NCBI RefSeq assembly: GCF_009674625.1
Contig: NZ_WKJQ01000001.1
Location: forward strand, 1,922,001-1,986,000
From: Haloferax marinum
Lineage (GTDB): Archaea; Halobacteriota; Halobacteria; Halobacteriales; Haloferacaceae
DNA length: 64,000 nucleotides
Direction of reading: 5' to 3'
Part shown: positions 1 to 64,000 of the stretch, one piece after another
Layout: the number at the start of each line of letters is the position of its first letter
How positions within the stretch are numbered: position 1 is the first letter of the stretch
Notes under the pieces: model-generated
What the model was told of the DNA's origin: nothing
Database searches by the model: none
The model's input: only the letters and a program-made list of their open reading frames with translations
Position numbers and translations under genes: made by a program

Positions 1-461
1 ACGACTTCGACGTCGAACACGAGCGTCTTTCCGGCGAGTTCGTGGTTGAAGTCGACTTCGACGGCGTCGTCGCGAACGGCGATGACGTCGCCGTGAAGCC
101 CGTTTTCGGCGTGGACGTGCAGGCCCACCTCGGGTTCTTCGCCGACCATAGCCTCGAACGCCTCGGGGTCGTACGTCCGCACACGTTCGTCGTCGAACTC
201 GCCGTAGGCGTTCTCCGGCGGGACGGTCACGGTCGCCTCGTCACCGACGGCCATTCCGACGACTGCCTCGTCGAGTCCTTCGATTACCTCGCCCGCACCG
301 ACGACGAACGACTGGGGTGCGTAGTCCTCTTTGCTCCGTTCCTGTGCGTCGAACAGGCCGTGTTCGACCGCGACCTCGTACTGCGACGTGTTGAAGACGC
401 TCCCGTCTTCGAAACGGCCGACGTACTCGATGGCGACCCGGTCTCCGGAGTCGATGGTCAT
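1..461 (-). CDS. FKBP/SlyD-type peptidyl-prolyl isomerase (C-terminus beyond window)
   Basis: Peptidyl-prolyl cis-trans isomerase and probable chaperone of the cytoplasm. The 153 visible residues begin MTIDSGDRVAIEYVGRFEDG and show the SlyD/FKBP layout: a first beta strand with a DG turn, FVVGAGEVIEGLDEAVVGM, then VPPENAYGEF, an inserted IF domain and the closing VDFNHELAGKTL stretch. The 3' end runs off the left edge. A TATA-like element (gataaatat read on the plus strand) is centred about 29 nt before the ATG, so the mRNA is probably leaderless. A second gene of the same family lies near 9.0 kb. Family assignment is firm; the client proteins are unknown. Confidence 0.9.
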   Translation of the reverse strand, partial: MTIDSGDRVAIEYVGRFEDGSVFNTSQYEVAVEHGLFDAQERSKEDYAPQSFVVGAGEVIEGLDEAVVGMAVGDEATVTVPPENAYGEFDDERVRTYDPEAFEAMVGEEPEVGLHVHAENGLHGDVIAVRDDAVEVDFNHELAGKTLVFDVEV

Positions 462-564
462 ACCGAACTCTCTCGGGTGGATTCTGATAAATATCGTCAT
501 CGACGCGGTCCAGTCTCGGCGTCGTCACACCTGAATCGACGGCGACTCGTCGTCTCGTGGCTCG

Positions 565-2028
565 TTACTCGCCGTCTCGTGGCTCGTTCTGTGTGGTCCA
601 CGATGGCTGGCGTATGGTGGTCGAATCGAGATTTCCATAGGTCCACTCGAATCGCACCCGGTAGACGCCGTCGCCGGAGACCAGGCCGTACGTCACCGTC
701 GCGTCAGAGACTGTCCCTCGGTCGTCGACGTACGCCACGAACTGGTAGTCTCGAACTGGTTCGACCCCGCCGATAGACGGCCGCTGACTGCCTTCGATTC
801 GGTAGTACGTGGTGTTGCCGACGCGAACTTTCCCCGTCACGTTCGTCGTGCGCGTCGCCAGATACTGGCGGACGAGCGACGGGTTGAGCTGTCGCGGTTC
901 GAACTGAATCGGTGGGTCGGCCGTCTCTCCATCGATTTTGCGTGTCTGTTGACTCCCGTTTTGGTGTTCCACGACGTACCAGTCACTACCGTCGTAGTTC
1001 ACTGTCCGAACCCGTGCTCGTGTCCGTCCCGCTTCGACGTTCTCGACGACGAGATAGGTGTCTCCAGAGACGGCGACGTCCGTGTCGTACTGGACGCGAG
1101 TCGAATTCGGGTGGTCGTCTCGCGGGCGATACGTGTCCAACCACAGTGTGTACGACCGATTCGAGAAGGTCGCTTCGTGGGCATCACTGAGCGCAGTCAG
1201 ATTCGTAATCCCCGTCTCCGAGACACCCGGAACAGAAGCGAGGTCACCGTCTTCGACGGGTTCGAGTTCGTCTTCCCCCACGGTACCGACGAACGCCGAC
1301 GATATCGGTGCGGACGGGGTCGTCGAGTCGGCCGCCGACGCTCTTGCTGTCGCTGGTGTCGGTTGCTCGTACGGTTCGACCGTCGGCTGTTCGCTGTTCA
1401 CGGCTTCCGACCCACCGGCCGACCCGACTCCCGGTTGTGTCGACTGGTCTAGTGGCGAATCGACGAGGCCGGAACTCACGGCTCCAACGCTCAGGACGAG
1501 GACGAAGACGACGAGTGCAGTGGCCCCTCGCGACGTCGGTCGACTGGCGTGAGCGACGCGCCTTTCGAACCGGTCGATACGCTGGCGCGTTCGCGTTCGG
1601 AGTGGAGGGGTGAGTCCGTCGATAGGTGCACCGAAGTGGCGCTCACAGAGTCTCTCCGCCTCGTGACGGTCGAGTGCGTACAGGAGCATCTCGACGAGTG
1701 CTACCGAATCGACGTGGGTCGCACCGTGATGGTCAGCGACCGCCTGCCCACGCCGGTTGTCACCGAAAGAGACGACAACATCGATATCTCTGTCACCATG
1801 CGGACGAAGCCACCACGACATCTTCTGAATCGTGCGACTGCAGACGGGTGCCAGAACGGTCGTCTGTCCGCTCCGTCTCGCGACGACGACGCCTGAATCG
1901 ACGGCCGTCTCGAACCCACGGGCACGCCACACGTCCGCGACGAACGCGAGACTGGCCTGTAAATCGAGGCGTTCGAGGTGAGCGACGAGAGTTTCTCGTC
2001 GTCGGCCCGTCGGACCACCGGATACCAT
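565..2028 (-). CDS. Membrane-anchored protein with nuclease-like N-terminus and extracytoplasmic lipoprotein-like domain
   Basis: This protein of about 487 residues has no function I can name. Residues 1-120 resemble the core of restriction-endonuclease-like/Mrr-type folds, ending in a helix with VDSVALVEMLLYALDR. A single membrane segment follows near residues 170-190 (TALVVFVLVLSVGAVSSG), then a Ser/Thr/Pro/Glu-rich linker. A C-terminal beta-rich region of about 200 residues with many N-x-S/T sites resembles haloarchaeal secreted LolA-like or DUF7537-type domains. The inner ATG is chosen because a TATA-like element (CGTAAAAG) lies about 42 nt upstream of it, which leaves too little room for the outer ATG 33 nt earlier. 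It is transcribed away from ccdA and stands alone. Confidence 0.6.
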   Translation of the reverse strand: MVSGGPTGRRRETLVAHLERLDLQASLAFVADVWRARGFETAVDSGVVVARRSGQTTVLAPVCSRTIQKMSWWLRPHGDRDIDVVVSFGDNRRGQAVADHHGATHVDSVALVEMLLYALDRHEAERLCERHFGAPIDGLTPPLRTRTRQRIDRFERRVAHASRPTSRGATALVVFVLVLSVGAVSSGLVDSPLDQSTQPGVGSAGGSEAVNSEQPTVEPYEQPTPATARASAADSTTPSAPISSAFVGTVGEDELEPVEDGDLASVPGVSETGITNLTALSDAHEATFSNRSYTLWLDTYRPRDDHPNSTRVQYDTDVAVSGDTYLVVENVEAGRTRARVRTVNYDGSDWYVVEHQNGSQQTRKIDGETADPPIQFEPRQLNPSLVRQYLATRTTNVTGKVRVGNTTYYRIEGSQRPSIGGVEPVRDYQFVAYVDDRGTVSDATVTYGLVSGDGVYRVRFEWTYGNLDSTTIRQPSWTTQNEPRDGE

Positions 2029-2119
2029 GGCTCTGTGTGACCTCAACCCCTCAACTGTCATAGCTACTTTTACGGATGAACTGACGCTTCCGGCCCGGCT
2101 CTGGATTCTATCTACACCC

Positions 2120-2845
2120 TCAGAAAAGGGCGTTCGCGACCGCTCCGAGTCGATTTGCGATGCCGAGAACGTCGAAGACGACGAGCAGATAGTAGACGCT
2201 GACGACGAACATGACTGCGCCCGTGACGCGATTGATGGCGGTGGTGTGGCGAGCGAACCAGCGGGTCACCTGTCTGCTGTACCGTTCGGAGACGAGCGAG
2301 AAGGCGAGCAACGGCGCACCGATTCCGAGGCCGAAGGCGAAGAATCCGAGCAGACTCTCGGCGGCGGTGTCGAACAGGACGGGAACCCGTGCGAAGAACA
2401 GTGCGATGAACCCTGGGTTACACGGGAGGACGATTGCACCGAAGAAGAATCCGTACGAGAACGCCGAGAGCGCGGGATGTCGGGTCTCTGGGGGTTGGAT
2501 GGTCGGGATACGAGCGAAAATCTTCGCGTCCGCGAGGAGGGCGAGACTCACGACGAACAAGACGCCGAACGCGAGCGGTGAGACGATTTCGACGACTGTG
2601 GTGAGTGAAATCTCGAGAACGAGTGAGAAGACGACGCCGACTGCGAGCATGAACGAGACGGCACCGAGCGTGACCAGACCCCCGAGAACGGCGATGGGGA
2701 GCCCTCGATGGCCGCTCGATTCACGAGTACTCTGTCGTGCGAGATAGGCGAGAAACCCAGGGTACAACGGCAGTGCGCACGCCGCAGTCAACGGTGTTCC
2801 GACGCCGAGGACGAAGAGTTCGACCAGTCGCGGTGCGAGGTCCAT
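2120..2845 (-). CDS. ccdA: CcdA/DsbD-type transmembrane thiol-disulfide carrier
   Basis: A polytopic membrane protein of 241 residues with about six hydrophobic segments. It carries the two intramembrane cysteines typical of CcdA: one in TPLTAACALPLYPGFLAY and one in GAIVLPCNPGFIALFFARV. The family moves reducing equivalents across the membrane from cytoplasmic thioredoxin to exported thioredoxin-like proteins, serving cytochrome c maturation or disulfide reduction. The ATG used here overlaps the stop of the upstream TlpA-like gene (TGATG), so the two are one translationally coupled operon and the TlpA-like lipoprotein is its likely partner. Confidence 0.88.
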   Translation of the reverse strand: MDLAPRLVELFVLGVGTPLTAACALPLYPGFLAYLARQSTRESSGHRGLPIAVLGGLVTLGAVSFMLAVGVVFSLVLEISLTTVVEIVSPLAFGVLFVVSLALLADAKIFARIPTIQPPETRHPALSAFSYGFFFGAIVLPCNPGFIALFFARVPVLFDTAAESLLGFFAFGLGIGAPLLAFSLVSERYSRQVTRWFARHTTAINRVTGAVMFVVSVYYLLVVFDVLGIANRLGAVANALF

Positions 2846-3438
2846 CAACACTCGTCGACCTGCTCGCGCAGGTAGTCGGTCGATTTGAAGCCGTTTTTGA
2901 TTCGGGTCGCCGCCCCGTCGGGACAGACGCGGAGCATCGGGACGGTGGGTGCACTCGCCATCGACGACCCGAACTCGTCGGTGAGGCTCTTCGTGACCGA
3001 CTCGGGCGACAGAGCGTATCGCCAGTCGAACCCGTGACGGTCGGCGTGTTCGCGGACCTTCTCGGCGTCCTCGTTGGGGTCGATGTCGAGTGCGACGGTC
3101 ACCACGTCGTCACCGACTGCCTCGTGGAAGTTTATCATCTCTTTCTGTTGGCTGAGACAGTTCGAACACCACACCGCGAACGTCTCCACGAGGACGGGAC
3201 GGTCGGTGAGTTGTTCGATGGTGAACCGCTCTCCCGTCCGAACGTCGGTGAGTTCTGCAGTGTACCAGACGCTGTCACCTGCTGGTTGTCCACCGCCGTC
3301 TGCGCCGGTGTCTCCGGTCGATTGGTCGGACGTTTCCTCACTACCGCTCGGTCGTCCGCCGCCGAGGCATCCTGCGAGACCGACACTCCCTACGCCAGCG
3401 AGACGGAGGAATGCCCGTCGAGTCGGCCGATTAGTCAT
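2845..3438 (-). CDS. TlpA/ResA-like thioredoxin-fold lipoprotein
   Basis: An exported thiol-disulfide oxidoreductase of 197 residues. It starts with a twin-arginine signal (RRAFLRLAGVG) and a lipobox ending at Cys24, followed by a Ser/Gly/Asp linker. The thioredoxin fold follows, with the redox pair WCSNC (Cys91 and Cys94) and the cis-Pro region SAPTVPML. The extra segment DIDPNEDAEKVREHADRHG is typical of the TlpA/AhpC-TSA branch. It should act on the outer face of the membrane, reduced by the CcdA protein encoded directly downstream. The substrate (apocytochrome, copper site or other thiol protein) cannot be told from sequence. Confidence 0.87.
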   Translation of the reverse strand: MTNRPTRRAFLRLAGVGSVGLAGCLGGGRPSGSEETSDQSTGDTGADGGGQPAGDSVWYTAELTDVRTGERFTIEQLTDRPVLVETFAVWCSNCLSQQKEMINFHEAVGDDVVTVALDIDPNEDAEKVREHADRHGFDWRYALSPESVTKSLTDEFGSSMASAPTVPMLRVCPDGAATRIKNGFKSTDYLREQVDEC

Positions 3439-3522
3439 TGTATTGTAAGATACCTCTCGGAGATTAACTCGACTGCGGTGAGGCGTGCGCCGCGCACAAC
3501 CTCTGTCTGGGCGGTTGTCTGG

Positions 3523-4200
3523 TCAATCACTCGAGCGCATGTGTCGCGCTTGCTGTGAGGGCAACCGGAGTTCGTCGAGTCCAGGAAGGTGTTCGATGTT
3601 GTAGACGACTTTGACGTCGTCTGTCGTCGGGGTGCTGATACAGGAGAGTCTGATACCGTACTCCATCATCTCCGGCGAGAGGATGTGGTTTGCAGGCATC
3701 TCCATCTCACCGTCGACGACGGCGACGGCGCAGTTCGCACACGCACCGCCGCGGCACGCATAAGGCCACTTGTGCCCGTCGTCTTCGGCCGCTTTGAGGA
3801 GGCAGGTTCTCGGTTCGACGACGACCGTCCCGTAATCTTCGGAGTCGAGTTCTGCTTCCGCCGCTTTCTCGAAGAGGTCCTCGTCGGTGAGTTCCCACGG
3901 GAAGTCGGACAGCACGTCGTAGTTGAGATACTCGACTCGCGCCCCCTGTGGTTGACTCTCGGCGTTCGGGTCGGCATCCGAGTCGTCACTGGGTTCGTCG
4001 TCGTCGACGCGGTCGAGGTCGCGCGTTCCGAGCGAGTAACTCGTGCGGAGTTCTTCGTACGCCGACCGAACCAGTTGGAACTCGTCTGCGGACCCGCCGT
4101 GGTCGGGATGTGCTTCCTTTACCCGTCGGCGGTAGGCCTCGATAACTTCCGCTTCGTCCGCATTCGAGTCGATTTGGAGGACGTCAAACGGGGTTTCCAC
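3523..4200 (-). CDS. J-domain/2Fe-2S ferredoxin fusion
   Basis: A 225-residue fusion. The N-terminus is a DnaJ J-domain with the HPD motif at residues 31-33 (EAHPDHGG). An acidic linker follows. The C-terminus is a plant-type 2Fe-2S ferredoxin with ligands C149, C154, C157 and C187 (ACRGGACANC and LSCIS). Ferredoxins of this type are the main electron carriers for 2-oxoacid oxidoreductases in haloarchaea; the J-domain suggests a link to DnaK or Fe-S assembly. I chose GTG at the start of VETPFDVLQI because a TATA box (plus strand gcataaat) is centred 28 nt upstream, giving a leaderless mRNA. The ATG 36 nt further up lies inside that promoter. Confidence 0.88.
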   Translation of the reverse strand: METPFDVLQIDSNADEAEVIEAYRRRVKEAHPDHGGSADEFQLVRSAYEELRTSYSLGTRDLDRVDDDEPSDDSDADPNAESQPQGARVEYLNYDVLSDFPWELTDEDLFEKAAEAELDSEDYGTVVVEPRTCLLKAAEDDGHKWPYACRGGACANCAVAVVDGEMEMPANHILSPEMMEYGIRLSCISTPTTDDVKVVYNIEHLPGLDELRLPSQQARHMRSSD

Positions 4201-4224
4201 GATTGGGCTAGTAGGAATTCGAGA

Positions 4225-4232
4225 GCATAAAT
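4225..4232 (-). promoter_or_regulatory. TATA box of the J-domain ferredoxin gene
   Basis: The minus-strand ATTTATGC element is centred about 28 nt before the GTG start. This matches the archaeal TATA position if transcription starts at or next to the start codon. Confidence 0.6.
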
Positions 4233-4331
4233 CCACGGCCGCCGGCCGTCTCTGTCGGATTTTCGGTTCGGTGGTCGACGTTCACCCGGCACTATTCACT
4301 GCAGGTGACCTGCGTGGTGTATTTCATGGAG

Positions 4332-4338
4332 TATATAC
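4332..4338 (+). promoter_or_regulatory. TATA box of the EamA transporter gene
   Basis: A tatatac element is centred 26-27 nt upstream of the ATG at 4361, indicating a leaderless transcript. It also excludes the longer upstream reading of the gene. Confidence 0.6.
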
Positions 4339-4360
4339 TGGCGTGTCACTGAGATATCGT

Positions 4361-5296
4361 ATGGACCTCTCGGCCCCGCTTCCCGTGCTCCTCCTCGCGT
4401 TCGCCCCCGCCGTGATGTGGGGGTTCACACCCGTCATCGAGAAGCGCGCACTCTCGGACGGCGGAGCGCCGCTTCAGGCAGCACTCACCGTCGTCGTGGT
4501 CGATTCGGCAGTCTATCTCGTCGCGCTCGCCGTCTTTCAGGACGACCCCTTCGGTGGAATCTCGCTCGGAACAGTCGCCGTGTTCGCCGCTGCTGGGGCC
4601 GTCGGAACGGCACTGGGCCGAATCGCTATCTTCGCTGGGAACGCGCGGGTCGGCGCGAGTATCTCCAGCGCCGTCGTCAGCGCTCGCCCGTTGTTCGCGA
4701 CGGCGCTCGCGGTCGGATTCATCGGTGAACCGCTCTCGGCACCGACGGCCATCGGTATCGTCGTCATCGTCGTCGGACTGGGTGTCCTCTCGCTTTCGAA
4801 GGGTGGTGACCTCGGCGGGTGGTCGGGCCGCGACCTGTTAGTTCCGCTCGCTGCCGCCGGACTGTTCGCTGCTGGCAACGTGGCACGACGCTGGGGGCTT
4901 TCGACCGCCGAAGCGACCCCGCTCGAAGCAGTGGCTATCAACGAGTTCGCCGCGCTCGTTGCACTCGGTGCGTACGTCGCCGTCGTCGGCAAAGACAGCG
5001 TTCTCGGTCGCCCCAGGCGGTCTTATGTGGTCTTCGCCGTGAGTGGGCTCATCACTGCAGTCGCGCTCCTCTCGATGTTCACCGCACTCGCGGCCCCCGA
5101 AGGGCGAATCGCCGTCGTCGACCCACTCGTGGCGACGGCCCCGCTGTTCACCGTCGTCTTCTCGTGGTTGTGGCTTGGAAATCTCGAACGAGTCACCCGC
5201 GGAGTGGTCCTCGGAGCGGTCCTCGTCGTCGTCGGTGCGGCACTCGTGACTGGTGGTCCCTCGCTCGTTCGAGGACTGACGACACTCGGCGTGTAA
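4361..5296 (+). CDS. EamA-family (drug/metabolite transporter) membrane protein
   Basis: A 311-residue integral membrane protein with about ten hydrophobic segments in two homologous halves. The first half contains PAVMWGFTPVIEKRAL and the second AGLFAAGNVARRWGL. The halves, each ending in a Gly-rich pair of helices (LGVLSLSKGG and GAALVTGGPSL), match the EamA/RhaT superfamily, which exports or imports small metabolites such as amino acids or sugars. The first half also has the GRIAIFAGNARVGASISS motif seen in the family. Substrate cannot be predicted. The ATG was chosen from the TATA spacing. The gene converges on the methyltransferase gene with only 35 nt between stops. Confidence 0.85.
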   Translation: MDLSAPLPVLLLAFAPAVMWGFTPVIEKRALSDGGAPLQAALTVVVVDSAVYLVALAVFQDDPFGGISLGTVAVFAAAGAVGTALGRIAIFAGNARVGASISSAVVSARPLFATALAVGFIGEPLSAPTAIGIVVIVVGLGVLSLSKGGDLGGWSGRDLLVPLAAAGLFAAGNVARRWGLSTAEATPLEAVAINEFAALVALGAYVAVVGKDSVLGRPRRSYVVFAVSGLITAVALLSMFTALAAPEGRIAVVDPLVATAPLFTVVFSWLWLGNLERVTRGVVLGAVLVVVGAALVTGGPSLVRGLTTLGV

Positions 5297-5331
5297 CGTC
5301 GGTCACCGCTGACCGACGGCGGGCTGTGTTC

Positions 5332-5925
5332 CTACCGTTCGAATCGGAGCGCGTAGTGGTAGGGCGGTAATTCGACGCGCTCTGTGCAGGTCACGTCGGC
5401 CGCATCTTCCACGATGGCTTTCGTCTCGTCGGGCGTCATTCGCAACTCGGTCGGGGGGCCACGTGGGTCGCCCATGACGGTCGTCGTCTCGCGTGGCCTG
5501 TCGTGCCAGTTGACGACGACGAACTCGCCACCGTCGTGGAGTGAGTCGAACACCTGTTGGACGAGGGCCGTTTTGTCGTCGACGCCGTGGAACGTGTTCG
5601 CGACGAGGACGACGTCGACGCGCGTTGGGAGGAGCGTCGATAGTTCTCGAGCGTCGCCCTGTAGCGTGACGACGTTCTCGATGGCCTGTTGGTCGGCGAG
5701 GTGGTCGAGTTCGTCGAGGACCGACTGTTCGATATCGACAGCGTAGACTGTACTCGGGTCCGTAATTCGGGCCGCTGGGAGTGCGAAGTACCCGTTCCCA
5801 CTGGCGACTTCTGCCAGCGACTTCCCCGGCGTCACCCCGAGACTGCGGAGAGTCGCTCCCGGCGTCGGCCACAGTCGGCCCCACCAGTCCCAGTCCGGTT
5901 GCCTCGTGTTCTGGAACGCGTCCAT
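5332..5925 (-). CDS. Class I SAM-dependent methyltransferase
   Basis: A 197-residue cytoplasmic enzyme with a Rossmann-type SAM fold. Motif I is EVASGNGYFALPAA near residues 39-52. The acidic ribose-binding residue follows in YAVDIEQSVLDEL, then LQGDARE (motif II region) and DVVLVANTFHGV (post-motif II). It resembles the short haloarchaeal methyltransferases of the UbiE/arsenite-methyltransferase group, but the acceptor is unknown. A TATA-like CATTATC is centred about 28 nt before the ATG, so the mRNA is probably leaderless. It runs in the same direction as the Bat-like regulator upstream but has its own promoter. Confidence 0.83.
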   Translation of the reverse strand: MDAFQNTRQPDWDWWGRLWPTPGATLRSLGVTPGKSLAEVASGNGYFALPAARITDPSTVYAVDIEQSVLDELDHLADQQAIENVVTLQGDARELSTLLPTRVDVVLVANTFHGVDDKTALVQQVFDSLHDGGEFVVVNWHDRPRETTTVMGDPRGPPTELRMTPDETKAIVEDAADVTCTERVELPPYHYALRFER

Positions 5926-5997
5926 GTTGGTTCTTCGCTCGCAAAATCAGATAATGGCTGTGTTCTACTGGAAGGGGTTTTATGTGGGGTCTCTCGC

Positions 5998-6705
5998 TCA
6001 GGCGATGAAGCCGTTTGCGAGTTCGGCTTCTGCTCGCCGGAGTCGGTACGAGAGCGTGGACGATGGGATATCGAGCTCGGACGCGAGTTCTTCGATCGTC
6101 GTCTCCCGTGGGGACTCGTAGTACCCACGTTCGACGGCGATTTGGAGTGCTTTGCGCTGCGGTTCCGTGACGGAAACCGTCGAGAGAGAGTCGATATCCC
6201 AGCCCTTGGCCTCACAAAGTCTGTCGAGATGGAGCGTGATGTTGTCTCGGAGGTGGTCGTCGACGGTTTCGAAGAAGGTGTCGACGTTCTCTTCCGAGCG
6301 GATGAGCAAGCGCCACGTGTGAAATGCGTCTCGCCGGTAGGACTGAAATATCATGCCGAGGTCGAGGTATCTGGCCGCGTTTCCCACGACTGAATCACAG
6401 CGGTGGACCTCTCTGAGATACGTATAGAACACACGTGACCCCGGCGTCGATTCCAGTACGTCGTGATGTCGCGTCGCCCCACAGGTTGACCTGGTCATCC
6501 GTTCTTTTTGGTCGTCATCGAACCGAATCTGCTCGATTCGGTCGAGTTCGTTTGGCGGTCCGCTGAATCGCTCGACGAACCACAACTGGTCCCGACTGGC
6601 ACAACTCCCTAGGGCGTGTGCGGTGACCTCTGGGTTGTCGATAAGTACGTCCATCACGGGATTTGCATCCGGTTCGTACTCCAGTGTGAACGTCAGTTCT
6701 CGCAT
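5998..6705 (-). CDS. Bat-like HTH-10 transcriptional regulator
   Basis: A 235-residue DNA-binding protein. Residues 180-235 (TEPQRKALQIAVERGYYESP...TIEELASELDIPSSTLSYRLRRAE) are the HTH-10 domain named after the bacterio-opsin activator Bat. The region before it is a sensor-like domain typical of haloarchaeal Bat homologues but contains no clear PAS or GAF motif. It is divergent from the cupredoxin/sulfite-oxidase cluster across about 280 nt and is a plausible regulator of it; that is inference from position only. Many haloarchaeal HTH-10 genes are monocistronic regulators of unknown signal. Confidence 0.82.
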   Translation of the reverse strand: MRELTFTLEYEPDANPVMDVLIDNPEVTAHALGSCASRDQLWFVERFSGPPNELDRIEQIRFDDDQKERMTRSTCGATRHHDVLESTPGSRVFYTYLREVHRCDSVVGNAARYLDLGMIFQSYRRDAFHTWRLLIRSEENVDTFFETVDDHLRDNITLHLDRLCEAKGWDIDSLSTVSVTEPQRKALQIAVERGYYESPRETTIEELASELDIPSSTLSYRLRRAEAELANGFIA

Positions 6706-6986
6706 GAGCGTCCCTCACACATACCCAGAGAACACTGTCCGGAGCGTACGGACTGAGACCGTGTCGCTCGGGTATCAGGTCGTGTTCGGCTGAATCCTCC
6801 GTCCGTTGCCGGGATTCGGTGTGTGTCTCTGTGCATCGTTCTCTGCCATATGTTGTCATTCATCAATAATTGGCTTTTTGGCAGGATTTCCAGAATGAGG
6901 GACGACGCCCGGTCGTCGTCGCACCAGTTGGCATAGGCCAACTCAGGGTATATGCCCGTTCGACTACTGGGGGTTGGTTGTTCACG

Positions 6987-7463
6987 ATGGTGCGAAGACG
7001 ACGATTCCTCAAGGCGGCCGGGAGTGCGACGATTCTTGGAACTCTCGCAGGATGTACCGGGGGTGGGGGAACCGAGACCACGACGACGACGTCACCTCCA
7101 ACAGAGACGACGACGGCCACACCGACGCCAACCCCCGAAAGTCAGGTGGTCGACGTCGCCGTCGGTCCAGAGAAACGACTTCGATTCGACCCAGAGAGCA
7201 TCGAGATACGTGTCGGTGACACGGTCAGGTGGACGGCTCTCAGTCCGGGCCACAACGTGACGAGCAAACCCGGTGCGTCTGAAAAGTGCAAGAATCCGGA
7301 AGGTGCAGAGCCGTTCGCGTCCTACGAAGGTGACACACACTACGCGATAATGGAGGTCGATGATGTGTACGAACACACGTTTACTGTCCCAGGAACGTAC
7401 GTCTACGTCTGCGCCCCCCACGAAGACCAGGGCATGGTTGGCGACATCACCGTCGTCGAGTGA
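6987..7463 (+). CDS. Halocyanin-like type I copper protein (cupredoxin), lipoprotein
   Basis: A 158-residue small blue copper protein. It begins with a twin-arginine signal (RRRRFLKAAG) and lipobox Cys23, then a Thr-rich linker. The cupredoxin domain holds the four copper ligands in the usual order: His89 in SPGHNV, then Cys142, His145 and Met150 in VCAPHEDQGM. Such halocyanins carry single electrons on the outside of the membrane. The gene is 54 nt upstream of the sulfite-oxidase-like gene, so it probably accepts its electrons. The ATG before the Tat motif was chosen; a tata element lies about 36 nt upstream. Confidence 0.92.
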   Translation: MVRRRRFLKAAGSATILGTLAGCTGGGGTETTTTTSPPTETTTATPTPTPESQVVDVAVGPEKRLRFDPESIEIRVGDTVRWTALSPGHNVTSKPGASEKCKNPEGAEPFASYEGDTHYAIMEVDDVYEHTFTVPGTYVYVCAPHEDQGMVGDITVVE

Positions 7464-7481
7464 GTTTGGCTGAGGCCAAAC
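7464..7481. promoter_or_regulatory. Perfect hairpin between cupredoxin and sulfite-oxidase-like genes
   Basis: GTTTGGC-TGAG-GCCAAAC forms a stem of 7 bp with a 4-nt loop, beginning one base after the cupredoxin stop codon. It could be a 3' processing or attenuation hairpin, or an operator for the next promoter, since the dyad lies about 37-54 nt before the molybdoenzyme start. Confidence 0.5.
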
Positions 7482-7517
7482 CACCATTGATACTCGTTTA
7501 CTTTGTTATTCGATAGC

Positions 7518-8996
7518 ATGCCTAACGGTCAGTCACGTGGCGACGAACCAGCGGAGAACGACGAGCGAGACACGTCACGACGAAACAGGTACGTCGCACG
7601 GCGGCGGTTTTTGATGGCAACCGGAGCACTCGCAGGGGTCGGTGTGCTGGCTGGCTGTGGTGGCCAGACCGGTGAGACCGAGACGACAGCACCGCCGACG
7701 ACAACGTCCACTGACACGCCGACTGAGACGCCAACTGAAACGACGGAGGAACCGACTGAGACACCCGAAGAGCCAGAAGAGCCATCGCTCGAAGAGCGGT
7801 ATCCTGGCCTCGAGATACTCTCTCCCGAACCGGAGAACGCACAGGCTGCAAGCCGGAGTACGTACGCCGGCTATCTCACACCAAGAGAGGAGTTCTACAT
7901 CCGAAATCACTACGTCTCGCCAACCATCGACGAGTCGGAGTGGCAGGTGTCGCTCACGGGGTTAGTCGACAGCGAGGTCGAACTGTCGATGGAGGAAATC
8001 AAGCATTCGTTTGGAACCGAATCCGTCGCCCACACGATGCAGTGTTCGGGGAACGGCCGAGCGTACTTCGAACCACAGGTGGGTGGCAACCAGTGGGGTT
8101 TCGGTGCGGTCGGAAACACGATTTGGACTGGCACCCCACTCAGCGAGATTCTGGACGCCTACGGAGCGGACACGTCGGCAGGCAACTACCTCTCTGTGAT
8201 GGGTGGCGAGGCACCCGAGGGTGAGGACATCTTCACCCGGTCGATTCCGATGGAGAAGGTGATGGAAGATTCGATTCTGGCGTACGAGATGAATGGGGGT
8301 CCACTCTCGAAAGAACACGGGTTCCCCGTCCGATTACTCGTCCCCGGATGGTACGGCAACAACAACGTGAAATGGGTCGACCGGATGCACGTGATGGACA
8401 CGATGGTGATCGGTGAGGAGTGGGAGACGGAAGAACAGCGCCTCTACACGCACTGGCAGCAGTACTCGTACCGCCTCATCCCCGAACAGGACGACGACGC
8501 TGTCCAATACGAGTCGATAGACATCTTCGACACGCAAGAACAGATGGAGAACACCGACCAGATTCGCAATGCCTACATGTACGACCAGTTGGTGAAGTCG
8601 CTCATCGGCTATCCTGGTCAAGGCCAAACTGTCAGACCATCTCCCGGCGGGACTATCGAAGTCGTCGGCGTCGCGTGGGCAGGTGACGACGCTGTCGAGA
8701 CGGTCGAAGTGTCGATTGACGGGGGCGAAACCTGGGGCGAAGCCGAGTTCTACGGTCCAGCATACACAACGACTGGCTGGCGGCAGTTCCGGTACATCTG
8801 GTCGGACCCATCTCCGGGCGAGCATACCCTCGTCTCGCGGGCAACCGACGAAGAGGGGCGAACCCAACCAGCAATCATTTCGGCACCCGAGGAAGGTCTC
8901 CGAGGAATCCAAGACGACAAATTCCCGTGGAACGAGGATGGCTACGCCAACAACGCGTACATGCCTCACGCCGTGACCTGCACGGTGGAGCAGTGA
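7518..8996 (+). CDS. Sulfite-oxidase-family molybdopterin enzyme, Tat lipoprotein
   Basis: A 492-residue exported molybdenum oxidoreductase. It has a twin-arginine signal (RRRFLMATGAL), lipobox Cys47 and a Thr/Glu/Pro linker. The oxidoreductase-molybdopterin domain carries FYIRNHYVSP (residues 127-135) and the molybdenum-ligating Cys176 in HTMQCSGNGR. The C-terminal Mo-co dimerisation domain (TIEVVGVAWAGDDAVETVEVSIDGG) is also present. The family oxidises sulfite to sulfate and passes electrons to a cytochrome or copper protein; here the adjacent halocyanin is the natural acceptor. No heme b5 domain is fused. The ATG nearest the Tat motif was chosen over one 15 nt upstream. Sulfite is the default guess for substrate. 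Confidence 0.92.
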   Translation: MPNGQSRGDEPAENDERDTSRRNRYVARRRFLMATGALAGVGVLAGCGGQTGETETTAPPTTTSTDTPTETPTETTEEPTETPEEPEEPSLEERYPGLEILSPEPENAQAASRSTYAGYLTPREEFYIRNHYVSPTIDESEWQVSLTGLVDSEVELSMEEIKHSFGTESVAHTMQCSGNGRAYFEPQVGGNQWGFGAVGNTIWTGTPLSEILDAYGADTSAGNYLSVMGGEAPEGEDIFTRSIPMEKVMEDSILAYEMNGGPLSKEHGFPVRLLVPGWYGNNNVKWVDRMHVMDTMVIGEEWETEEQRLYTHWQQYSYRLIPEQDDDAVQYESIDIFDTQEQMENTDQIRNAYMYDQLVKSLIGYPGQGQTVRPSPGGTIEVVGVAWAGDDAVETVEVSIDGGETWGEAEFYGPAYTTTGWRQFRYIWSDPSPGEHTLVSRATDEEGRTQPAIISAPEEGLRGIQDDKFPWNEDGYANNAYMPHAVTCTVEQ

Positions 8997-9000
8997 GACG

Positions 9001-9531
9001 ATGGTCGAACCAGGTCAAATCGCTATCGTCCACCTGACCGGTCGCCTCGTCGACGGTCCGGACGCTGGCGAGGTCTTCGAAACGACCGACGTGGACGTTG
9101 CGCTCAATGAAGGTGTCTACCACGACCATCGCCACTTCATGCCCTTCGAATTCCGTGTCGGCGAAGGACACGTCATCTCGGGACTCGAACGAGCGGTCCG
9201 CGAGATGTCACAAGGTGAGACGCAGACCGTCGTTCTCGACCCCGAAGAGGCGTACGGCCACCGCGACGAGAGTGTGGTCGTGACTGTCCCCCGTGACGAA
9301 CTCGAAGCGAGAAGCGACGTCACCGCCGAGGTGGACGAACTCGTCCGGAGTGCCACCGGCGACGTCGGATGGGTCGTAGACGTCTCTGACGAGTCTGTGA
9401 CCATCGACTTCAACCACGAACTGGCGGGTGAGCGAGTCGAGTTCGAAATCAGGCTCCTCGAGGTTCACGCGACCGAAACCGGAACGAATCCCGACGACGC
9501 TCAGTCCTCGAACGGCACAGTTTCCTCCTGA
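9001..9531 (+). CDS. FKBP/SlyD-type peptidyl-prolyl isomerase
   Basis: A 176-residue prolyl isomerase of the SlyD type. The FKBP domain is split by an insert-in-flap domain: HLTGRLVDGPDAGEVFETTD, then FRVGEGHVISGLERAVREM, LDPEEAYGH, the IF region, and VTIDFNHELAGERVEFEIRLLEV. The start lies only 4 nt after the stop of the molybdoenzyme gene, so they are co-transcribed. It may help fold the cytoplasmic apo-molybdoenzyme before Tat export, which is inference from the operon. It is a paralogue of the gene at the left edge, with a longer Ser/Asn-rich tail. Confidence 0.9.
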   Translation: MVEPGQIAIVHLTGRLVDGPDAGEVFETTDVDVALNEGVYHDHRHFMPFEFRVGEGHVISGLERAVREMSQGETQTVVLDPEEAYGHRDESVVVTVPRDELEARSDVTAEVDELVRSATGDVGWVVDVSDESVTIDFNHELAGERVEFEIRLLEVHATETGTNPDDAQSSNGTVSS

Positions 9532-9651
9532 GTCGCTCGTTCCAGCCGACCATCTTTTCGGTCTACTCGTGCTCGTCGTCGTTTCTGCGTTGGTGTTCGG
9601 TAGCGACACGACTTCCAAGAGTACAAACGTCCGACGACACGAAATACACAG

Positions 9652-11835
9652 ATGGGCCGTACAGACGTCGAAGTCGAGGACATCCTCGAGGAGATGACGC
9701 TCCGCGAGAAGGCCGCACAACTGGCCGGAACGTACGTCGGGACGATGGGAGAGACCCGAACGGTCGAGGACGCCACGGAGATGGTCCGCGAACACGGAAT
9801 TGGTTTCGTGACGCCGTTTGGCTACGGTGCATCTCCGCACCGAGACTCGGAGGAGGTCATCGAAATCGCCAACGAACTCCAACGTGTCGCGCGTGAGGAG
9901 ACGAGACTCGGCATCCCGATTCTCATCCCAATCGACGCGATTCACGGCAACGCCTACGTCGAAGAGACGACGGTCTTTCCACACAACCTCGGTGTCGCTG
10001 CGGCACGTGACCGTGAACTCGTCGAACAGATTGGTGCGGTCACCGCGAGAGAGGTCGCTGCAACTGGGTCGAACCTCACCTACGGTCCGACGTGCGACGT
10101 CGCCCGTGACCCGCGATGGGGTCGAACGTTCGAGACGTTCGGCGAGTCACCGTCTCTCTGTGGGGAACTCGCATCGGCGAAGGCACGTGGGATTCACGGC
10201 GCCCCAGTCGACGTCGCGGCCATGGCGAAACACTTCCCTGCGTATGGCGAACCCGAGCGAGGCGAAGACGCCTCACCCGTGGACAAGTCACTTTCGTCGC
10301 TCTACCGTGACTTCCTCCCACCGTTCGAGAAGGTCGTCGCAGCGGGTATCGAGGGCATCATGCCGAGCTACAACTCCATCAACGGTGAGCCATCACACGG
10401 GTCGCACTACTGGCTCTCGGAGGTTCTTCGGGACGAACTCGGCTTCGACGGCTACGTCGCCTCCGACTGGAACGGCATCGACATGCTCCACCAGAATCAC
10501 CGAGTGACGCAGACACGACGGGAGTCTGTCTTCCAATCGTTCACCGCTGGTGTCGACGTCCACTCACTCGGTGGGGTCGACCACGTCGACCACATCGCCT
10601 CGCTGGTCGAGGAAGGCGAAATCGACGAATCGGCCGTCGATACGGCTGTCAGACGCGTTTTGGACCTCAAAGCCGCGGTCGGTCTGTTCGACGACCCCTT
10701 CGTCGACGTCGAGACGTCGGTCGAAACGCTCGGGAGTGACAGCAACCGCGACGTCGCGCTCGACGCTGCACGGAAGTCGATGACGCTTCTGAAGAACGAC
10801 GCCGACTGCCTCCCGTTCGACCCATCGCTCGACGACGTCCTCGTCACTGGGCCGAACGCGGACGAACTGACACACCAGGTGGGTGGGTGGAGTCTCAAAG
10901 AGCGAGACGAACTCGATGGGACGACGATTCGCGAGGGCATCGAGTCGCTCGTCTCGTCCGAGATGGCCGTCACGTACGAACGGGGGTCGGGCATCGACGA
11001 CCCAGACGATATCGACGCCGCAGTCGCTGCGGCCGAAGACGCCGACGCCGCTGTGGTGGTCCTCGGCGAGAACTGGTATCTCCACGAATTTGGACCACAG
11101 GACGTGACCGGCCCGACAGACCGATTCCCGAACCGGGCCGAGTTGGCGCTCCCGGACGCCCAACAGGAACTTCTCGAAGCAGTCGTCGAGACGGGAACGC
11201 CGACGGCGCTCGTTCTCGTCTCCGGGCGACCGCTCGCGGTTTCGTGGGCGGCCGAGAACGTCGACGCAATTTTGCAGGCGTACTATCCCGGTGCGGACGG
11301 CGGGGTCGCCGTTGCCGAGACGCTCTTTGGTGAGCACAACCCGAGCGGTAAACTCCCCATATCGGTCCCCCGTTCGGAGGGCCACTTGCCCGTCCGTCAC
11401 AACTACCTCCCACACCCGTACCCAATCGGTGCCGACGAACATCTCCCGTCGTACGACCCACTGTTCGCGTTCGGCCACGGCCTCTCGTATACGACCTTCG
11501 AGTACCGTGACCTCTCCGTTGCCGAGGAGTCAGTCTCTGTCGGTGAGTCGCTCACGGTCTCGGTGACGCTCGAAAACACTGGGGACCGTGCGGGTGACGA
11601 AGTGGTTCAACTCTTCGGTGGCCGTGAACGTGCGTCCGTCGTGACGCCCGTCGAGGAACTCCTCGACTTCCAGCGCGTCTCACTCGCTCCCGGAACCGAC
11701 ACGACAGTCGAGTTCGACGTTCCAGTCGAGACGTTCGACGTCGTTCGCCCGGATGGGACGAGGCGGTTCGAACCAGGGCCACTCTCGCTCCGGGTCGAGT
11801 CGCTCGACGCGTCTATCGAAGCGGTCGAAAGCTGA
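9652..11835 (+). CDS. Glycoside hydrolase family 3 beta-glucosidase-like enzyme
   Basis: A 727-residue GH3 enzyme. The TIM-barrel domain has DPRWGRTFETFGESP, the KHF motif at 193-195 and the nucleophile Asp272 in GYVASDWNGI. The second alpha/beta domain follows (LVTGPNADELTHQVGGW, then VVVLGENWYLHEFGP). A C-terminal fibronectin-III-like domain includes GHGLSYTTFEY and VTLENTGDRAGDEVVQLF. No signal peptide is visible, so it should act in the cytoplasm on imported beta-glucosides or xylosides. A second GH3 gene lies near 29-31 kb with the same domain order. The gene for a TrmB sugar regulator converges on it with 13 nt between the stops. Confidence 0.93.
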   Translation: MGRTDVEVEDILEEMTLREKAAQLAGTYVGTMGETRTVEDATEMVREHGIGFVTPFGYGASPHRDSEEVIEIANELQRVAREETRLGIPILIPIDAIHGNAYVEETTVFPHNLGVAAARDRELVEQIGAVTAREVAATGSNLTYGPTCDVARDPRWGRTFETFGESPSLCGELASAKARGIHGAPVDVAAMAKHFPAYGEPERGEDASPVDKSLSSLYRDFLPPFEKVVAAGIEGIMPSYNSINGEPSHGSHYWLSEVLRDELGFDGYVASDWNGIDMLHQNHRVTQTRRESVFQSFTAGVDVHSLGGVDHVDHIASLVEEGEIDESAVDTAVRRVLDLKAAVGLFDDPFVDVETSVETLGSDSNRDVALDAARKSMTLLKNDADCLPFDPSLDDVLVTGPNADELTHQVGGWSLKERDELDGTTIREGIESLVSSEMAVTYERGSGIDDPDDIDAAVAAAEDADAAVVVLGENWYLHEFGPQDVTGPTDRFPNRAELALPDAQQELLEAVVETGTPTALVLVSGRPLAVSWAAENVDAILQAYYPGADGGVAVAETLFGEHNPSGKLPISVPRSEGHLPVRHNYLPHPYPIGADEHLPSYDPLFAFGHGLSYTTFEYRDLSVAEESVSVGESLTVSVTLENTGDRAGDEVVQLFGGRERASVVTPVEELLDFQRVSLAPGTDTTVEFDVPVETFDVVRPDGTRRFEPGPLSLRVESLDASIEAVES

Positions 11836-11848
11836 CCTACGGCGACGC

Positions 11849-12934
11849 TCACGCAGAGAGTATCGACTCACCGAGGTCGATATCCACCAACGAAATCGTC
11901 CGCATCTCGATATCCTCGAAGACGGCACCCCACCCACCGACGACGACGGTCCCATCCGCTGTCTCGAGTGTGACGTTCTTGTACGACCCGAGGTCAGAGA
12001 GCGCTAACCGAGTAGGCTGGTAGTAGTCGCCGAGATACGAGACGTCGACGACAGTCCCTTCGACGGTGGTCGCTGTCTCACTCGCAATCTCGTTTCCTTC
12101 GACGACCACTCTGAGTTCGTACCCCTCCTTCCACAGCGGAAGGCAGTCTCGTATCAACTCTTCCATGGTGACGTAGGTAAACTGGTCTCTGTCGTCGACG
12201 TAGACGGTGGGGTAGAGATTCCACAGACACGTGAGGTAGAACCAGTGGAACACGAACGGGAGGATTCGGTCGTAGACGAGGACACCGTAGTCCTCGTCTG
12301 AGCGCGTGTTTGGTGCGAAGCACGTCCGGTGTCGGTCGATGACGACGAGGAACGGTCCGGGAATCGTACACGCCCGAACCTCCGAGAAGATACCGTCGGG
12401 TTCGAACTCCGGCCGTTCGGCCTGCTCGTCGCCGACGTACACCGACGCACGGACGATGACCCCACGTTTTCTGGCCGCACGAAGTGCAGGAGAGAGTGAC
12501 TGCAGTTGTTCGAACGTCCCGGCAACCTCGACGACGCTTTTGGCGTCGTCGATGAGCTCTTGTGCGTTTTCGACCGCCGTCTCGACACGCTTGGTGACGC
12601 CGACTCGTGCGTCCATCCGCGCTGGTGATTTGTACCGGTCACGGACCTCTTCTGCGGCGTCGTGCAACAGTTCTCCTCTACTCTCCAACTTGGACATCGC
12701 GTCTTCTGGGTCACTTGGCCGGACGTAGAGTTTCTCGCGTTCTATCGTCTCGACGTATCCTTTGGACTCCAAGCTCCGAAGCACGTCGTACACCTGTGAG
12801 ACCGGAACCGAACTCTCGCGACCAACTTCGATGGCGGGAGAGGTGCCCATCTCCAAGAGTGTGAGGTAGGCGTCGGCCTGATACGACGTGAGGTCCGCGT
12901 ACTCCAATGCATGTGCGAGCGTATCACGGTCCAT
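11849..12934 (-). CDS. TrmB-family sugar-sensing transcriptional regulator
   Basis: A 361-residue regulator. The N-terminal winged helix (residues 1-75) reads LEYADLTSYQADAYLTLLEMG...VPVSQVYDVLRSLESKGYVE, the standard TrmB HTH. A coiled region and a phospholipase-D-like middle domain follow, then the C-terminal beta-rich domain that in TrmB binds sugars (GYELRVVVEGNEI... VDVSYLGDYYQPTRLAL). Haloarchaeal TrmB proteins control sugar uptake and central carbon genes. Its place beside GH3 and near two importers suggests control of glycoside use. The start at MDRDTLAHALEY was chosen because residues upstream of it in the longer open frame have no family resemblance. Confidence 0.87.
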   Translation of the reverse strand: MDRDTLAHALEYADLTSYQADAYLTLLEMGTSPAIEVGRESSVPVSQVYDVLRSLESKGYVETIEREKLYVRPSDPEDAMSKLESRGELLHDAAEEVRDRYKSPARMDARVGVTKRVETAVENAQELIDDAKSVVEVAGTFEQLQSLSPALRAARKRGVIVRASVYVGDEQAERPEFEPDGIFSEVRACTIPGPFLVVIDRHRTCFAPNTRSDEDYGVLVYDRILPFVFHWFYLTCLWNLYPTVYVDDRDQFTYVTMEELIRDCLPLWKEGYELRVVVEGNEIASETATTVEGTVVDVSYLGDYYQPTRLALSDLGSYKNVTLETADGTVVVGGWGAVFEDIEMRTISLVDIDLGESILSA

Positions 12935-13776
12935 GAGCGGATACACTCTACACCGACACATGAACGCTTCGTCAGATGTCGCGAGACGTGAGAGTCCTCG
13001 TGTCCTTCCCGCGACGCTGTTTGTCTGCCACAGTTTTCGACGCACCCGCGTCTCGACCTCGGAAGATATCTGAGTCAGACCCCCGTAGTGGGACGACCGA
13101 CTCTCGTCACAACAAACACTGGAGACAACAATCAATAATGTATACTGGTTTGATATTGTGGGGATACAATACATTTACATTTGTTTGGTTCAATATTTTA
13201 TAACACACGAAAGCAGACTTATAACGCACATATGGGGTGTTTATCCCGAAAATTAGATTACGACTATAGAACTCTAAACCACACTATCTATATCAGAAAG
13301 TAGATGTTATTTATATCTTATCTGGTTATTTATACATCTGAACATGGTGTCACGGGACCGAACAAAACCCGACCCTCAGAGTCGATTGTAACGAGAGTAA
13401 ACGGCGTACTCACGTTCGAATTCCTGATGGCTCGTCCTCACCACGTCGCTTTGCTGAGTGCGGGTGATTGCGAGCCGGTTCGAGACAGTTGCAAAAGGGG
13501 CAGGTTTGGAGATAGCTATCTCTCTTCGAGTAACCCATCTATGAACAGATAACCCGGACGTGTAGCCACCACAAGGGGTTACGAGTGTACTGGGCGTACT
13601 CGAGGGTCTCATCGTTCTCTATCGCTAGAGACGAATTCAGTTACCAGAACTAATCGTATATATTTTACTTAATAGTTATTATGTTTTTCCGGGGTGCGTG
13701 CGAGCGGGCGCATCTCAGTCGAATCGTGACCACGTCTGCTTCTCCAACGGTCTGACGAGTGGTGTACTCGCCGGCC
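12935..13776. other. AT-rich intergenic region upstream of trmB-like gene
   Basis: About 840 nt without a convincing gene. The stretch 13130-13340 is strikingly AT-rich compared with its surroundings and contains several TATA-like elements (tatactgg, caatattttata, tatatcag). A perfect dyad TATTGT-N6-ACAATA occurs at 13154-13171. Short open frames are present on both strands, but their composition is poor and none resembles a known protein. Confidence 0.55.
13154..13171. promoter_or_regulatory. Dyad TATTGT-N6-ACAATA upstream of the TrmB-like gene
   Basis: Perfect 6-bp arms separated by GGGGAT in an AT-rich patch about 220 nt upstream of the TrmB-like start codon. It could be a regulator site; the cognate protein is unknown. 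Confidence 0.4.
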
Positions 13777-14910
13777 TTACAGTCTGCCGTCGAATTGGTG
13801 GACGCCGATGGGGTTGTTGGTGTGTCCCTGCGTCGCGAAATCCGCCAACACCTCGCCAACGACGCTGCAGAACTTGTATCCGTGACCCGTGAAGCCGGCG
13901 GCGACTGAAACGTGCGGATACTCGGGATGGGTGTCGAGGTAGAAGTGTCCGTCGTCTGAGTAGGTGACGATACAGGTTGCCAGTCGAACTGTCTCACCTG
14001 CCGCGTCGGGGAAGTGCTTCTCGACTAACGGCCGGAGGCGTTCTTCGTCTTCGAGCGTTGGTTCTGCTTCCCATTCGTCGGGGTCTATCGCTTCGGGAGA
14101 CGCAGGCGTTCTTCCGATTTTGAAACCGGGTCGGTCGAACACTGGGAAGCCATAGAAACTCCCCTCTGGGACGTCGGCGCTAAACACGGGGAAGTTCTCT
14201 GGACGGAAGTTCTCTGGTTTCTCCGGTTGGAACCACGCGAGTACCCGACGTTGCGGCGTCAATCGGTCGGAGAGGAAGTCGAGGTGTTTTCCGGCCCACG
14301 CGCCCGCCGCGAGTACGAGATTGTCGGCACTGTACTGGCCGCGCGTGGTTGTCACGGTGACGCCGCGTTCTTTGATGTCGATATCTTCGACTGCCTCGCG
14401 GGCCCGAATCGTCGCACCGTGTTCGAACGCCTGTGTGACGTGCGCCGAGGTTGCTCGCTCACACGCGAGAAATCCACCGTCGGGTTGGTAGACACCACGA
14501 TGGTCGTCGGGGAGGTCGTATCCAGGGAACCGCTCACTGAGCTCAGTCCCGGTCAACACCTCGTGGTCGATATCGTGGGCTTCGCACGACCTGACCGAAT
14601 CTTCGACCATCGACCCACCTGCAGGTCCAGCGTGGACTGACCCGGTCGTCGTCAGGAGATTCGTTCCGGATTCTGTTTCTACCTCCCGCCAGAGTTCGTG
14701 CGCTCGTTTCGCGAGTGGCACGTACTCCGGATGTTCGGGTTGCGTCAGTCGGAATATCCGTGTGTCTCCGTGCGACGACCCTCGAGTGTGTGGGACGTCG
14801 TAGCGCTCCAATCCAAGGACGTCGACGCCCCGCTTGGCCAATTGGTAGGTTGCCGCACTTCCCATGCCACCGACGCCGACGACGATAGTATCGTACGATG
14901 AAACTGCCAT
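13777..14910 (-). CDS. Monomeric sarcosine oxidase / N-methyltryptophan oxidase family flavoenzyme
   Basis: A 377-residue FAD amine oxidase of the SolA/MSOX family. The N-terminal FAD fold shows VVGVGGMGSAATYQLAKRG and ends its second strand in LGLERYD. The typical RGSSHGDTRIFRLTQPEHPEYVPL segment follows. Near the C-terminus GFTGHGYKFCSVVGE contains Cys348, the residue that attaches FAD covalently in this family. It oxidises N-methyl amino acids to aldehyde plus amine with oxygen as acceptor, or possibly via the ETF encoded divergently next door. A TATA-like TTATTG is centred about 26 nt before the ATG, so the mRNA is probably leaderless. Confidence 0.88.
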   Translation of the reverse strand: MAVSSYDTIVVGVGGMGSAATYQLAKRGVDVLGLERYDVPHTRGSSHGDTRIFRLTQPEHPEYVPLAKRAHELWREVETESGTNLLTTTGSVHAGPAGGSMVEDSVRSCEAHDIDHEVLTGTELSERFPGYDLPDDHRGVYQPDGGFLACERATSAHVTQAFEHGATIRAREAVEDIDIKERGVTVTTTRGQYSADNLVLAAGAWAGKHLDFLSDRLTPQRRVLAWFQPEKPENFRPENFPVFSADVPEGSFYGFPVFDRPGFKIGRTPASPEAIDPDEWEAEPTLEDEERLRPLVEKHFPDAAGETVRLATCIVTYSDDGHFYLDTHPEYPHVSVAAGFTGHGYKFCSVVGEVLADFATQGHTNNPIGVHQFDGRL

Positions 14911-15055
14911 TGGCCTCTCGTAACCCGAACTCACAATAAGCGTTGGCATGTGACATATCTCGGTCGAAACAGTCGTCGTCCGTCACGACAGTGAGTCGAC
15001 AGCAGGTGTGGCCCGTTTCTAAATCTTTTTCAACGGATTCTCCGGAGATACTGCT

Positions 15056-15856
15056 GTGAAAGTCCTCGTCACAGCGAAGCAAGTGGCAACCGTCGACGAC
15101 GACGATTTCGAAGTCGGAGTAGACGGTGTCGACGAACAGTTCCTCGAATACGACCTCAACGAGTGGGACGAGTATGCGGTCGAATCAGGCGTCTCGTTCG
15201 CAGAGGAGTGTGACGACGACGTCGAAGTCGTCAGTGTCACGATTGGGCCAGAGCAGACCGAAGAGACGATTCGGATGGTCCTCGCCAAAGGTGTCGACCG
15301 CGCGATTCGGGTCTGGGACGACGCGCTCGACGAAGACGCGCTTCGGGATGTCGAGACGAAAGCGGCACTTCTCGAAGCTGTCGCAGAACGGGAGTCGCCC
15401 GACCTCGTCCTCACTGGCGTTCAGGCGAGCGACGATGGGCTCGGTGCGACCGGTGTCGCGCTCGCGGCGACGATGGACGTCGCTTGGGCGGCAGTCGCCA
15501 ACGACGTCGAAATCGACGCTGACGCCGAGACGGTCCACGCCCGTCGGGAGCTGGAAGGTGGCCTCGAGGAAGTGACTGACGTAGCGTTGCCCGCTGTCCT
15601 GACCATCCAGACCGGAATCAACGAACCTCGATACGCGAGTCTCCGTGGGATTCGACAGGCACAGCGGAAAGAGATTCTGCCCCTCGGCCTCGACGACCTC
15701 GACGTCGACGCGACACAGTTGAAGCGTCGGCTCTCCGTGAAGTCGACCCGTGTCCCAGAGACGACGAGTACGGCGACGCTCTTCGAGGGCGAGGCAGACG
15801 AGACGGCGACGGACCTCGCTGAGATGCTCCGTGACGAGGGGGTGACCGCGGAATGA
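15056..15856 (+). CDS. etfB: Electron transfer flavoprotein beta subunit
   Basis: A 266-residue EtfB starting with GTG. The N-terminus MKVLVTAKQVATVDDDDFEV, the NEWDEYAVESGV segment, and LVLTGVQASDDGLGATGVALAATMDVAW with the recognition-loop region are characteristic. The family signature LTIQTGINEPRYASLRGIRQAQRKEI is present. The stop overlaps the etfA start (ATGA), so the subunits are coupled. ETF accepts electrons from flavin dehydrogenases and passes them to ETF:quinone oxidoreductase. The neighbouring FAD amine oxidase genes suggest it serves amine catabolism here rather than only fatty-acid oxidation. Confidence 0.94.
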   Translation: MKVLVTAKQVATVDDDDFEVGVDGVDEQFLEYDLNEWDEYAVESGVSFAEECDDDVEVVSVTIGPEQTEETIRMVLAKGVDRAIRVWDDALDEDALRDVETKAALLEAVAERESPDLVLTGVQASDDGLGATGVALAATMDVAWAAVANDVEIDADAETVHARRELEGGLEEVTDVALPAVLTIQTGINEPRYASLRGIRQAQRKEILPLGLDDLDVDATQLKRRLSVKSTRVPETTSTATLFEGEADETATDLAEMLRDEGVTAE

Positions 15857-16809
15857 GCGACGTTCTCGTCGTCGCCGAACATCGGCAGGATTCCCTTCGC
15901 GACGTCAGTTTCGAACTCGTCACGGCCGGCCGGAACCTGGCCGACGAGATGGACGGGACTCTGGACGTCGCCGTGATTTCGGGTGCTGTCGAGTCGTTCG
16001 CCGAAGCGCTCTCATTGGACGGTGTCGACCGAATTCACACTGTCGACTATGGTGACGAGTTCAACCATGACGTGTACACGCAGGCAGTGACACAACTGCA
16101 CGACGCGGTCGACCCGACCGTCCTCCTTCTTCCGAACTCGGTCAACGGCCTCGACTACGCCCCAGCGGTTGCGACGCGACTCGGACTCCCCTATGTCAGC
16201 GACACTGTCGACGTCGAATGGGATGGAGAGGGCGTCGTCACCGTCCGTGAACAGTTCGGTGGCAAAGTCGAGACGGTCGTCGGTGTCGACGACGACGCAG
16301 CAGTCGTCTCGGTCCGACCGGGCGCGTACGCTCCCGCGGATACCGATGGAACCGCCTCAGTGGTCGCCTTCGACGCAGAAATCGAGACGGACGCTGTGCT
16401 GACCGACGTCCGTGGCTTCGAGGAAGTCGCTGGTGGCGACGTCGACATCACCGAAGCGGACGTGCTCGTGAGTGTCGGCCGCGGTATCGAAGACGAAGAG
16501 AATCTCGACTTGATATTCGACCTCGCCGAGGCGCTCGACGCCACTGTCTCTGCTTCGCGACCGGTCGTCGACGATGGGTGGTTAGATAAAGGGCGGCAGG
16601 TCGGCCAATCGGGGAAAGTCGTCACACCAGACGTCTATCTCGCCATCGGCATCTCCGGCGCAGTCCAGCACGTCGCTGGGATGAAAGGTGCGGAGACCAT
16701 CGTCGCCGTCAACACCGACCCTAACGCACCAATCTTCGACATCGCGGATTACGGGGTCGTCGACGACCTCTTCGACGTGGTGCCGGAACTCATCGAGCAA
16801 CTCGGGTAG
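15853..16809 (+). CDS. etfA: Electron transfer flavoprotein alpha subunit
   Basis: A 318-residue EtfA. The N-terminal domain begins [23 protein letters not shown]. The C-terminal FAD domain has all the usual landmarks: [45 protein letters not shown] and [19 protein letters not shown]. It pairs with EtfB encoded just upstream. A run of six T lies 17 nt after the stop, followed by a strong hairpin. Confidence 0.95.
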
Positions 16810-16825
16810 AGACCACCCTAACCGC

Positions 16826-16922
16826 TTTTTTGGTCCACCGTGAGACGCTCAGCGTCTCACGAGCCTTCGTTCGCTCTCGCTCACGAAGACAGATTTTTGC
16901 GGGTCGAACGGAGTGAGACCCG
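16826..16922. terminator. Convergent terminator region with three hairpins
   Basis: A T6 tract at 16826-16831 can end etfBA transcription. After it come three hairpins in series: perfect 10-bp arms 16840-16849/16851-16860 around a single base, CTTCGT/ACGAAG (16865-16870/16883-16888), and CGGGTC/GACCCG (16900-16905/16917-16922). They lie between convergent genes and probably stop transcription from both sides. Confidence 0.6.
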
Positions 16923-16930
16923 GAAAAAGA

Positions 16931-17009
16931 GAGACGAAGGGAGAGGTGAAGGGAGAGACGAAGGGAGAGGTGAAGGGAGAGACGAAGGGAGAGACGAAAA
17001 GAGAGACGA
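16931..17009. repeat. 12-bp tandem repeat array, 6.6 copies
   Basis: The unit gagacgaaggga alternates with the variant gaggtgaaggga in the order A-B-A-B-A, followed by the diverged copy gagacgaaaaga and a partial copy. The 24-bp A-B super-period points to duplication of a pair of units. The array sits between the hairpin region and the stop of the permease gene. Confidence 0.9.
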
Positions 17010-17019
17010 GTAGTCGTCT

Positions 17020-18012
17020 TCAGTCTGCGATACTGATTCTCGGGTCGATCATGCCGTAGACGATGTCGACGACGTAGTTGCCGACGACCACGAACGCTGC
17101 CGTCAGGAAGAAGACGAACTGGATGACGGGGTAATCCGATTGCAGCACCGCTTCCACGAGGGCGTTCCCGATACCGGGCCAGTTGAACACGATTTCGATG
17201 AGGACGAGTCCACTGATTGCCCGCCCCAGCGATATCGGATAGAACGTGATGATGGGGATGATAGCGTGCTTCCCGAGGTGTCGAATCCACCGAGCCTTCG
17301 GTAAGCCAGTCAGTTTGTGGTAGTGGAGGAAGTCCTGTCCGGCCATCTCGACGACGCTCGTCCGCATGATGAGGAGCGGTTCGTACATGTATTTAATCGC
17401 GATGACACTGAACGGCAGCACGTAGTGCCAGAGGAAGTCACCGGTGGTGTATATCTTCCACCACGGCGCGTCCTCTCCCATCTCGAGTGCCACCTGTGGC
17501 GTAATCATCCCGGACGTTGGGACGAGGCCTAACCACCCAGCGAAGATGATGACACCGATGATCGCGAGGAAGAACGATGGAGTCGTCCCCACACCGACGA
17601 TGGGGAAGATGCCGTACTTCTCGAGGAGGGAATCCCGCTTGATTCCCATGATGGTGCCGAGCGACGTTCCGAGCAGGTAGCCCGCAGTCACACCGGGTGC
17701 GACGAGGATGAACGTGTTGAACATCTTGAGCTTGACGTAGTCTAACACGGGCTTGCGGTAGTGCAGCGACGTTCCAGGGTCTAACTGGGCCATGTTCACG
17801 AGGTAGTGGTAGTACTGGACGTGAAGCGGGTCGTTCAATCCCCACTGCTCTTCGAAGGCGGCCACCGCTTCCGGACTCGCTCCTTGGAATATCATCTGGT
17901 CTGCGATACTGCCGGGGATGAGTCGGAAGAGCATGAAGAGGAACGTCAGTATCAACATCAGCAGCACGGCTGTCTGGATGGTTCTGACGGCCACGTAGCG
18001 TTTCATGCTCAT
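17020..18012 (-). CDS. ABC importer permease, DppB/OppB type
   Basis: A 330-residue inner-membrane permease of the dipeptide/oligopeptide importer family. It has an N-terminal membrane segment and long extracytoplasmic loop (RLIPGSIADQMIFQGASPEAVAAFEEQWGLNDPL), followed by five more segments. The cytoplasmic EAA-like loop is HYHKLTGLPKARWIRHLGKHAIIPIITF, and the usual tail GNYVVDIVYGMIDPRISI is present. A second ATG two codons in is also possible. It is the last gene of the importer set; it follows the second ATPase gene by 46 nt. It pairs with the DppC-type permease encoded three genes upstream. Confidence 0.92.
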   Translation of the reverse strand: MSMKRYVAVRTIQTAVLLMLILTFLFMLFRLIPGSIADQMIFQGASPEAVAAFEEQWGLNDPLHVQYYHYLVNMAQLDPGTSLHYRKPVLDYVKLKMFNTFILVAPGVTAGYLLGTSLGTIMGIKRDSLLEKYGIFPIVGVGTTPSFFLAIIGVIIFAGWLGLVPTSGMITPQVALEMGEDAPWWKIYTTGDFLWHYVLPFSVIAIKYMYEPLLIMRTSVVEMAGQDFLHYHKLTGLPKARWIRHLGKHAIIPIITFYPISLGRAISGLVLIEIVFNWPGIGNALVEAVLQSDYPVIQFVFFLTAAFVVVGNYVVDIVYGMIDPRISIAD

Positions 18013-18058
18013 CTCGCTCCCTCCTGTGTGGTTGCGATTCGTCTCACGTGTTCAGTCG

Positions 18059-19093
18059 TCATTGCGTGTTGCCTCCCTGGAGGGCCGCTTCTGTGTTCGG
18101 ACGACTGTCTGATTCTTCGTAGTGTAGGTGACATGCGGTGAACTGGTCGGGGTCTGTTTCGACTTTCTTGGGTGCGGTATCGCATCTCGGCATTCGCTCG
18201 GGACACCGGTCTTTGAATCGACACCCTGCTTCGAGTTCTTCCGGACTCGGTGGGCTACCATCTAAAGCCGTCCGTGGACGGTCGCTGAACGGGTCTGGGA
18301 TTGGAATCGCGTCGATGAGCGCTTGCGAGTAGGGATGCCTCGGTTGGCCCAGAATCTGGTTCGTCGGTGCTGTCTCGACGACGCGCCCGAGGTACATCAC
18401 GTGAATCAGGTCACAGATGTCTGAGACCGTCGAGAGGTCGTGTGAGATGTACAGCATGGAGAGTCCCAACTCTTCGGTGAGGTCAGACAGGAGTCTGAGA
18501 ATCGCCGCCTGAGTCGACACGTCGAGCATCGACACCGGTTCGTCGGCGAGGATGACGTCGGGTTCGACGATTATCGCTCTGGCAATCGAGACGCGTTGTT
18601 TCTCCCCTCCGCTCAGTTGCTTCGGAAGCCTATCCAGATACTTCTGCGGTGGGTTCAGTTGGACACGGTCGAGTGCGTCGTGAATCCGTTCTTCGGAGTA
18701 CTCGATGTCGTGAATCTTCAGCGGTTCGATGAGTGACTCACGCACCGTGAACTTCGGGTCCAGCGACTCGAACGGGTTCTGGAAGATTATCTGGACGTTC
18801 TTCCGGAACTCCTTCCAGTCACGTTTCGAGAACTCCGACAACGGCTTTCCTTTGTAGAAGATGTCGCCACCGGTCGGGTCGGTGAGACCGATGACCGTCT
18901 TCAGCAACGTACTCTTCCCACATCCACTCTCGCCGATGATTCCTTGCACTTCGTTCTGGTCGAGCGCGAGCGAAACGTCGTCGACGGCGCGTATCGGTTC
19001 TTTCGACGAACCGAACAGTGAGTCGAGGAACCCCCCTTTCCGTGTGAAGTACTTCTCTAAATTCCGTATCTCTAATACTGGTGTTTCATTCAT
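18059..19093 (-). CDS. ABC importer ATP-binding protein, DppF/OppF type
   Basis: A 344-residue ATPase with Walker A GESGCGKST, signature LSGGEKQR, Walker B VILADEPVSMLD and the H-loop ISHDLSTV. The C-terminal oligopeptide-transporter domain has the Cys motif CRFKDRCPERMPRCD, a probable Fe-S or metal site common in this subfamily. The start was set at MNETPVLEIRNL because a strong Shine-Dalgarno sequence GGAGGTGA lies 5 nt before it. The gene overlaps the end of the upstream ATPase gene by 8 nt. It is the second ATPase of importer set 1. Confidence 0.93.
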   Translation of the reverse strand: MNETPVLEIRNLEKYFTRKGGFLDSLFGSSKEPIRAVDDVSLALDQNEVQGIIGESGCGKSTLLKTVIGLTDPTGGDIFYKGKPLSEFSKRDWKEFRKNVQIIFQNPFESLDPKFTVRESLIEPLKIHDIEYSEERIHDALDRVQLNPPQKYLDRLPKQLSGGEKQRVSIARAIIVEPDVILADEPVSMLDVSTQAAILRLLSDLTEELGLSMLYISHDLSTVSDICDLIHVMYLGRVVETAPTNQILGQPRHPYSQALIDAIPIPDPFSDRPRTALDGSPPSPEELEAGCRFKDRCPERMPRCDTAPKKVETDPDQFTACHLHYEESDSRPNTEAALQGGNTQ

Positions 19094-20126
19094 TGGGTTC
19101 ACCTCCATCTGTGAGCCCTGCGAGCTCTGTCAACTCTCCTTTCAATGCGTGTGTCTCGTCGTTCCGGAAACACGCCGACTGGTGATTCTGCTCCGACTCG
19201 CTCACGTTCTCGAGGGGGGGTGCGTTCTCGTAACACGCGTCGACTGCCCACGGACAGCGCTCGACGAACGAGCACTCGGTGACTTCGCCGAGTTGTTCCG
19301 GTGGGTGTCCCTCGATAATCTCGAGCTTTCGGTCGGGATATCGGATGTCTGGGAAGGCTCGTTGCAGGAGAATCGAATACGGGTGTGTCGGATTCCGATA
19401 GATGTCTTCGACCGACCCACTCTCACACACCTGACCGCCGTGTAAGACCGCGATTTGCTCACACGACTCGAAGACGACGCTGATGTCGTGGGTGATGAGC
19501 AACATACTCGTGTCGGTGTTGGCCTTCACCCGGTCGAGGTATTTGAAGATTTGATCCTGCATGATAACGTCGAGTGCGGTGGTCGGTTCGTCTGCGATGA
19601 TGAGTGCAGGATCCAAGAACAACGCGAGTGCGGTAATCGCTCGTTGTTGCATCCCGCCAGAGAACTGGTGCGGGTAATCGTCGATTCTATCCGGCGAGAG
19701 GCCGACGATCTCGAACAGTTCTTTGAACCGTTCGAGCGCTTCGGACTTCGACAGGTCCGAGTGGACGCTGGCGATTTCGACCGCCTGTTCGCTCACACGC
19801 TGGAGTGGATCCAGACTGTTCATCGAACTTTGTGGGATGTACGAAATCTCCTTCCAGCGGATCTTTTCGTTCAACTCCTCTTCGGTGTAATCTTGAATCT
19901 CCTCGCCCTTGTACAGGATTTTCCCTGCTGTGACTTCGCCGTTCGAGTCGAGTCCCCCGATGACCGATTTCACGAGGGTACTCTTTCCGCTTCCGGACTC
20001 TCCGACGAGGCCGGAGAACTCACCCGGTTCGATACTGAACGAGGCACCGGAAACCGCGGTAACGGGGCCTCGGTTCGTCTGGTATTGAATCGTCACGTCG
20101 CGAAATTCGAGTAATGGTTCAGTCAT
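19086..20126 (-). CDS. ABC importer ATP-binding protein, DppD/OppD type
   Basis: A 346-residue ATPase with Walker A GESGSGKST, signature FSGGMQQR, Walker B LIIADEPTTALD and H-loop LITHDISVV. The C-terminal domain has the CSFVERCPWAVDAC cysteine motif of Opp/Dpp ATPases. It starts 1 nt after the stop of the DppC-type permease gene and overlaps the next ATPase gene, so the set is translated as a coupled unit. It drives uptake of the ligand caught by the lipoprotein encoded near 22-24 kb. Confidence 0.93.
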   Translation of the reverse strand: MTEPLLEFRDVTIQYQTNRGPVTAVSGASFSIEPGEFSGLVGESGSGKSTLVKSVIGGLDSNGEVTAGKILYKGEEIQDYTEEELNEKIRWKEISYIPQSSMNSLDPLQRVSEQAVEIASVHSDLSKSEALERFKELFEIVGLSPDRIDDYPHQFSGGMQQRAITALALFLDPALIIADEPTTALDVIMQDQIFKYLDRVKANTDTSMLLITHDISVVFESCEQIAVLHGGQVCESGSVEDIYRNPTHPYSILLQRAFPDIRYPDRKLEIIEGHPPEQLGEVTECSFVERCPWAVDACYENAPPLENVSESEQNHQSACFRNDETHALKGELTELAGLTDGGEPNE

Positions 20127-20127
20127 C

Positions 20128-21048
20128 TTATCCCATCTCCAGCATGGCGTCGTCAGTCTGTCCCGAGAGCACTTCGAACCGTCTACCCAGCATGATTGCC
20201 GAGAGCACAGTCGTCGAAATCAGCAGTCCTGGTGGAAGCGACCACCACCAGGCGTCTGCGACGAGTCCGGACCGGTAGGCGTTTCGAATCATCACACCCC
20301 ACGAGGGAATGAACGGATTCGACACGCCGACGAAGGCCAGCCCCGCCTGCGCGATAATCGCGTATCCGATCCCCATCGCGAAGAAGAGGATGACCATCGA
20401 CCCCACGTTCGGAACGATGTGCTTGAGGATGATGTAGGGTGTGCTGGCTCCACTGGCTTTCGTCATGAGGATGTACGGTCGCTGCTTTATCTGTAACACC
20501 TTCGACCGAAGGACGCGAGCACTCCCACGCCACAGAATCCCGCCGATGATGAAAATCGTGACGAAGAAGTCGATTCCGAACACTCCGACGAGGACGATGG
20601 CGAACGGAATCAACGGAATACTGTAGATGAAATCCGTAATCCGCATGAGCACGTTGTCGGTTTGCCCACCGAGGTATCCCGCCGTGATGCCGACCATCCC
20701 ACCGAGTGTCACGATGATTAGCCCACCGAGAAGTCCCGTTATCATCGTCGGTCGGACGCCGTATATCATTCGCGAGAGGACGTCCTGTCCCGTCGAAGTC
20801 GTCCCGAGTGGATGTGCCAGTGAAGGCGGTTGTGCACGAAGGATCTGTCCAGCCTCGCTGAAGAGTATTTTATCGTACGGATACGGGGCGATGTGTGGGC
20901 CGATGACGGCCAGAACCAGCATAACCGATAGATACCCCATCGCCAGCTTTGCTGGCCGATCGTCCATCAGCCTCCTCAGCCCTGAGAGTACGTCTCGAAT
21001 GAGAAACCGGTCTTTCAGTGACCTGATTCCTCCCACCTCTAAACTCAT
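20128..21048 (-). CDS. ABC importer permease, DppC/OppC type
   Basis: A 306-residue permease. The N-terminal cytoplasmic helix and first membrane segment (LSVMLVLAVIGPHIAPY) are followed by the family landmark HPLGTTSTGQDVLSRMIYGVRPTM. Five more membrane segments surround the EAA-type loop YILMTKASGASTPYIILKHIVPNV. It is the first gene of the coupled block permease-ATPase-ATPase-permease. Its own solute-binding gene lies 900 nt upstream, separated by a thioredoxin-like gene on the other strand, so the block needs its own promoter; the AT-rich stretch with tttaataac near 21120 is a candidate. Confidence 0.92.
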   Translation of the reverse strand: MSLEVGGIRSLKDRFLIRDVLSGLRRLMDDRPAKLAMGYLSVMLVLAVIGPHIAPYPYDKILFSEAGQILRAQPPSLAHPLGTTSTGQDVLSRMIYGVRPTMITGLLGGLIIVTLGGMVGITAGYLGGQTDNVLMRITDFIYSIPLIPFAIVLVGVFGIDFFVTIFIIGGILWRGSARVLRSKVLQIKQRPYILMTKASGASTPYIILKHIVPNVGSMVILFFAMGIGYAIIAQAGLAFVGVSNPFIPSWGVMIRNAYRSGLVADAWWWSLPPGLLISTTVLSAIMLGRRFEVLSGQTDDAMLEMG

Positions 21049-21243
21049 TGTTCATCGTTAGCACGAAGTCCCATTATTTAGGTGTTTTGCACGATTTTCA
21101 ATGTTATCTTCGGCCGTCTATTTAATAACATCTTGCCAGTCTCCCGACTTCTCGGAAGAGGGCGGTAGACCATGTGTTCTCTGAAGCGGGACACTTCAGT
21201 CGGTGAGGAAAAAATTGATACCGGGAACTGGTGATACCCGAAC

Positions 21244-21912
21244 ATGGACGAACGCGACGTAGTGAGATTAGTAGAGGATGGTGTACTCAGGGAGACGGAA
21301 ACTGGTCGTGTCGAACTTGGCAGTGAGTTCAGAGAGGAGGTCGAAGAACGGGTCGCCGTGCTCGAAGCCAGCGAAGAGGACGCCCTCGATGCGACGATGG
21401 AGACAGCGGTGTCCTCACAGGCAGTGCGAGCACTCTTCGATGCGCACGACCGACACCGGATTCCGTTGTTCGCACTCTTCGACATGCTGGGTGACTCACT
21501 CCCTTCGTCCGACGAAGAGTCACGCCTGCAGTTGTCGGTATTCCTTTTCCAGTTGATGAACGGCTATCCGCAGGACGATGGCACACCGGCCAACTTCTTT
21601 CCGGTCGACGCAGACCTACTGCCCATCATCCTCGGCGCATTCGACCGCATAGTGGTGTACGTCTGGCGAGAAGACTGTCCACCGTGCGAGTTGATGCAGG
21701 AAGACCTGGGTCGTATCGCAGCAGACCGCGAGGGAGTCGCACTGTTCTCTATCTACGGACCTGAGTGGAAAGACAAGCTCGAAGACCAGCTCGGTGTCGT
21801 TGGCGCGCCGACGACGCTCTTCGTCGCGGACGGAAAGGTCGATTCTCGACTCCACGGGGCGCATTACCCCGAGGTCATCACTGAAGAACTCGAAAAGACG
21901 CTATCGTCGTAA
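21244..21912 (+). CDS. Thioredoxin-fold protein with CPPC motif and helical N-terminal domain
   Basis: A 222-residue cytoplasmic protein with no signal peptide. Residues 1-125 are a predicted helical, acidic region of unknown role starting MDERDVVRLVEDGVL. Residues 130-222 are a thioredoxin fold with IVVYVWREDCPPCELM (active site CPPC) and the cis-Pro segment VGAPTTLFVADGK. It may reduce or oxidise specific protein thiols. The gene lies on the opposite strand between the solute-binding gene and the rest of importer set 1, breaking what is usually a contiguous operon. Confidence 0.78.
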   Translation: MDERDVVRLVEDGVLRETETGRVELGSEFREEVEERVAVLEASEEDALDATMETAVSSQAVRALFDAHDRHRIPLFALFDMLGDSLPSSDEESRLQLSVFLFQLMNGYPQDDGTPANFFPVDADLLPIILGAFDRIVVYVWREDCPPCELMQEDLGRIAADREGVALFSIYGPEWKDKLEDQLGVVGAPTTLFVADGKVDSRLHGAHYPEVITEELEKTLSS

Positions 21913-21955
21913 AAAGGAATGCCAGGCCGTCTCGGTGGTGTGTCTCGTATCTTTG

Positions 21956-23827
21956 TTATCCACTCAGGCAGGGGAACTCGTCGGTATCTGGTTCCTCTCC
22001 TTTGGGCCACATCGGGGACGTGTCGGCATCCGCGGGGAACCGGAGGTTGCCGTCGCCATCCCATCCCCAGCCGTGTTCTTCGAGGAGTGCTCTCGCACCT
22101 TCGACGTCGCCGGTCGGGTCGTCCGTGAAGTTGGGGACGACGCCCTCTGGCGGCGACCCTGGGTGGTTCTCGAGCAGGGGTGTGGCACGCAGCACGGGTT
22201 CTTCCTTGCCGAGGTACCCGATTTGGGAGATCTTCTGGCGGTCGATGGACGCACCGATCGCTTTCCGGAACTCCTTGAACTGCCCCGGTGCGAAACTCGA
22301 CTGCGGGTACAGCACGTGCGGGAGGAAGCCTTTGAGGCGACCGATTTCCATGTCGTCGCCGAGTTTGCCCTTTATCTGCTCGAGAATCGTCGGCACGATG
22401 TTCGTGATGACGCCGACTTCACCGGCCTCGAACGCCTGCCGCGCACTGTTGCTGTCCTTGAAGCTCTGGATGATGACCGGAGAGTTCGGTTCGTGAACCG
22501 GGTGCCCGTCGTGTGGGACCATCTTCATGAACTGCGCGACTTCGTAGTCGTCGACTGCGAAGGGTCCGGACCCGATGAGGTCCGTAATCGTCGCACCCGC
22601 GGGGTCTTCCGGTGCACCGGCGTCGACCCACGTCTGTTTGTGCAGGATGCCCCACAGCGGGATGACCTTCGTGATGAAAAGCGGGTACGAGTCCGAGAAG
22701 TTGAACACGACGGTCTTCTCGTCGGGCGTCTCGATGGAGTCGAGCGGCATCTGGTCCATCTTCGGGTACGCACCGATGTTGTTGTTCAGTTGCTCGAACG
22801 TGAACTTGACGTCCTCCGACGTAATCGGGTCGCCGTTGTGGAACGTCGCGTCACGGAGCGTGAACGTGAAGCGTTTGGCCTCGTCTTCTTCCGTGAAGTC
22901 CGAGGCGAGCATGGTCTGCAGTTCGCGGTCCTCGTCGTATTCGAGCAGCGGCGAGTGCAGCATGTGCCCGTATGGGTACATGTCGGCGTGGGACGACATC
23001 GTGAGGAAGTTCAGCGACTCCGCGATACTGAACCCGGAGTAGCCGGCGACGATGCTGTCACCGGTCTTCGCTTCGGACTGGATGTAGAAGTGCGGGTTCA
23101 TCGGTCCCATCCCGGATTGGCCGACTCCTGCGATATCGATGAAGTCGGACCGGGCAGCGTAGTAGTAGGAGAACCGGATGAGCGGAATCACTGGGGCCTC
23201 TTCGCCCATCACTTTGTGGGCTTCGTTGATGAGTTGCTGACGCTCGTCGAGGCTTGCCGCGTTCGCCTGCGCGAGTGCCGGTTCGGTGTACGCACAGTTT
23301 GCCCAGTTCGGATAGTTCGGCCGTCCGTTTCCGCCCGCGTAGTCTGCAGCGAAGATACGAGTGAACTCGAAGGGGTCCGCCCGGTCGGGTGCAGACTCGT
23401 GGTAACCTTTCGTGATGTGGTTCGTCCGCTGGTCTGCGAACGTCTGTGAGAGCTGCGTTCCACCATTGACCGGTTTGATTTCGGTCGAGAGGCCGAGTTG
23501 TTCGAAGTTCTGCGCCACGACGGGGAGGAAGTCTTCCTCGGCTTTCGCCTGCGACCAGTTCGTCCAATACTCGATGACGAGGGGTGGCACGCGCTCGCCT
23601 AAGTTTTGACTCCCACCGCTCGACCCGCCGCTGTCGCCACCGCCTCCAGAACCAGACGACCCGGAACTGTCTTGATTTCCGCCACAGCCCGCTAACCCTG
23701 CAGTGACCGCCCCGCCGATGCTGGCGAGCACGGTTCTGCGATTGATACTCCTCCGATTCGATGCTGTTTCGGCATCGATATCGGGGTCTGAACCCTCGAT
23801 ATCGAGGCCTTTGCTATCACGCGACAT
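21956..23827 (-). CDS. ABC importer solute-binding lipoprotein, DppA/OppA type (set 1)
   Basis: A 623-residue binding protein of SBP family 5. It has a twin-arginine motif (NRRTVLASIGG), lipobox Cys48 and a Gly/Ser linker. The family-5 pattern is present: TLRDATFHNGDPITSEDVKFTFEQL, MDQMPLDSIETPDEKTVVFNFS, and FKEFRKAIGASIDRQKISQIGYLG. The ligand may be peptides, glycosides or amines; the neighbourhood of amine oxidases suggests nitrogenous compounds. The start was chosen ahead of the Tat region, with a TATA element (plus strand gcataaataa) about 29 nt upstream. The gene converges on the thioredoxin-like gene. Confidence 0.92.
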   Translation of the reverse strand: MSRDSKGLDIEGSDPDIDAETASNRRSINRRTVLASIGGAVTAGLAGCGGNQDSSGSSGSGGGGDSGGSSGGSQNLGERVPPLVIEYWTNWSQAKAEEDFLPVVAQNFEQLGLSTEIKPVNGGTQLSQTFADQRTNHITKGYHESAPDRADPFEFTRIFAADYAGGNGRPNYPNWANCAYTEPALAQANAASLDERQQLINEAHKVMGEEAPVIPLIRFSYYYAARSDFIDIAGVGQSGMGPMNPHFYIQSEAKTGDSIVAGYSGFSIAESLNFLTMSSHADMYPYGHMLHSPLLEYDEDRELQTMLASDFTEEDEAKRFTFTLRDATFHNGDPITSEDVKFTFEQLNNNIGAYPKMDQMPLDSIETPDEKTVVFNFSDSYPLFITKVIPLWGILHKQTWVDAGAPEDPAGATITDLIGSGPFAVDDYEVAQFMKMVPHDGHPVHEPNSPVIIQSFKDSNSARQAFEAGEVGVITNIVPTILEQIKGKLGDDMEIGRLKGFLPHVLYPQSSFAPGQFKEFRKAIGASIDRQKISQIGYLGKEEPVLRATPLLENHPGSPPEGVVPNFTDDPTGDVEGARALLEEHGWGWDGDGNLRFPADADTSPMWPKGEEPDTDEFPCLSG

Positions 23828-24110
23828 CGTACTGCCAGTCCTCAATAAGGGCATAAATAAGTTTGGCTACCTTCGTGACGAGTTACAGATTGTGTCTGTA
23901 GTTAATTTTTGGTCGAACAGTCGATTCACCGGAGGGTGACACGGTTATCTCGGTGCTCCGGCCGCCTCTCCCTCGACGTTCGAAGAGCGAGTCCGTCGAG
24001 ATATCCACGAGGTGCGTGACGTCGTCGAAGTACCCCTGGGCGTACATCACGATGCCAAAACCGGTAGCTGTCCGCTGTCCCGAGAAGGACTCGGGTGTTC
24101 GACGGAGTGG

Positions 24111-25217
24111 TTAGGCGAATCGCGCAGGGGAGAGATACGACTGCACGTCAGAGTCGACGTCGTCGCCTTCGATTACGTCAGCCAGATACCCACCAACTGC
24201 TGGTGACAACGTGACGCCGAGGCCGTTCATGCCTGCGGCGATGTAGAAGTCGGAGATGTCCGTCTTCCCGACGATTGGAACCCCATCTGGTGTGAGCGTC
24301 CGTACACCGACCCACTCGTTGACGAGTTCGACGCCGTCGAGACGCGGAATCGCCTCTTGGATACGGTCGTCGATTTCGAGGTAGAACTCGTGGTCGATAG
24401 ACCGGGCACCGGCCGGATTCAGTAACTCGGCGTTCTCGTAGCTTTCACCGAAACGCCCTGCGAACGCCTGATTGTGGCCCTCCCCACGGAAGTATAGCCC
24501 GTCCCCAAACTGGATGAACGGAAGCGAGAAGGTCTGACTCTTTTGCAGGACGACGACTGGACCACGATTGTGCCGGAATGGAAGTGACACGTCGACCATC
24601 TCGTTTACCGTCGGCGCCCACGGCCCTGCCGCGTTCACGACCGCAGCAGCCGAATGGGTTCCAACTTCGGTCTCGACGCCCGTGACGCGGCCGTCTTCGG
24701 TTACGATATCTGTGACTGCAGTCTGTGTTTCGACGGTGACTCCCGCGTCGGTCGCCTCTCGAACGTAGTGTTGGATAATCTCTGATGGGTCCATGTACCC
24801 GTCTTCCGGAGTGAACATCGCACCCGACACGACGTCTGGGTTGAGGCCGTGGTCCGAGAGCGAATCCGGCTCGAGGAACGACGCTTCGGCACCGAACTCT
24901 TCGAGCGTGCCAGTGAGCTCGCGAAGAAATTCGCTCTCTTCGTCCGTGTTGGCAACGTCGAGTGTCCCAATCTGCTCGAAACTGAGTGTTTCGTCGCGTA
25001 CCAGTGGTTCGTAGTGTTCCCACGAACGGGACCGAAGTTTGTGGCTCAACCGGTCGGGCGACGATTGGTGCCAGACGAAGAGCGCGACGGAATCTGCCGA
25101 CGTTCCGGAACCGAGTGCATTGCGTTCGTACAGGACGACAGGGCGAGGATTGTCTCGGAGGTTGTAGGCGAGACTGGCGCCGATGACTCCTCCCCCGATA
25201 ATGACTATGGGGTCCAT
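24111..25217 (-). CDS. FAD-dependent amino acid/amine oxidoreductase (DadA/glycine oxidase family)
   Basis: A 368-residue flavoenzyme of the DAO superfamily. It begins MDPIVIIGGGVIGASLAYNLRDN, followed by the acidic end of strand two in VVLYERNALGSGTSADS. The substrate domain contains YMDPSEIIQHYVREATDAGVTV and VVNAAGPWAPTVNEMV. The C-terminal FAD motif is GVRTLTPDGVPIVGKTDISDFYIAAGMNGLG. It probably dehydrogenates a D-amino acid, sarcosine-like amine or imino acid, perhaps feeding ETF. The gene is divergent from the IclR gene across a 126-nt region that carries an operator-like dyad. A start 6 nt upstream is equally possible. Confidence 0.86.
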   Translation of the reverse strand: MDPIVIIGGGVIGASLAYNLRDNPRPVVLYERNALGSGTSADSVALFVWHQSSPDRLSHKLRSRSWEHYEPLVRDETLSFEQIGTLDVANTDEESEFLRELTGTLEEFGAEASFLEPDSLSDHGLNPDVVSGAMFTPEDGYMDPSEIIQHYVREATDAGVTVETQTAVTDIVTEDGRVTGVETEVGTHSAAAVVNAAGPWAPTVNEMVDVSLPFRHNRGPVVVLQKSQTFSLPFIQFGDGLYFRGEGHNQAFAGRFGESYENAELLNPAGARSIDHEFYLEIDDRIQEAIPRLDGVELVNEWVGVRTLTPDGVPIVGKTDISDFYIAAGMNGLGVTLSPAVGGYLADVIEGDDVDSDVQSYLSPARFA

Positions 25218-25296
25218 TGCCATGCTGGTAATCCTGGCTTGTTAAAAAGTTTTTCACGGATGGTTCGTGACGTGTCTCCCCTCTGTGAGAAATAGT

Positions 25297-25313
25297 GTTT
25301 GTCGATGCCAAAC
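25297..25313. promoter_or_regulatory. Dyad GTTTG-N7-CAAAC, copy 1 (IclR/FAD-oxidase divergent promoter)
   Basis: Perfect GTTTG/CAAAC arms around TCGATGC, immediately upstream of the TATA box (ttatag) of the IclR gene and about 80 nt upstream of the divergent flavoenzyme start. The 22 bases at 25294-25315 reappear exactly, inverted, at 26137-26158. This is a good candidate for the IclR binding site. Confidence 0.65.
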
Positions 25314-25343
25314 AGTTATAGTCGTGGTCGGAGAGGCACGGTT

Positions 25344-26105
25344 ATGGGAACAAGGGATTCCGAACCGCGCTCTATCAAATCGGTCCACACGGCGTTCGGT
25401 ATCGTCGACGAACTCATCGACCGACGAGGCGCTGGCGTCACCGAACTCTCGGAGGCTCTCGGCTGTTCGAAGACGACGGTACACACACACCTCTCGACGC
25501 TGTCAGGGCTCGGGTACGTGACGCAACACGAAGACGAGTACCGCGCAAGTCTTGGATTCCTCACGACTGGGAACCGAATCCGAGAGAACTTCGACCTGTA
25601 CCGGTACGGGCACTCTGTTGCGGACTCACTCGCCGAGTCGACCGGTGAGGTTGTCCACCTTGCTGTCGAGGAAGACCAAATGGTTCACTTCGTGCACGCG
25701 ACCCGTGGTGGCCCCGACGCAATCGAGTCTGTCACCCCAATTGGCCGGACCGCGCTACTTCATGCGACGGCGGTCGGGAAAGCGATGTTAGCCCACATGC
25801 CAGACGAGCGCCGAGACGCGCTCCTCCCCGACGAATTAGAACCGATGACGACGCGGACGATTACCGACCGAGACTTACTTCTCGAGGAGCTCGACCAAAT
25901 CCGTGAGCAGGGATACTCTGTGAACGACCAAGAGCAAGTACTGGGTGCTCGGTCGGTCGCGTGCCCGGTCAAATACGTTACAGGCGAACTCATGGGTGCA
26001 ATCGCTGTGAGTGGGCACGCGTCGCGCTTGGACGACAGAAGTATCGAGGAGTTGGCGGTGAGTGTCAAGGAAGCAGCAAACCAGATAGAGATCGATCAAG
26101 GGTGA
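25344..26105 (+). CDS. IclR-family transcriptional regulator
   Basis: A 253-residue regulator. The N-terminal winged helix is SVHTAFGIVDELIDRRGAGVTELSEALGCSKTTVHTHLSTLSGLGYV. The effector-binding domain has RIRENFDLYRYGHSVADSLAESTGEVVHLAVEED, TPIGRTALLHATAVGKAMLAHMPDE and GYSVNDQEQVLGARSVACPV, all typical IclR positions. A TATA box (gttatag) is centred 27 nt before the chosen ATG. Neighbouring targets are probably the divergent FAD oxidase and the downstream aminotransferase, because identical or related dyads flank these genes. The inducer is likely a small acid or amine but is not known. Confidence 0.9.
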   Translation: MGTRDSEPRSIKSVHTAFGIVDELIDRRGAGVTELSEALGCSKTTVHTHLSTLSGLGYVTQHEDEYRASLGFLTTGNRIRENFDLYRYGHSVADSLAESTGEVVHLAVEEDQMVHFVHATRGGPDAIESVTPIGRTALLHATAVGKAMLAHMPDERRDALLPDELEPMTTRTITDRDLLLEELDQIREQGYSVNDQEQVLGARSVACPVKYVTGELMGAIAVSGHASRLDDRSIEELAVSVKEAANQIEIDQG

Positions 26106-26138
26106 CGACGTACTGCGCTTGAACACACCGGAATATCT

Positions 26139-26155
26139 GTTTGGCATCGACAAAC
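26139..26155. promoter_or_regulatory. Dyad GTTTG-N7-CAAAC, copy 2
   Basis: An exact inverted copy of copy 1, including five extra matching bases beyond the arms in total. It lies 34 nt after the IclR stop codon. Confidence 0.6.
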
Positions 26156-26398
26156 ACTCTGTCGGGTGTCATCGAATAACATTACGCGTGTACTTGTGTA
26201 ATGCGCTGTCGCCTAACTTTTCTCGAGCGTACGCGTCCATTTGTGCTAGGCCGTCGTTCATCTCACCGCTGTCTGGTTCTTCGAACGCCCGACAAACGTA
26301 ACGATAACCCGAAGTTGCCTTTTCGTGAACTCAGTCGACGACCGAATCCTTTCACCGTATTCTCGCACTGCCTTTCGTGATAACACCCCACACAATTC

Positions 26399-26415
26399 GT
26401 TTGTCATTACCAAAC
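26399..26415. promoter_or_regulatory. Dyad GTTTG-N7-CAAAC, copy 3 (upstream of aminotransferase)
   Basis: Perfect arms around TCATTAC, 176 nt upstream of the aminotransferase start. The spacer resembles copy 4 read in reverse, differing at one position. Confidence 0.6.
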
Positions 26416-26590
26416 AGATTCTACTCGTCTCTGTGCTCTCTTTCTTCTCACTAGGTGAGTCTCTGCTGCCCGTTCGAGCAGTGACGGACGTACCACGGCG
26501 CGTGCCGTGTGAGTCTCCGTTCTGTTGCCAACTGACGAGTCAAGTTGGTATTTCGCATGATTTATGTAGTGAGTCTTGGACGCTACGATT

Positions 26591-27895
26591 ATGCAGCGAG
26601 AGACAGCAGAGCCTACAGTTGCGCGATTACCGGGCCCGAAAGCTGAACGGTGGGTCGATTTTCATCGCAACTCTTCCGCACCGAGTACGTACGTCTACGA
26701 CTTCGTCTGGGACATCACCGAAGACGCGGACGGTCCGTTCTGTACAGACGCTGATGGCAACGTCCTCCTCGACTTCACGAGCCACGTCGCCGCGGCACCC
26801 CTCGGGTACAACAACCCGATGCTTCTCGATAAACTTCGGGAGTTCGACCTCGTCGACCCGCTGAAGATTGCGGGACAGGACTTCTACGTCAGCACAGGAG
26901 GGACACCAGACGAGACCGACCTCCCCGGTCCTGCCCACTTGATGGACAAACTCACCGAACTCACGTCGCACTACGGGATGGACACGGTGTTCCTCTCGAA
27001 CTCCGGTGCCGAGGCCGTCGAGAACGCGATGAAAATTGCCTACGACAACTGCGACCTCCCCAAATACGGCATCACGTTCGAGGGTGCGTTCCACGGGCGG
27101 ACGCTCGGTGCACTCTCGCTCAACCGGTCGAAATCCGTCCATCGGCGAAAGTTCCCGGAAATCAGCGGCATTCACGACGTTCCATACTCCCTGGAGGGTG
27201 TCGAACGTCTGCGAGAGAAACTCGACTCGAAGCACGGCCACATCCCGCCCGAACAGGCCGCGTTTATCATCCTCGAACCTGTGCAAGGAGAGGGTGGCTA
27301 TCAGGTACCCGACCCGCAGTTCATGCGAGAAATCGACGAGTTGTCTACCGAACACGACATCCCGATAATCGCCGACGAAATCCAGTCGGGTGTCGGGCGA
27401 ACCGGTGAGATGTGGGCAGTCGACCACTACGACATCGAACCCGACGTCATCACGAGCGCGAAAGCCCTCCGTGTCGGTGCGACGATCTCCAGTGTGGATA
27501 TCTTCCCCGAAGAGAAGAGTCGGCTCTCCTCGACGTGGGGCGCCGGTGACATCCTCGCGTCGATGCAGGGGACGTTGACGCTCGTTGCCATCGAGGAACA
27601 CGACCTGCTCTCGCACGCAGAACAGAAGGGTGAACGCTTGCTCGGACAGCTTCGTGACCTCGTGGAACGTCACGAAGACGCTGTCGTCGACGCGCGTGGC
27701 CTCGGCTTGATGACCGCCATCGAATTCGACACGAAAGAGCGGCGTGACGCTGTCGTCGACGCGGCCCTCGCGCGCGGGCTATTGACGCTCGGATGTGGGA
27801 AGAAGACGCTCCGTCTCTTGCCCCCATTAGACGTCCGTGACCGTGAACTCGACCTCGCTATCGACCTTCTCGACGACGCGATCGGCGCGGCGTAA
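26591..27895 (+). CDS. Class III PLP aminotransferase (GABA/ornithine/lysine type)
   Basis: A 434-residue aminotransferase of fold type I. Landmarks are FLSNSGAEAVENAMKIAYDN, the PLP-stacking region GITFEGAFHGRTLGALSLNRSK, ILEPVQGEGGYQVPD, the PLP-nitrogen Asp262 in IIADEIQSGVGRTGEMWA and the Schiff-base Lys291 in ITSAKALRVGA. It transfers omega-amino groups (GABA, ornithine, lysine or beta-alanine-like substrates) to 2-oxoglutarate or pyruvate. A TTG five codons upstream keeps the frame open, but the TATA position supports the ATG used here. Context with IclR, flavin amine oxidases and an ABC importer suggests catabolic use of an amine. Confidence 0.9.
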   Translation: MQRETAEPTVARLPGPKAERWVDFHRNSSAPSTYVYDFVWDITEDADGPFCTDADGNVLLDFTSHVAAAPLGYNNPMLLDKLREFDLVDPLKIAGQDFYVSTGGTPDETDLPGPAHLMDKLTELTSHYGMDTVFLSNSGAEAVENAMKIAYDNCDLPKYGITFEGAFHGRTLGALSLNRSKSVHRRKFPEISGIHDVPYSLEGVERLREKLDSKHGHIPPEQAAFIILEPVQGEGGYQVPDPQFMREIDELSTEHDIPIIADEIQSGVGRTGEMWAVDHYDIEPDVITSAKALRVGATISSVDIFPEEKSRLSSTWGAGDILASMQGTLTLVAIEEHDLLSHAEQKGERLLGQLRDLVERHEDAVVDARGLGLMTAIEFDTKERRDAVVDAALARGLLTLGCGKKTLRLLPPLDVRDRELDLAIDLLDDAIGAA

Positions 27896-27924
27896 TCACC
27901 GTTCGAACTGGGAACTGACGGAAG

Positions 27925-28015
27925 CGAGGGTTGGATTTGCCGGACCCTCGTGAGCACGTCCCGGCCCCTTGAGACTACGGAGTCTACCAGCCTGATACCC
28001 ATGGCAGAGGGCTGG
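27925..28015. ncRNA. Possible structured RNA: three consecutive hairpins
   Basis: Three perfect stems follow one another: CGAGGGT/ACCCTCG (27925-27931/27944-27950), AGACT-ACGG-AGTCT (27972-27985), and CCAGCC/GGCTGG (27987-27992/28010-28015). The second and third are separated by one base. The stretch begins 30 nt after the aminotransferase stop. It could be the gene's 3' end, an independent small RNA, or a relic of a mobile element end. The strand is undecided. Confidence 0.35.
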
Positions 28016-28108
28016 CATTCCGTCGGTCTGTCTGGTGGGGACTCCTCTCCTACCAATTACGACCACTCTTTCACCCACCCGCGGGATGGTGCGTCGCAAG
28101 CCCAATTT

Positions 28109-28125
28109 GTTTGGTAATAACAAAC
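28109..28125. promoter_or_regulatory. Dyad GTTTG-N7-CAAAC, copy 4 (downstream of aminotransferase)
   Basis: Perfect arms around GTAATAA. In reverse it matches copy 3 at all but one position of the 17-bp site. No gene start is obvious on either side, so it may govern a small RNA or be part of a looped repression complex. Confidence 0.5.
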
Positions 28126-28886
28126 GTTAGTGTGTGCTCGGGGTATGACGAACGTATTGTTGTAATGGGGGTCTACGAACTCTCGCACACGACGTTCACC
28201 ACGACTCTGCGACTCCTCTCTCGATGGCAGCGTCTGCCCGTCTGTCTGCCCGTCTGTCTCTCGTCCCGACGGAGCTATTGGCTTTCACTGAACGCCATGC
28301 GGGCCGATCCGCCAGTTCCCGCCGTCACTCTCCCCACGCACACCGCCAGCGTCTGGCGGAGTTCCTCTCTCCAGTGTCTACCCCTCTTACCCTGTCCCGT
28401 CAGAAAATATATTGTTTCACAGCCTATACAGATTTCTAGGTCGTGTAAGATATTCTAACATATATCCGTGTGGGTTCTTAATGTGCTATTCGTTCGTCTT
28501 CCAGGGCCTATGCCCCCCGAATAGCAATCGACATTCAGCATCTACAGATTACACGTTTCTCATTTTAATTAGAAATTTGATATGAACTATTTGTTATAGT
28601 TGTCCAATCGCACGACGTTGATGAAAATCCACCATCTCCGGAAATCTCCAGACACATGCCCAGAGACCCCCGGTTGTACCGTTCACGTCTGTTGCGAACC
28701 AACGCTGTCTGTCACGCTGTTGGAGTACGACTAGTTGGCAGTGCTCGACGTTGGGAAGAACATCGCAGTCACGAGACTAACTGGCCAGTGTAGTTGAGAG
28801 CTACTCGCAGTCGGCGCGCGCGTCTACGTCGGTCCGTCGGTCCAGAAAAAGAGGGTCGAAGTGGTGAAACTCCGCGACGAGAGCGC
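28126..28886. other. Intergenic region downstream of aminotransferase, no convincing gene
   Basis: About 760 nt. It includes a short direct repeat of tctgcccgtctg near 28233-28256, a perfect hairpin CCGCCAG-CGT-CTGGCGG at 28343-28359 and an AT-rich stretch at 28430-28600. A leaderless-looking 37-codon ORF at 28621-28734 is listed separately. No transposase or tRNA is recognisable. Confidence 0.5.
28621..28734 (+). CDS. Possible small Cys-rich protein (37 residues)
   Basis: A short ORF starting MKIHHLRKSPDTCPETPGC and ending in TLLEYD. It has four cysteines at positions 13, 19, 24 and 25, which could bind metal, although the spacing is not a standard zinc ribbon. A TATA-like ttgttatagt is centred about 25 nt before the ATG, as in leaderless haloarchaeal genes. 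It matches no family I know. It is downstream of a regulatory dyad and upstream of nothing on its strand for more than 5 kb. Confidence 0.3.
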   Translation: MKIHHLRKSPDTCPETPGCTVHVCCEPTLSVTLLEYD

Positions 28887-31118
28887 TCAGTCGTAGTTCG
28901 TTTCGACGGTGACCGTGGTCGTCTGGTCTTCGACCTGTACTGTGTAGTCGCCGGGGACGGCCCGAAGTGTTCCCGAATCGTCGACACGCCCGAGCGACGC
29001 TGCGTCGATGGTGATGGACACTGTCTCTGTCGCTCCTGGTTCGACCGAGACACGCTCGAATCCGCAGAGTTCCCGGACCGGTGTCACTCGTGACCCTGGC
29101 TGGTCGGTGACGTACACTTGCACGACGGTCGACCCGTCCCGGTCTCCGACGTTTTCGACCGGAACCTCGACTGTCGTCGTTCCGTGGGGCGGGATGGTCT
29201 CGTCTGTGACCGACAGCGAACCGAACTCGAACTCGGTGTAACTCAGTCCGTGGCCGAACGCGAACAGTGGGTCGTACGACGGAAGATGTTCTTCGGGGCC
29301 AATCGGTGTCGGGTGCGGGAAGTGGTTGAACCGAGTCGGGAGATGGCCAGCAGACCGTGGGACCGATATCGGGAGTTTGCCGCTCGGGTTGTGCTCGCCA
29401 AAGAGCGTCTCCGCGACTGCCTGTCCACCCATCGTTCCGGGGTAGTAGGCCATCAACAGCGAAGGGAGAGAACGAGCCATCCACTCGACGGCCAGCGGTC
29501 GACCGGTGACGAGTACGCCCACGACGGGCGTCCCTGTCTCGTGGAGCGCTTTCAGGAGGTCACGTTGTGCGTCAGGAAGTTCGAGTGTGGTTCGGTTCGG
29601 GAACTCGTCCGGTTCTGTGCCGCTTTCTGCGGTGGGTCCGAACTCGTGGAGATACCAGTTCTCACCGACTGCCACCACCGCGACGTCCGCCTCTTCGGCG
29701 GCCGCCACGGCCGCGTCGACGTCGAGTCGCTCGTTCATCGTCGCGCCTTGTTCGTAGGTGACCGTCCCGTTACAGACGGACTCGATTCCGTCTCTGATGG
29801 TGACCACGTCGGTTCCCGCGGCGTCCGGGACGCTCCACCCACCGAGTTGGTGAATCGGGTCGTCGGCGTTCGGCCCCGCGACGAGAACGTCGGCGTCGGG
29901 GTCCAACGGGAGGGTTCCGTCGTTCTGGAGGAGTGTCATCGACTTCCGCGACAGCTCTAGCGCGTCGGCGCGATGCTCGTCGGTGCCGACGACTTCCTGT
30001 GCTTCGCTCGCATCGACGAAGGCGTCCTCGAACAACCCGAGACGGAACTTGAGTCCGAGGACGCGCCTGAGGCTCTCGTCGAGGACGTCCTCGGGGACCT
30101 CTCCTTCCTCGACGAGTGACGCGAGGTGGGCTGCGTGTTCGATGGCGTCGACCGACGCCACGTCGAGGCCAGCGTCACGGGTCATCCGAACCGAACCTCG
30201 GTGGTCGTTCGTAACCCGGTGGTCGTCGTGAAGCATCCTGACTCCGTTCCAGTCCGAGACGATGGTCCCATCGAAGCCGAGCTCACCGCGAAGGAGGTCG
30301 GTGAGGTACTCTTGTGACCCGTGGGCGGGCCGTCCGTCGATGGCGTTGTAACAGGGCATGACAGACGCGACACCCTCGTCGATCGCGTCGAGGAACGACG
30401 GTAAGAACACGTTCCGCAGAAGATACGAAGAGACCTCGACTGGGGCTGTGTCTTCCCCACGTACGGGCTCACTGTATGCCGGGAAGTGCTTCGCCGTGGC
30501 TACGACCGACTCCGGGTCGTCGAGACCCTCGCCTTGATATCCGCGCACCATCGCAGCAGCGAACCGGCCGCAGAGAAACGGACTCTCCCCGAACGTCTCG
30601 AAGGTTCTGCCCCATCGGGGTTCGCGTGCGACGTCACACGTCGGCGAATAGTTCTGGTGTGCCCCGGTTTTCCTGACCTCTGTCGCGGTGATGTCTGCTG
30701 CCGTCTCCGCCCCCTCCTCGTCCCAGGTCGCCGCCATCCCGAGTCCGTTCGGATACGCTGTCCCCTCCGCGACGTACGCGTGCCCGTGGACGGCGTCGAC
30801 GTTGAACAGTAGCGGAATCCCGAGTCGCGTCTCCGAGAGCGCGACTTCCTGAAGCCGATTGACCGTCTCGACGACGTCGTCGAGACGAGAGTCGAGAGCT
30901 CCAGCCCACCCGAACGATGCGACAGCACCCACGTTGTGTTCAGTAATCTCCGTCTCGACGTCTTCGGCGGATTTGAACTCACTGAGCTGTCCGGCCCAGG
31001 TGCCGACGAGTTGGCCCGCCTTCTCTTTTATCGTCATCCGCTCGATGAGATCTTCGACCCGTTTCTCGGTCGACAGAGTCTCATCTCTGTACGGGGGATG
31101 CGTGCTTTCTGACTGCAT
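28887..31118 (-). CDS. Glycoside hydrolase family 3 beta-glucosidase-like enzyme
   Basis: A 743-residue GH3 enzyme with EPRWGRTFETFGESP, the KHF motif at 210-212 and the nucleophile Asp289 in GTIVSDWNGV. The second domain (LVAGPNADDPIHQLGGW, VVAVGENWYLHEFGP) and the C-terminal fibronectin-III-like domain (GHGLSYTEFEF, VPVENVGDRDGSTVVQVYV) follow. It is a clear paralogue of the GH3 gene near 10 kb but has a 17-residue N-terminal extension. No signal peptide is visible, so it acts inside the cell. A TATA box (minus strand TTTATAAATA) is centred about 27 nt before the ATG and is preceded directly by a perfect dyad, a likely repressor site. Confidence 0.93.
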   Translation of the reverse strand: MQSESTHPPYRDETLSTEKRVEDLIERMTIKEKAGQLVGTWAGQLSEFKSAEDVETEITEHNVGAVASFGWAGALDSRLDDVVETVNRLQEVALSETRLGIPLLFNVDAVHGHAYVAEGTAYPNGLGMAATWDEEGAETAADITATEVRKTGAHQNYSPTCDVAREPRWGRTFETFGESPFLCGRFAAAMVRGYQGEGLDDPESVVATAKHFPAYSEPVRGEDTAPVEVSSYLLRNVFLPSFLDAIDEGVASVMPCYNAIDGRPAHGSQEYLTDLLRGELGFDGTIVSDWNGVRMLHDDHRVTNDHRGSVRMTRDAGLDVASVDAIEHAAHLASLVEEGEVPEDVLDESLRRVLGLKFRLGLFEDAFVDASEAQEVVGTDEHRADALELSRKSMTLLQNDGTLPLDPDADVLVAGPNADDPIHQLGGWSVPDAAGTDVVTIRDGIESVCNGTVTYEQGATMNERLDVDAAVAAAEEADVAVVAVGENWYLHEFGPTAESGTEPDEFPNRTTLELPDAQRDLLKALHETGTPVVGVLVTGRPLAVEWMARSLPSLLMAYYPGTMGGQAVAETLFGEHNPSGKLPISVPRSAGHLPTRFNHFPHPTPIGPEEHLPSYDPLFAFGHGLSYTEFEFGSLSVTDETIPPHGTTTVEVPVENVGDRDGSTVVQVYVTDQPGSRVTPVRELCGFERVSVEPGATETVSITIDAASLGRVDDSGTLRAVPGDYTVQVEDQTTTVTVETNYD

Positions 31119-31150
31119 ACTGCGAAAAGAAATCCGTGGGTATTTATAAA

Positions 31151-31169
31151 TTTGCCAACCGGTGGCAAA
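31151..31169. promoter_or_regulatory. Palindrome TTTGCCA-N5-TGGCAAA upstream of GH3 promoter
   Basis: Perfect 7-bp arms around ACCGG, lying directly upstream of the TATA box at 31141-31150 where the BRE would be. Binding there would block TFB/TBP. The site occupies nearly the whole gap between the GH3 promoter and the stop of the CRTAC1-like gene. Confidence 0.6.
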
Positions 31170-31177
31170 CCGGTCGC

Positions 31178-32839
31178 TTAGCCCGTCTCGTTCAGCGATG
31201 CATCGACGACGAGACCCGACTTCGTCACCCGAAGTCGTTGGTCCACCGCGACATCTTCGAACGTTCGCGTCGTTCCGTCGGGCCAGTTGACTTCGAGGGT
31301 GACCGTCTCGTGGTCGCCGACGCCGACGTGTTCGACGCGACTATCCTGCGAGAGGTAGTCGACGTTCGCCGTCTGTTGGACGACGTGAGTTCGCGTGTCC
31401 GTACGCACGGTAACCACCGACCCGAGCGCAGTCGCACCGTCTTCGTCGACGACGCGTAACTGGAGTGACCCGTGGTCTGCCGTGTCGACTTCGTTGTCGT
31501 ACACCACGAACGAGTCGTCGTACGTCGCGACGACGAGTTCCTGTTCACCGTCGTGGTCGAAGTCGAGTGTCGCGAGACCACGACCGTCGGTCTCGTGCAT
31601 CCCGTGGGTGGTCGCGTTCACACGGGTGAATCCGTCACCTCGCTGCTGGAAGACCATCGGATAGGTGTACACTGGGTCGTCCCGGTCGATGCGGACGACG
31701 ACTTGCGTCGTGTGGAGCATGTCGCGGTCTCCGTCGTTGTCGAAGTCGGTCGCACTGGCGGCCCACCCCCACCCACCGTGGCGAACGCCCAGTTCGTCTG
31801 CGGAATCGACGAACTCGCCGTTCCCCTGGTTGACTAACAGCGTGTTTCCTTTCGTTCGACCGGAGTGGATGACGAAGTCGAGCAGGCGCTTGAGTCGCTC
31901 GTAGCGCTCGGTGGACATGTTCCCCTTCAACTTCGGGAACCAGATGTTGGAGACGAACACGTCGGGGCGTCCGTCGTCGGTGACGTCGGCCACTTCGGAG
32001 GACATCCCGTTTCGTGCCGTGGACCCGCCGAGCGTGCGGCGGTCGAACGTCCCGTCCCCGGTGTTGACGTAGAGCGTATCGTTGTTGTAATCGTTCGCGA
32101 CGTGGATGTCTGGATAGCCATCTCCCGTCAGGTCGGCGAAACTCGCCGCCAGACTCCAGTGGTTCCCCGAGATGTTCGCAGAGTCGACCCGCTGGAACTC
32201 CCCATCGACGTTCTCGTAGAGGTAGTTCGGGTTCCCGTTATCCTCGGTAATCCGCTCGTCGAGACTGAAGTATCCTGCTGGTTTGCGGTCAGACCACGGC
32301 CCGGACTGGTAGACGAACAGGTCGGTGTCACCGTCTTGGTCGTAGTCCGCGGCGGTCGCACCGAGCGGATACGAGAGATTTCCAACTCCGTACTCGGTTC
32401 GGACGAACTCGCCACCGTCGTTCCGGAACGCCACCACCGACCCATCTTCCGTGAACAAAAAGAGGTCAGTCCATCCGTCGCCTTCGACGTCGAGGAAGAC
32501 GGCACTCTTGACCGGTTGGTCCAGCGACGGGAGCACGTCGGCCCTGACGAACTCCCCGCCCTCGTTCACGAACAGCGCCGGACTATCGCCACCGATGGTC
32601 AGGAGGTCCGGCCACGAATCTCTGTTCACGTCGGCGACGTAGACCCCGGAGTTCCCGCTTCCGACGCCGCTTCCGACTGCTTCGTAGTCGAGTCCGGACT
32701 GTTCTGTAACGTCCGTGAACGCGAGTCGAGGTGCTTCGGGTTCGGCAGAACTCTGTTCGAGATACGAGGGGCCGAACGTGACGCCAGCGAGAACCACTGC
32801 GAGCACCAAACCGACCGTAACCACGAGTCGAGTGTCCAT
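31178..32839 (-). CDS. CRTAC1/ASPIC-UnbV-type FG-GAP repeat protein, membrane-anchored
   Basis: A 553-residue exported protein. An N-terminal hydrophobic segment (VVTVGLVLAVVLAGVTFG) serves as signal anchor. Seven VCBS/FG-GAP-like blades follow, each with a calcium-loop motif such as DVNRDSWPDL, DVEGDGWTDL, DYDQDGDTDL, DLTGDGYPDI, DVTDDGRPDV, DFDNDGDRDM and DFDHDGEQEL, predicting a beta-propeller. The C-terminal ASPIC/UnbV domain contains HVGVGDHETVTLEVNWPDGTTRTF. Proteins of this group are extracellular and bind calcium; catalytic roles are unproven. It starts 1 nt after the stop of the Dyp-peroxidase-like gene, so the pair is one operon. Confidence 0.85.
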   Translation of the reverse strand: MDTRLVVTVGLVLAVVLAGVTFGPSYLEQSSAEPEAPRLAFTDVTEQSGLDYEAVGSGVGSGNSGVYVADVNRDSWPDLLTIGGDSPALFVNEGGEFVRADVLPSLDQPVKSAVFLDVEGDGWTDLFLFTEDGSVVAFRNDGGEFVRTEYGVGNLSYPLGATAADYDQDGDTDLFVYQSGPWSDRKPAGYFSLDERITEDNGNPNYLYENVDGEFQRVDSANISGNHWSLAASFADLTGDGYPDIHVANDYNNDTLYVNTGDGTFDRRTLGGSTARNGMSSEVADVTDDGRPDVFVSNIWFPKLKGNMSTERYERLKRLLDFVIHSGRTKGNTLLVNQGNGEFVDSADELGVRHGGWGWAASATDFDNDGDRDMLHTTQVVVRIDRDDPVYTYPMVFQQRGDGFTRVNATTHGMHETDGRGLATLDFDHDGEQELVVATYDDSFVVYDNEVDTADHGSLQLRVVDEDGATALGSVVTVRTDTRTHVVQQTANVDYLSQDSRVEHVGVGDHETVTLEVNWPDGTTRTFEDVAVDQRLRVTKSGLVVDASLNETG

Positions 32840-34162
32840 TTAGACCACCGGCAGTGCGCGTTTTTCGCGAGGCGGTGCCAGGTACGCACCTCGGCGTAGC
32901 GTCTCGAGGTAATCGACGATACCGTGGTTTTCTGCGGGGATGTCGAAGTCGTACTCGTCGGGATTCATCGCGTTGCGCGTCTCCACGAAGTCGTCCATGG
33001 TTCGCTGGACGGAGTTGAACTCGAACCCTGCTCCCTCGTGTTGGTTCGTCGCCACGCCCTCTGCTCTGCGGAGGATGCGTGGTTCGAACTCGCCGTCTCT
33101 GGCCCGAGCGACCTTCTGTGTGTGCCCGACACAGCCGTGGGATTCGGCGTCTTCCTCGATGCGGTCGACGTCTGCTTCCGTGATGCCGCTGTCGCTGCCG
33201 AGTTTATCTCCGACCGGTCCAACCTCGTCGGTCGTGTGTGCGGGACAGAACATCTCGGCGACGCGCTCGTCTGCGTCCTGGTCGTACCATCGGTCGAGGT
33301 CGATGAGGAGCGTCGAGGACGCGATGGTCGTCCCGCCAGCGAACGGCCCCGACGACAGCGTGACGGCGTCCTCCTTCGGGAGGTTGTCGCGAAATCCGGA
33401 CTTGAACCCCATCGAAAGCGGTGCGTCCTCGGGAATGCGGTCTTCTTCTAGTTCGTCTGCCGGGAGCCCCTTCCCGACGAGACCGGTGTGGCGTCCACCT
33501 TTCGAGAACACACCGTCGAACGTGGCGTCGACGGGAACTCCGTTTACTTCGTCGAGTTCGCCAAACAGCGCTTCTTCCGCGCTGAGTACGATGGACCCGA
33601 CGTCGCTCGTCAGGAGTAAGATAGCGTCGTACGGGTCTGCTTTCGCTGGGTCTTCACCGACAGCGTCGAGAACGTCTTCGGGTGTCGTCAGCGAATCGGG
33701 TGTCTGTCCCATCGCCTCGAAATACCGAGGGGCGTACCCCATCATGAAGAGAAGTCCGCGGTTGAACATCGCGCCAGCGTTACCGCCAGTTCCCCACTGG
33801 AAGGCACGCTCGAGCGTCTCGAGGGCTTGCGTTACCTGTTCGCGCTCGGCGTCCGTCGGTGGGAACGACCCCTCGTACTCGAGTCCGATTGTCACGAGTT
33901 GCTGGGGCGGGACCGTGTTTCCATGGGCGTCGCGAACGAGATACTCACCCCACCGATGTTGTCCGCTCGGGACCGATTCGAGGTCACCTCGTGGGAACTC
34001 GGTCGACGAGGACTGTCCGTGCTCGGTCGGTGTCCCTTCTTCTTCTTCCATCGTCGTCCGCTCTCGCTGCATACATGCCGTGAGGGCACTCGTCCCGCCG
34101 ATCGCCACCGCTGCCGTGACGAAGTCGCGCCGGGAGAGCCCCCGTTCTCTGTTTGGGGCCAC
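32840..34162 (-). CDS. Tat-exported Dyp-type-peroxidase-like lipoprotein (DUF7405-like)
   Basis: A 440-residue exported protein starting with GTG. It has a twin-arginine motif (LSRRDFVTAAVAIGG) and a lipobox ending at Cys30. Two stretches resemble dye-decolorising peroxidases: GFKSGFRDNLP corresponds to the distal GxxDG-like loop, and SHGCVGHTQKVARARDGEFEPRILRRAEG matches the proximal-His region ending in RILRRG. The distal Asp of classic DypB is replaced, so peroxidase activity is uncertain. A TATA box (TTATAAG) is centred 26 nt before the GTG, indicating a leaderless mRNA. It is co-transcribed with the CRTAC1-like gene. Heme binding is inference. Confidence 0.68.
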   Translation of the reverse strand: MAPNRERGLSRRDFVTAAVAIGGTSALTACMQRERTTMEEEEGTPTEHGQSSSTEFPRGDLESVPSGQHRWGEYLVRDAHGNTVPPQQLVTIGLEYEGSFPPTDAEREQVTQALETLERAFQWGTGGNAGAMFNRGLLFMMGYAPRYFEAMGQTPDSLTTPEDVLDAVGEDPAKADPYDAILLLTSDVGSIVLSAEEALFGELDEVNGVPVDATFDGVFSKGGRHTGLVGKGLPADELEEDRIPEDAPLSMGFKSGFRDNLPKEDAVTLSSGPFAGGTTIASSTLLIDLDRWYDQDADERVAEMFCPAHTTDEVGPVGDKLGSDSGITEADVDRIEEDAESHGCVGHTQKVARARDGEFEPRILRRAEGVATNQHEGAGFEFNSVQRTMDDFVETRNAMNPDEYDFDIPAENHGIVDYLETLRRGAYLAPPREKRALPVV

Positions 34163-34315
34163 TGACCGTGGTAACGAGTGGCACCTTATAATTCTTGCGT
34201 GCGACAGGCCGTCAGTAGACGGCCTGTGGGCGTTCAGAGTCGTGATATCGGTACCAAATGTGGTGTCCCATCCGAATGTTTATTATCAATGGGTTAGGTT
34301 TTGTATCAGTACGCC

Positions 34316-36139
34316 ATGTCAGACAGCACTGACCGCTTTAGCGACCTGATTAGCCGACGCCATTTCGTCGAACTGACCGGAGCAACCGGAATCGCTGCCC
34401 TCGCGGGTTGCAGCGGTTCCAACGGGGACACAGGAGGTGAGACGTCCAGCGACGATTCGAGCGACACCACCGAGTCCGGCGGAGGGGGTTCGGATGGTGA
34501 CTCGTCCGAGTCGAGCGGGACGACCGTCCTCGACAAGAAGATGGTCGGTGCCACGAACAACGGCGTCCCGACGAACCTGCACCTGAATCCGGAAGCGACC
34601 CAGAACTACGACCCGCGCGCAGGCAACTTCGTCTTCGAACGGTTCGCGGCTTACAACTTCAACACGAAAGAGTTCGAGATGGGGGCACTCGAAGAGTGGG
34701 CCATCGACGGGGAGACGGTGACGCTCACGCTCCGCGACGACCTGAAGTGGGACACCGGCGAGGACGTGACGGCCCGTGACGTTCTCACCCAGTTCCGCCT
34801 CATGAAGAAGATGGGTGCGTCGCTCTGGGACTTCACCGAGAGCGTCGAGCAGGGTGGAGACGACAAGACGGTCGTCCTCAACCTCAAACGACCATCCAAT
34901 CCGGAGGTCATCAAGCACACGCTCGCCAACGGTTCGCTCCGACTGTACGCCTATCACCCGACCTTCGAACAGTTCCTCGACAAGGACGCAGAGGAACTTC
35001 AGCAGTTCAAGTGGGAGGGTGACGTGGTGGCGAGTGGTCCCTTCTCGGTCGAGTCGAAGTCCAAGCAGTCGTGGGAACTCACGCGGAACCCCGAATACTA
35101 CGGTGCCGACAACATCAACTTCGCCGGTATCTCACTGCTCTCGCGGGGAGACAACACCGCGCTCCAGCAGGGACTGATGGGTCGCGAACTCGACTTCGTC
35201 ACGAGTCTCTTCGCCCCGCCGAAGATCGTCGCCAACTTCCCCGACTCCGTCGAGGAGATCGCCATCTCCGCGAAGTGGGGGTACGGTGTCCTGTTCAACC
35301 ACGACGACCCCGACTTCGGGAAACGAAAGGTCCGACAGGCCGTCGCCCACGTCATCAACCGACAGCAGGTCGCCGAGAACGCAGGGCCGCGGACGAAGGC
35401 ACCCGCTCCGAAGGTCACTGGTGTCGCCCCGAACGACCAAGAAGCGTGGCTCGGTGACGCGTTCGACTCCTTCGAGAGCTACGGGATGGCAGAGTCGCAG
35501 ACCGACAAAGCCGCTGCACTGCTTCGTGAGGCCGGCTACTCGAAGGAAGACGGCACGTGGAAACACAGCAGTGGTCGAACACTCGGCGGGACGTACTACA
35601 CGCCCGCTGGCTGGACGGACTGGACCACGGCGACGAACACCGTCGTCGACCAGCTGAACTCCTTCGGCTTCGACTTCGAAATCAGTCAGAAGCCGACGGG
35701 TGACTACTTCGGTGGCTACGTCGAATCTAACTTCAAGATGGGCGGGTTCTACTGGATGCCCGGTGGGGCACGGTCGGCGTTCCCGTACTTCCCGCTGCGC
35801 TGGCAGCTCAACATCCCGGACATCGACGGCGGCCACAACTTCCCAGAGGGCGAACAGACTGTCCCCGGAATGGACGGCGGCGAGATGACTATCGACCCGC
35901 TGGCGGAGATACAGGAGGTTTCGACGACCCAGGACCGAGCCAAGACCGAGGAGATAATCCAACGTGTCGCGTGGCACCACAACCAGAACCTCCCCGTCCT
36001 CGGACTGGTGTCGAAACTGGACCAGTCGTGGCTCACCGACGACGAGTGGAGCGTCCCGGAAGAAGGCAGCGACGAACGAGCAGTCAAGTGGCCAAGCGAG
36101 TGGCTCCCACGCCAGGGTAAGCTCACGGCCAAGAAATGA
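34316..36139 (+). CDS. ABC importer solute-binding lipoprotein, DppA/OppA type (set 2)
   Basis: A 607-residue SBP family 5 protein with a twin-arginine signal (SRRHFVELTGATG), lipobox Cys32 and a Ser/Gly/Asp linker. Family positions include LTLRDDLKWDTGEDVTARDVLTQFRLMKKMG, ARNPEYYG-like LTRNPEYYGADNINF, and GKRKVRQAVAHVINRQQVAENAG. It captures the ligand outside the cell and delivers it to the permeases encoded directly downstream. In haloarchaea and thermophiles this family transports both peptides and beta-gluco-oligosaccharides; the nearby cytoplasmic GH3 genes make the latter plausible. A TATA-like tttattat lies about 33 nt before the ATG. Confidence 0.92.
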   Translation: MSDSTDRFSDLISRRHFVELTGATGIAALAGCSGSNGDTGGETSSDDSSDTTESGGGGSDGDSSESSGTTVLDKKMVGATNNGVPTNLHLNPEATQNYDPRAGNFVFERFAAYNFNTKEFEMGALEEWAIDGETVTLTLRDDLKWDTGEDVTARDVLTQFRLMKKMGASLWDFTESVEQGGDDKTVVLNLKRPSNPEVIKHTLANGSLRLYAYHPTFEQFLDKDAEELQQFKWEGDVVASGPFSVESKSKQSWELTRNPEYYGADNINFAGISLLSRGDNTALQQGLMGRELDFVTSLFAPPKIVANFPDSVEEIAISAKWGYGVLFNHDDPDFGKRKVRQAVAHVINRQQVAENAGPRTKAPAPKVTGVAPNDQEAWLGDAFDSFESYGMAESQTDKAAALLREAGYSKEDGTWKHSSGRTLGGTYYTPAGWTDWTTATNTVVDQLNSFGFDFEISQKPTGDYFGGYVESNFKMGGFYWMPGGARSAFPYFPLRWQLNIPDIDGGHNFPEGEQTVPGMDGGEMTIDPLAEIQEVSTTQDRAKTEEIIQRVAWHHNQNLPVLGLVSKLDQSWLTDDEWSVPEEGSDERAVKWPSEWLPRQGKLTAKK

Positions 36140-36160
36140 CCGGACGGGACAAACGTAACG

Positions 36161-37165
36161 ATGAGTAACTACTACGTCCGTCGGACTGCCCGCGTGTTCG
36201 CTACCATCTTCGCGGTGGCAACGCTGACGTTCGGATTGATTCGCCTCCTCCCAGGCGGCCCCTTCACGCAGTTGCGTGCACAACTGCTTCGGCAGGGTGT
36301 CCCTGCCTCGGAGGTCGACGCGCGAATCGCGAATCTCCAGAACATCAACCCGAACGCACCGCTCTGGCAACAGTATCTGGACTACATGAGTTCGGTGGCT
36401 CAGGGGAACTTCGGCGAGTCGATATCGCTCGGCGAACCGGTCGCACTGATAATCGCCGAAGCGGTTCCGTGGACGGTGTTCGTCGTCCTCGTATCGACGA
36501 TTCTCATGTTCGCGTTCGGCATCTTCCTCGGGTCGTTACAGGCCTACTGGGAAGGGTCGCGGTTCGACAAGGCGTTCAGTGGCCTCTCGATCGCCCTGAT
36601 GTCGATTCCGTTCTACGTCGTCGCCGTCATCTCTCTGTACGTCTTCGCGTACCAGTGGGGATGGTTGCCGACGGCGGGGACCGTCGGTGCCAGCGTGGAG
36701 AAAGAACTGAGCATCCCGTTCCTACTCAGCGCACTCGAACACAGCATCTTACCCATCTTCTCGTACACGCTCGGCGGGATTGGTGGGCAGGCGTTGGCCA
36801 TGCGCGGGAACAGTATCCAAGTACTCGGTAACGACTACGTCCGTGTCGCGAGACTTCGGGGACTCGCCGACCGCCGAATCGCGACACGGTACGTCGCGAG
36901 GAACGCCATCCTGCCGATGTACACCGGATTCTTGCTGCTCCTCGGGTTCCGCCTCTCTGGCACCGTCATCCTGGAGCAAATCTTCTCGTACACCGGACTC
37001 GGCTACTACATGTTCGCCGCACTCAAGGCGAACGACTACCCGCTCATGATGGCGACGTTCCTCGTAATCACTGTCGCACTCATCGTCGGCGTCTACATCG
37101 CCGACCTCACCTACAGTAAGATCGACCCACGAATCAGCGCCGGAGGTTCCGATGAAGCGTACTGA
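36161..37165 (+). CDS. ABC importer permease, DppB/OppB type
   Basis: A 334-residue permease beginning MSNYYVRRTARVFATIFAVATLTFGLIRLLPGGPF. Six membrane segments surround the EAA-type loop YVRVARLRGLADRRIATRYVARNAILPM. It ends in the tail IADLTYSKIDPRISAGG. It starts 21 nt after the binding-protein gene and overlaps the next permease gene by 14 nt. With its partner it forms the channel of importer set 2. Confidence 0.92.
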   Translation: MSNYYVRRTARVFATIFAVATLTFGLIRLLPGGPFTQLRAQLLRQGVPASEVDARIANLQNINPNAPLWQQYLDYMSSVAQGNFGESISLGEPVALIIAEAVPWTVFVVLVSTILMFAFGIFLGSLQAYWEGSRFDKAFSGLSIALMSIPFYVVAVISLYVFAYQWGWLPTAGTVGASVEKELSIPFLLSALEHSILPIFSYTLGGIGGQALAMRGNSIQVLGNDYVRVARLRGLADRRIATRYVARNAILPMYTGFLLLLGFRLSGTVILEQIFSYTGLGYYMFAALKANDYPLMMATFLVITVALIVGVYIADLTYSKIDPRISAGGSDEAY

Positions 37166-38198
37166 AGAAGACGACCCTCGCACGCTGGTTACAGACGGTG
37201 CGGGCGTCGACTGGCGCGGTTCGAGCACGTCGTCGGTGACGGTGACTCGTGAGGAGCGACTTCGAGAAATCTACGAGGAGAGCGTCCGAAAACCGTTTAT
37301 CGTCGCGTGGTCGGACAGCAGAACCCGACTCGGACTGCTCATCATCGGCTTCTACTTCTTGATTGCGCTCGTGGCCATCCTCGGCCTCTGGCGAGAGCCG
37401 TCGACGAGCCAGGCCCCCCGGTACTTGATGCTGTTCGAGAACATGAACTACCCGCTCGGAACGACCGCATCGGGGACGGACCTCGCTGCGCTCATCATCC
37501 ACTCGACCCCCGACATCCTGTTGATGGTCACGTCGGGTGGACTCTGGGCGACCGGCATCGCCGTCTTCGTCGGGACTGTCGCTGGCTACAAGGGCGGTTC
37601 CGTCGGTCGCGTGCTGATGTCGATATCGGACTTCGTGATGGCCATCCCCGGCCTCCCACTGGTGATGATTCTCGCCATTACGTTCAATCCCAAGAACCCG
37701 ATTCTGCTCGGCATCATCATCAACATCAACTACTGGGCTGGCCTCGGCCGGTCGATTCACTCGCAAGTGCTGACGATTCGTGAGAACAACTACGTCGAAG
37801 CCTCGCGGACGATGGGCGTCAGTACGCCCCGAATCATCCTGAAGGACGTCGTTCCGAACATCATGCCGTACGTGACGGTCAACTTCGTGTTCGCCGCACG
37901 GTACGTCGTGTTCGCATCCATCGGACTGTTCTTCCTCGGCGTGCTGCCGTACTCCGACCAGAACTGGGGTGTCACCCTGAACTTCGCGTACAGTGGTGGG
38001 GCCTTGTTCTCTTGGAGTGCTGCACACTGGCTTCTCGTCCCGATGGTCGCCATCATCGGTCTCTCGATTGGACTCATCCTCCTCGGGCAGGGTATGGACC
38101 GCGTGTTCAACCCACGCGTCCGAACTCGGCTCGCGGGCGAGTCTGAATCGACGGCCGCAGTAGACGAGAAAGACACCGGCATGACGGAGGTACTGTAG
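37152..38198 (+). CDS. ABC importer permease, DppC/OppC type
   Basis: A 348-residue permease with a longer polar N-terminus (about 55 residues) before the first membrane segment (LGLLIIGFYFLIALVAILGLW). The family landmark YPLGTTASGTDLAALIIHSTPDIL and the EAA loop YVEASRTMGVSTPRIILKDVVPNI are present. The C-terminal cytoplasmic tail is acidic. The gene overlaps the upstream permease gene and abuts the next ATPase gene with no gap, so the importer is translated as a block. Confidence 0.92.
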   Translation: MKRTEEDDPRTLVTDGAGVDWRGSSTSSVTVTREERLREIYEESVRKPFIVAWSDSRTRLGLLIIGFYFLIALVAILGLWREPSTSQAPRYLMLFENMNYPLGTTASGTDLAALIIHSTPDILLMVTSGGLWATGIAVFVGTVAGYKGGSVGRVLMSISDFVMAIPGLPLVMILAITFNPKNPILLGIIININYWAGLGRSIHSQVLTIRENNYVEASRTMGVSTPRIILKDVVPNIMPYVTVNFVFAARYVVFASIGLFFLGVLPYSDQNWGVTLNFAYSGGALFSWSAAHWLLVPMVAIIGLSIGLILLGQGMDRVFNPRVRTRLAGESESTAAVDEKDTGMTEVL

Positions 38199-39287
38199 AT
38201 GACTGCCGAACAACACGGGACAGCCAACACCACGACAGCTATGACGACAGACGACCCTATCATCGAAATCCGAAACGCGGCCGTCACGTACGACGGCGGC
38301 GAGACGTTCGTGTTGGACCACGTGAGTGCGTCCATCGAACGTGGGGAGATTCTGGGCATCGTCGGCGAGAGTGGCAGCGGAAAGTCCATGTTCGCCGATT
38401 CGCTGCTCGACGCCATCCCCGACCCCGGACGACTCTCCGGTGAGATACTCTACCACCGCGACGATGGCACCACCGTCGACGTGCTGGAACTTTCGGACGA
38501 CGAACTCCGGGAGTTCCGGTGGGAGGAAGTGTCGATGGTCTTCCAAGGCGCGATGAGTTCGTTCAACCCCACGATGAAGATTGGAGGGCACTTCAAAGAG
38601 ACGCTGAAAGCCCACGATGCGGACGTTTCTGCGGGGATGGAGTTCGGTCGAGAACTCCTCTCGGACCTGTATCTCGACCCGGAGCGCGTGCTGGACTCGT
38701 ATCCACACGAACTCTCCGGCGGGATGCAACAGCGGGCGCTCATCGCCCTGGCGCTCATCCTCGAACCCGAGGTGCTGGTGATGGACGAACCAACTGCTGC
38801 ACTCGACCTCCTGATGCAGCGTTCTATCCTGACGCTGCTCGAAGACTTACAGGAGAAGTACGACTTGACGATGGTGTTCATCACCCACGACTTGCCGCTC
38901 GTCGCCGAACTCGCCGACAGGATGGCCGTGATGTACGCGTTCCAACTCATCGAAGTCGCCGACCGTGAGCAACTCATCGGAAACAGCGGTCACCCGTACA
39001 CGCGCGCGTTACTCAACGCGACGCCCGACGTCGAAGCACCACTCGAAGAGATGCGACCGATAGAAGGCCAGAGCCCAGCACCCATCAACGTTCCACCGGG
39101 GTGCTCGTTCGCACCGCGGTGTCCACTCGCGACCGAAGAATGTCGGGTCGAAGACCCGGCGTTCACGCGACTCGACTCCGGACACGCCGTCGCCTGCCAC
39201 CACGCGGAAGACGCACGAGAAGAGATTGCGCTACACTTCGACCGCCACGAGGACTCTATCCCTGCGTCGGGAGGTGACGAACAGTGA
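38199..39287 (+). CDS. ABC importer ATP-binding protein, DppD/OppD type
   Basis: A 362-residue ATPase with Walker A GESGSGKSM, signature LSGGMQQR, Walker B VLVMDEPTAALD and H-loop FITHDLPLV. The C-terminal region has CSFAPRCPLATEEC, the cysteine motif of Opp/Dpp ATPases. An in-frame ATG 16 codons on (MTTDDPIIEIRNAAV) is an alternative start and would match the usual family N-terminus. The stop overlaps the GTG start of the next gene. Confidence 0.92.
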   Translation: MTAEQHGTANTTTAMTTDDPIIEIRNAAVTYDGGETFVLDHVSASIERGEILGIVGESGSGKSMFADSLLDAIPDPGRLSGEILYHRDDGTTVDVLELSDDELREFRWEEVSMVFQGAMSSFNPTMKIGGHFKETLKAHDADVSAGMEFGRELLSDLYLDPERVLDSYPHELSGGMQQRALIALALILEPEVLVMDEPTAALDLLMQRSILTLLEDLQEKYDLTMVFITHDLPLVAELADRMAVMYAFQLIEVADREQLIGNSGHPYTRALLNATPDVEAPLEEMRPIEGQSPAPINVPPGCSFAPRCPLATEECRVEDPAFTRLDSGHAVACHHAEDAREEIALHFDRHEDSIPASGGDEQ

Positions 39288-40375
39288 GCCGTGCCGACGA
39301 GGTCGCGACCGAGTCCGACCAGCGCGACGAACCGCTCGTCTCACTCGAAAACGTCGAAGTCCACTTCGAAAAAGAGCAAGGACTACTCGAGTTCTTCGAG
39401 GACCCGGACGTGGTCAAAGCAGTCGACGGCGTCTCGCTCGACATCGAGGAAAACGACGTGCTCGCCCTCGTTGGAGAGAGTGGGTGTGGAAAGACCACGC
39501 TCGGCAAGACGACCATCGGACTCCAGCGACCGACGGGTGGGACGGTGAAGTACAAAGGACAGGATATCTGGGCCGCCAAGGACGGCACGGGAGAGATTCC
39601 GTTCGACGAGATTCGGTCGTCGCTCCAGATTATCCATCAGGACCCTGGGAGTTCGCTCAACCCCAACCGACGGATTCTGAACATCCTCGCCGAGCCGATC
39701 AAACTCACCAATCCAGACGTCGGTGCCAGCGAGCGACGCGAGCGGATTCACGCACTTCTCGAACGCGTCGGTATGAACCCCGCGGCAGACTTCGCTGACC
39801 GGTATCCACACCAGCTCAGCGGTGGGGAGAAACAACGGGTCGCACTCTCACGTGCCCTGCTGATGAACCCCGACGTCATCCTGGCAGACGAAGCGATTAG
39901 CGCGCTCGACGTCTCCCTCCGAGTCGAGATGATGGACCTGATGCTCGACTTGCAGAAGGACTTCGACACCTCGTTCGTCTTCGTCTCGCACGACCTCTCG
40001 AACGCCCGGTACTTTGCCGAACACGGTGACGGCCGCATCGGTGTGATGTACCTCGGAAACCTCGTGGAGGTTGGTCCTGCAGACCAACTCATCGACGACC
40101 CTAGTCACCCCTACACGAACGTGCTCCGGTGGGCGACGCCCAACTTGTCTCGACAGGCGGACGAACCCAGTGAACCGCCCATGCGAAAAATCGACATCCC
40201 GGACCCGGTCAACCCACCGAGTGGATGTCGGTTCCACACTCGCTGTCCAGAGGCACGAGAGGCCTGTCGAAGCGAGGTTCCGAAGTTGTCGGGAGGAGCA
40301 GGCGGCCATCGAGTCGCGTGCTTCAGAGACGACCCCGACCACGACTACTGGGACAGCACCCTCCTCGAAGACTAA
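39284..40375 (+). CDS. ABC importer ATP-binding protein, DppF/OppF type
   Basis: A 363-residue ATPase starting with GTG in a GTGA overlap. It has Walker A GESGCGKTT, signature LSGGEKQR, Walker B VILADEAISALD and H-loop VSHDLSNA. The Walker B is followed by Ala rather than the usual Pro (DEAIS), a mild variant. The C-terminal CRFHTRCPEAREAC motif is present. It is the last core gene of importer set 2. Confidence 0.92.
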   Translation: MSRADEVATESDQRDEPLVSLENVEVHFEKEQGLLEFFEDPDVVKAVDGVSLDIEENDVLALVGESGCGKTTLGKTTIGLQRPTGGTVKYKGQDIWAAKDGTGEIPFDEIRSSLQIIHQDPGSSLNPNRRILNILAEPIKLTNPDVGASERRERIHALLERVGMNPAADFADRYPHQLSGGEKQRVALSRALLMNPDVILADEAISALDVSLRVEMMDLMLDLQKDFDTSFVFVSHDLSNARYFAEHGDGRIGVMYLGNLVEVGPADQLIDDPSHPYTNVLRWATPNLSRQADEPSEPPMRKIDIPDPVNPPSGCRFHTRCPEAREACRSEVPKLSGGAGGHRVACFRDDPDHDYWDSTLLED

Positions 40376-40487
40376 GACACTGGTTCCGGCGTCGTGGCTC
40401 CGCCTCCGTCTTGTCGTTTTCGACGGTGAAGACACGAATTGCTCGTCTGACCGGGACCTTGATAATCGGTGCTAGAGAGGACACTGT

Positions 40488-40721
40488 ATGGCACGTCTAG
40501 AGACCGTCGTCGATGTGATTTGCGACCAGCGCGACCGGTTTCCGCTGTTCGTCGCCATCGCCATCGTGATGGGGCTTCTTCTCGGATTCTCCTTGTTGTA
40601 CCTCGAACCGGGCACCGCCGCGTACGCGATTGCGCTCGTCGACGTCGGTCTCGTCGCGGTGATGCTCGTTGGATTCGGAGGCGGCTATTGGCTCTGTACG
40701 AAGCGGTCGATGGACGAGTGA
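40488..40721 (+). CDS. Small two-helix membrane protein
   Basis: A 77-residue protein with two membrane segments (FVAIAIVMGLLLGFSLLYL and AIALVDVGLVAVMLVGFGGGYWL) and a short polar N-terminus. No family is recognised. It has its own TATA-like ttgataat centred about 26 nt before the ATG, so it is probably a separate leaderless unit rather than part of the importer operon 112 nt upstream. The stops of this gene and the HEAT-repeat gene face each other with 16 nt between them. Confidence 0.7.
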   Translation: MARLETVVDVICDQRDRFPLFVAIAIVMGLLLGFSLLYLEPGTAAYAIALVDVGLVAVMLVGFGGGYWLCTKRSMDE

Positions 40722-40737
40722 AACGGGGTCGCTCGCG

Positions 40738-41649
40738 TTAGGAATCGAGGAAATCGGCAGTCACTGCAGCGAGCGCGGCGACGTCTTCGTCTGGGTCGTC
40801 GTCGGCCACTCGTCGCAACGTCGGAACGACAGTGTCGGAACCGAGGTAGCCGAACGTCTCGATAGCCCGTGCTCGGACACTTCGGGCGTCGTGACCGAGA
40901 CAGTCGACGAGCGCGTCGTCGACGGCGACTGCGGTGGGGTCGTCTTGGGCGACCATCGAGAGCGCGGTGAGTCCGGCATCGACGACGACTGGGTTCTCGT
41001 CGGAGAGTAGTTTCGTGAACGACGGCGTCTCGTCGTGGAGTTCACTCGGTGCGGATTCCACAGCGGCCGCGACGACGTTGGCGAGTAGTTCCCGTGCGTT
41101 CTCGCCATCTTGGTACTCGCGTAGATTGTGTTCTCGTATGGTCTGTCTGGTCGAGGGGTCCGTGACTGTCTCGGCACAGTCGTCGATAGCTTCGACCCCT
41201 TCGGCGTCGACGACTGTCTGCACCAAGGCGGGTACGTGGGGGACGCAGGCGCCCGGCTTTTCGAGAGTCAGTGCGGCGAGACAGCGGGCACTTTCGAGTT
41301 TCACACCGTTCAACTCCGTCTCGGTGACCGAAACGAGGTCGTCCAGACACGATTCGAGCACCACTGGCTCAGTTGCCGCAAGCGTCGTGAGAACTGACAG
41401 TGCAGTCTGTACGACTGCAGCGGAGCGGTCGTGCAGCAGCCCCCCGATTTCGGAGCCGAGCGGGCGGACTGATTCGACGTCTTCTTCGACGAGCGTTTCA
41501 CAGACTTTGCAGGCTCGCTGGCGTACGAGTGGGTCTGCCGAACCCAGTGCCGCCTCGATTTCTCCCGTGTCTACCTCGTCTGGGTGGACGGTGGCGGGAT
41601 GTACAGCTGCCAGTGGTGACTCTCCAGCGTCGCGCATACTGTGTGACAC
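40738..41649 (-). CDS. HEAT-repeat protein
   Basis: A 303-residue soluble helical-repeat protein. Successive units such as ALGSADPLVRQRACKVCETLVEED, LLHDRSAAVVQTALSVLTTLAATEP, LLSDENPVVVDAGLTALSMVAQDDP and CLGHDARSVRARAIETFGYLGSD match the HEAT/PBS-lyase type of paired helices. Such proteins are scaffolds, often in gas-vesicle, phycobilin-like or cell-cycle contexts; the partner here is unknown. Another ATG four codons on is possible. Confidence 0.8.
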   Translation of the reverse strand: MSHSMRDAGESPLAAVHPATVHPDEVDTGEIEAALGSADPLVRQRACKVCETLVEEDVESVRPLGSEIGGLLHDRSAAVVQTALSVLTTLAATEPVVLESCLDDLVSVTETELNGVKLESARCLAALTLEKPGACVPHVPALVQTVVDAEGVEAIDDCAETVTDPSTRQTIREHNLREYQDGENARELLANVVAAAVESAPSELHDETPSFTKLLSDENPVVVDAGLTALSMVAQDDPTAVAVDDALVDCLGHDARSVRARAIETFGYLGSDTVVPTLRRVADDDPDEDVAALAAVTADFLDS

Positions 41650-42286
41650 ACGTTCACTCGTTCACAAATACGTGTCGGTGAGGTTGCCACCTGCGAATCT
41701 GCTGGCTGACTAACTCGCGCTGGGTTGCACTCGATGCAGACGGCTCTAACCAGTTTGAATATCGATACTACTAAGAAAATATTTGAATTATATCACATCT
41801 CGTAGCGTGGTGAGGTATCTGAATCCGTTCTCTGTTCCTGTGGACCTCGTCCCCCTCGCGTTCGGCCTCTCGTCGAGGAAATGTGGGATATTCGCCATCA
41901 TCGACCTCACGCTTTTCGGCAGAAATTCCGACACAGTATCCTCGAAACACCAACTTTTGTGCCGATTCGGATGGCTGGTTCGCCGTCCGTGATGTGGCAT
42001 CGTAGTCGGTCGTTTCGGTCCTCCTGTTCGACCTGTGAACTCGAGTCGGTTTCGGTTCGTGGACGAGGTAGTGTGTTGAATTACTTTGTATTTGATTAGT
42101 ATATTGAAGTGGCATATTTGAGTGGAAATCTACTCTCCCCACCAGCTCTCGTGGTGTGGGTCGGTGCTGTTTCGAACGTGAGTTTCGTGCGTCGGGTCTG
42201 GCCTCGCTCGACACGAATTTCTGTCAACAAACATTATGATAGCTGGCGGTGTCTAGTACGGTATCGACCGGAGTCCCTGAACCGAA
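41650..42286. other. Intergenic region upstream of the QueT/ECF-like gene
   Basis: About 640 nt with AT-rich patches near 41755-41800 and 42075-42120 and several TATA-like elements (tatattg, acattatgatag). Open frames on both strands have low-quality composition and no recognisable similarity. No riboswitch-like structure was evident by eye. Confidence 0.5.
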
Positions 42287-43132
42287 ATGAGAGAAATCCT
42301 CACCATGTGGCGGGATATGCGCATGATAGCGCTCACCGCGGTGATCGCAGCGGTGTATATGACCGCGCTCATCCCGTTCAAGGGATTCGCAATCGTTCCG
42401 GGATTCACCGAAGTTCGGCCGGCAATCGCGCTCCCAGTCGCACTCGGATTACTGTTCGGCCCGGCGACTGCGTGGGGTGCGGCTATCGGAAATCTCCTCA
42501 GTGACGCCTTCGGCGGAACGCTCTCTGCCGGGAGTGCGTTCGGATTCGTCGGAAACTTCTTCAGCGGCTTCGTGGCGTACAAACTCTGGGGACATCTCGG
42601 TCCGCTGTCGTCCAACGAGAGACCCACCATGCGGTCGCTCCCGCAACTCGCCGAGTTCGTCGTCATCTCGTTCGTCTCGGCAGCGGGTACTGCAGCGATT
42701 ATCGCCTGGGGACTCGACCTCTTGGGGTTGTTTCCGTTCTCGCTATTCGCGGCTATCATCGCGTTCAACAACTTCCTCGCCGCTGCCATCCTTGGCCCAC
42801 CGATACTGTACCTCCTGTACCCTCGTATCGAGAGTGCAGGGCTTCTCTACATGGACATCTTGGACGAACGCGACCTGCCGGACGTCTCTCCACGGAATCG
42901 GCGCATCGCTGCCAGTGGTCTCGCCACTGTCGCTGCTGGCTGGTTAGTTGGGGGTACCGTCATCGGTATCACAGTCGTCGGGATTCCATTCGACATCCCA
43001 GTCAGTGGAATCGAACCAGGGACTGGTGGGTCGACAGTTCAAGCGGCCTTCGGCGCCGTGGCGTTCGTCCTTCTGCTCGGGTTTAGTGCTCTTTCGGCAG
43101 GGTGGTTCGCCGGAGAGCGGGAGTTCGGGTGA
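42287..43132 (+). CDS. QueT/ECF S-component-like membrane protein
   Basis: A 281-residue membrane protein. The first 180 residues, with FKGFAIVPGFTEVRPAIALPVALGLLFGPATAWGAAIGNLLSDAFGGTLSAGSAFGFVGNFFSGF, resemble the QueT/ECF S-component fold that binds vitamins or queuosine precursors for energy-coupling-factor importers. Two further membrane segments follow the soluble stretch DERDLPDVSPRNRR. No ECF ATPase or T-component gene is in the window, so it would have to use a shared module or act alone. The substrate is unknown. Confidence 0.62.
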   Translation: MREILTMWRDMRMIALTAVIAAVYMTALIPFKGFAIVPGFTEVRPAIALPVALGLLFGPATAWGAAIGNLLSDAFGGTLSAGSAFGFVGNFFSGFVAYKLWGHLGPLSSNERPTMRSLPQLAEFVVISFVSAAGTAAIIAWGLDLLGLFPFSLFAAIIAFNNFLAAAILGPPILYLLYPRIESAGLLYMDILDERDLPDVSPRNRRIAASGLATVAAGWLVGGTVIGITVVGIPFDIPVSGIEPGTGGSTVQAAFGAVAFVLLLGFSALSAGWFAGEREFG

Positions 43133-43299
43133 CTCCCCAGACGTCGCCGAAGTTCGAAGAAAGAGGTGCTGTCTTTCCCGAACGAGAGGCCACAACTGTT
43201 GAGAGTCTCATCTAATCTATACATATCGTGAAATAGTGAATCGTATTTAATATTTAATCGGGTCAATTATACACCGCGTTTCGCGGCTAGCGACCGCGA

Positions 43300-44544
43300 G
43301 TGGGGCGAAGGGACGTGTCACAGAACAGGAGTCCGTTCAGGGGAGTGTTGAAACGGCCACCGAGAATCGGGGGTGACGAAGGCGAGGACGTTCGCCATGC
43401 GACGTGGTTAGAACTGTTCTTCGACCTCGTCTTCGTCGTCGCGATCGCGGAACTCGGCAGTTATCTCCACCACCACTTGACGCTCAGGGGGGTGCTGGGC
43501 TTTGCAGGCCTCTTCCTGATGATTTGGTGGGTCTGGCTCGGGTTCAGCTATTACGCCGACCTCTTCGACACGGAGGACCTGTTCTCCCGACTCATGATGG
43601 TCGCCGCGATGTTCATCGTCATCTTCCTCGCCCAGACTGCCGACGACGCGCTCAATGGCGAGTCGTTCGCGTTTGGGCTCGCAGTGGTCGTCCTTCGGGC
43701 GATTATCACGCTGTTCTACTATCGTGCACAACACATCGAAGGTGCCGAAAAGCGGTTCGTTCAGTACTTCACACTCTCCAACGTGCTCACCACGGCTATC
43801 GTCGCGTTGTCGCTGTTCGTCCCCGAACCGGGGCGATTCGGACTCTGGGGTGCTGCGGTCGTCATCAGTCTCGGCGGTGCCTCCGTGATTTACACTGCCA
43901 CCGGTGCCGTGGTCAAGCAGTCGTCACACCTGCCCGAGCGGCTTGGACTCTTCACCATCATCGTTCTGGGTGAGACTGTCCTCGCCGTCTCGTTCGGGAC
44001 GTCGATTACGGACCCCGGACCCGAGACACTCATAATCGGAGCACTCGGCTTCCTGGTCGCCGTCTCGATGTGGTGGCTCTACTTCCGACATTTCGACGAA
44101 GCTCTCATCGACCGGATTCTCAATCCGACATCTGAATCCTGGCTCAATGCGCGACAGCGTGGATTGGTCTACACGTTCAGCCACTACTTCACACACATGG
44201 GAATCGTCGCCGGCGGGATTGGTATCATCATCTTGCTGGAGTCGTCGCTGACTGGCCATGCACCCGAACCTGGGGCAGTGGGCGTCGTGGGTGGAGGTGT
44301 CGCGTTGTTCCTTGTCGGCACGAGTCTCTGTCACCGGGCGATTCCACACAGCATCGACGGTCACGTGTTCAGGATTCGTCTGTTAGTCGCGGTTGCTCTG
44401 TTCCTCTACCCTGGTCTCGGTATCCAACTGTCTCCAATCGTCACTCTCGTACTCGTCGCAGGCTCGTTGCTCGCAGTCATCGCACTGGACTTCCGGGCTC
44501 CGCAAACAGCTACTCGTCAACTCGATGCCGACGCCGAACACTGA
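43300..44544 (+). CDS. LtrA (low temperature requirement protein A) family membrane protein
   Basis: A 414-residue protein with about twelve membrane segments. The LtrA signature is near the start: VRHATWLELFFDLVFVVAIAELGSYL, followed by WWVWLGFSYYADLFDTEDLFSRLMM and the central HLPERLGLFTIIVLGETVLAVSFG. The family is widespread in bacteria and haloarchaea but its biochemical role is unclear. The GTG start has a TATA-like attata about 31 nt upstream; a second GTG lies five codons later. Confidence 0.87.
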   Translation: MGRRDVSQNRSPFRGVLKRPPRIGGDEGEDVRHATWLELFFDLVFVVAIAELGSYLHHHLTLRGVLGFAGLFLMIWWVWLGFSYYADLFDTEDLFSRLMMVAAMFIVIFLAQTADDALNGESFAFGLAVVVLRAIITLFYYRAQHIEGAEKRFVQYFTLSNVLTTAIVALSLFVPEPGRFGLWGAAVVISLGGASVIYTATGAVVKQSSHLPERLGLFTIIVLGETVLAVSFGTSITDPGPETLIIGALGFLVAVSMWWLYFRHFDEALIDRILNPTSESWLNARQRGLVYTFSHYFTHMGIVAGGIGIIILLESSLTGHAPEPGAVGVVGGGVALFLVGTSLCHRAIPHSIDGHVFRIRLLVAVALFLYPGLGIQLSPIVTLVLVAGSLLAVIALDFRAPQTATRQLDADAEH

Positions 44545-44642
44545 CGCACCGAGACCAACGAACAGACGGCCACAGGCGTCGGGTTGGCCGCCCGAGGCTG
44601 TCGGAGTCACGCTTTTGCTCAGAAATGACGTCTCTAGTACGT

Positions 44643-45047
44643 ATGAACACGCATCGTACAGGGCAGGAAATCCCGTCCGAAGTCGAAGAACTCCTCACGG
44701 GCGAGTTGGTCGTCGCTCACTTGGCAACCTGTGCCGACGGTCGACCCCACTCAGCCCCACTCTGGTACCGATACGAGGACGGTGTCGTCGAGATACTCAC
44801 GACGGGAGTCAAACTCGCGAACATCCAGAAGAATCCTCACGTGTCGATATCGATGGAACAGGACCACGACGGCATCCCCGAGTGGATGGTCACTATCCGC
44901 GGAACAGCGACGCTCGTCGAAGACGAAGACGAAATTCGGGAAGCCAATACACGAATCAACCGAAAGTACGGTGTCGATGACGACGCGTGGTCGGAGAACG
45001 TCCTCGTCCGAATCGATGTCGGGTCTGTCGCCTACCGGACGTACTGA
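44643..45047 (+). CDS. PNPOx-like FMN-binding protein
   Basis: A 134-residue split-barrel flavin protein of the pyridoxamine 5'-phosphate oxidase-like superfamily. The core is ELLTGELVVAHLATCADGRPHSAPLWYRYEDGVVEILTTGVKLANIQKNPHVSISMEQD, the usual FMN or F420 binding region. It could reduce small quinones or other substrates, or be a plain flavin carrier. An in-frame ATG six codons upstream is less likely because it precedes the conserved length. It stands alone and converges on the DsrE gene. Confidence 0.8.
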   Translation: MNTHRTGQEIPSEVEELLTGELVVAHLATCADGRPHSAPLWYRYEDGVVEILTTGVKLANIQKNPHVSISMEQDHDGIPEWMVTIRGTATLVEDEDEIREANTRINRKYGVDDDAWSENVLVRIDVGSVAYRTY

Positions 45048-45118
45048 CCTCTTTTTGCAGTAGGCCCGTACCGTCGGCGTTCGTGTGTGTCGTCGGCGTT
45101 CGTGTCTTGCAGTGAGTG

Positions 45119-45469
45119 CTACGGCGCTTTGATGTATCCGAACCCTTCGTCTTGGAGTCGTGCGAGTGCGCCGGACCCAGAGGGGACGCTCTCGACCCCA
45201 GGGAGCAACTCGTCGTCGGATATCCCCATCCCTCGAAGTGCGTTCCGGCAGACGAGCAGGGTAACCCCCCACTCTTGGAGTTCTTCGACCATCTCCCGTT
45301 TCGACGCAGTCGCCTCGACGAACATTCGGACACCAGCCCCGTTTGCAACCACCGTCACCTCGTCGCCCGGTTCGGAAACGCTCTCGTCGTACAGCATGTT
45401 CAGCGTGTTCACCATGGCGTGCTCCTGGTCCCCCGGATTCTGTGCAGACACGTGAACCACGGTCTTCAT
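45119..45469 (-). CDS. DsrE/DsrF-like sulfur-relay family protein
   Basis: A 116-residue alpha/beta protein starting MKTVVHVSAQNPGDQEHAMVNTLNMLYDE. The stretch VTVVANGAGVRMFVEATASKREMVEELQEWGVTLLVCRNALRGMGISDDELLPGVESVPSG is typical of DsrE-like proteins. Cys in LLVCRNAL is at the position of the sulfur-carrying cysteine of the family. It may bind sulfane sulfur. The ferritin-like gene upstream is on the same strand 88 nt away and could be in the same transcript. Confidence 0.82.
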   Translation of the reverse strand: MKTVVHVSAQNPGDQEHAMVNTLNMLYDESVSEPGDEVTVVANGAGVRMFVEATASKREMVEELQEWGVTLLVCRNALRGMGISDDELLPGVESVPSGSGALARLQDEGFGYIKAP

Positions 45470-45557
45470 AAGAGAGAGACGACGCCCATCGGCATAGGAG
45501 TAGAGTGTGCGAGAGTCGTCGCGTACGAGAGTCGTCGTGTTCGAGAGCGTACGATGG

Positions 45558-46658
45558 TCACCCGGTCGTGAGAGGAGGTCTCGTCTGTAGACTCTCTACG
45601 ACACCGTTGAGTTGGACTAGTTCGCCCGTCTCTCTGGCGACAGTGGTCGTCAGTCCCCGAATCTGCGCCCACGGTGTCGACGAATCGTCGAAGCGATAGA
45701 ACTCGAACGTCGGTGCTGCATGGGTTTCGCTGGTCTCGGACGCTGGCCGACTCGTCAGGTACCGGGCCAACGGGGACAGCATACCGGACATGACTGTGTA
45801 GAGGTCACGGACCAGCGCGTCCTTGGTGTCTCTGTCGGTTGTCGTGTACAGTTCGTCCATGAGGACGTACGTGTAGCTGTACGCCGCGTTGAACAGGTCA
45901 GAGACGGGGTGTAACGCTGGGTCGAAGTCGTCCGTCGTCGGGTTCTCTAAGACGGGGCGCACCTCCCCGAGGTGGTAGGTCCCGTTCGCGATTGCCTTGA
46001 ACTTGTAGTAGTGGGTCATCTCGTGGTGTGAGGGGTCTGCCCAGTGTTCGTCCCGCAGTCCCTCTCCTTGATGGATGACCGTCTCGATGGCTCGACGGGC
46101 GCTTTCGATGTCCTCGATTGGGTGGAGACCGCCACTGTCGGTTTCGTCGAACTCGACTGGTGCGTAATAGCCTGGATGCAGCATCTGCCGTTCGACCTGT
46201 GGGTCGTCGAACAGGCTTCCGTCGTCGTCGAGTCGTTCGATTGCCTCTTCGATTGCGAGATAGAACTGCCCGATGGTCTCGTAGTTGTCGTCTTCTGGAA
46301 CTGCACCGACTGCCCCTGGATGTTCGATTGGCATGCAGACCCGCTCGATAAAGTCAGGGCTACATCGCTCGAGGTTCATCCGAATCGGGGGGTCGTGGTG
46401 GGGGAGGTCCATCGGGTACGAGGGGAGGACGCTCTCGTCGTAGAACCGCGGGTTGCCGCCGACGGCGACCACGAGGTTGGCAGCGAGTGCTGTGTGAAGC
46501 ATCTCCTCGACGACGACGCTCCGGATGAGTTTGTACGGGTCAGAGCCGTTGTCGTCGATGGAGTACATCGCATAGAGGTAGGTCGGAACCGTCGAAAGTT
46601 CGACCTGCATCGCCCACTGGAGGTGTTCTGTAAGCGCTGTTCGTGTCTCGATAGCCAT
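45558..46658 (-). CDS. Ferritin-like domain protein (VioB/iminophenylpyruvate-synthase-like)
   Basis: A 366-residue helical protein. The N-terminal half (AIETRTALTEHLQWAMQVELSTVPTYLYAMYSI...VVVEEMLHTALAANLVVAVGG) is the ferritin-like domain of the pfam12902 type, with Glu and ExxH residues that can hold a di-iron or heme site. In the middle, HHEMTHYYKFKAIANGTY gives a further metal-binding helix. Related domains are found in violacein-pathway VioB, but nothing here suggests pigment synthesis. It lies directly downstream of the CDGSH protein gene, a pairing that suggests iron or redox partnership. Confidence 0.78.
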   Translation of the reverse strand: MAIETRTALTEHLQWAMQVELSTVPTYLYAMYSIDDNGSDPYKLIRSVVVEEMLHTALAANLVVAVGGNPRFYDESVLPSYPMDLPHHDPPIRMNLERCSPDFIERVCMPIEHPGAVGAVPEDDNYETIGQFYLAIEEAIERLDDDGSLFDDPQVERQMLHPGYYAPVEFDETDSGGLHPIEDIESARRAIETVIHQGEGLRDEHWADPSHHEMTHYYKFKAIANGTYHLGEVRPVLENPTTDDFDPALHPVSDLFNAAYSYTYVLMDELYTTTDRDTKDALVRDLYTVMSGMLSPLARYLTSRPASETSETHAAPTFEFYRFDDSSTPWAQIRGLTTTVARETGELVQLNGVVESLQTRPPLTTG

Positions 46659-46684
46659 AGTCAATCAATCGACAACAAGAAGCA

Positions 46685-46933
46685 TCAAGATAGAGGGTGG
46701 GACACCACAGTCGAACTGGGGTCTTCGTGTCTCTCCCTCGTGTGTTCTGCCACTCGGTCGTGTTCTCGAAGCGCGGCGTCCAACGAGGCGGCCAATAGTT
46801 GCTCTGTACACTTCCGAACTCCGTCACCACGAGGGACGATGACCAGCGCTTCGGCACCGACCGAGCACCGTCTGATGGGCGGCCTCCAGGGGTTCTGGTC
46901 GACCCCTTCAGTCGTCGTCTGTCCTAAACCCAA
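46685..46933 (-). CDS. Possible small ORF between CDGSH and ferritin-like genes
   Basis: An open frame of 82 codons whose second half reads like a soluble helical protein (VGAEALVIVPRGDGVRKCTEQLLAASLDAALREHDRVAEH) with codon use similar to its neighbours. Its 5' end overlaps the last 26 nt of the CDGSH gene, so a start inside the frame is also possible. It matches no family I know. The alternative is that the stretch is a leader of the ferritin-like gene. Confidence 0.3.
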   Translation of the reverse strand: MGLGQTTTEGVDQNPWRPPIRRCSVGAEALVIVPRGDGVRKCTEQLLAASLDAALREHDRVAEHTRERHEDPSSTVVSHPLS

Positions 46934-47564
46934 TCTTCACGTGTGTGTTGTCACAGAACGGCTTGTTCTGCGACCCGCCACAGCGACAGAGCCAGGCGTC
47001 GCCAGCGTGATACGATGACCCGTCGTCTTGGCCGACTATCTCGAACGCTCCTTCGACGTGGAGTGGGCCGTCGTGTGTCGGTATCACCGAAAGCTCTCGG
47101 TCTGTCGACCCATCGGATTCGTGGCCCTCACTGACTGTTCCCGGTGCCTCGAAGTCCACGTCGAGGTGACTGTTGTCGCAGAGGGGCTTGTTCGCCGACG
47201 CACCACAGCGACACAACGCGATACGCGTGTCCGAGAGCAACACCGTCTCGTCTTCGTCGGTAATCTCGACGTCTCCACGGACGTAGAGTGGACCATCGTG
47301 GCTGACTTCGACGGTGTTCTCGTTGGGAGGTGTCTCTTCCCACCCTCCGTCTTTCCGCTCGAAGTGTAGCGCGCCCGTCGGACACTTCGTGATGACTGCC
47401 GCGAGGTCGTCTGCATCGGCGTTATCTGGCCGAATCCAGGGGCGCTCGTCGGGGTCGAACACGGTTGGAAGCCCCTTGACGCATTCACGTGCGTGGATAC
47501 ACCGTTTCACGTCGTACTGTACCGTGACGTCCGACCCCTCGTACTCGTGTACGTCCTGTTCCAT
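46908..47564 (-). CDS. Three-cluster iron-sulfur protein: Fer4-type domain plus two CDGSH domains
   Basis: A 218-residue cytoplasmic Fe-S protein. The N-terminus resembles the divergent 4Fe-4S (Fer4_19) domain, with Cys22, Cys28 and Cys61 (RCIHARECVKGLP and TKCPTGALHF). Two CDGSH/mitoNEET-type domains follow. The first has C118-x-C120, C129 and H133 (LCRCGASANKPLCDNSH); the second has C193-x-C195, C204 and H208 (LCRCGGSQNKPFCDNTH). Each CDGSH motif holds a 2Fe-2S cluster with three Cys and one His. A role in electron transfer or iron storage with the ferritin-like neighbour is inference. Confidence 0.9.
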   Translation of the reverse strand: MEQDVHEYEGSDVTVQYDVKRCIHARECVKGLPTVFDPDERPWIRPDNADADDLAAVITKCPTGALHFERKDGGWEETPPNENTVEVSHDGPLYVRGDVEITDEDETVLLSDTRIALCRCGASANKPLCDNSHLDVDFEAPGTVSEGHESDGSTDRELSVIPTHDGPLHVEGAFEIVGQDDGSSYHAGDAWLCRCGGSQNKPFCDNTHVKIGFRTDDD

Positions 47565-47801
47565 ACATGTTAACGGGTTGCAAACACGATAATACCATAA
47601 CTAGCACCGGTGTTCGTCGCTCTGTGATGTGGACGTGTTAGACAATGTAGGGCAGTTCGCCGTGTTCTCCGAAAATAGGTTGAGTCTCTTGTCGAACGAT
47701 TTTCTAACCGAGTGCGGACTCGACCGTCGGAAGTATCAACCTACCAGATTATCCGCTCCGGGACACATAAGCCACCGCGTGGTGACGCTCCGTGTAGATT
47801 G

Positions 47802-50036
47802 ATGGACGCTTCGCCGACAGGTCGGTGTGGATACACGTACGCTCCTGACCACGAGATGGGGGTGGCATCCCTTCGACAGAGTTGTTGTTATCGTGAGTCT
47901 CTCCCGGACGATGACCACTGTGCGTGGCACGCCGACCCCGAGGAGACTGACTACAAGACGGTCGGGACGCTACAAGATGCCCGTACGCCGCCGGATGTTC
48001 GCGAACAGACGCACGGCGTGGGCGAGTTGCTGGATGGGGCGGTGCTACGTGGAGTGGGTGTGGGCGACAAACTCTCGTTCGAGGAGACGTCGCTTCGGGG
48101 CGCTGACTCCAGCGGCGTAGACCTCACTGCTGCTAACCTGTCCGGGGCCAACCTGTTCGGTGCTAACCTCACCGAGGCCGACCTGTCCAGGGCCGACCTC
48201 ACCGATGTCGATCTGAGAGAAGCCAACCTTACTGACGCCGACCTGAGAGAGGTTGACCTCAGCGATGCTTCCCTGTTGATGGCCGACCTCACCGATGCCA
48301 CCCTTTCGAGGGCAGATCTCACCGACGTCGATCTGGTTGGCGCCGACCTCACCGACGCCTCCCTGTTGATGGCCGACCTCACTGGTGCCTACTTGGGAGA
48401 GGCGGACCTCACCGGAGCAACTCTGGGGGAAGCGGACCTCACCGACGCTTCCCTGTCCGGGGCCGACCTCACTGGTGCCTACTTGGGAGAGGCGGACCTC
48501 ACCGACGCCTCCCTGTCCAGGGCCGACCTCACTGGTGCCTACTTGGGAGAGGCGGACCTCACCGGAGCAACTCTGGGGGAAGCGGACCTCACCGACGCGC
48601 TCTCGTTCGGGGCCAACCTTACCGGAGCCGACCTGGAGACGGCCGATCTCAACGGGGTTGACCTGGGGGCGGCCGACCTCACCGACGCCGACCTGAGAGA
48701 AGTCGACCTCATCGACGCCGATCTGATTGGGGCCGACCTTATCGACGCCAATTTGAGAGATGCCAAACTCACCCACGCCAACTTGAGAGGCTCCGACATA
48801 ACCGACGCCGACCTGATTGGGGCCAACCTCACCGGCGCCCTCCTGACCGGCGCCGACCTCACTGATGCCAACTTGAGAGAGGCCGACCTCACCGAGGCCG
48901 ACGTGTATAGGGCAAACCTCACTGACACTGACCTAGAAGAGGCTAACCTCACCAGCGCCTCCCTGAGAGAGGCCAACCTCACAGACACCAACCTATCTGG
49001 AGCAGACCTCACCGACGCCGACCTGTTGGCCACCAACCTCACCGACGCTAATTTCGACGGGGCACTACTTCGGGATGCGTCTCTCCCATCGGGGCCTGTA
49101 CTCGCGAGTGCGATTCTCACCGAAACCGACTTGGAGGGACAGGACCTTCGAGACGAGGACCTCTCGGGGGCCAATCTATCGAAATCGAACCTCACAGACG
49201 CGGACCTGAGTGGCGCAGACCTCTCTGGGGCGAACCTCGAACGCGCACTGTTGAACCGGGCGGACCTGTTCGACACACGACTCGCGGGCGCTCGTCTCGA
49301 AGGGGCCGTCTTCGGCGACGTGCAAATCAACGAAGGGACGTTCGAGAAGATGTCTGCGGTATCCGACTCCGACGAGACCGGGTGGAGTCTCACCGACCGC
49401 CTCGAACGAATCGTTCTGGGTCCGACCGGAACAGACGAGTGTCGCTGTGTCTACGACCCCGCGAGTCGCTACGACCTCTCCGAGACCGAGGACGTTTCGA
49501 GCGGTCCTGACGACGGGGGTTCCGACGAGCGAGCAGACGACCCCGAAGTCCGGGCGGGCGGCGTCTACCGTCAGTTCGAACGACTGGCGGCCGACAACGC
49601 CCTGCCCGAGTGGCAACGACGGTTCTTCGTCCTCCGGCAGGACATGCAGACGCGGCAGGCGACCGGACTAGAGTACGGATTCGCGCTACTCCAGCGCGCG
49701 CTGTTCGGGTACGGTGAAAGCTTCGGTCGCGTCGTCGGGTGGTCGGGGGCAGTCGTCGGACTGTTCTCGGTTGTCTACCTGCTGGGCGGGTGGGTTCACC
49801 CAGTCGAACCCGACGGTGGCCTCGGCCGTGCAGTGTCGTGGACCCAACTTCCTGGTGACCCGAGTGTCCTTTGGGAGAGTCTCTACTACAGCACGCTGAC
49901 GTTCACGGCGCTGGGCTTCGGCGACTTCCGCCCGGTCGGAACGATTGGACAGTTCCTGACCATCCTCGAGACTGCGAGTGGCGCGCTCTTACTCGCCCTC
50001 CTCGTGTTCGTGCTCGGTCGACGAGCGGCGAGATAA
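47802..50036 (+). CDS. Pentapeptide-repeat potassium-channel-like membrane protein
   Basis: A 744-residue protein. A Cys/His-containing N-terminus (RCGYTYAPDHEMG...SCCYRESLPDDDHCAWHAD) comes first. Then about 85 tandem pentapeptides of the A(D/N)LxX type span roughly residues 90-510, predicting a right-handed quadrilateral beta helix. A soluble linker and a C-terminal two-helix pore follow: WSGAVVGLFSVVYLLGGWV, a pore helix with filter-like TLTFTALGFGDF, and a last helix TASGALLLALLVFVLG. GFGD replaces the classic GYGD of potassium channels. The ATG before the Cys/His region was chosen; a further 30 in-frame codons upstream look non-coding. Confidence 0.85.
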   Translation: MDASPTGRCGYTYAPDHEMGVASLRQSCCYRESLPDDDHCAWHADPEETDYKTVGTLQDARTPPDVREQTHGVGELLDGAVLRGVGVGDKLSFEETSLRGADSSGVDLTAANLSGANLFGANLTEADLSRADLTDVDLREANLTDADLREVDLSDASLLMADLTDATLSRADLTDVDLVGADLTDASLLMADLTGAYLGEADLTGATLGEADLTDASLSGADLTGAYLGEADLTDASLSRADLTGAYLGEADLTGATLGEADLTDALSFGANLTGADLETADLNGVDLGAADLTDADLREVDLIDADLIGADLIDANLRDAKLTHANLRGSDITDADLIGANLTGALLTGADLTDANLREADLTEADVYRANLTDTDLEEANLTSASLREANLTDTNLSGADLTDADLLATNLTDANFDGALLRDASLPSGPVLASAILTETDLEGQDLRDEDLSGANLSKSNLTDADLSGADLSGANLERALLNRADLFDTRLAGARLEGAVFGDVQINEGTFEKMSAVSDSDETGWSLTDRLERIVLGPTGTDECRCVYDPASRYDLSETEDVSSGPDDGGSDERADDPEVRAGGVYRQFERLAADNALPEWQRRFFVLRQDMQTRQATGLEYGFALLQRALFGYGESFGRVVGWSGAVVGLFSVVYLLGGWVHPVEPDGGLGRAVSWTQLPGDPSVLWESLYYSTLTFTALGFGDFRPVGTIGQFLTILETASGALLLALLVFVLGRRAAR
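48371..48598 (+). repeat. Recently duplicated block inside the pentapeptide-repeat coding region
   Basis: Bases 48371-48448 and 48521-48598 are identical over 78 nt, at a spacing of exactly 150 nt (50 residues). A third partial copy at 48461-48508 has the same 5' 40 bases. The identity extends to third codon positions, so the array has expanded recently by in-frame duplication. Confidence 0.9.
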
Positions 50037-50205
50037 CCCTGTTCGGCCAACCGGACGAACTCCTGATTTTCTCTGCAAGGGACGTAACAGCGGCCTCTCA
50101 TTCCTGAAACCGGCTGGAATGCGTCGTGGTGAGTAACAGAGTTGGATTAATCTCTTCGGTGTCTGTCGATTTGGTCTCTGTTTCCCTCGACTCACTTGGA
50201 CGCCC

Positions 50206-50236
50206 CCCCGCCGTTCATGACGTCGTTGCGGCGGGG
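50206..50236. terminator. Strong hairpin between channel gene and acs
   Basis: CCCCGCCG and CGGCGGGG form an 8-bp all-GC stem around a 15-nt loop between the two convergent genes. It can end transcription of either, although no T-run follows it directly. Confidence 0.5.
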
Positions 50237-50296
50237 TACGAGAGTTGGTTCAGTTCCACACGACGGTCAGAACGTGCCTCACTGTGTGCCGACTCG

Positions 50297-52288
50297 TCAC
50301 GCGCCCTGTACTTGTCTGCGTATCTGTTCGGGGACGCTCGGGTCCTCGAGTGTGGTCGTGTCGCTGAGTTCTCTATCGTTGCTGATGTCGGAGAGCAGTC
50401 GTCTCATGATTTTCCCGCTCTTGGTGTACGGCAGCGCATCGACGAACTCGACGTGGGCGGGGCGGGCGAACTTCCCGATGCCCTCTGCAACAGAGGCAAC
50501 GACGGCCTCTCGAAGGTCGTCAGAAGGTTCCACTCCTTCTTTCAGAACCACGTAGGCGTCCGGAACCTGTCCCTTCACGGGGTCGTCCCGAGCGACGACG
50601 GCGGCCTCTGCGACTGCCGGCACCTCGACGATGGTACTCTCTAACTCCATACTTCCCAGCCGATGGCCGGAGACGTTCATCACGTCGTCGAGCCGACCGA
50701 GAATCCGGAAGTAGCCGTCTGCGGCTTCGACCGCCCCGTCTCCCGTCCGGTAGATCCAATCGTCCATGTTTCGGCTCTCGAGGTCGGAGAACTTCTCCCA
50801 GTACTCGCTGATGTACCGTTCGTCGTCACCGTAGAGCGTCTGGAGGATGCCCGGCCACGGACGGGTCAAGACGAGGTTGCCTGCCGTCCCGGTTCCTGGT
50901 TCGATTTCGTTCCCGTCGTCGTCGAGAACCGTCGCCTGGATACCCGGCATCGGGTGTCCGACGCTTCCGGGTTTCATATCCGCGAGTGCGGGGAGGTTGC
51001 TCATCACCACCCCACCCGTCTCGGTCTGCCACCACGTGTCGATGATGACGGTGTCCCCACGGCCGACGTGGTCGTAGTACCACCGCCAGACCTCGGGTTG
51101 GATCGGTTCGCCGACGCTGACCAGTAGTTTGAACTCGAAGTCGTACGGCTCGAGGTGGGTCTCACCCCACTTCATGAACATCCGTACGGCGGTCGGAGAG
51201 GTGTGGAAGATGTCGACGGCGTGCTTCTCGGCCAGTTCCCAGATGTACCCTTTGTGCGGGTGGTCAGGCGCTCCTTCGTACATCATCGACGTCGCGCCCA
51301 GGAGGAGGGGCCCGTAGACCATGTACGAGTGACCGGTAATCCAACCGATGTCGGCCAGACACCAGTAGGTGTCCGTCGAGTGGATGTCGAAGAGGTACTT
51401 CGACGTGCCGGCGACGTAACTGAGATACCCGCCAGTCCCGTGTTGAGCACCTTTCGGTTTCCCCGTCGTCCCGCTGGTGTACATCAAAAAGAGGATGTCG
51501 TCGGACGCCCGCGGAACTGGCTCGACGTGGGCACCACGGTACTGCGACCGGACGTCTTCGACGACGACGTCGCGCCCCTCGACGATCTTCGTTTCGGGGT
51601 GGAGTTCTTTCTCTCGCTGGAGGACGAACACGGTGTCGACGTCGACGCTCGCCTGCTCGACGGCCTCGTCGGCCTTCTGTTTGTGGTCGAGGAACTTCCC
51701 GCGTCTGTAGTAGCCGTCGATGGTCACGAGATATCGGCTGTTGGCGTCGTCTAGTCGATTCGCGAGCGCCGCTGCCGTGAACCCACCGAACACCACACTG
51801 TGGGGCGCGCCGATTCTGGCCGCAGCGAGCATCCCAATCGGGAGTTCCGGAATCACCGGGAGATGAAACGTGACGACGTCGTCGGCCCCGATACCGGCGT
51901 CTCGGAACATCGCAGCGAACTCGTTGACCTCGCGGTAGAGGTCCTGATAGGCCAGTCGTCGGCTATCTCCTGGCTCGCCCTCCCAGATAATCGCCGTCTT
52001 GTCGCGGTGTGCGTCGAGGTGACGGTCGATACAGTTGTACGAGGCGTTGAGTTTGCCTCCGACGAACCAGTCGTAAAACGGCGGATTACTGGCGTCCAGA
52101 ACGTCGGTCCAGTGTTCGTCCCAGTCGAGGAGTTCGGCGTACTCTTCGAACCCGTCGGGGAACTCGTCGAATCGGTCGTACACTGACCGGTCGCTGACGT
52201 TTGCCTGTCCGATGAACTCCGGGTTCGGACTGTAATACTCCTCTTCTGCAAGTCGTGCTTCGATGGTAGAACGTTCTTCGTGTGACAT
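50297..52288 (-). CDS. acs: Acetyl-CoA synthetase (AMP-forming)
   Basis: A 663-residue enzyme that makes acetyl-CoA from acetate, ATP and CoA through acetyl-adenylate. It shows the ACS N-terminal domain, GYYRRGKFLDHKQKADEA, the P-loop-like YTSGTTGKPKG near residues 270-280, DTWWQTETGG (the acetyl-pocket motif with the Trp pair) and YRTGDGAVEAADGYFRILGRLDDVMNVSGHRLG. The near C-terminal PYTKSGKIMRR holds the catalytic Lys at about 626 that is acetylated in bacteria. An AT-rich TATA-like element lies about 30 nt upstream. The length is normal for the family. Confidence 0.95.
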   Translation of the reverse strand: MSHEERSTIEARLAEEEYYSPNPEFIGQANVSDRSVYDRFDEFPDGFEEYAELLDWDEHWTDVLDASNPPFYDWFVGGKLNASYNCIDRHLDAHRDKTAIIWEGEPGDSRRLAYQDLYREVNEFAAMFRDAGIGADDVVTFHLPVIPELPIGMLAAARIGAPHSVVFGGFTAAALANRLDDANSRYLVTIDGYYRRGKFLDHKQKADEAVEQASVDVDTVFVLQREKELHPETKIVEGRDVVVEDVRSQYRGAHVEPVPRASDDILFLMYTSGTTGKPKGAQHGTGGYLSYVAGTSKYLFDIHSTDTYWCLADIGWITGHSYMVYGPLLLGATSMMYEGAPDHPHKGYIWELAEKHAVDIFHTSPTAVRMFMKWGETHLEPYDFEFKLLVSVGEPIQPEVWRWYYDHVGRGDTVIIDTWWQTETGGVVMSNLPALADMKPGSVGHPMPGIQATVLDDDGNEIEPGTGTAGNLVLTRPWPGILQTLYGDDERYISEYWEKFSDLESRNMDDWIYRTGDGAVEAADGYFRILGRLDDVMNVSGHRLGSMELESTIVEVPAVAEAAVVARDDPVKGQVPDAYVVLKEGVEPSDDLREAVVASVAEGIGKFARPAHVEFVDALPYTKSGKIMRRLLSDISNDRELSDTTTLEDPSVPEQIRRQVQGA

Positions 52289-52535
52289 CACCGACCACCC
52301 TGGTAAAATTCGTCATCAATAATCATAAACATGGACGCAGAGGGCTAAGCTGGGGTCTGTCCACCTGTCGCTCCCGAAATCGACTGCGATGAGGAGTCTC
52401 GGTACGACGGCGCGTTCCCACTTGCCTGTCCGGTGAGTCCACACTCGGTGGTGCTTCGGGGCAGGAGGGGTCGAAGAACGAATAACCTTCACGAAAGAAG
52501 ATTACATATATATTTCCAGCCTTAATACCAGTGGA

Positions 52536-53519
52536 ATGGCTGAAACGAACGCACCGGGTGGAGGGCTTGAGAAGACTCGTCTCGAAGGAGCTGTGACTCA
52601 GACCGAACTCGCATATCGTCAGGCGGAGCTGCAGTTCTGGCACCAGTACGGAACCGAGCCCGAAGAACGATTCGTCGAGCTCGACACTTTGGGCACCACC
52701 ATCCGGGTTCAGGAAGTCGGGAGCGGTGACCCCATCCTTTTTCTCCACGGTTCGCCGACCAGCGGAACAAACTTCGCACCGCTGGTGGCGTCTCTCGACG
52801 AATTCAGCTGTTTGATACCGGACCTGCCGCCAGGTGGACTTTCGGCACCGTTCGAGATTTCGAAGGACAACGTCACCACCTGGTTGGACCATCTGGTCAC
52901 GGATACGCTCGATGCCATGGGTGTCGAACGCGCCCACGTGGTGGCGTCGTCTTCGGGGAGCGCGCTGGCAATGAAGGCGGCGCTGCGGGCACCTGAGCGG
53001 GTTCGAGGGGTCGTCCACCTCGGCGCACCATGGTTGGTCGAGGATATCCCCGTCCCCTTCGGCGAGAAGTTGCTCCTCGTGCCAGGTGCCTGGCGGTTGT
53101 TGACGGCGGTGACACCAGGACGGAGGATGCAACAATCGATGCTGAAGTCGATCGGTCATGGGAAGAGCATCGAGGCCGGCCGCATTCCAGAAGCGTACTG
53201 GGCCTGGTCCGACGCACTGTTCACCGAGACCGGAACGTATGCAGAGCAGATGCGCACCCTCCCAGCGTTCAGGGGCAGCGGTCTGGACTACGACCCGACG
53301 TTGAAGCTTGGAGCAGATGAACTCTCTCGGCAGGGCCCCACGCTCGTGATATGGGGGACCGACGAAGGATTAGCGTCGAAAGACGACGCCCAGTCGCTGG
53401 TCGACCGCATCCCAGGAGCGAGGCTGGAACTGTTGGCCGACGCCGGCCATCTTCCGTGGCTCGACTTCCCTGAAGAGGTGGCAGCGTCTGTGCGGAGTTT
53501 CCTCGGCGATGTCGAGTGA
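52536..53519 (+). CDS. Alpha/beta hydrolase (haloalkane-dehalogenase-like branch)
   Basis: A 327-residue hydrolase. After about 55 residues, the fold begins TIRVQEVGSGDPILFLHGSPTSGTNFAPLVASL, giving the oxyanion HGSPTS motif. The nucleophile elbow is VVASSSGSALA with a central Ser, so an esterase or lipase type rather than a dehalogenase with Asp. The acid residue is in LVIWGTDEGLASK and the His in LLADAGHLPWLDFPEEVA. No signal peptide is seen. A TATA box (catatatat) is centred about 26 nt before the ATG, giving a leaderless mRNA. The natural ester or amide substrate is unknown. Confidence 0.83.
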   Translation: MAETNAPGGGLEKTRLEGAVTQTELAYRQAELQFWHQYGTEPEERFVELDTLGTTIRVQEVGSGDPILFLHGSPTSGTNFAPLVASLDEFSCLIPDLPPGGLSAPFEISKDNVTTWLDHLVTDTLDAMGVERAHVVASSSGSALAMKAALRAPERVRGVVHLGAPWLVEDIPVPFGEKLLLVPGAWRLLTAVTPGRRMQQSMLKSIGHGKSIEAGRIPEAYWAWSDALFTETGTYAEQMRTLPAFRGSGLDYDPTLKLGADELSRQGPTLVIWGTDEGLASKDDAQSLVDRIPGARLELLADAGHLPWLDFPEEVAASVRSFLGDVE

Positions 53520-53791
53520 CAGAACACGTGCCGTCGGGTGCCGCACGCCCAGAGTGTACACAATCTACAGAGGGAGACAGACCCGACGGAACTCTCACGA
53601 GCAGCGTGAGACGGCACTGCCTGTGACAGTACTGGTGTATTCGTGGCGTCGTCTGGCGACTCGAATCTGAACGAACAGTGCGATGTTTCTCTCTTCCAAC
53701 CACATCGAGAAACCAGTCTGGAGCAAGTTCGGGAGTGAAAGCCGTTTGACGCCAATTGTATGATATGAAAATCACTCTGCCGTTCCGTCGA

Positions 53792-54268
53792 TTAATACGT
53801 CGGGTGTTCGGACTCGAACCCCGAGAAGGCCCGACGGATATCTCTCCGAATCAGGTCTTCGTCAGCGACGCGAAGCCCGAGGTCAGTCAGTTCGCGGGCG
53901 ATTCGTGCGAGGTCGTTCGAGTCTTCCCCGACGGCACTCACGAGGACGTTGTCTTCCCCAGTCGCCAGCTCTCGAATGCTGACGACGCCTTCGACCTCGA
54001 GCGCACGCTCACTCAGGTCGCCACGGACGGGAATCACGGCCGTACACTCCATCTGGACGAAGAGTTGGTAGCCCGCTCGTTCGTAGTCGACTGCAGCGTG
54101 GTAGCCGGTGATGATTTCCTCTGATTCGAGTCGTTGAATACGCTTGCGTACCGTGCTCGGGGAGGCGTCGACGGAATCGGCGATGTCACGTGACGAGACG
54201 TGCCGTGCGTCCCGCTGGAGTTCGTGAAGAATCCGCCTGTCCAGGTCGTCGAGTCCTTTGAGCGTCAT
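53792..54268 (-). CDS. Lrp/AsnC-family transcriptional regulator
   Basis: A 158-residue regulator. The N-terminal winged helix is LDDLDRRILHELQRDARHVSSRDIADSVDASPSTVRKRIQRLESEEIITGYHAAVDY. The C-terminal RAM-type ligand domain includes CTAVIPVRGDLSERALEVEGVVSIRELATGEDNVLVSAVGED. These proteins sense amino acids or metabolic state and often regulate their own neighbours. The adjacent Mrp operon on the same strand is separated by the DUF7522-like gene and has its own promoter region. Confidence 0.88.
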   Translation of the reverse strand: MTLKGLDDLDRRILHELQRDARHVSSRDIADSVDASPSTVRKRIQRLESEEIITGYHAAVDYERAGYQLFVQMECTAVIPVRGDLSERALEVEGVVSIRELATGEDNVLVSAVGEDSNDLARIARELTDLGLRVADEDLIRRDIRRAFSGFESEHPTY

Positions 54269-54374
54269 AGCATCTCAGTTGGGTGGGTGCGTGAAGTAGT
54301 CTTGTTTTGCGTAGCTCTCGGTGTGGTGGCTCCTCTCGCGTGACGGATGACACCGCACTCTGTTCGAACACCGT

Positions 54375-54791
54375 TCACTGCTTTTGTTCCTCCGGGTACA
54401 ACGCTGCGATACAGTCGTTGGTGAACTCTGGAATCGAGACACTGTTCCCGGCTTTGATTTTGACGATGACGCCGGTTGTATCCGAGAGGTACAGGTGAAC
54501 GGCAGTCGCCCGGTCGTGCTGGAGGACGAGTGCGTTCACGTTCCCGAGGTGGGTGTAGACCTCTTCGATGTAGGGGCGTCGGAAGAGTGCAATCGACCGG
54601 TGGACGACGACGTCGAACTGGTGGTTCGAGAGTTCGGTCTTCAGGTCCGGTCGGATGTATTCGACGGTGTAGTTGTACGTCTTGGAATCGAACGACGCGA
54701 CCCAACGGAGGTTCTGACCGAAGCGGTCGCGAAGCATCTCGATGAGGTTCTCGTAGTTCGGTACAGCGGCCATGTCGATGTTTCTGGTCAT
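54375..54791 (-). CDS. DUF7522-like haloarchaeal protein
   Basis: A 138-residue soluble protein of unknown function with the haloarchaeal pattern LIEMLRDRFGQNLRWVASFDSKTYNYTVEYIRPDLKTELSNHQFDVVVHRSIALFRRPYIEEVYTHLG and VLQHDRATAVHLYLSDTTGVIVKIKAGN. The second half looks like a ligand- or lipid-binding beta sheet. It starts 7 nt after the last Mrp gene and is likely the final gene of that transcript. A second ATG six codons on is possible. Family name is from memory of similar haloarchaeal genes. Confidence 0.65.
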   Translation of the reverse strand: MTRNIDMAAVPNYENLIEMLRDRFGQNLRWVASFDSKTYNYTVEYIRPDLKTELSNHQFDVVVHRSIALFRRPYIEEVYTHLGNVNALVLQHDRATAVHLYLSDTTGVIVKIKAGNSVSIPEFTNDCIAALYPEEQKQ

Positions 54792-54798
54792 GATTGTG

Positions 54799-56481
54799 TT
54801 AGTATGGTGTGAGGAGAACGACACTGAGTGCGAACCCCACCGTTGCGAACAGCAGGACGAGGGCTGACTGGATGGTGTCGCTCAGTCGCGGTTCGGCCCC
54901 GACGAGCGAGGCGGTACGTTCGACGAGCGACGCAGCTGCGTGGCTCGCTGCGTCGCTGGTGGCGACCGCCCCGACAGAGAGCGCTGTCGTGCCACGGACG
55001 GCGAGTGGGTAGAGGACTCGGTCGACGTCGACGAGGTGTATCCGTGCGAGTCGCGTTCGGAACACGACGAACCCGAGGATACCGATGGCGAGGACAGCGC
55101 CGGCTTTGAGGAGTTCACTCGTCGCGTACGCGTCGAACCCACCAGCGTCGCCGGGCATCGAACCGAGGAGTGCCTCTGGGAAGATGCCGAACACGACCGA
55201 CGGGATTGCGATAGCGATCAACACTGCCCGGAGGGTGAGGCTGGTGGGCCGTACGTCGAGGTCGTCCGGAGCGGTTCGGACGAACGCGTAGTAGCCGAAC
55301 TTGGCGAACGACAGCACCGTCCCGACACTGCCGACGACGAGCATCCACCACAGCACTGTCTCTCCCGTGCTCTCGACGGCCTTCGTGATGAGACCTTTGC
55401 TGACGAACCCAGAGAAGCCTGGTGCCCCGGTGATGGCGAGTGCGGCGACGAGGAACGCCACGAACGTCACTGGCATCACGCGGGCGAGGCCCCCGAGGTG
55501 TTTGAGTGAGCGCTTTCCAGTCCGGTAGATGAGTACGCCGGCGACCATGAACAGCAAGCCCTTGTAGAGGACGTGCGCCACGAGATGGGCGAACGAACCG
55601 GAGACCCCAGCAGCAGTGCCGATTCCGAGTGCGACGACCATGTACCCCACCTGCGAGACGATGTGGTACGACAGGAGGCGGCGCATGTCGGTCTGGAAGA
55701 TGGCCTGCGTGACTCCGTAGACGATCATGATGCCACCCAACCACGCGACGAGGACCGCACCGTCGGGTGCGACTCGGTAGAGGACCACGACGGCGACTTT
55801 GGTCGTGAAAGCCGCGAGGACGACGCTCGCTGCGACGTGCGGCCGGGGGTAAGTCTCTGGTAGCCAGAAGTGGAGTCCGATGAAGCCGAGGTTGACGCCG
55901 ACACCGACGAGTGCCAGCGTTCTCGGCAGTCCTCCCGCGAGGCCACCGTCATAGACGAACGACCCAGTCGTCGCGAAGTGGAACGCGACGGCTGCGACGA
56001 GGAACGCCCCACCGACGAGGTGGTAAATCGCGTATCTGAACGCAGGTCTGACGGCGTCACCGCCGTGGTGCCAGACGAGAACGGTCGCGGTCACCGCGAG
56101 TAGTTCCCACCCGACGAGGAGGGTCAGCCAGTCACCTGCGAGCACCGCGACGACGCCGGCACCCATGTACGACAGTGCGTAGAGTTGTTGTCTCGAATCG
56201 GCGTCGGTCGCATAGCCGTACGCGAGGTTGACAGCGGCGATAAAGCCGAAGAGAATCACGACTGGGCGGGTGACCTCGTCGACGGTGAAGAGGACTTGTT
56301 CGAAGCCGAAGGGTGAGACCACGAGGTAGGACCCGGCGTCGATAGCCCACATCCACGGGATAGTGAGTCCGACGAGAACGACTCCGACGGCCGTCCCGAC
56401 CGCCCGCGGGGTGACGGCCACGACGAGCAGTGCGAGGACGAACGCAACCCACGGAGGGGCGAGCGTCAAGAACTCGGTCAT
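54799..56481 (-). CDS. Mrp antiporter large subunit (ND5/MrpD-like), third copy
   Basis: A 560-residue polytopic protein of the complex I/Mrp proton-conducting family with about 14 membrane helices. The conserved TM5 Glu is in LLVGWELLAVTATVLVW, the TM7 Lys in AAFTTKVAVVVLYR, the broken-helix region in RLLSYHIVSQVGYMVVALG and the TM8/TM12 His and Lys in HLVAHVLYKGLLFMVAG. This subunit is more divergent than the other two and lacks the long C-terminal lateral helix of ND5. The start at MTEFLTLAPP overlaps the stop of the preceding gene by ATGA. Confidence 0.87.
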   Translation of the reverse strand: MTEFLTLAPPWVAFVLALLVVAVTPRAVGTAVGVVLVGLTIPWMWAIDAGSYLVVSPFGFEQVLFTVDEVTRPVVILFGFIAAVNLAYGYATDADSRQQLYALSYMGAGVVAVLAGDWLTLLVGWELLAVTATVLVWHHGGDAVRPAFRYAIYHLVGGAFLVAAVAFHFATTGSFVYDGGLAGGLPRTLALVGVGVNLGFIGLHFWLPETYPRPHVAASVVLAAFTTKVAVVVLYRVAPDGAVLVAWLGGIMIVYGVTQAIFQTDMRRLLSYHIVSQVGYMVVALGIGTAAGVSGSFAHLVAHVLYKGLLFMVAGVLIYRTGKRSLKHLGGLARVMPVTFVAFLVAALAITGAPGFSGFVSKGLITKAVESTGETVLWWMLVVGSVGTVLSFAKFGYYAFVRTAPDDLDVRPTSLTLRAVLIAIAIPSVVFGIFPEALLGSMPGDAGGFDAYATSELLKAGAVLAIGILGFVVFRTRLARIHLVDVDRVLYPLAVRGTTALSVGAVATSDAASHAAASLVERTASLVGAEPRLSDTIQSALVLLFATVGFALSVVLLTPY

Positions 56482-58094
56482 CCGAACACCTCCCAGACCA
56501 CGGTCTCGGCGAGGTCCCAGAACGGAAGGTAACTCGGGACGACACCGAGGACGACGGCGAACCCGACGGTGACGAGAATCGGGACGAGCATGAGCGACGT
56601 CGTCTCGGTCGAGAGCGTTCGTCGCTCCCACCCGACCTGTCCGAGTCGGTGGGCGACGTCACCGCCATCGGTGGCGGCGTGTCGGCTCTTCGCTGCGGTT
56701 CCGCTCCCCGCAGTACGTGCCTCCTCGCCGGCGTGTGCTGGCGCGAACGCGTGTCGACTCGCCGGCGTCGACCCGTCACGCTGGCCGAAGAACGCCGCGT
56801 AGACGATGGGCCAGAAGTAGAGCAGTTTCAACAATCCGGCCACGAGGTAGGCAGCGACGAACACCGGAGCAGGACCCGCTGCGACACCGACGACGAGCGT
56901 GAACTTGCTGACGAACCCCGCGACGAGTGGGAAGCCGACGAGCCCTGCGGCTGCAACTGCGAACACGGTCATCGTGACCGGGAGTCTGCGACCGACACCT
57001 GCGAGGTCCGAGACGTACTTTTCGCCAGTCTCGACGGCGACGATGCCCGCGACGAAGAACAGTGTAATCTTCATGAACGCGTGGGCGACGACGTGGAGGA
57101 GCGCGCCAAACACCGCAAGGGGCGTCGCGATAGCGAGTCCCAACACGATGTACGAGAGTTGCGAGATGGTCGAGTACGCGAGGCCACGTTTGAGGTTGTC
57201 CTGTCGAAGGCCGACGAGTCCCGCGATGACCATCGTCGCTGCTGCAAAGACGGCGAGCGGAAGACCGACACCGAGGTCCCACATCGCCTCCGGGCCAAAG
57301 ACGTAGAGGACGGTCCGAGAGAGAGCGAACACGCCACTCTTGACGACTGCAACAGCGTGTAAGAGCCCAGAGACGGGAGTTGGTGCAACCATCGCCGCCG
57401 GGAGCCACTTGTAGAGCGGGACGACTGCTGCTTTGACCCCGAACCCGACGGCGAGGAAGACGAACGCCGCCTGTGCGAGTGCCGAGTCAGTCGCGGCGAG
57501 GGCGGCGATTCCCCCTGGGACGAACGTGAGCGTCCCGACGAGAACCGCGACGAGGAGAACTCCGGCGAACGCGACGACGCCGCCACCGAGCGTGTACACG
57601 ATGTACGTGCGCCCGGCAGCGCGTGCTGCCTTCGTCCCGGCGTGGACGACGAGCGGGTAGGTTGCCAGCGTCAGGAGTTCGTAGAAGACGAACAGCGTCA
57701 GTAAGTTCGCGGCGAGTGCGACGCCCATGGTCGCGGCGATGCTCCCGGCGAAGGCCGCGAAGTACCGCGTCTGGCCGTGTTCCTCGAGGCTCCGGACGTA
57801 GCCGACGCTGTAGACGCTCGTCACGACCCACAGCGTCGACGCGAGCAGTGCGAACAGGAGTCCTGCTGCGTCGCCACGTAGGCTGAGTTCGATACCGGCG
57901 ATGGACCCGAGTGACGAGACGTGAGTGACCGGAGACCTGACCATCGTTGCGACGACTGCAAACGTTACGAGTGCCGCGACGAAGGTCCACGCTTCACGAA
58001 GTGTCGGATTCGACCGCGACACGTAGATGAGCGGAATCGCGACTGCGGGGATGGCCACCGCGGCCACTGGAAGGACGGACGCGACGTCGGTCAT
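56478..58094 (-). CDS. Mrp antiporter large subunit (MrpD/ND2-like), second copy
   Basis: A 538-residue polytopic protein of the proton-conducting family. Key residues are the Glu in LTLFVFYELLTLATYPLV, the Lys in VGFGVKAAVVPLYKWLPAAMVAPTPVSGLLHAVAVVKSG and the His/Lys in VAHAFMKITLFFVAG. A His/Ala-rich loop near residue 460 (STPASRHAFAPAHAGEEARTAGSGTAAKSRHA) is unusual and lies on the loop before the last helices. It begins by overlapping the stop of the first MrpD-like gene. It probably forms one of the three pump modules of the complex. Confidence 0.88.
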   Translation of the reverse strand: MTDVASVLPVAAVAIPAVAIPLIYVSRSNPTLREAWTFVAALVTFAVVATMVRSPVTHVSSLGSIAGIELSLRGDAAGLLFALLASTLWVVTSVYSVGYVRSLEEHGQTRYFAAFAGSIAATMGVALAANLLTLFVFYELLTLATYPLVVHAGTKAARAAGRTYIVYTLGGGVVAFAGVLLVAVLVGTLTFVPGGIAALAATDSALAQAAFVFLAVGFGVKAAVVPLYKWLPAAMVAPTPVSGLLHAVAVVKSGVFALSRTVLYVFGPEAMWDLGVGLPLAVFAAATMVIAGLVGLRQDNLKRGLAYSTISQLSYIVLGLAIATPLAVFGALLHVVAHAFMKITLFFVAGIVAVETGEKYVSDLAGVGRRLPVTMTVFAVAAAGLVGFPLVAGFVSKFTLVVGVAAGPAPVFVAAYLVAGLLKLLYFWPIVYAAFFGQRDGSTPASRHAFAPAHAGEEARTAGSGTAAKSRHAATDGGDVAHRLGQVGWERRTLSTETTSLMLVPILVTVGFAVVLGVVPSYLPFWDLAETVVWEVFG

Positions 58095-59593
58095 AGCCAC
58101 CCCTCCACGACTGGCTGGAACCACAGTGCGAGGTCGGACGACCAGAGACCGAGGGCGACTACGACACCCCCGACGGCGGCGAGGAGGAGTGAGGCGCGAG
58201 TCAGGCTCTGTGTGTGCAGTTGTCCACCATCAGTGCTCACGTGCGACTGGCCTCCAGTCTCGCTTCCGCCCCGTCCCAAAACGCCGGCAGTTGGCGTGCC
58301 GAAGACCATCGTTTCGACGACGCGACCGACGTAGAGAATCGACAGTAGGGTGCTCCCAACGACGAGGGCAGCGATGGTCCACGATTCGGCGGCGACTGCT
58401 CCGAGCGCGACGTACCACTTCCCGGCGAATCCAGCGGTCGGCGGAAGGCCGACGAGTGACGCGAACACGACGCTCGCAGCGACTGTGAACAGGGGAGCGT
58501 CGCGGACGAGGCCAGTGTAGTCAGCGACCGTTTTCACGTCGAACTCTCTCGCCAGGATGCCGACGGACGCGAACAACCCACCTTTGGCGATGGCGTGGCT
58601 GAGGAGGAGGACGAGCGCGCCGGTCACCGCCGCCGGCGTCGCGAGACCGATGGCGACGACGATGAGGCCGAACTGCAGAACCGACGAGTAGGCGAGTAAC
58701 CGGCGGATGTCGGTCTGTCGGAGCGTCAGGACGCCCCCTGCGACGACGCTCACCGCCCCCGCGACGAGGAGGCCGACTCGGGCGGCGGGCACGTCCGTCA
58801 GGAACCCCAGCGTGTACACACCGAACGTCAATCGCACGAGAGCGTATCCCGCGATCGTCGAGACGAGTGTCGCGAGGAGTGCACTCACGTCGGCTGGTGA
58901 GGTCGCGTACGCTGCAGGCTTCCACGTGTGAAGCGGGAACAACGCGATTTTCACACCCAACCCTACTGCGATGAGGACGAACGACGCGATGACTAGCGGC
59001 GAGTCGTAGCCGATTGCAGAGAGCGCCGCGTTGAGTCCGGCCATCGAGAGCGTTCCAGTCGCGACGTAGAGGTAGCCGACACCGAGCAGATAGAGCGTCG
59101 CGCCAACCGTCCCGACGAGGAGGTACCGGAACGCGGCGAGTGCGGCCGGGGCTCCCCGTCCGGTCGCCACGAGTGCGTACGCGGCGAGTCCAGAGATTTC
59201 GAGGAAGACGTACAGATTGAACACGTCGGCGGTGACGGTCACTCCAGAGAGCCCTGCGACGAGGAGGAGCCACAGACTGTCCCCGAACCTGGTGCTGTCA
59301 GTTCGGACGATCGCGAAGAACGCGACTGCAGTGCAAGCGACGAGGAGGAGGAATGCACTCGTCACGGCATCGGCGACGAGGCCGATACCAACCTCACTCG
59401 GAAGCCCGCCGACGACGGAGGAGACTGGTCCTCGTCGAGCGACAACTGCGGCCACCGCGACAGCGAGACCGACCTGGACGACGAGTATCCCACCGGTTAG
59501 GAGCCGAGACAGGCGAGTACGTCGACCGACGACGAGCGGGAGGACAGCACCGACGAGCGGCACCGTGACGACGAGCGCGAGCAACACACTCAC
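58091..59593 (-). CDS. mrpD: Mrp antiporter subunit MrpD-like, first copy
   Basis: A 500-residue polytopic protein. The TM5 Glu is in DVFNLYVFLEISGLAAYALV, the TM7 Lys in GLGVKIALFPLHTWKPAAYATSPADVSALL, and the later pair in LLLSHAIAKGGLFASVGIL. HTWKPAAY is close to the HTWLPDAH segment of ND2/ND4/ND5-like subunits. It overlaps MrpC by ATGA. The three large subunits in series replace the single MrpA N-terminal domain plus MrpD of bacterial operons. Confidence 0.9.
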   Translation of the reverse strand: MSVLLALVVTVPLVGAVLPLVVGRRTRLSRLLTGGILVVQVGLAVAVAAVVARRGPVSSVVGGLPSEVGIGLVADAVTSAFLLLVACTAVAFFAIVRTDSTRFGDSLWLLLVAGLSGVTVTADVFNLYVFLEISGLAAYALVATGRGAPAALAAFRYLLVGTVGATLYLLGVGYLYVATGTLSMAGLNAALSAIGYDSPLVIASFVLIAVGLGVKIALFPLHTWKPAAYATSPADVSALLATLVSTIAGYALVRLTFGVYTLGFLTDVPAARVGLLVAGAVSVVAGGVLTLRQTDIRRLLAYSSVLQFGLIVVAIGLATPAAVTGALVLLLSHAIAKGGLFASVGILAREFDVKTVADYTGLVRDAPLFTVAASVVFASLVGLPPTAGFAGKWYVALGAVAAESWTIAALVVGSTLLSILYVGRVVETMVFGTPTAGVLGRGGSETGGQSHVSTDGGQLHTQSLTRASLLLAAVGGVVVALGLWSSDLALWFQPVVEGWL

Positions 59594-59952
59594 GACTGTT
59601 GTGCCTCCTTGACCTCGCTCTCGTCGAGGGTCTCGTACTCGTCGTACACTCGGACGAGGAGCGCGAGCGCGACCGCCGTGACACTCACACCGACGACGAT
59701 GGCCGTCAGGATGAGGACGTGTGGGAGGGGGTTGACTACCGGACCCGGTCCCGAAAGCAGTGGCGCGCTCCCGTCGCGACGGAATGCACTCGTGATGAAA
59801 AACAGGAACACGCCCGTCTGGAAGAGGTTCAGTCCGACGACCTTCTTCAGGAGGTTGTCGGAGTCGACGAGGACGAACACGCCGATGCCGACCAGAAGAG
59901 CGAACGCGACGTATGCGACCCGAGAGCTAAATACCATGACGAGGTCACTCAT
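59590..59952 (-). CDS. mrpC: Mrp antiporter subunit C (NuoK-like)
   Basis: A 120-residue protein with three membrane helices. The pattern YVAFALLVGIGVFVLVDSDNLLKKVVGLNLFQTGVFLFFI followed by NPLPHVLILTAIVVGVSVTAVALALLVRVYDEYETLD is typical of MrpC/NuoK, including the conserved NPLPHVLILTAIVV. The start ATG was placed at MSDLVMVF, overlapping the end of MrpB by 8 nt; the longer open frame upstream is not coding. Confidence 0.92.
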   Translation of the reverse strand: MSDLVMVFSSRVAYVAFALLVGIGVFVLVDSDNLLKKVVGLNLFQTGVFLFFITSAFRRDGSAPLLSGPGPVVNPLPHVLILTAIVVGVSVTAVALALLVRVYDEYETLDESEVKEAQQS

Positions 59953-60373
59953 TGTCGACACCCCCGGACAGACGCACGAACAGGCTGACGACGACACCGG
60001 CCACCGTCGCTCCGATGCCGAGTTCGACGAACTCCGTCGCGTAGACCGACGGCTTGGGGATGGGAAGCACGTCGAACTGGAGGAACGACCCGCCTGCGAG
60101 AATGCCACCAAACGCGACCAGGACGAACGCGAGCGGACCCGCGACGACGAGTGCGAGAAGCCAGCGCGGTGAGAGCCACGCGGTGGTCCGCTCCATCCCG
60201 ACTCCGAAGGCGAGGATGATGACGGCCGCTGCAGCGATGACTCCACCCTGGAATCCGCCGCCGACAGACGACGTCCCGTGGAACAGCGTAAACAGGGCGA
60301 ACGTGAGGACGAACATCGCGACGAGTCGGGTGGTCACCGTCACGACTGGGCTGTCTGTCGGCCGGGTCGTCAT
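59945..60373 (-). CDS. mrpB: Mrp antiporter subunit B
   Basis: A 142-residue protein with four membrane helices. VGGGFQGGVIAAAAVIILAFGVGMERTTAWLSPRWLLALVVAGPLAFVLVAFGGILAG and the final FVELGIGATVAGVVVSLFVRLSGGV are the MrpB/MnhB pattern. It overlaps the preceding gene by ATGA and the MrpC gene at its end. With the upstream subunit it completes what is the C-terminal part of bacterial MrpA/B. Confidence 0.92.
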   Translation of the reverse strand: MTTRPTDSPVVTVTTRLVAMFVLTFALFTLFHGTSSVGGGFQGGVIAAAAVIILAFGVGMERTTAWLSPRWLLALVVAGPLAFVLVAFGGILAGGSFLQFDVLPIPKPSVYATEFVELGIGATVAGVVVSLFVRLSGGVDNE

Positions 60374-61017
60374 CTCTCTTCCCCCTGGTTCAGAACCGCC
60401 ACGGCGGCCACGACTGCGGTGACAACCACGGCGATCTCACCGAACGTGTCGAACCCGCGGTAGACGACGAGGATTGCAGTGACCACGTTGTCGATGCCGC
60501 GTGTGGCCGAGTCGGTGAGATAGTACTCCGTCACCGGCCCGAATCCTGGTGTGTCTGCCGCTCCGACGACGGGGAGAGCGGGGACCGTCAGGAGTAATCC
60601 ACCGGTCACGAGGCTTGCGACGACGACCGACCGGCGACGCCCCTGTCGAACCGCGCCTGTGACCGCCGTTCGAAGGCGTGTTCCCTCCGACGCTCCGGCG
60701 TCACCGACGCGGGTTGCTTCGTCTCCGTCGACGAACTCCGACGAAGGCGTCGAGTTCTGTCTCTGCTGCTGGGGAACGCCGAATCCGATAGTTCGAGCGA
60801 CGACGACGAGGAACAGCGCAGTCGTCACACCGGCACCGACGGCCGCTTCGGTGAGTGCGACGTCTGGGGCTCGAAAGACCAGCCACACCACTGCGAGACC
60901 GAGGCTGTAGGCTCCGAACGCCGCGAGCGTCGTGAGGATACCTCGTGCGAGCGCAGCGACGACTGCAGCGGCCACGACGAGGCCGAGCAGAATCGCGACG
61001 AGCAACTCCGTAATCAT
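60370..61017 (-). CDS. Mrp antiporter subunit: MbhD/DUF4040-like plus MrpA C-terminal domain
   Basis: A 215-residue membrane protein made of two parts joined by a charged loop. The first part (ILTTLAAFGAYSLGLAVVWLVFRAPDVALTEAAVGAGVTTALFLVVV) is the MbhD/DUF4040 domain. The loop (residues 84-130) is rich in Gln, Asp, Glu and Arg. The second part ends PVTEYYLTDSATRGIDNVVTAILVVYRGFDTFGEIAVVVTA, matching the C-terminal MrpA/MbhE-like domain. In bacteria these regions are the tail of MrpA. An ATG four codons upstream overlaps the MrpG stop and is an alternative start. Confidence 0.9.
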   Translation of the reverse strand: MITELLVAILLGLVVAAAVVAALARGILTTLAAFGAYSLGLAVVWLVFRAPDVALTEAAVGAGVTTALFLVVVARTIGFGVPQQQRQNSTPSSEFVDGDEATRVGDAGASEGTRLRTAVTGAVRQGRRRSVVVASLVTGGLLLTVPALPVVGAADTPGFGPVTEYYLTDSATRGIDNVVTAILVVYRGFDTFGEIAVVVTAVVAAVAVLNQGEER

Positions 61018-61018
61018 C

Positions 61019-61378
61019 TCACTTCTCACCTCTCGGAGCGGCGTGGGCAGACGGAGACGGTTGCTCGTCGGACGAACCTGTTCGAGTCCACGGCTCCACG
61101 CCCGAGCGCATCGCGGCGCGGACGATCGCGTGAGCAGCAGTCGGACCCGTCACGAGGACGAACATCGCGAGAACACCCAGTTTGAGGACTGCTCGTCCAT
61201 CGTCGAAGGCGAGCGCTGCAGCGCCGAGTCCGAGCAGCGCACCCAGTGTCTCGGTCTTCGATGCGGCGTGTGCTCGGGCGAATACGTCTGGGAGGCGGAC
61301 GAACCCGACGAGCGTGATGAGAGAGAACGCGACGCTTCCCGTGACGAGTGCGAGGACGAGCACGTCGAAGGGAGTCAC
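61019..61378 (-). CDS. mrpG: Mrp antiporter subunit G
   Basis: A 119-residue protein with three membrane helices and a polar tail. The conserved VGFVRLPDVFARAHAASKTETLGALLGLGAAAL and LAMFVLVTGPTAAHAIVRAAMRSG are the MrpG/MnhG family motifs. It overlaps mrpF by ATGA at its start and is followed closely by the DUF4040-type gene. Confidence 0.93.
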   Translation of the reverse strand: MTPFDVLVLALVTGSVAFSLITLVGFVRLPDVFARAHAASKTETLGALLGLGAAALAFDDGRAVLKLGVLAMFVLVTGPTAAHAIVRAAMRSGVEPWTRTGSSDEQPSPSAHAAPRGEK

Positions 61379-61656
61379 CGTGGCTCACCCCCGTCGAGAG
61401 AGAGTTGCCCGAGACCGAGCGACAGCAGGAAGTTCAACAACCCATAGACGAGCGCGACGTCGAGGAATCCGACCTCCCCGAGTCCTGCTCCGAGGAGTGC
61501 GATGATGACGACGACGCTCGTTCCGATGACGTTCACGGCGACCATACGGTCCGCAGTCGTCGGACCGACGACGACACGCCAGAGGAGGGCGATGCTCACG
61601 AGCCCGAGGGCTGCTGCGCCGACGAGCAACCCGTTGGAGAGAAGCTCAGCGGTCAT
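61375..61656 (-). CDS. mrpF: Mrp antiporter subunit F
   Basis: A 93-residue protein with three membrane helices. The segments LWRVVVGPTTADRMVAVNVIGTSVVVIIALLG and FLDVALVYGLLNFL are the MrpF signature, with the GPTxxDR motif. Overlaps with mrpE upstream and mrpG downstream, both ATGA, show tight coupling. Confidence 0.93.
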   Translation of the reverse strand: MTAELLSNGLLVGAAALGLVSIALLWRVVVGPTTADRMVAVNVIGTSVVVIIALLGAGLGEVGFLDVALVYGLLNFLLSLGLGQLSLDGGEPR

Positions 61657-62243
61657 CGCGGTCGCTCCAGGCTCTGTGTGGGGGAGACGGTGGAGGCTAC
61701 GTCCTCCGACTCGACACTGTCGTGGCCCACGACGTAGTCGACAGCGCGCACGAGTCCACCTGCGAGGAGTTCTTCGCGAGTTGCGTCGGTGAGCGTGTGG
61801 ACGACGAGGTGGTCACCGTCGACGTCGACGGTGAGTGTTCCCGGTGTCAGGGTGATGCTGTTCGCCAAGAGAGCCGTCGCGAGTCGCCCTTCCGGTGCGG
61901 GAAGACGGACGACCGCAGGGTCGATCGGAAGCCTCGGGTCCAACAGGACGGCAGCGAGTGAGAGGTTTGCCCGCACGACTGCGAACAGCAAGTACGGAAG
62001 GAACACCAGTGCGCGCGAGAGCGTCCCAAGCGTTCGGACCGTCGGTGGCCGCTCGAAGACGACGTGTCCCATGACGACGGCGACGACCACAGCGCTGACG
62101 GCACCGGTCACGACGTCGAACCAGTCTGTGGGGTCACCGAGGAAGATGTAGAAGGCGAATGCGACGAGTGCAGTCCCGATTCGGGAGCCAATCGCTGTTC
62201 TCTTCAGCCCATTCGGGGCAGCGGGCTGGAAGAGTGAACTCAC
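61653..62243 (-). CDS. mrpE: Mrp antiporter subunit E
   Basis: A 196-residue protein starting with GTG. Its two to three membrane helices are followed by the cytoplasmic domain LPAPEGRLATALLANSITLTPGTLTVDVDGDHLVVHTL, the MrpE/MnhE hallmark. It is the first gene of a nine-gene operon E-F-G-A(C-term)-B-C-D-D-D that exchanges cytoplasmic sodium (or other cations) for protons, central to salt and pH homeostasis. The start region lies opposite an AT-rich divergent promoter that carries a cluster of ATGGTA half-sites. Confidence 0.92.
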   Translation of the reverse strand: MSSLFQPAAPNGLKRTAIGSRIGTALVAFAFYIFLGDPTDWFDVVTGAVSAVVVAVVMGHVVFERPPTVRTLGTLSRALVFLPYLLFAVVRANLSLAAVLLDPRLPIDPAVVRLPAPEGRLATALLANSITLTPGTLTVDVDGDHLVVHTLTDATREELLAGGLVRAVDYVVGHDSVESEDVASTVSPTQSLERPR

Positions 62244-62308
62244 GACGTGTCCACCTCTCTGCAGACGTCGACCAGATACCGAACGAACACCTCCATTTCA
62301 ATCACACA

Positions 62309-62337
62309 ATGGTACTATCCGAATGGTATATTACCAT
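62309..62337. promoter_or_regulatory. ATGGTA operator cluster in the mrpE divergent promoter region
   Basis: A perfect dyad ATGGTA-TAT-TACCAT (62323-62337) is preceded by another ATGGTA half-site at 62309-62314, 14 nt (about one and a third helical turns) upstream. It sits in an AT-rich patch between mrpE and the divergent small-membrane-protein operon, a good place for a shared regulator. Confidence 0.5.
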
Positions 62338-62388
62338 ATCGGTAAAAAATAGTGCTAATTTATGCTTATCCGGGAACAGAGTACGACT

Positions 62389-62454
62389 ATGGACACGAGC
62401 GACCACCTATCAACCAACGCAACGGAACGTCGAGTACCCGGTCCGATGGGGTGA
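62389..62454 (+). CDS. Short leader ORF (21 codons) upstream of the small membrane protein
   Basis: A 21-residue ORF, MDTSDHLSTNATERRVPGPMG, whose TATA box (aatttatgct) is centred about 28 nt before the ATG, so the mRNA should start at this codon. The stop is separated from the next gene's ATG by only 4 nt. The GGGGTGA at its end acts as a Shine-Dalgarno sequence for the next gene. It may be a leader peptide that couples translation. Confidence 0.45.
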   Translation: MDTSDHLSTNATERRVPGPMG

Positions 62455-62458
62455 ACTC

Positions 62459-62782
62459 ATGGAAGGAAAACGAACCGGAGACGACCGGGTCTGGGCGCTT
62501 GCCTTCGGTCTCACTCTCGTGACGATGCCTGCGGTGACGCTGATACTCGCCTTCGCCGTCCTGAGTGCGACCCAAAGTGCCATCGTCGAACAGCTCACTC
62601 CGCTCGAGCTCGTAGAGTTGTACGTCGTCGAACTCGTCGCGTTCGCGCTGTTCAGTTACATCCTCTACCGACTCGCGCAGTATGCGTGGGCGCGACACGA
62701 TGAACTGGCGAGCGAGCGTGAGACAGTCGAATCGGAGACGGTGACGAACGCAGACCCGGTCGACCAGGAGGCCAGTCAGTGA
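62459..62782 (+). CDS. Small two-helix membrane protein
   Basis: A 107-residue protein with two membrane helices (WALAFGLTLVTMPAVTLILAFAVLSA and LVELYVVELVAFALFSYILYRLAQYAWA) and an acidic C-terminal tail. It belongs to no family I recognise. The start is supported by the SD-like GGGGTGA 4 nt upstream. It precedes the FNT channel gene by 34 nt and is likely co-transcribed with it. The 3' end contains the first copy of a 27-nt repeat that also forms the ribosome-binding site of the FNT gene. Confidence 0.65.
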   Translation: MEGKRTGDDRVWALAFGLTLVTMPAVTLILAFAVLSATQSAIVEQLTPLELVELYVVELVAFALFSYILYRLAQYAWARHDELASERETVESETVTNADPVDQEASQ

Positions 62783-62815
62783 CAAGCACAGACTCGGTCG
62801 ACCAGGAGGCCAGTC
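62751..62815 (+). repeat. Direct repeat (27 nt, 38-nt period) spanning a stop codon and an SD sequence
   Basis: Bases 62751-62777 and 62789-62815 match at 26 of 27 positions. The second copy carries the GGAGG that serves as ribosome-binding site for the FNT gene; the first encodes the final residues DPVDQEAS of the membrane protein. A tandem duplication of 38 nt explains it. Confidence 0.9.
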
Positions 62816-62816
62816 G

Positions 62817-63749
62817 ATGAGCCTTCCTCCGCACCAGTCGGTGAATGGCACCGACAGTGGGACGCAACCAGGCCGAGCACGGAGTGGTGCGCCCGCTGCC
62901 GGTGAGGCGGTCGGAGACCGGTTTTCGACAGACGAAATCTTCCAGCGTGTCGTCGCCACCGCGGACGAGGAAGTCGAATCTGGGACGCTCAAACTATATC
63001 TGAGCGGGCTCGCTGCGGGCTTCGCGATTACGCTCACTTTCTTTCTGTACGCGACAGGGAGAGCAGCGTTCCCGAACGACGCGACTGGGCTCCTCGCGCC
63101 CCTCCTCTACCCGCTCGGTTTCGTCTACATCATCATGGGACGGTACCAGCTCTACACCGAAAACACGTTGACGCCGGTGACACTCGTGTTGACCCGCGTC
63201 GCGAGCATCCCGTCGTTGCTCCGTGTGTGGGTGAGCGTGCTCGCAGGCAACCTCACCGGTGCACTCGTCGGGACGTTCGTCCTCGCTTCGAGTGGCGTGT
63301 TCTCACCCGCTGCTGCCGATGCCGCGGTCGGTATCGGGATTCAGGGTATCGAGACGCCGTGGTGGGACCTCGTGTTCAAGGCGATGTTCGCCGGCTGGCT
63401 CGTCGCGGGGCTCGTCTGGCTGGAACACGCAGTGAGAGATTCGATATCACGGGTGGTTCTCATCTACCTCGTCATCTACGCGATTCCTGCGTCTGGACTC
63501 TACCACATCGTCGTGAGCTCTGCCGACGTGTTCTACCTCGTGTTTACGGGGAACGTCGCGCTCACGACTGGGCTGTGGGAGTTTGTCGTTCCAGTCCTGC
63601 TCGGAAACACGATCGGTGGCGTGTTCCTCGTCACGCTCATCAACTACGGGCAGACAGAGAACCGTTTCCCCGAGAGCGAAGGCCCGCGTGCGCGACTTAG
63701 TCTCTCAGACTGGTTGTTCAGTCGGGAGATTAGCAAGCCTGGAGAGTAA
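62817..63749 (+). CDS. Formate/nitrite transporter (FNT) family channel
   Basis: A 310-residue membrane protein with six helices after a 60-residue cytoplasmic N-terminus. The FNT pattern is visible: LKLYLSGLAAGFAITLTFFLYATG, YPLGFVYIIMGRYQLYTENTLTPV, VLAGNLTGALVGTFVL and TGNVALTTGLWEFVVPVLLGNTIGGVFLVTLINYGQ. The family passes monovalent anions such as formate, nitrite or hydrosulfide. GGAGG lies 8 nt before the ATG. Its place beside Mrp may be coincidence; both are divergently controlled from the same AT-rich region. Confidence 0.9.
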   Translation: MSLPPHQSVNGTDSGTQPGRARSGAPAAGEAVGDRFSTDEIFQRVVATADEEVESGTLKLYLSGLAAGFAITLTFFLYATGRAAFPNDATGLLAPLLYPLGFVYIIMGRYQLYTENTLTPVTLVLTRVASIPSLLRVWVSVLAGNLTGALVGTFVLASSGVFSPAAADAAVGIGIQGIETPWWDLVFKAMFAGWLVAGLVWLEHAVRDSISRVVLIYLVIYAIPASGLYHIVVSSADVFYLVFTGNVALTTGLWEFVVPVLLGNTIGGVFLVTLINYGQTENRFPESEGPRARLSLSDWLFSREISKPGE

Positions 63750-64000
63750 ACCAGTCTGCTAGTCAAGTCGCTTTGTGCGGCAACTGGCCAACGTGTGGGC
63801 GTATTTTCCCACGTTCCCGTCCGGGGTGTGCCACGTCGAAATCGATGGGGGAGGCGTCATCGCGTGTGACAGAGCTGTGTTAATCGACGCGTCGTCTGGC
63901 GAGTCGGAGTACAGAACTCCACGCTAACTCCGGTAGACACGAGTTCTCAGTGACGTCTAGCCACCATGCCACGTAATGGCGTCTCCCGTGTGATGCGCGT
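63750..64000. other. Right-edge intergenic stretch, no gene seen
   Basis: No supportable gene in the last 250 nt. A stem AACGT-GTGGG/CCCACGTT with a small bulge around 63800-63820 could be a terminator of the FNT gene. Confidence 0.45.

Follow-up and report, generated by a model that had tools for sequence, protein, structure and literature searches.

The four GTTTG-N7-CAAAC dyads of this window (the whole 64,000-nucleotide stretch of Haloferax marinum DNA that we analyzed) are probably operators of the neighboring IclR-family regulator. Judging from sequence comparisons, we predict with good confidence that site 1 serves autorepression of iclR and that the set controls the local oxidoreductase and aminotransferase genes. 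The observation is real, and comparison leaves its reading as an IclR operator set well supported. The larger points are a common arm rule, operators on both sides of a gene, and a linked 3' palindrome. The features are listed below by window position, together with distances in G007, one other genome of the genus with the IclR at 81% identity.

17020..23854, - strand: Opp-type (oligopeptide/nickel) ABC transporter genes, cluster neighbors; binding protein, C, and D by Pfam, B and F by translation only
24111..25217, - strand: FAD-dependent oxidoreductase of the DAO family, glycine/D-amino-acid oxidase-like, divergent from iclR (PF01266, 1.2e-63)
25241..25249, - strand: TATA-like element of the DAO gene, CTTTTTAAC; center ∼28 nt before the DAO ATG, 47 bp from site 1 (from the sequence and the G007 alignment)
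25297..25313, no strand: dyad site 1, GTTTGTCGATGCCAAAC; 30 nt before the iclR ATG, beside the iclR TATA-like element; the same 30 nt in G007
25316..25321, + strand: iclR TATA-like element TTATAG; 2 nt after site 1, -28 to -23 from the ATG
25344..26105, + strand: IclR-family regulator, 253 aa (Pfam HTH_IclR 2.8e-09 and IclR_C 5.2e-40, both above cut-off)
26139..26155, no strand: dyad site 2, an exact inverted copy of site 1; starts 33 nt past the iclR stop; G007 counterpart 35 nt past the stop
26181..26202, no strand: second palindrome, ATTACGCGTGTACTTGTGTAAT; 25 nt after site 2
26399..26415, no strand: dyad site 3, GTTTGTCATTACCAAAC; ends 175 nt before the aminotransferase ATG; G007 counterpart at 169 nt
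26561..26568, + strand: aminotransferase TATA-like element, TTTATGTA; within a block conserved in G007
26591..27895, + strand: class-III aminotransferase, 434 aa (PF00202, 5.4e-80)
28109..28125, no strand: dyad site 4, GTTTGGTAATAACAAAC; starts 213 nt past the aminotransferase stop, in a convergent intergenic region; G007 counterpart at 102 nt
28145..28166, no strand: one-mismatch copy of the second palindrome, ATGACGAACGTATTGTTGTAAT; 19 nt after site 4

All four dyads are exact and intergenic, as an earlier note on this DNA had claimed. Two finer points of that note were confirmed in the sequence: the 22 nt at 25294-25315 recur exactly, in inverted orientation, at 26137-26158, and reversing one of the spacers of sites 3 and 4 leaves the two unlike at one of seven positions. 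The note also held a chance origin to be very unlikely, and chance is rejected here as the source of the four dyads, with 0.04 expected in the window (the mean over 100 dinucleotide shuffles, none of which contained four). The whole-genome scan that it had called for (3.48 Mb, 3 contigs) returned 5 exact dyads versus 0 matches to the reversed control pattern; the fifth (C2:176582) lies just upstream of another iclR gene, and the motif is not commonplace elsewhere. The related pattern GTTYGRYWWWRYCRAAC with up to 2 mismatches occurs at 61 places in the genome versus 19 for its control. A wider regulon drawn from this pattern is too loose to call, and following up the matches listed revealed dyads that surround another iclR gene, at C1:2230993-2231851.

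The placement of the sites around the IclR gene and the aminotransferase gene stands, with one amendment: site 4 lies within a long convergent intergenic region (27896-28886) between the aminotransferase gene and a GH3 glycosidase gene that faces it. We rejected a hidden gene behind site 4. This region holds 18 listed ORFs of at least 25 aa, none of them gene-like by inspection; the longest on the + strand (28111-28458) has no match in Pfam or NCBIfam, and an Rfam scan of 23850-28900 gave no match at E 0.1. An A+T-rich block at 28400-28460 in the same region aligns with G007 better than its surroundings do. That two of the sites follow stop codons (by 33 and 213 nt) would suit RNA hairpins or terminators acting in the transcript. 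The stem, however, is only 5 bp, the transcript is probably leaderless and would begin downstream of site 1, and the same Rfam scan was empty, all of which makes an RNA function highly improbable.

In G007, four dyads occupy the same four gaps with their arms intact and their spacers changed. Aligned identity across the four intergenic stretches is 46 to 62%; sites 1 and 2 fall in the same alignment columns in both genomes, and sites 3 and 4 are offset. The two loci agree in gene order and orientation, and the Opp-type binding protein and C subunit match at 91 to 93%. The G007 comparison also served to pick the start of the DAO-family oxidoreductase gene. These data bear on a further possibility, that the dyads are the ends of a small mobile or invertible element, with the iclR and aminotransferase genes each lying between inverted copies. 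The exact 22-nt inversion of sites 1 and 2 and the inverted spacers of sites 3 and 4, with their single difference, are what such an element might leave. We find it scarcely credible, because G007 keeps gene order and orientation though its spacers have changed, none of the 10 nearby proteins scanned is a recombinase, and single dyads occur upstream of other iclR genes.

The dyads are linked to iclR genes beyond this locus. Across 15 Haloferax genomes we found 31 exact dyads. Nineteen of them have an iclR gene at a distance of at most 2.1 kb (at most 1.5 kb for 17 of them), and 11 of these 19 are no more than 113 bp upstream of the profile match. On the stretches fetched for the other 12 dyads, no iclR gene is present. 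By comparison, an iclR gene was seen at 0 of 17 control loci, which were taken with 1.5-kb flanks from the 22 reversed-pattern sites present in 14 genomes. When the eight sites of the window and of the matching G007 locus are set aside, 11 of 23 dyads are linked. As judged by their spacers, these dyads are not independent, since G001, G002, G008, and G009 share one linked site and G004 and G011 share another; several unlinked dyads are likewise common to several genomes.

A similar picture emerged when iclR loci were taken as the starting point. At 14 of 30 loci (the window and G007 included), the 130 bp upstream contain an N7 dyad with one arm mismatch or none, against 0.32 in shuffled sequence. 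Dyads with N6 (8/30) and N5 (5/30) spacers, mostly with a mismatch, also exceeded shuffles (0.38), so the spacing is not wholly fixed. We then considered 53 nonredundant haloarchaeal iclR genes, whose loci had been collected through IclR similarity or through the second palindrome (described below), the dyad playing no part in the choice. Exact GTTYG-N7-CRAAC was present no more than 50 bp upstream of 11 of them; spacers of N3 to N6 and N8 to N10 gave 0, and N11 and N12 gave one each. The exact N7 form also occurs within 200 bp downstream of 5 of the 53 genes (other spacers, at most 2), and for at least 40 of the 53, the 300 bp upstream contain no exact dyad. IclR relatives at E 1e-25 are found in 140 of the 170 genomes of this haloarchaeal family.

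The arms are common to iclR paralogues that are only ∼37 to 41% identical to the window IclR. This would be expected if the dyads were sites of another, perhaps global, DNA-binding protein with iclR genes among its targets, and the presence at the same loci of a second palindrome, whose invariant arms are hard to credit to each IclR, fits the same idea. We nevertheless regard it as unlikely. The geometry of the dyads is that of a bacterial IclR operator class, and their spacers are more alike within one iclR locus than between loci, as would follow if every IclR recognized sites of its own. Spacers were compared in 11 genes outside the window and G007, selected because dyads with one arm mismatch or none are present both upstream and downstream; agreement was 3.5 of 7 positions within a gene versus 2.5 of 7 between genes (p = 0.0026). 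The four dyads in the matching gaps of G007, the linkage to iclR genes in Haloferax and other haloarchaea, and this within-locus likeness all point to IclR as the DNA-binding protein, as the earlier note had proposed. Its proposal of an IclR regulon is also supported, with a change of scope: the arms appear to be common to several haloarchaeal IclR paralogues, perhaps with the spacer carrying the specificity, and the exact sites credited to this IclR are those in this cluster.

The second palindrome has the form ATTACR-N4-TA-N4-YGTAAT. In G007 the first copy follows its dyad at the same 25-nt gap and is unlike at one base of CATTAC-N12-GTAATG; the second, 146 nt beyond site 4, has 2 mismatches. 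Of 167 family genomes, 44 contain CATTAC-N12-GTAATG, with 0 for the reversed control throughout, and the ATTACR form with one mismatch is found at 13 places in G000 versus 4 for its control. We examined 63 copies, those of the window and G007 among them, and the center is TA in 62. Thirty-nine of the 63 have an iclR gene on the fetched stretch, 33 of them being downstream of iclR and 6 upstream, and 24 have none. Using 28 iclR genes from loci fetched independently of the palindrome (L008-L035), we found it (with at most 2 mismatches in 14) within 500 bp downstream of 13, compared with 1 of 28 for the equal upstream stretch. Tail-to-tail placement, seen in 21 of 54 classed copies, is a weak excess (p = 0.015 versus unrelated loci; 33% expected in the same loci). 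We found no description of this palindrome in the open-access literature.

Several individual loci illustrate how these elements are arranged. At C1:2229000-2234000 of the same genome (L128), another iclR gene has a similar frame, with dyads upstream, inside the predicted 5' end, and 12 nt past the stop; the second palindrome follows the last of these, at C1:2230913. A third iclR gene (L037, C2:174000-179500), which adjoins an M20-peptidase-like gene, is preceded by the dyad GTTTGTATTTCGCAAAC, and a palindrome copy with one mismatch follows its stop by 8 nt. At six loci (L140, L143, L146, L158, L159, and L160), the palindrome separates the 3' end of a PIG-L-like gene from the start of an orc1/cdc6-like gene, both names coming from sequence reading alone. 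Further examples occur at L121, L127, L147, L155, L182, and L185, and the palindrome is often just 3' of haloarchaeal iclR genes.

Tentatively, we propose a haloarchaeal iclR frame composed of a gene-specific dyad at the BRE/TATA region, matching dyads a short way beyond the 3' end, and, after these, a common-arm 22-bp palindrome that would be read by a second protein. The iclR gene might then be looped between its operators, with the palindrome as a 3' anchor, boundary, or termination point.

The identity of the sites, their conservation, their linkage to iclR genes, and their promoter geometry are computational observations; from them we infer IclR binding, the sign of regulation, looping, and the nature of the effector. 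The window IclR has the N-terminal helix-turn-helix (PF09339, 37 bits; cut-off, 22) and the C-terminal effector domain (PF01614, 137.3 bits; cut-off, 24) of the family, and its residues 13-249 match 1mkm. It scores below the cut-off of the named equivalogs BhcR, KdgR, IclR, and AllR (the best being BhcR, 157.9 bits; cut-off, 350). An IclR dimer would contact the GTTTG and CAAAC half-sites, whose centers are 12 bp apart (about one helical turn). The arms may mark a site as an IclR site, and the 7-nt spacer may help decide which IclR binds there.

Promoter geometry suggests what binding at site 1 would do. A list of 35 upstream dyads, in which related species are represented, contains 25 that are followed at 28 to 33 nt by a possible in-frame start codon. 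For the 16 dyads whose nearest counted start is 29 to 32 nt away, positions 4 to 6 past the dyad are T (15/16), A (14/16), and T (12/16). Most haloarchaeal mRNAs are leaderless. If the mRNA is leaderless here as well, the T-A-T would be the TATA box and the dyad would cover the BRE, so that binding should repress iclR. IclR on site 1 would thus occupy the place of the BRE, touch the iclR TATA-like element, and shut off iclR. The divergent oxidase-like gene has its TATA-like element 47 bp away, and from there the same bound dimer could either activate or repress that gene. Since the haloarchaeal IclRs characterized so far are reported to be activators, the divergent oxidase gene and the aminotransferase gene may be activated.

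Sites 2, 3, and 4 flank the aminotransferase gene. Site 3 precedes the TATA-like element of the aminotransferase gene by 145 bp, and neither site 2 nor site 4 lies within a promoter. These three sites are too far from the promoter for simple occlusion, which makes cooperation or looping between IclR dimers plausible and the most likely way in which they would work. IclR proteins bind as dimers or tetramers according to PMC8222616. A fragment far upstream influences the xacEA promoter of Haloferax volcanii, an effect for which the authors suggest XacR (PMC10448506).

The cluster may respond to an amino acid or a related compound bound by the IclR C-terminal domain. The closest solved chain to the aminotransferase is 7vno (E 2.8e-72), labeled as a hypothetical 4-aminobutyrate aminotransferase. 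An iclR gene is present at 21 of 24 loci of close relatives of the aminotransferase (74 to 82% identity) versus 1 of 56 loci of distant ones. An exact dyad lies within 400 bp upstream at 5 of the 24 close loci and at 0 of the 56 distant loci, and the other 19 close loci have no exact dyad within that distance. One locus (L068, in G226) has two close relatives, at 82% and 78%, next to genes for arginase, glutamate dehydrogenase, aldehyde dehydrogenase, and a Na+/H+-antiporter-family protein; this company suggests amino-acid catabolism, perhaps of ornithine or arginine.

If the arms mean "IclR" and the spacer points to which IclR, regulons would become predictable, and several IclRs in the haloarchaeal class control catabolism (PMC11519228). 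The 3' palindrome offers a cheap and specific bait for finding a DNA-binding protein.

We found no operator, or rule for one, for haloarchaeal IclRs in the open-access literature. The nearest comparison is with the bacterial motif GKTYCRYW3-4RYGRAMC of Suvorova and Gelfand (2021; PMC8222616) and the GTT-11-AAC subgroup of its group 1. All four dyads are 17 nt long with GTT and AAC 11 nt apart. The RYWWWRY interior is matched at a mean of 5.5 of 7 positions (4 to 6) over eight sites of two species (the window and G007), versus 3.5 for random sequence, and the same eight sites agree with the 17-nt bacterial form at 12 to 14 positions. For the site of the paralogue on C2, agreement is 11 positions overall and only 3 of 7 in the interior. 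Site 1 is centered at -39 from its gene, and -20 to -80 is given as usual for group 1 operators (PMC8222616). The dyads differ from the GTTYC and GRAAC arms of the subgroup in having G/C rather than C/G as the inner arm base at every site, and this constant difference makes them a variant and not strict members of the bacterial class. The operators in PMC8222616 come from bacterial genomes, its main text using the word "archaea" once outside the reference list. A further difference is that the dyads described here are also found downstream of genes.

Among haloarchaeal regulators, XacR, GacR, RhcR, and MscR belong to the same protein family as the window IclR and are described as activators (PMC11519228). 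According to that source, haloarchaeal IclRs regulate neighboring catabolic genes, and the MscR gene lies within the cluster that MscR controls. Those four control sugars or sugar alcohols, in contrast to the oxidase-like gene, aminotransferase, and peptide-type transporter found here. Repression at BRE/TATA is described in PMC6085418, which cites a negative semi-palindrome in the xacR promoter; that element covers the WW motif rather than the BRE. The HutR site of Corynebacterium, GTCTGWWATWCCAGAC (Table 1 of PMC8222616), is bacterial and differs in being 16 nt long with a 6-nt spacer, but it resembles the dyads in its association with amino-acid catabolism and in its G/C inner arm.
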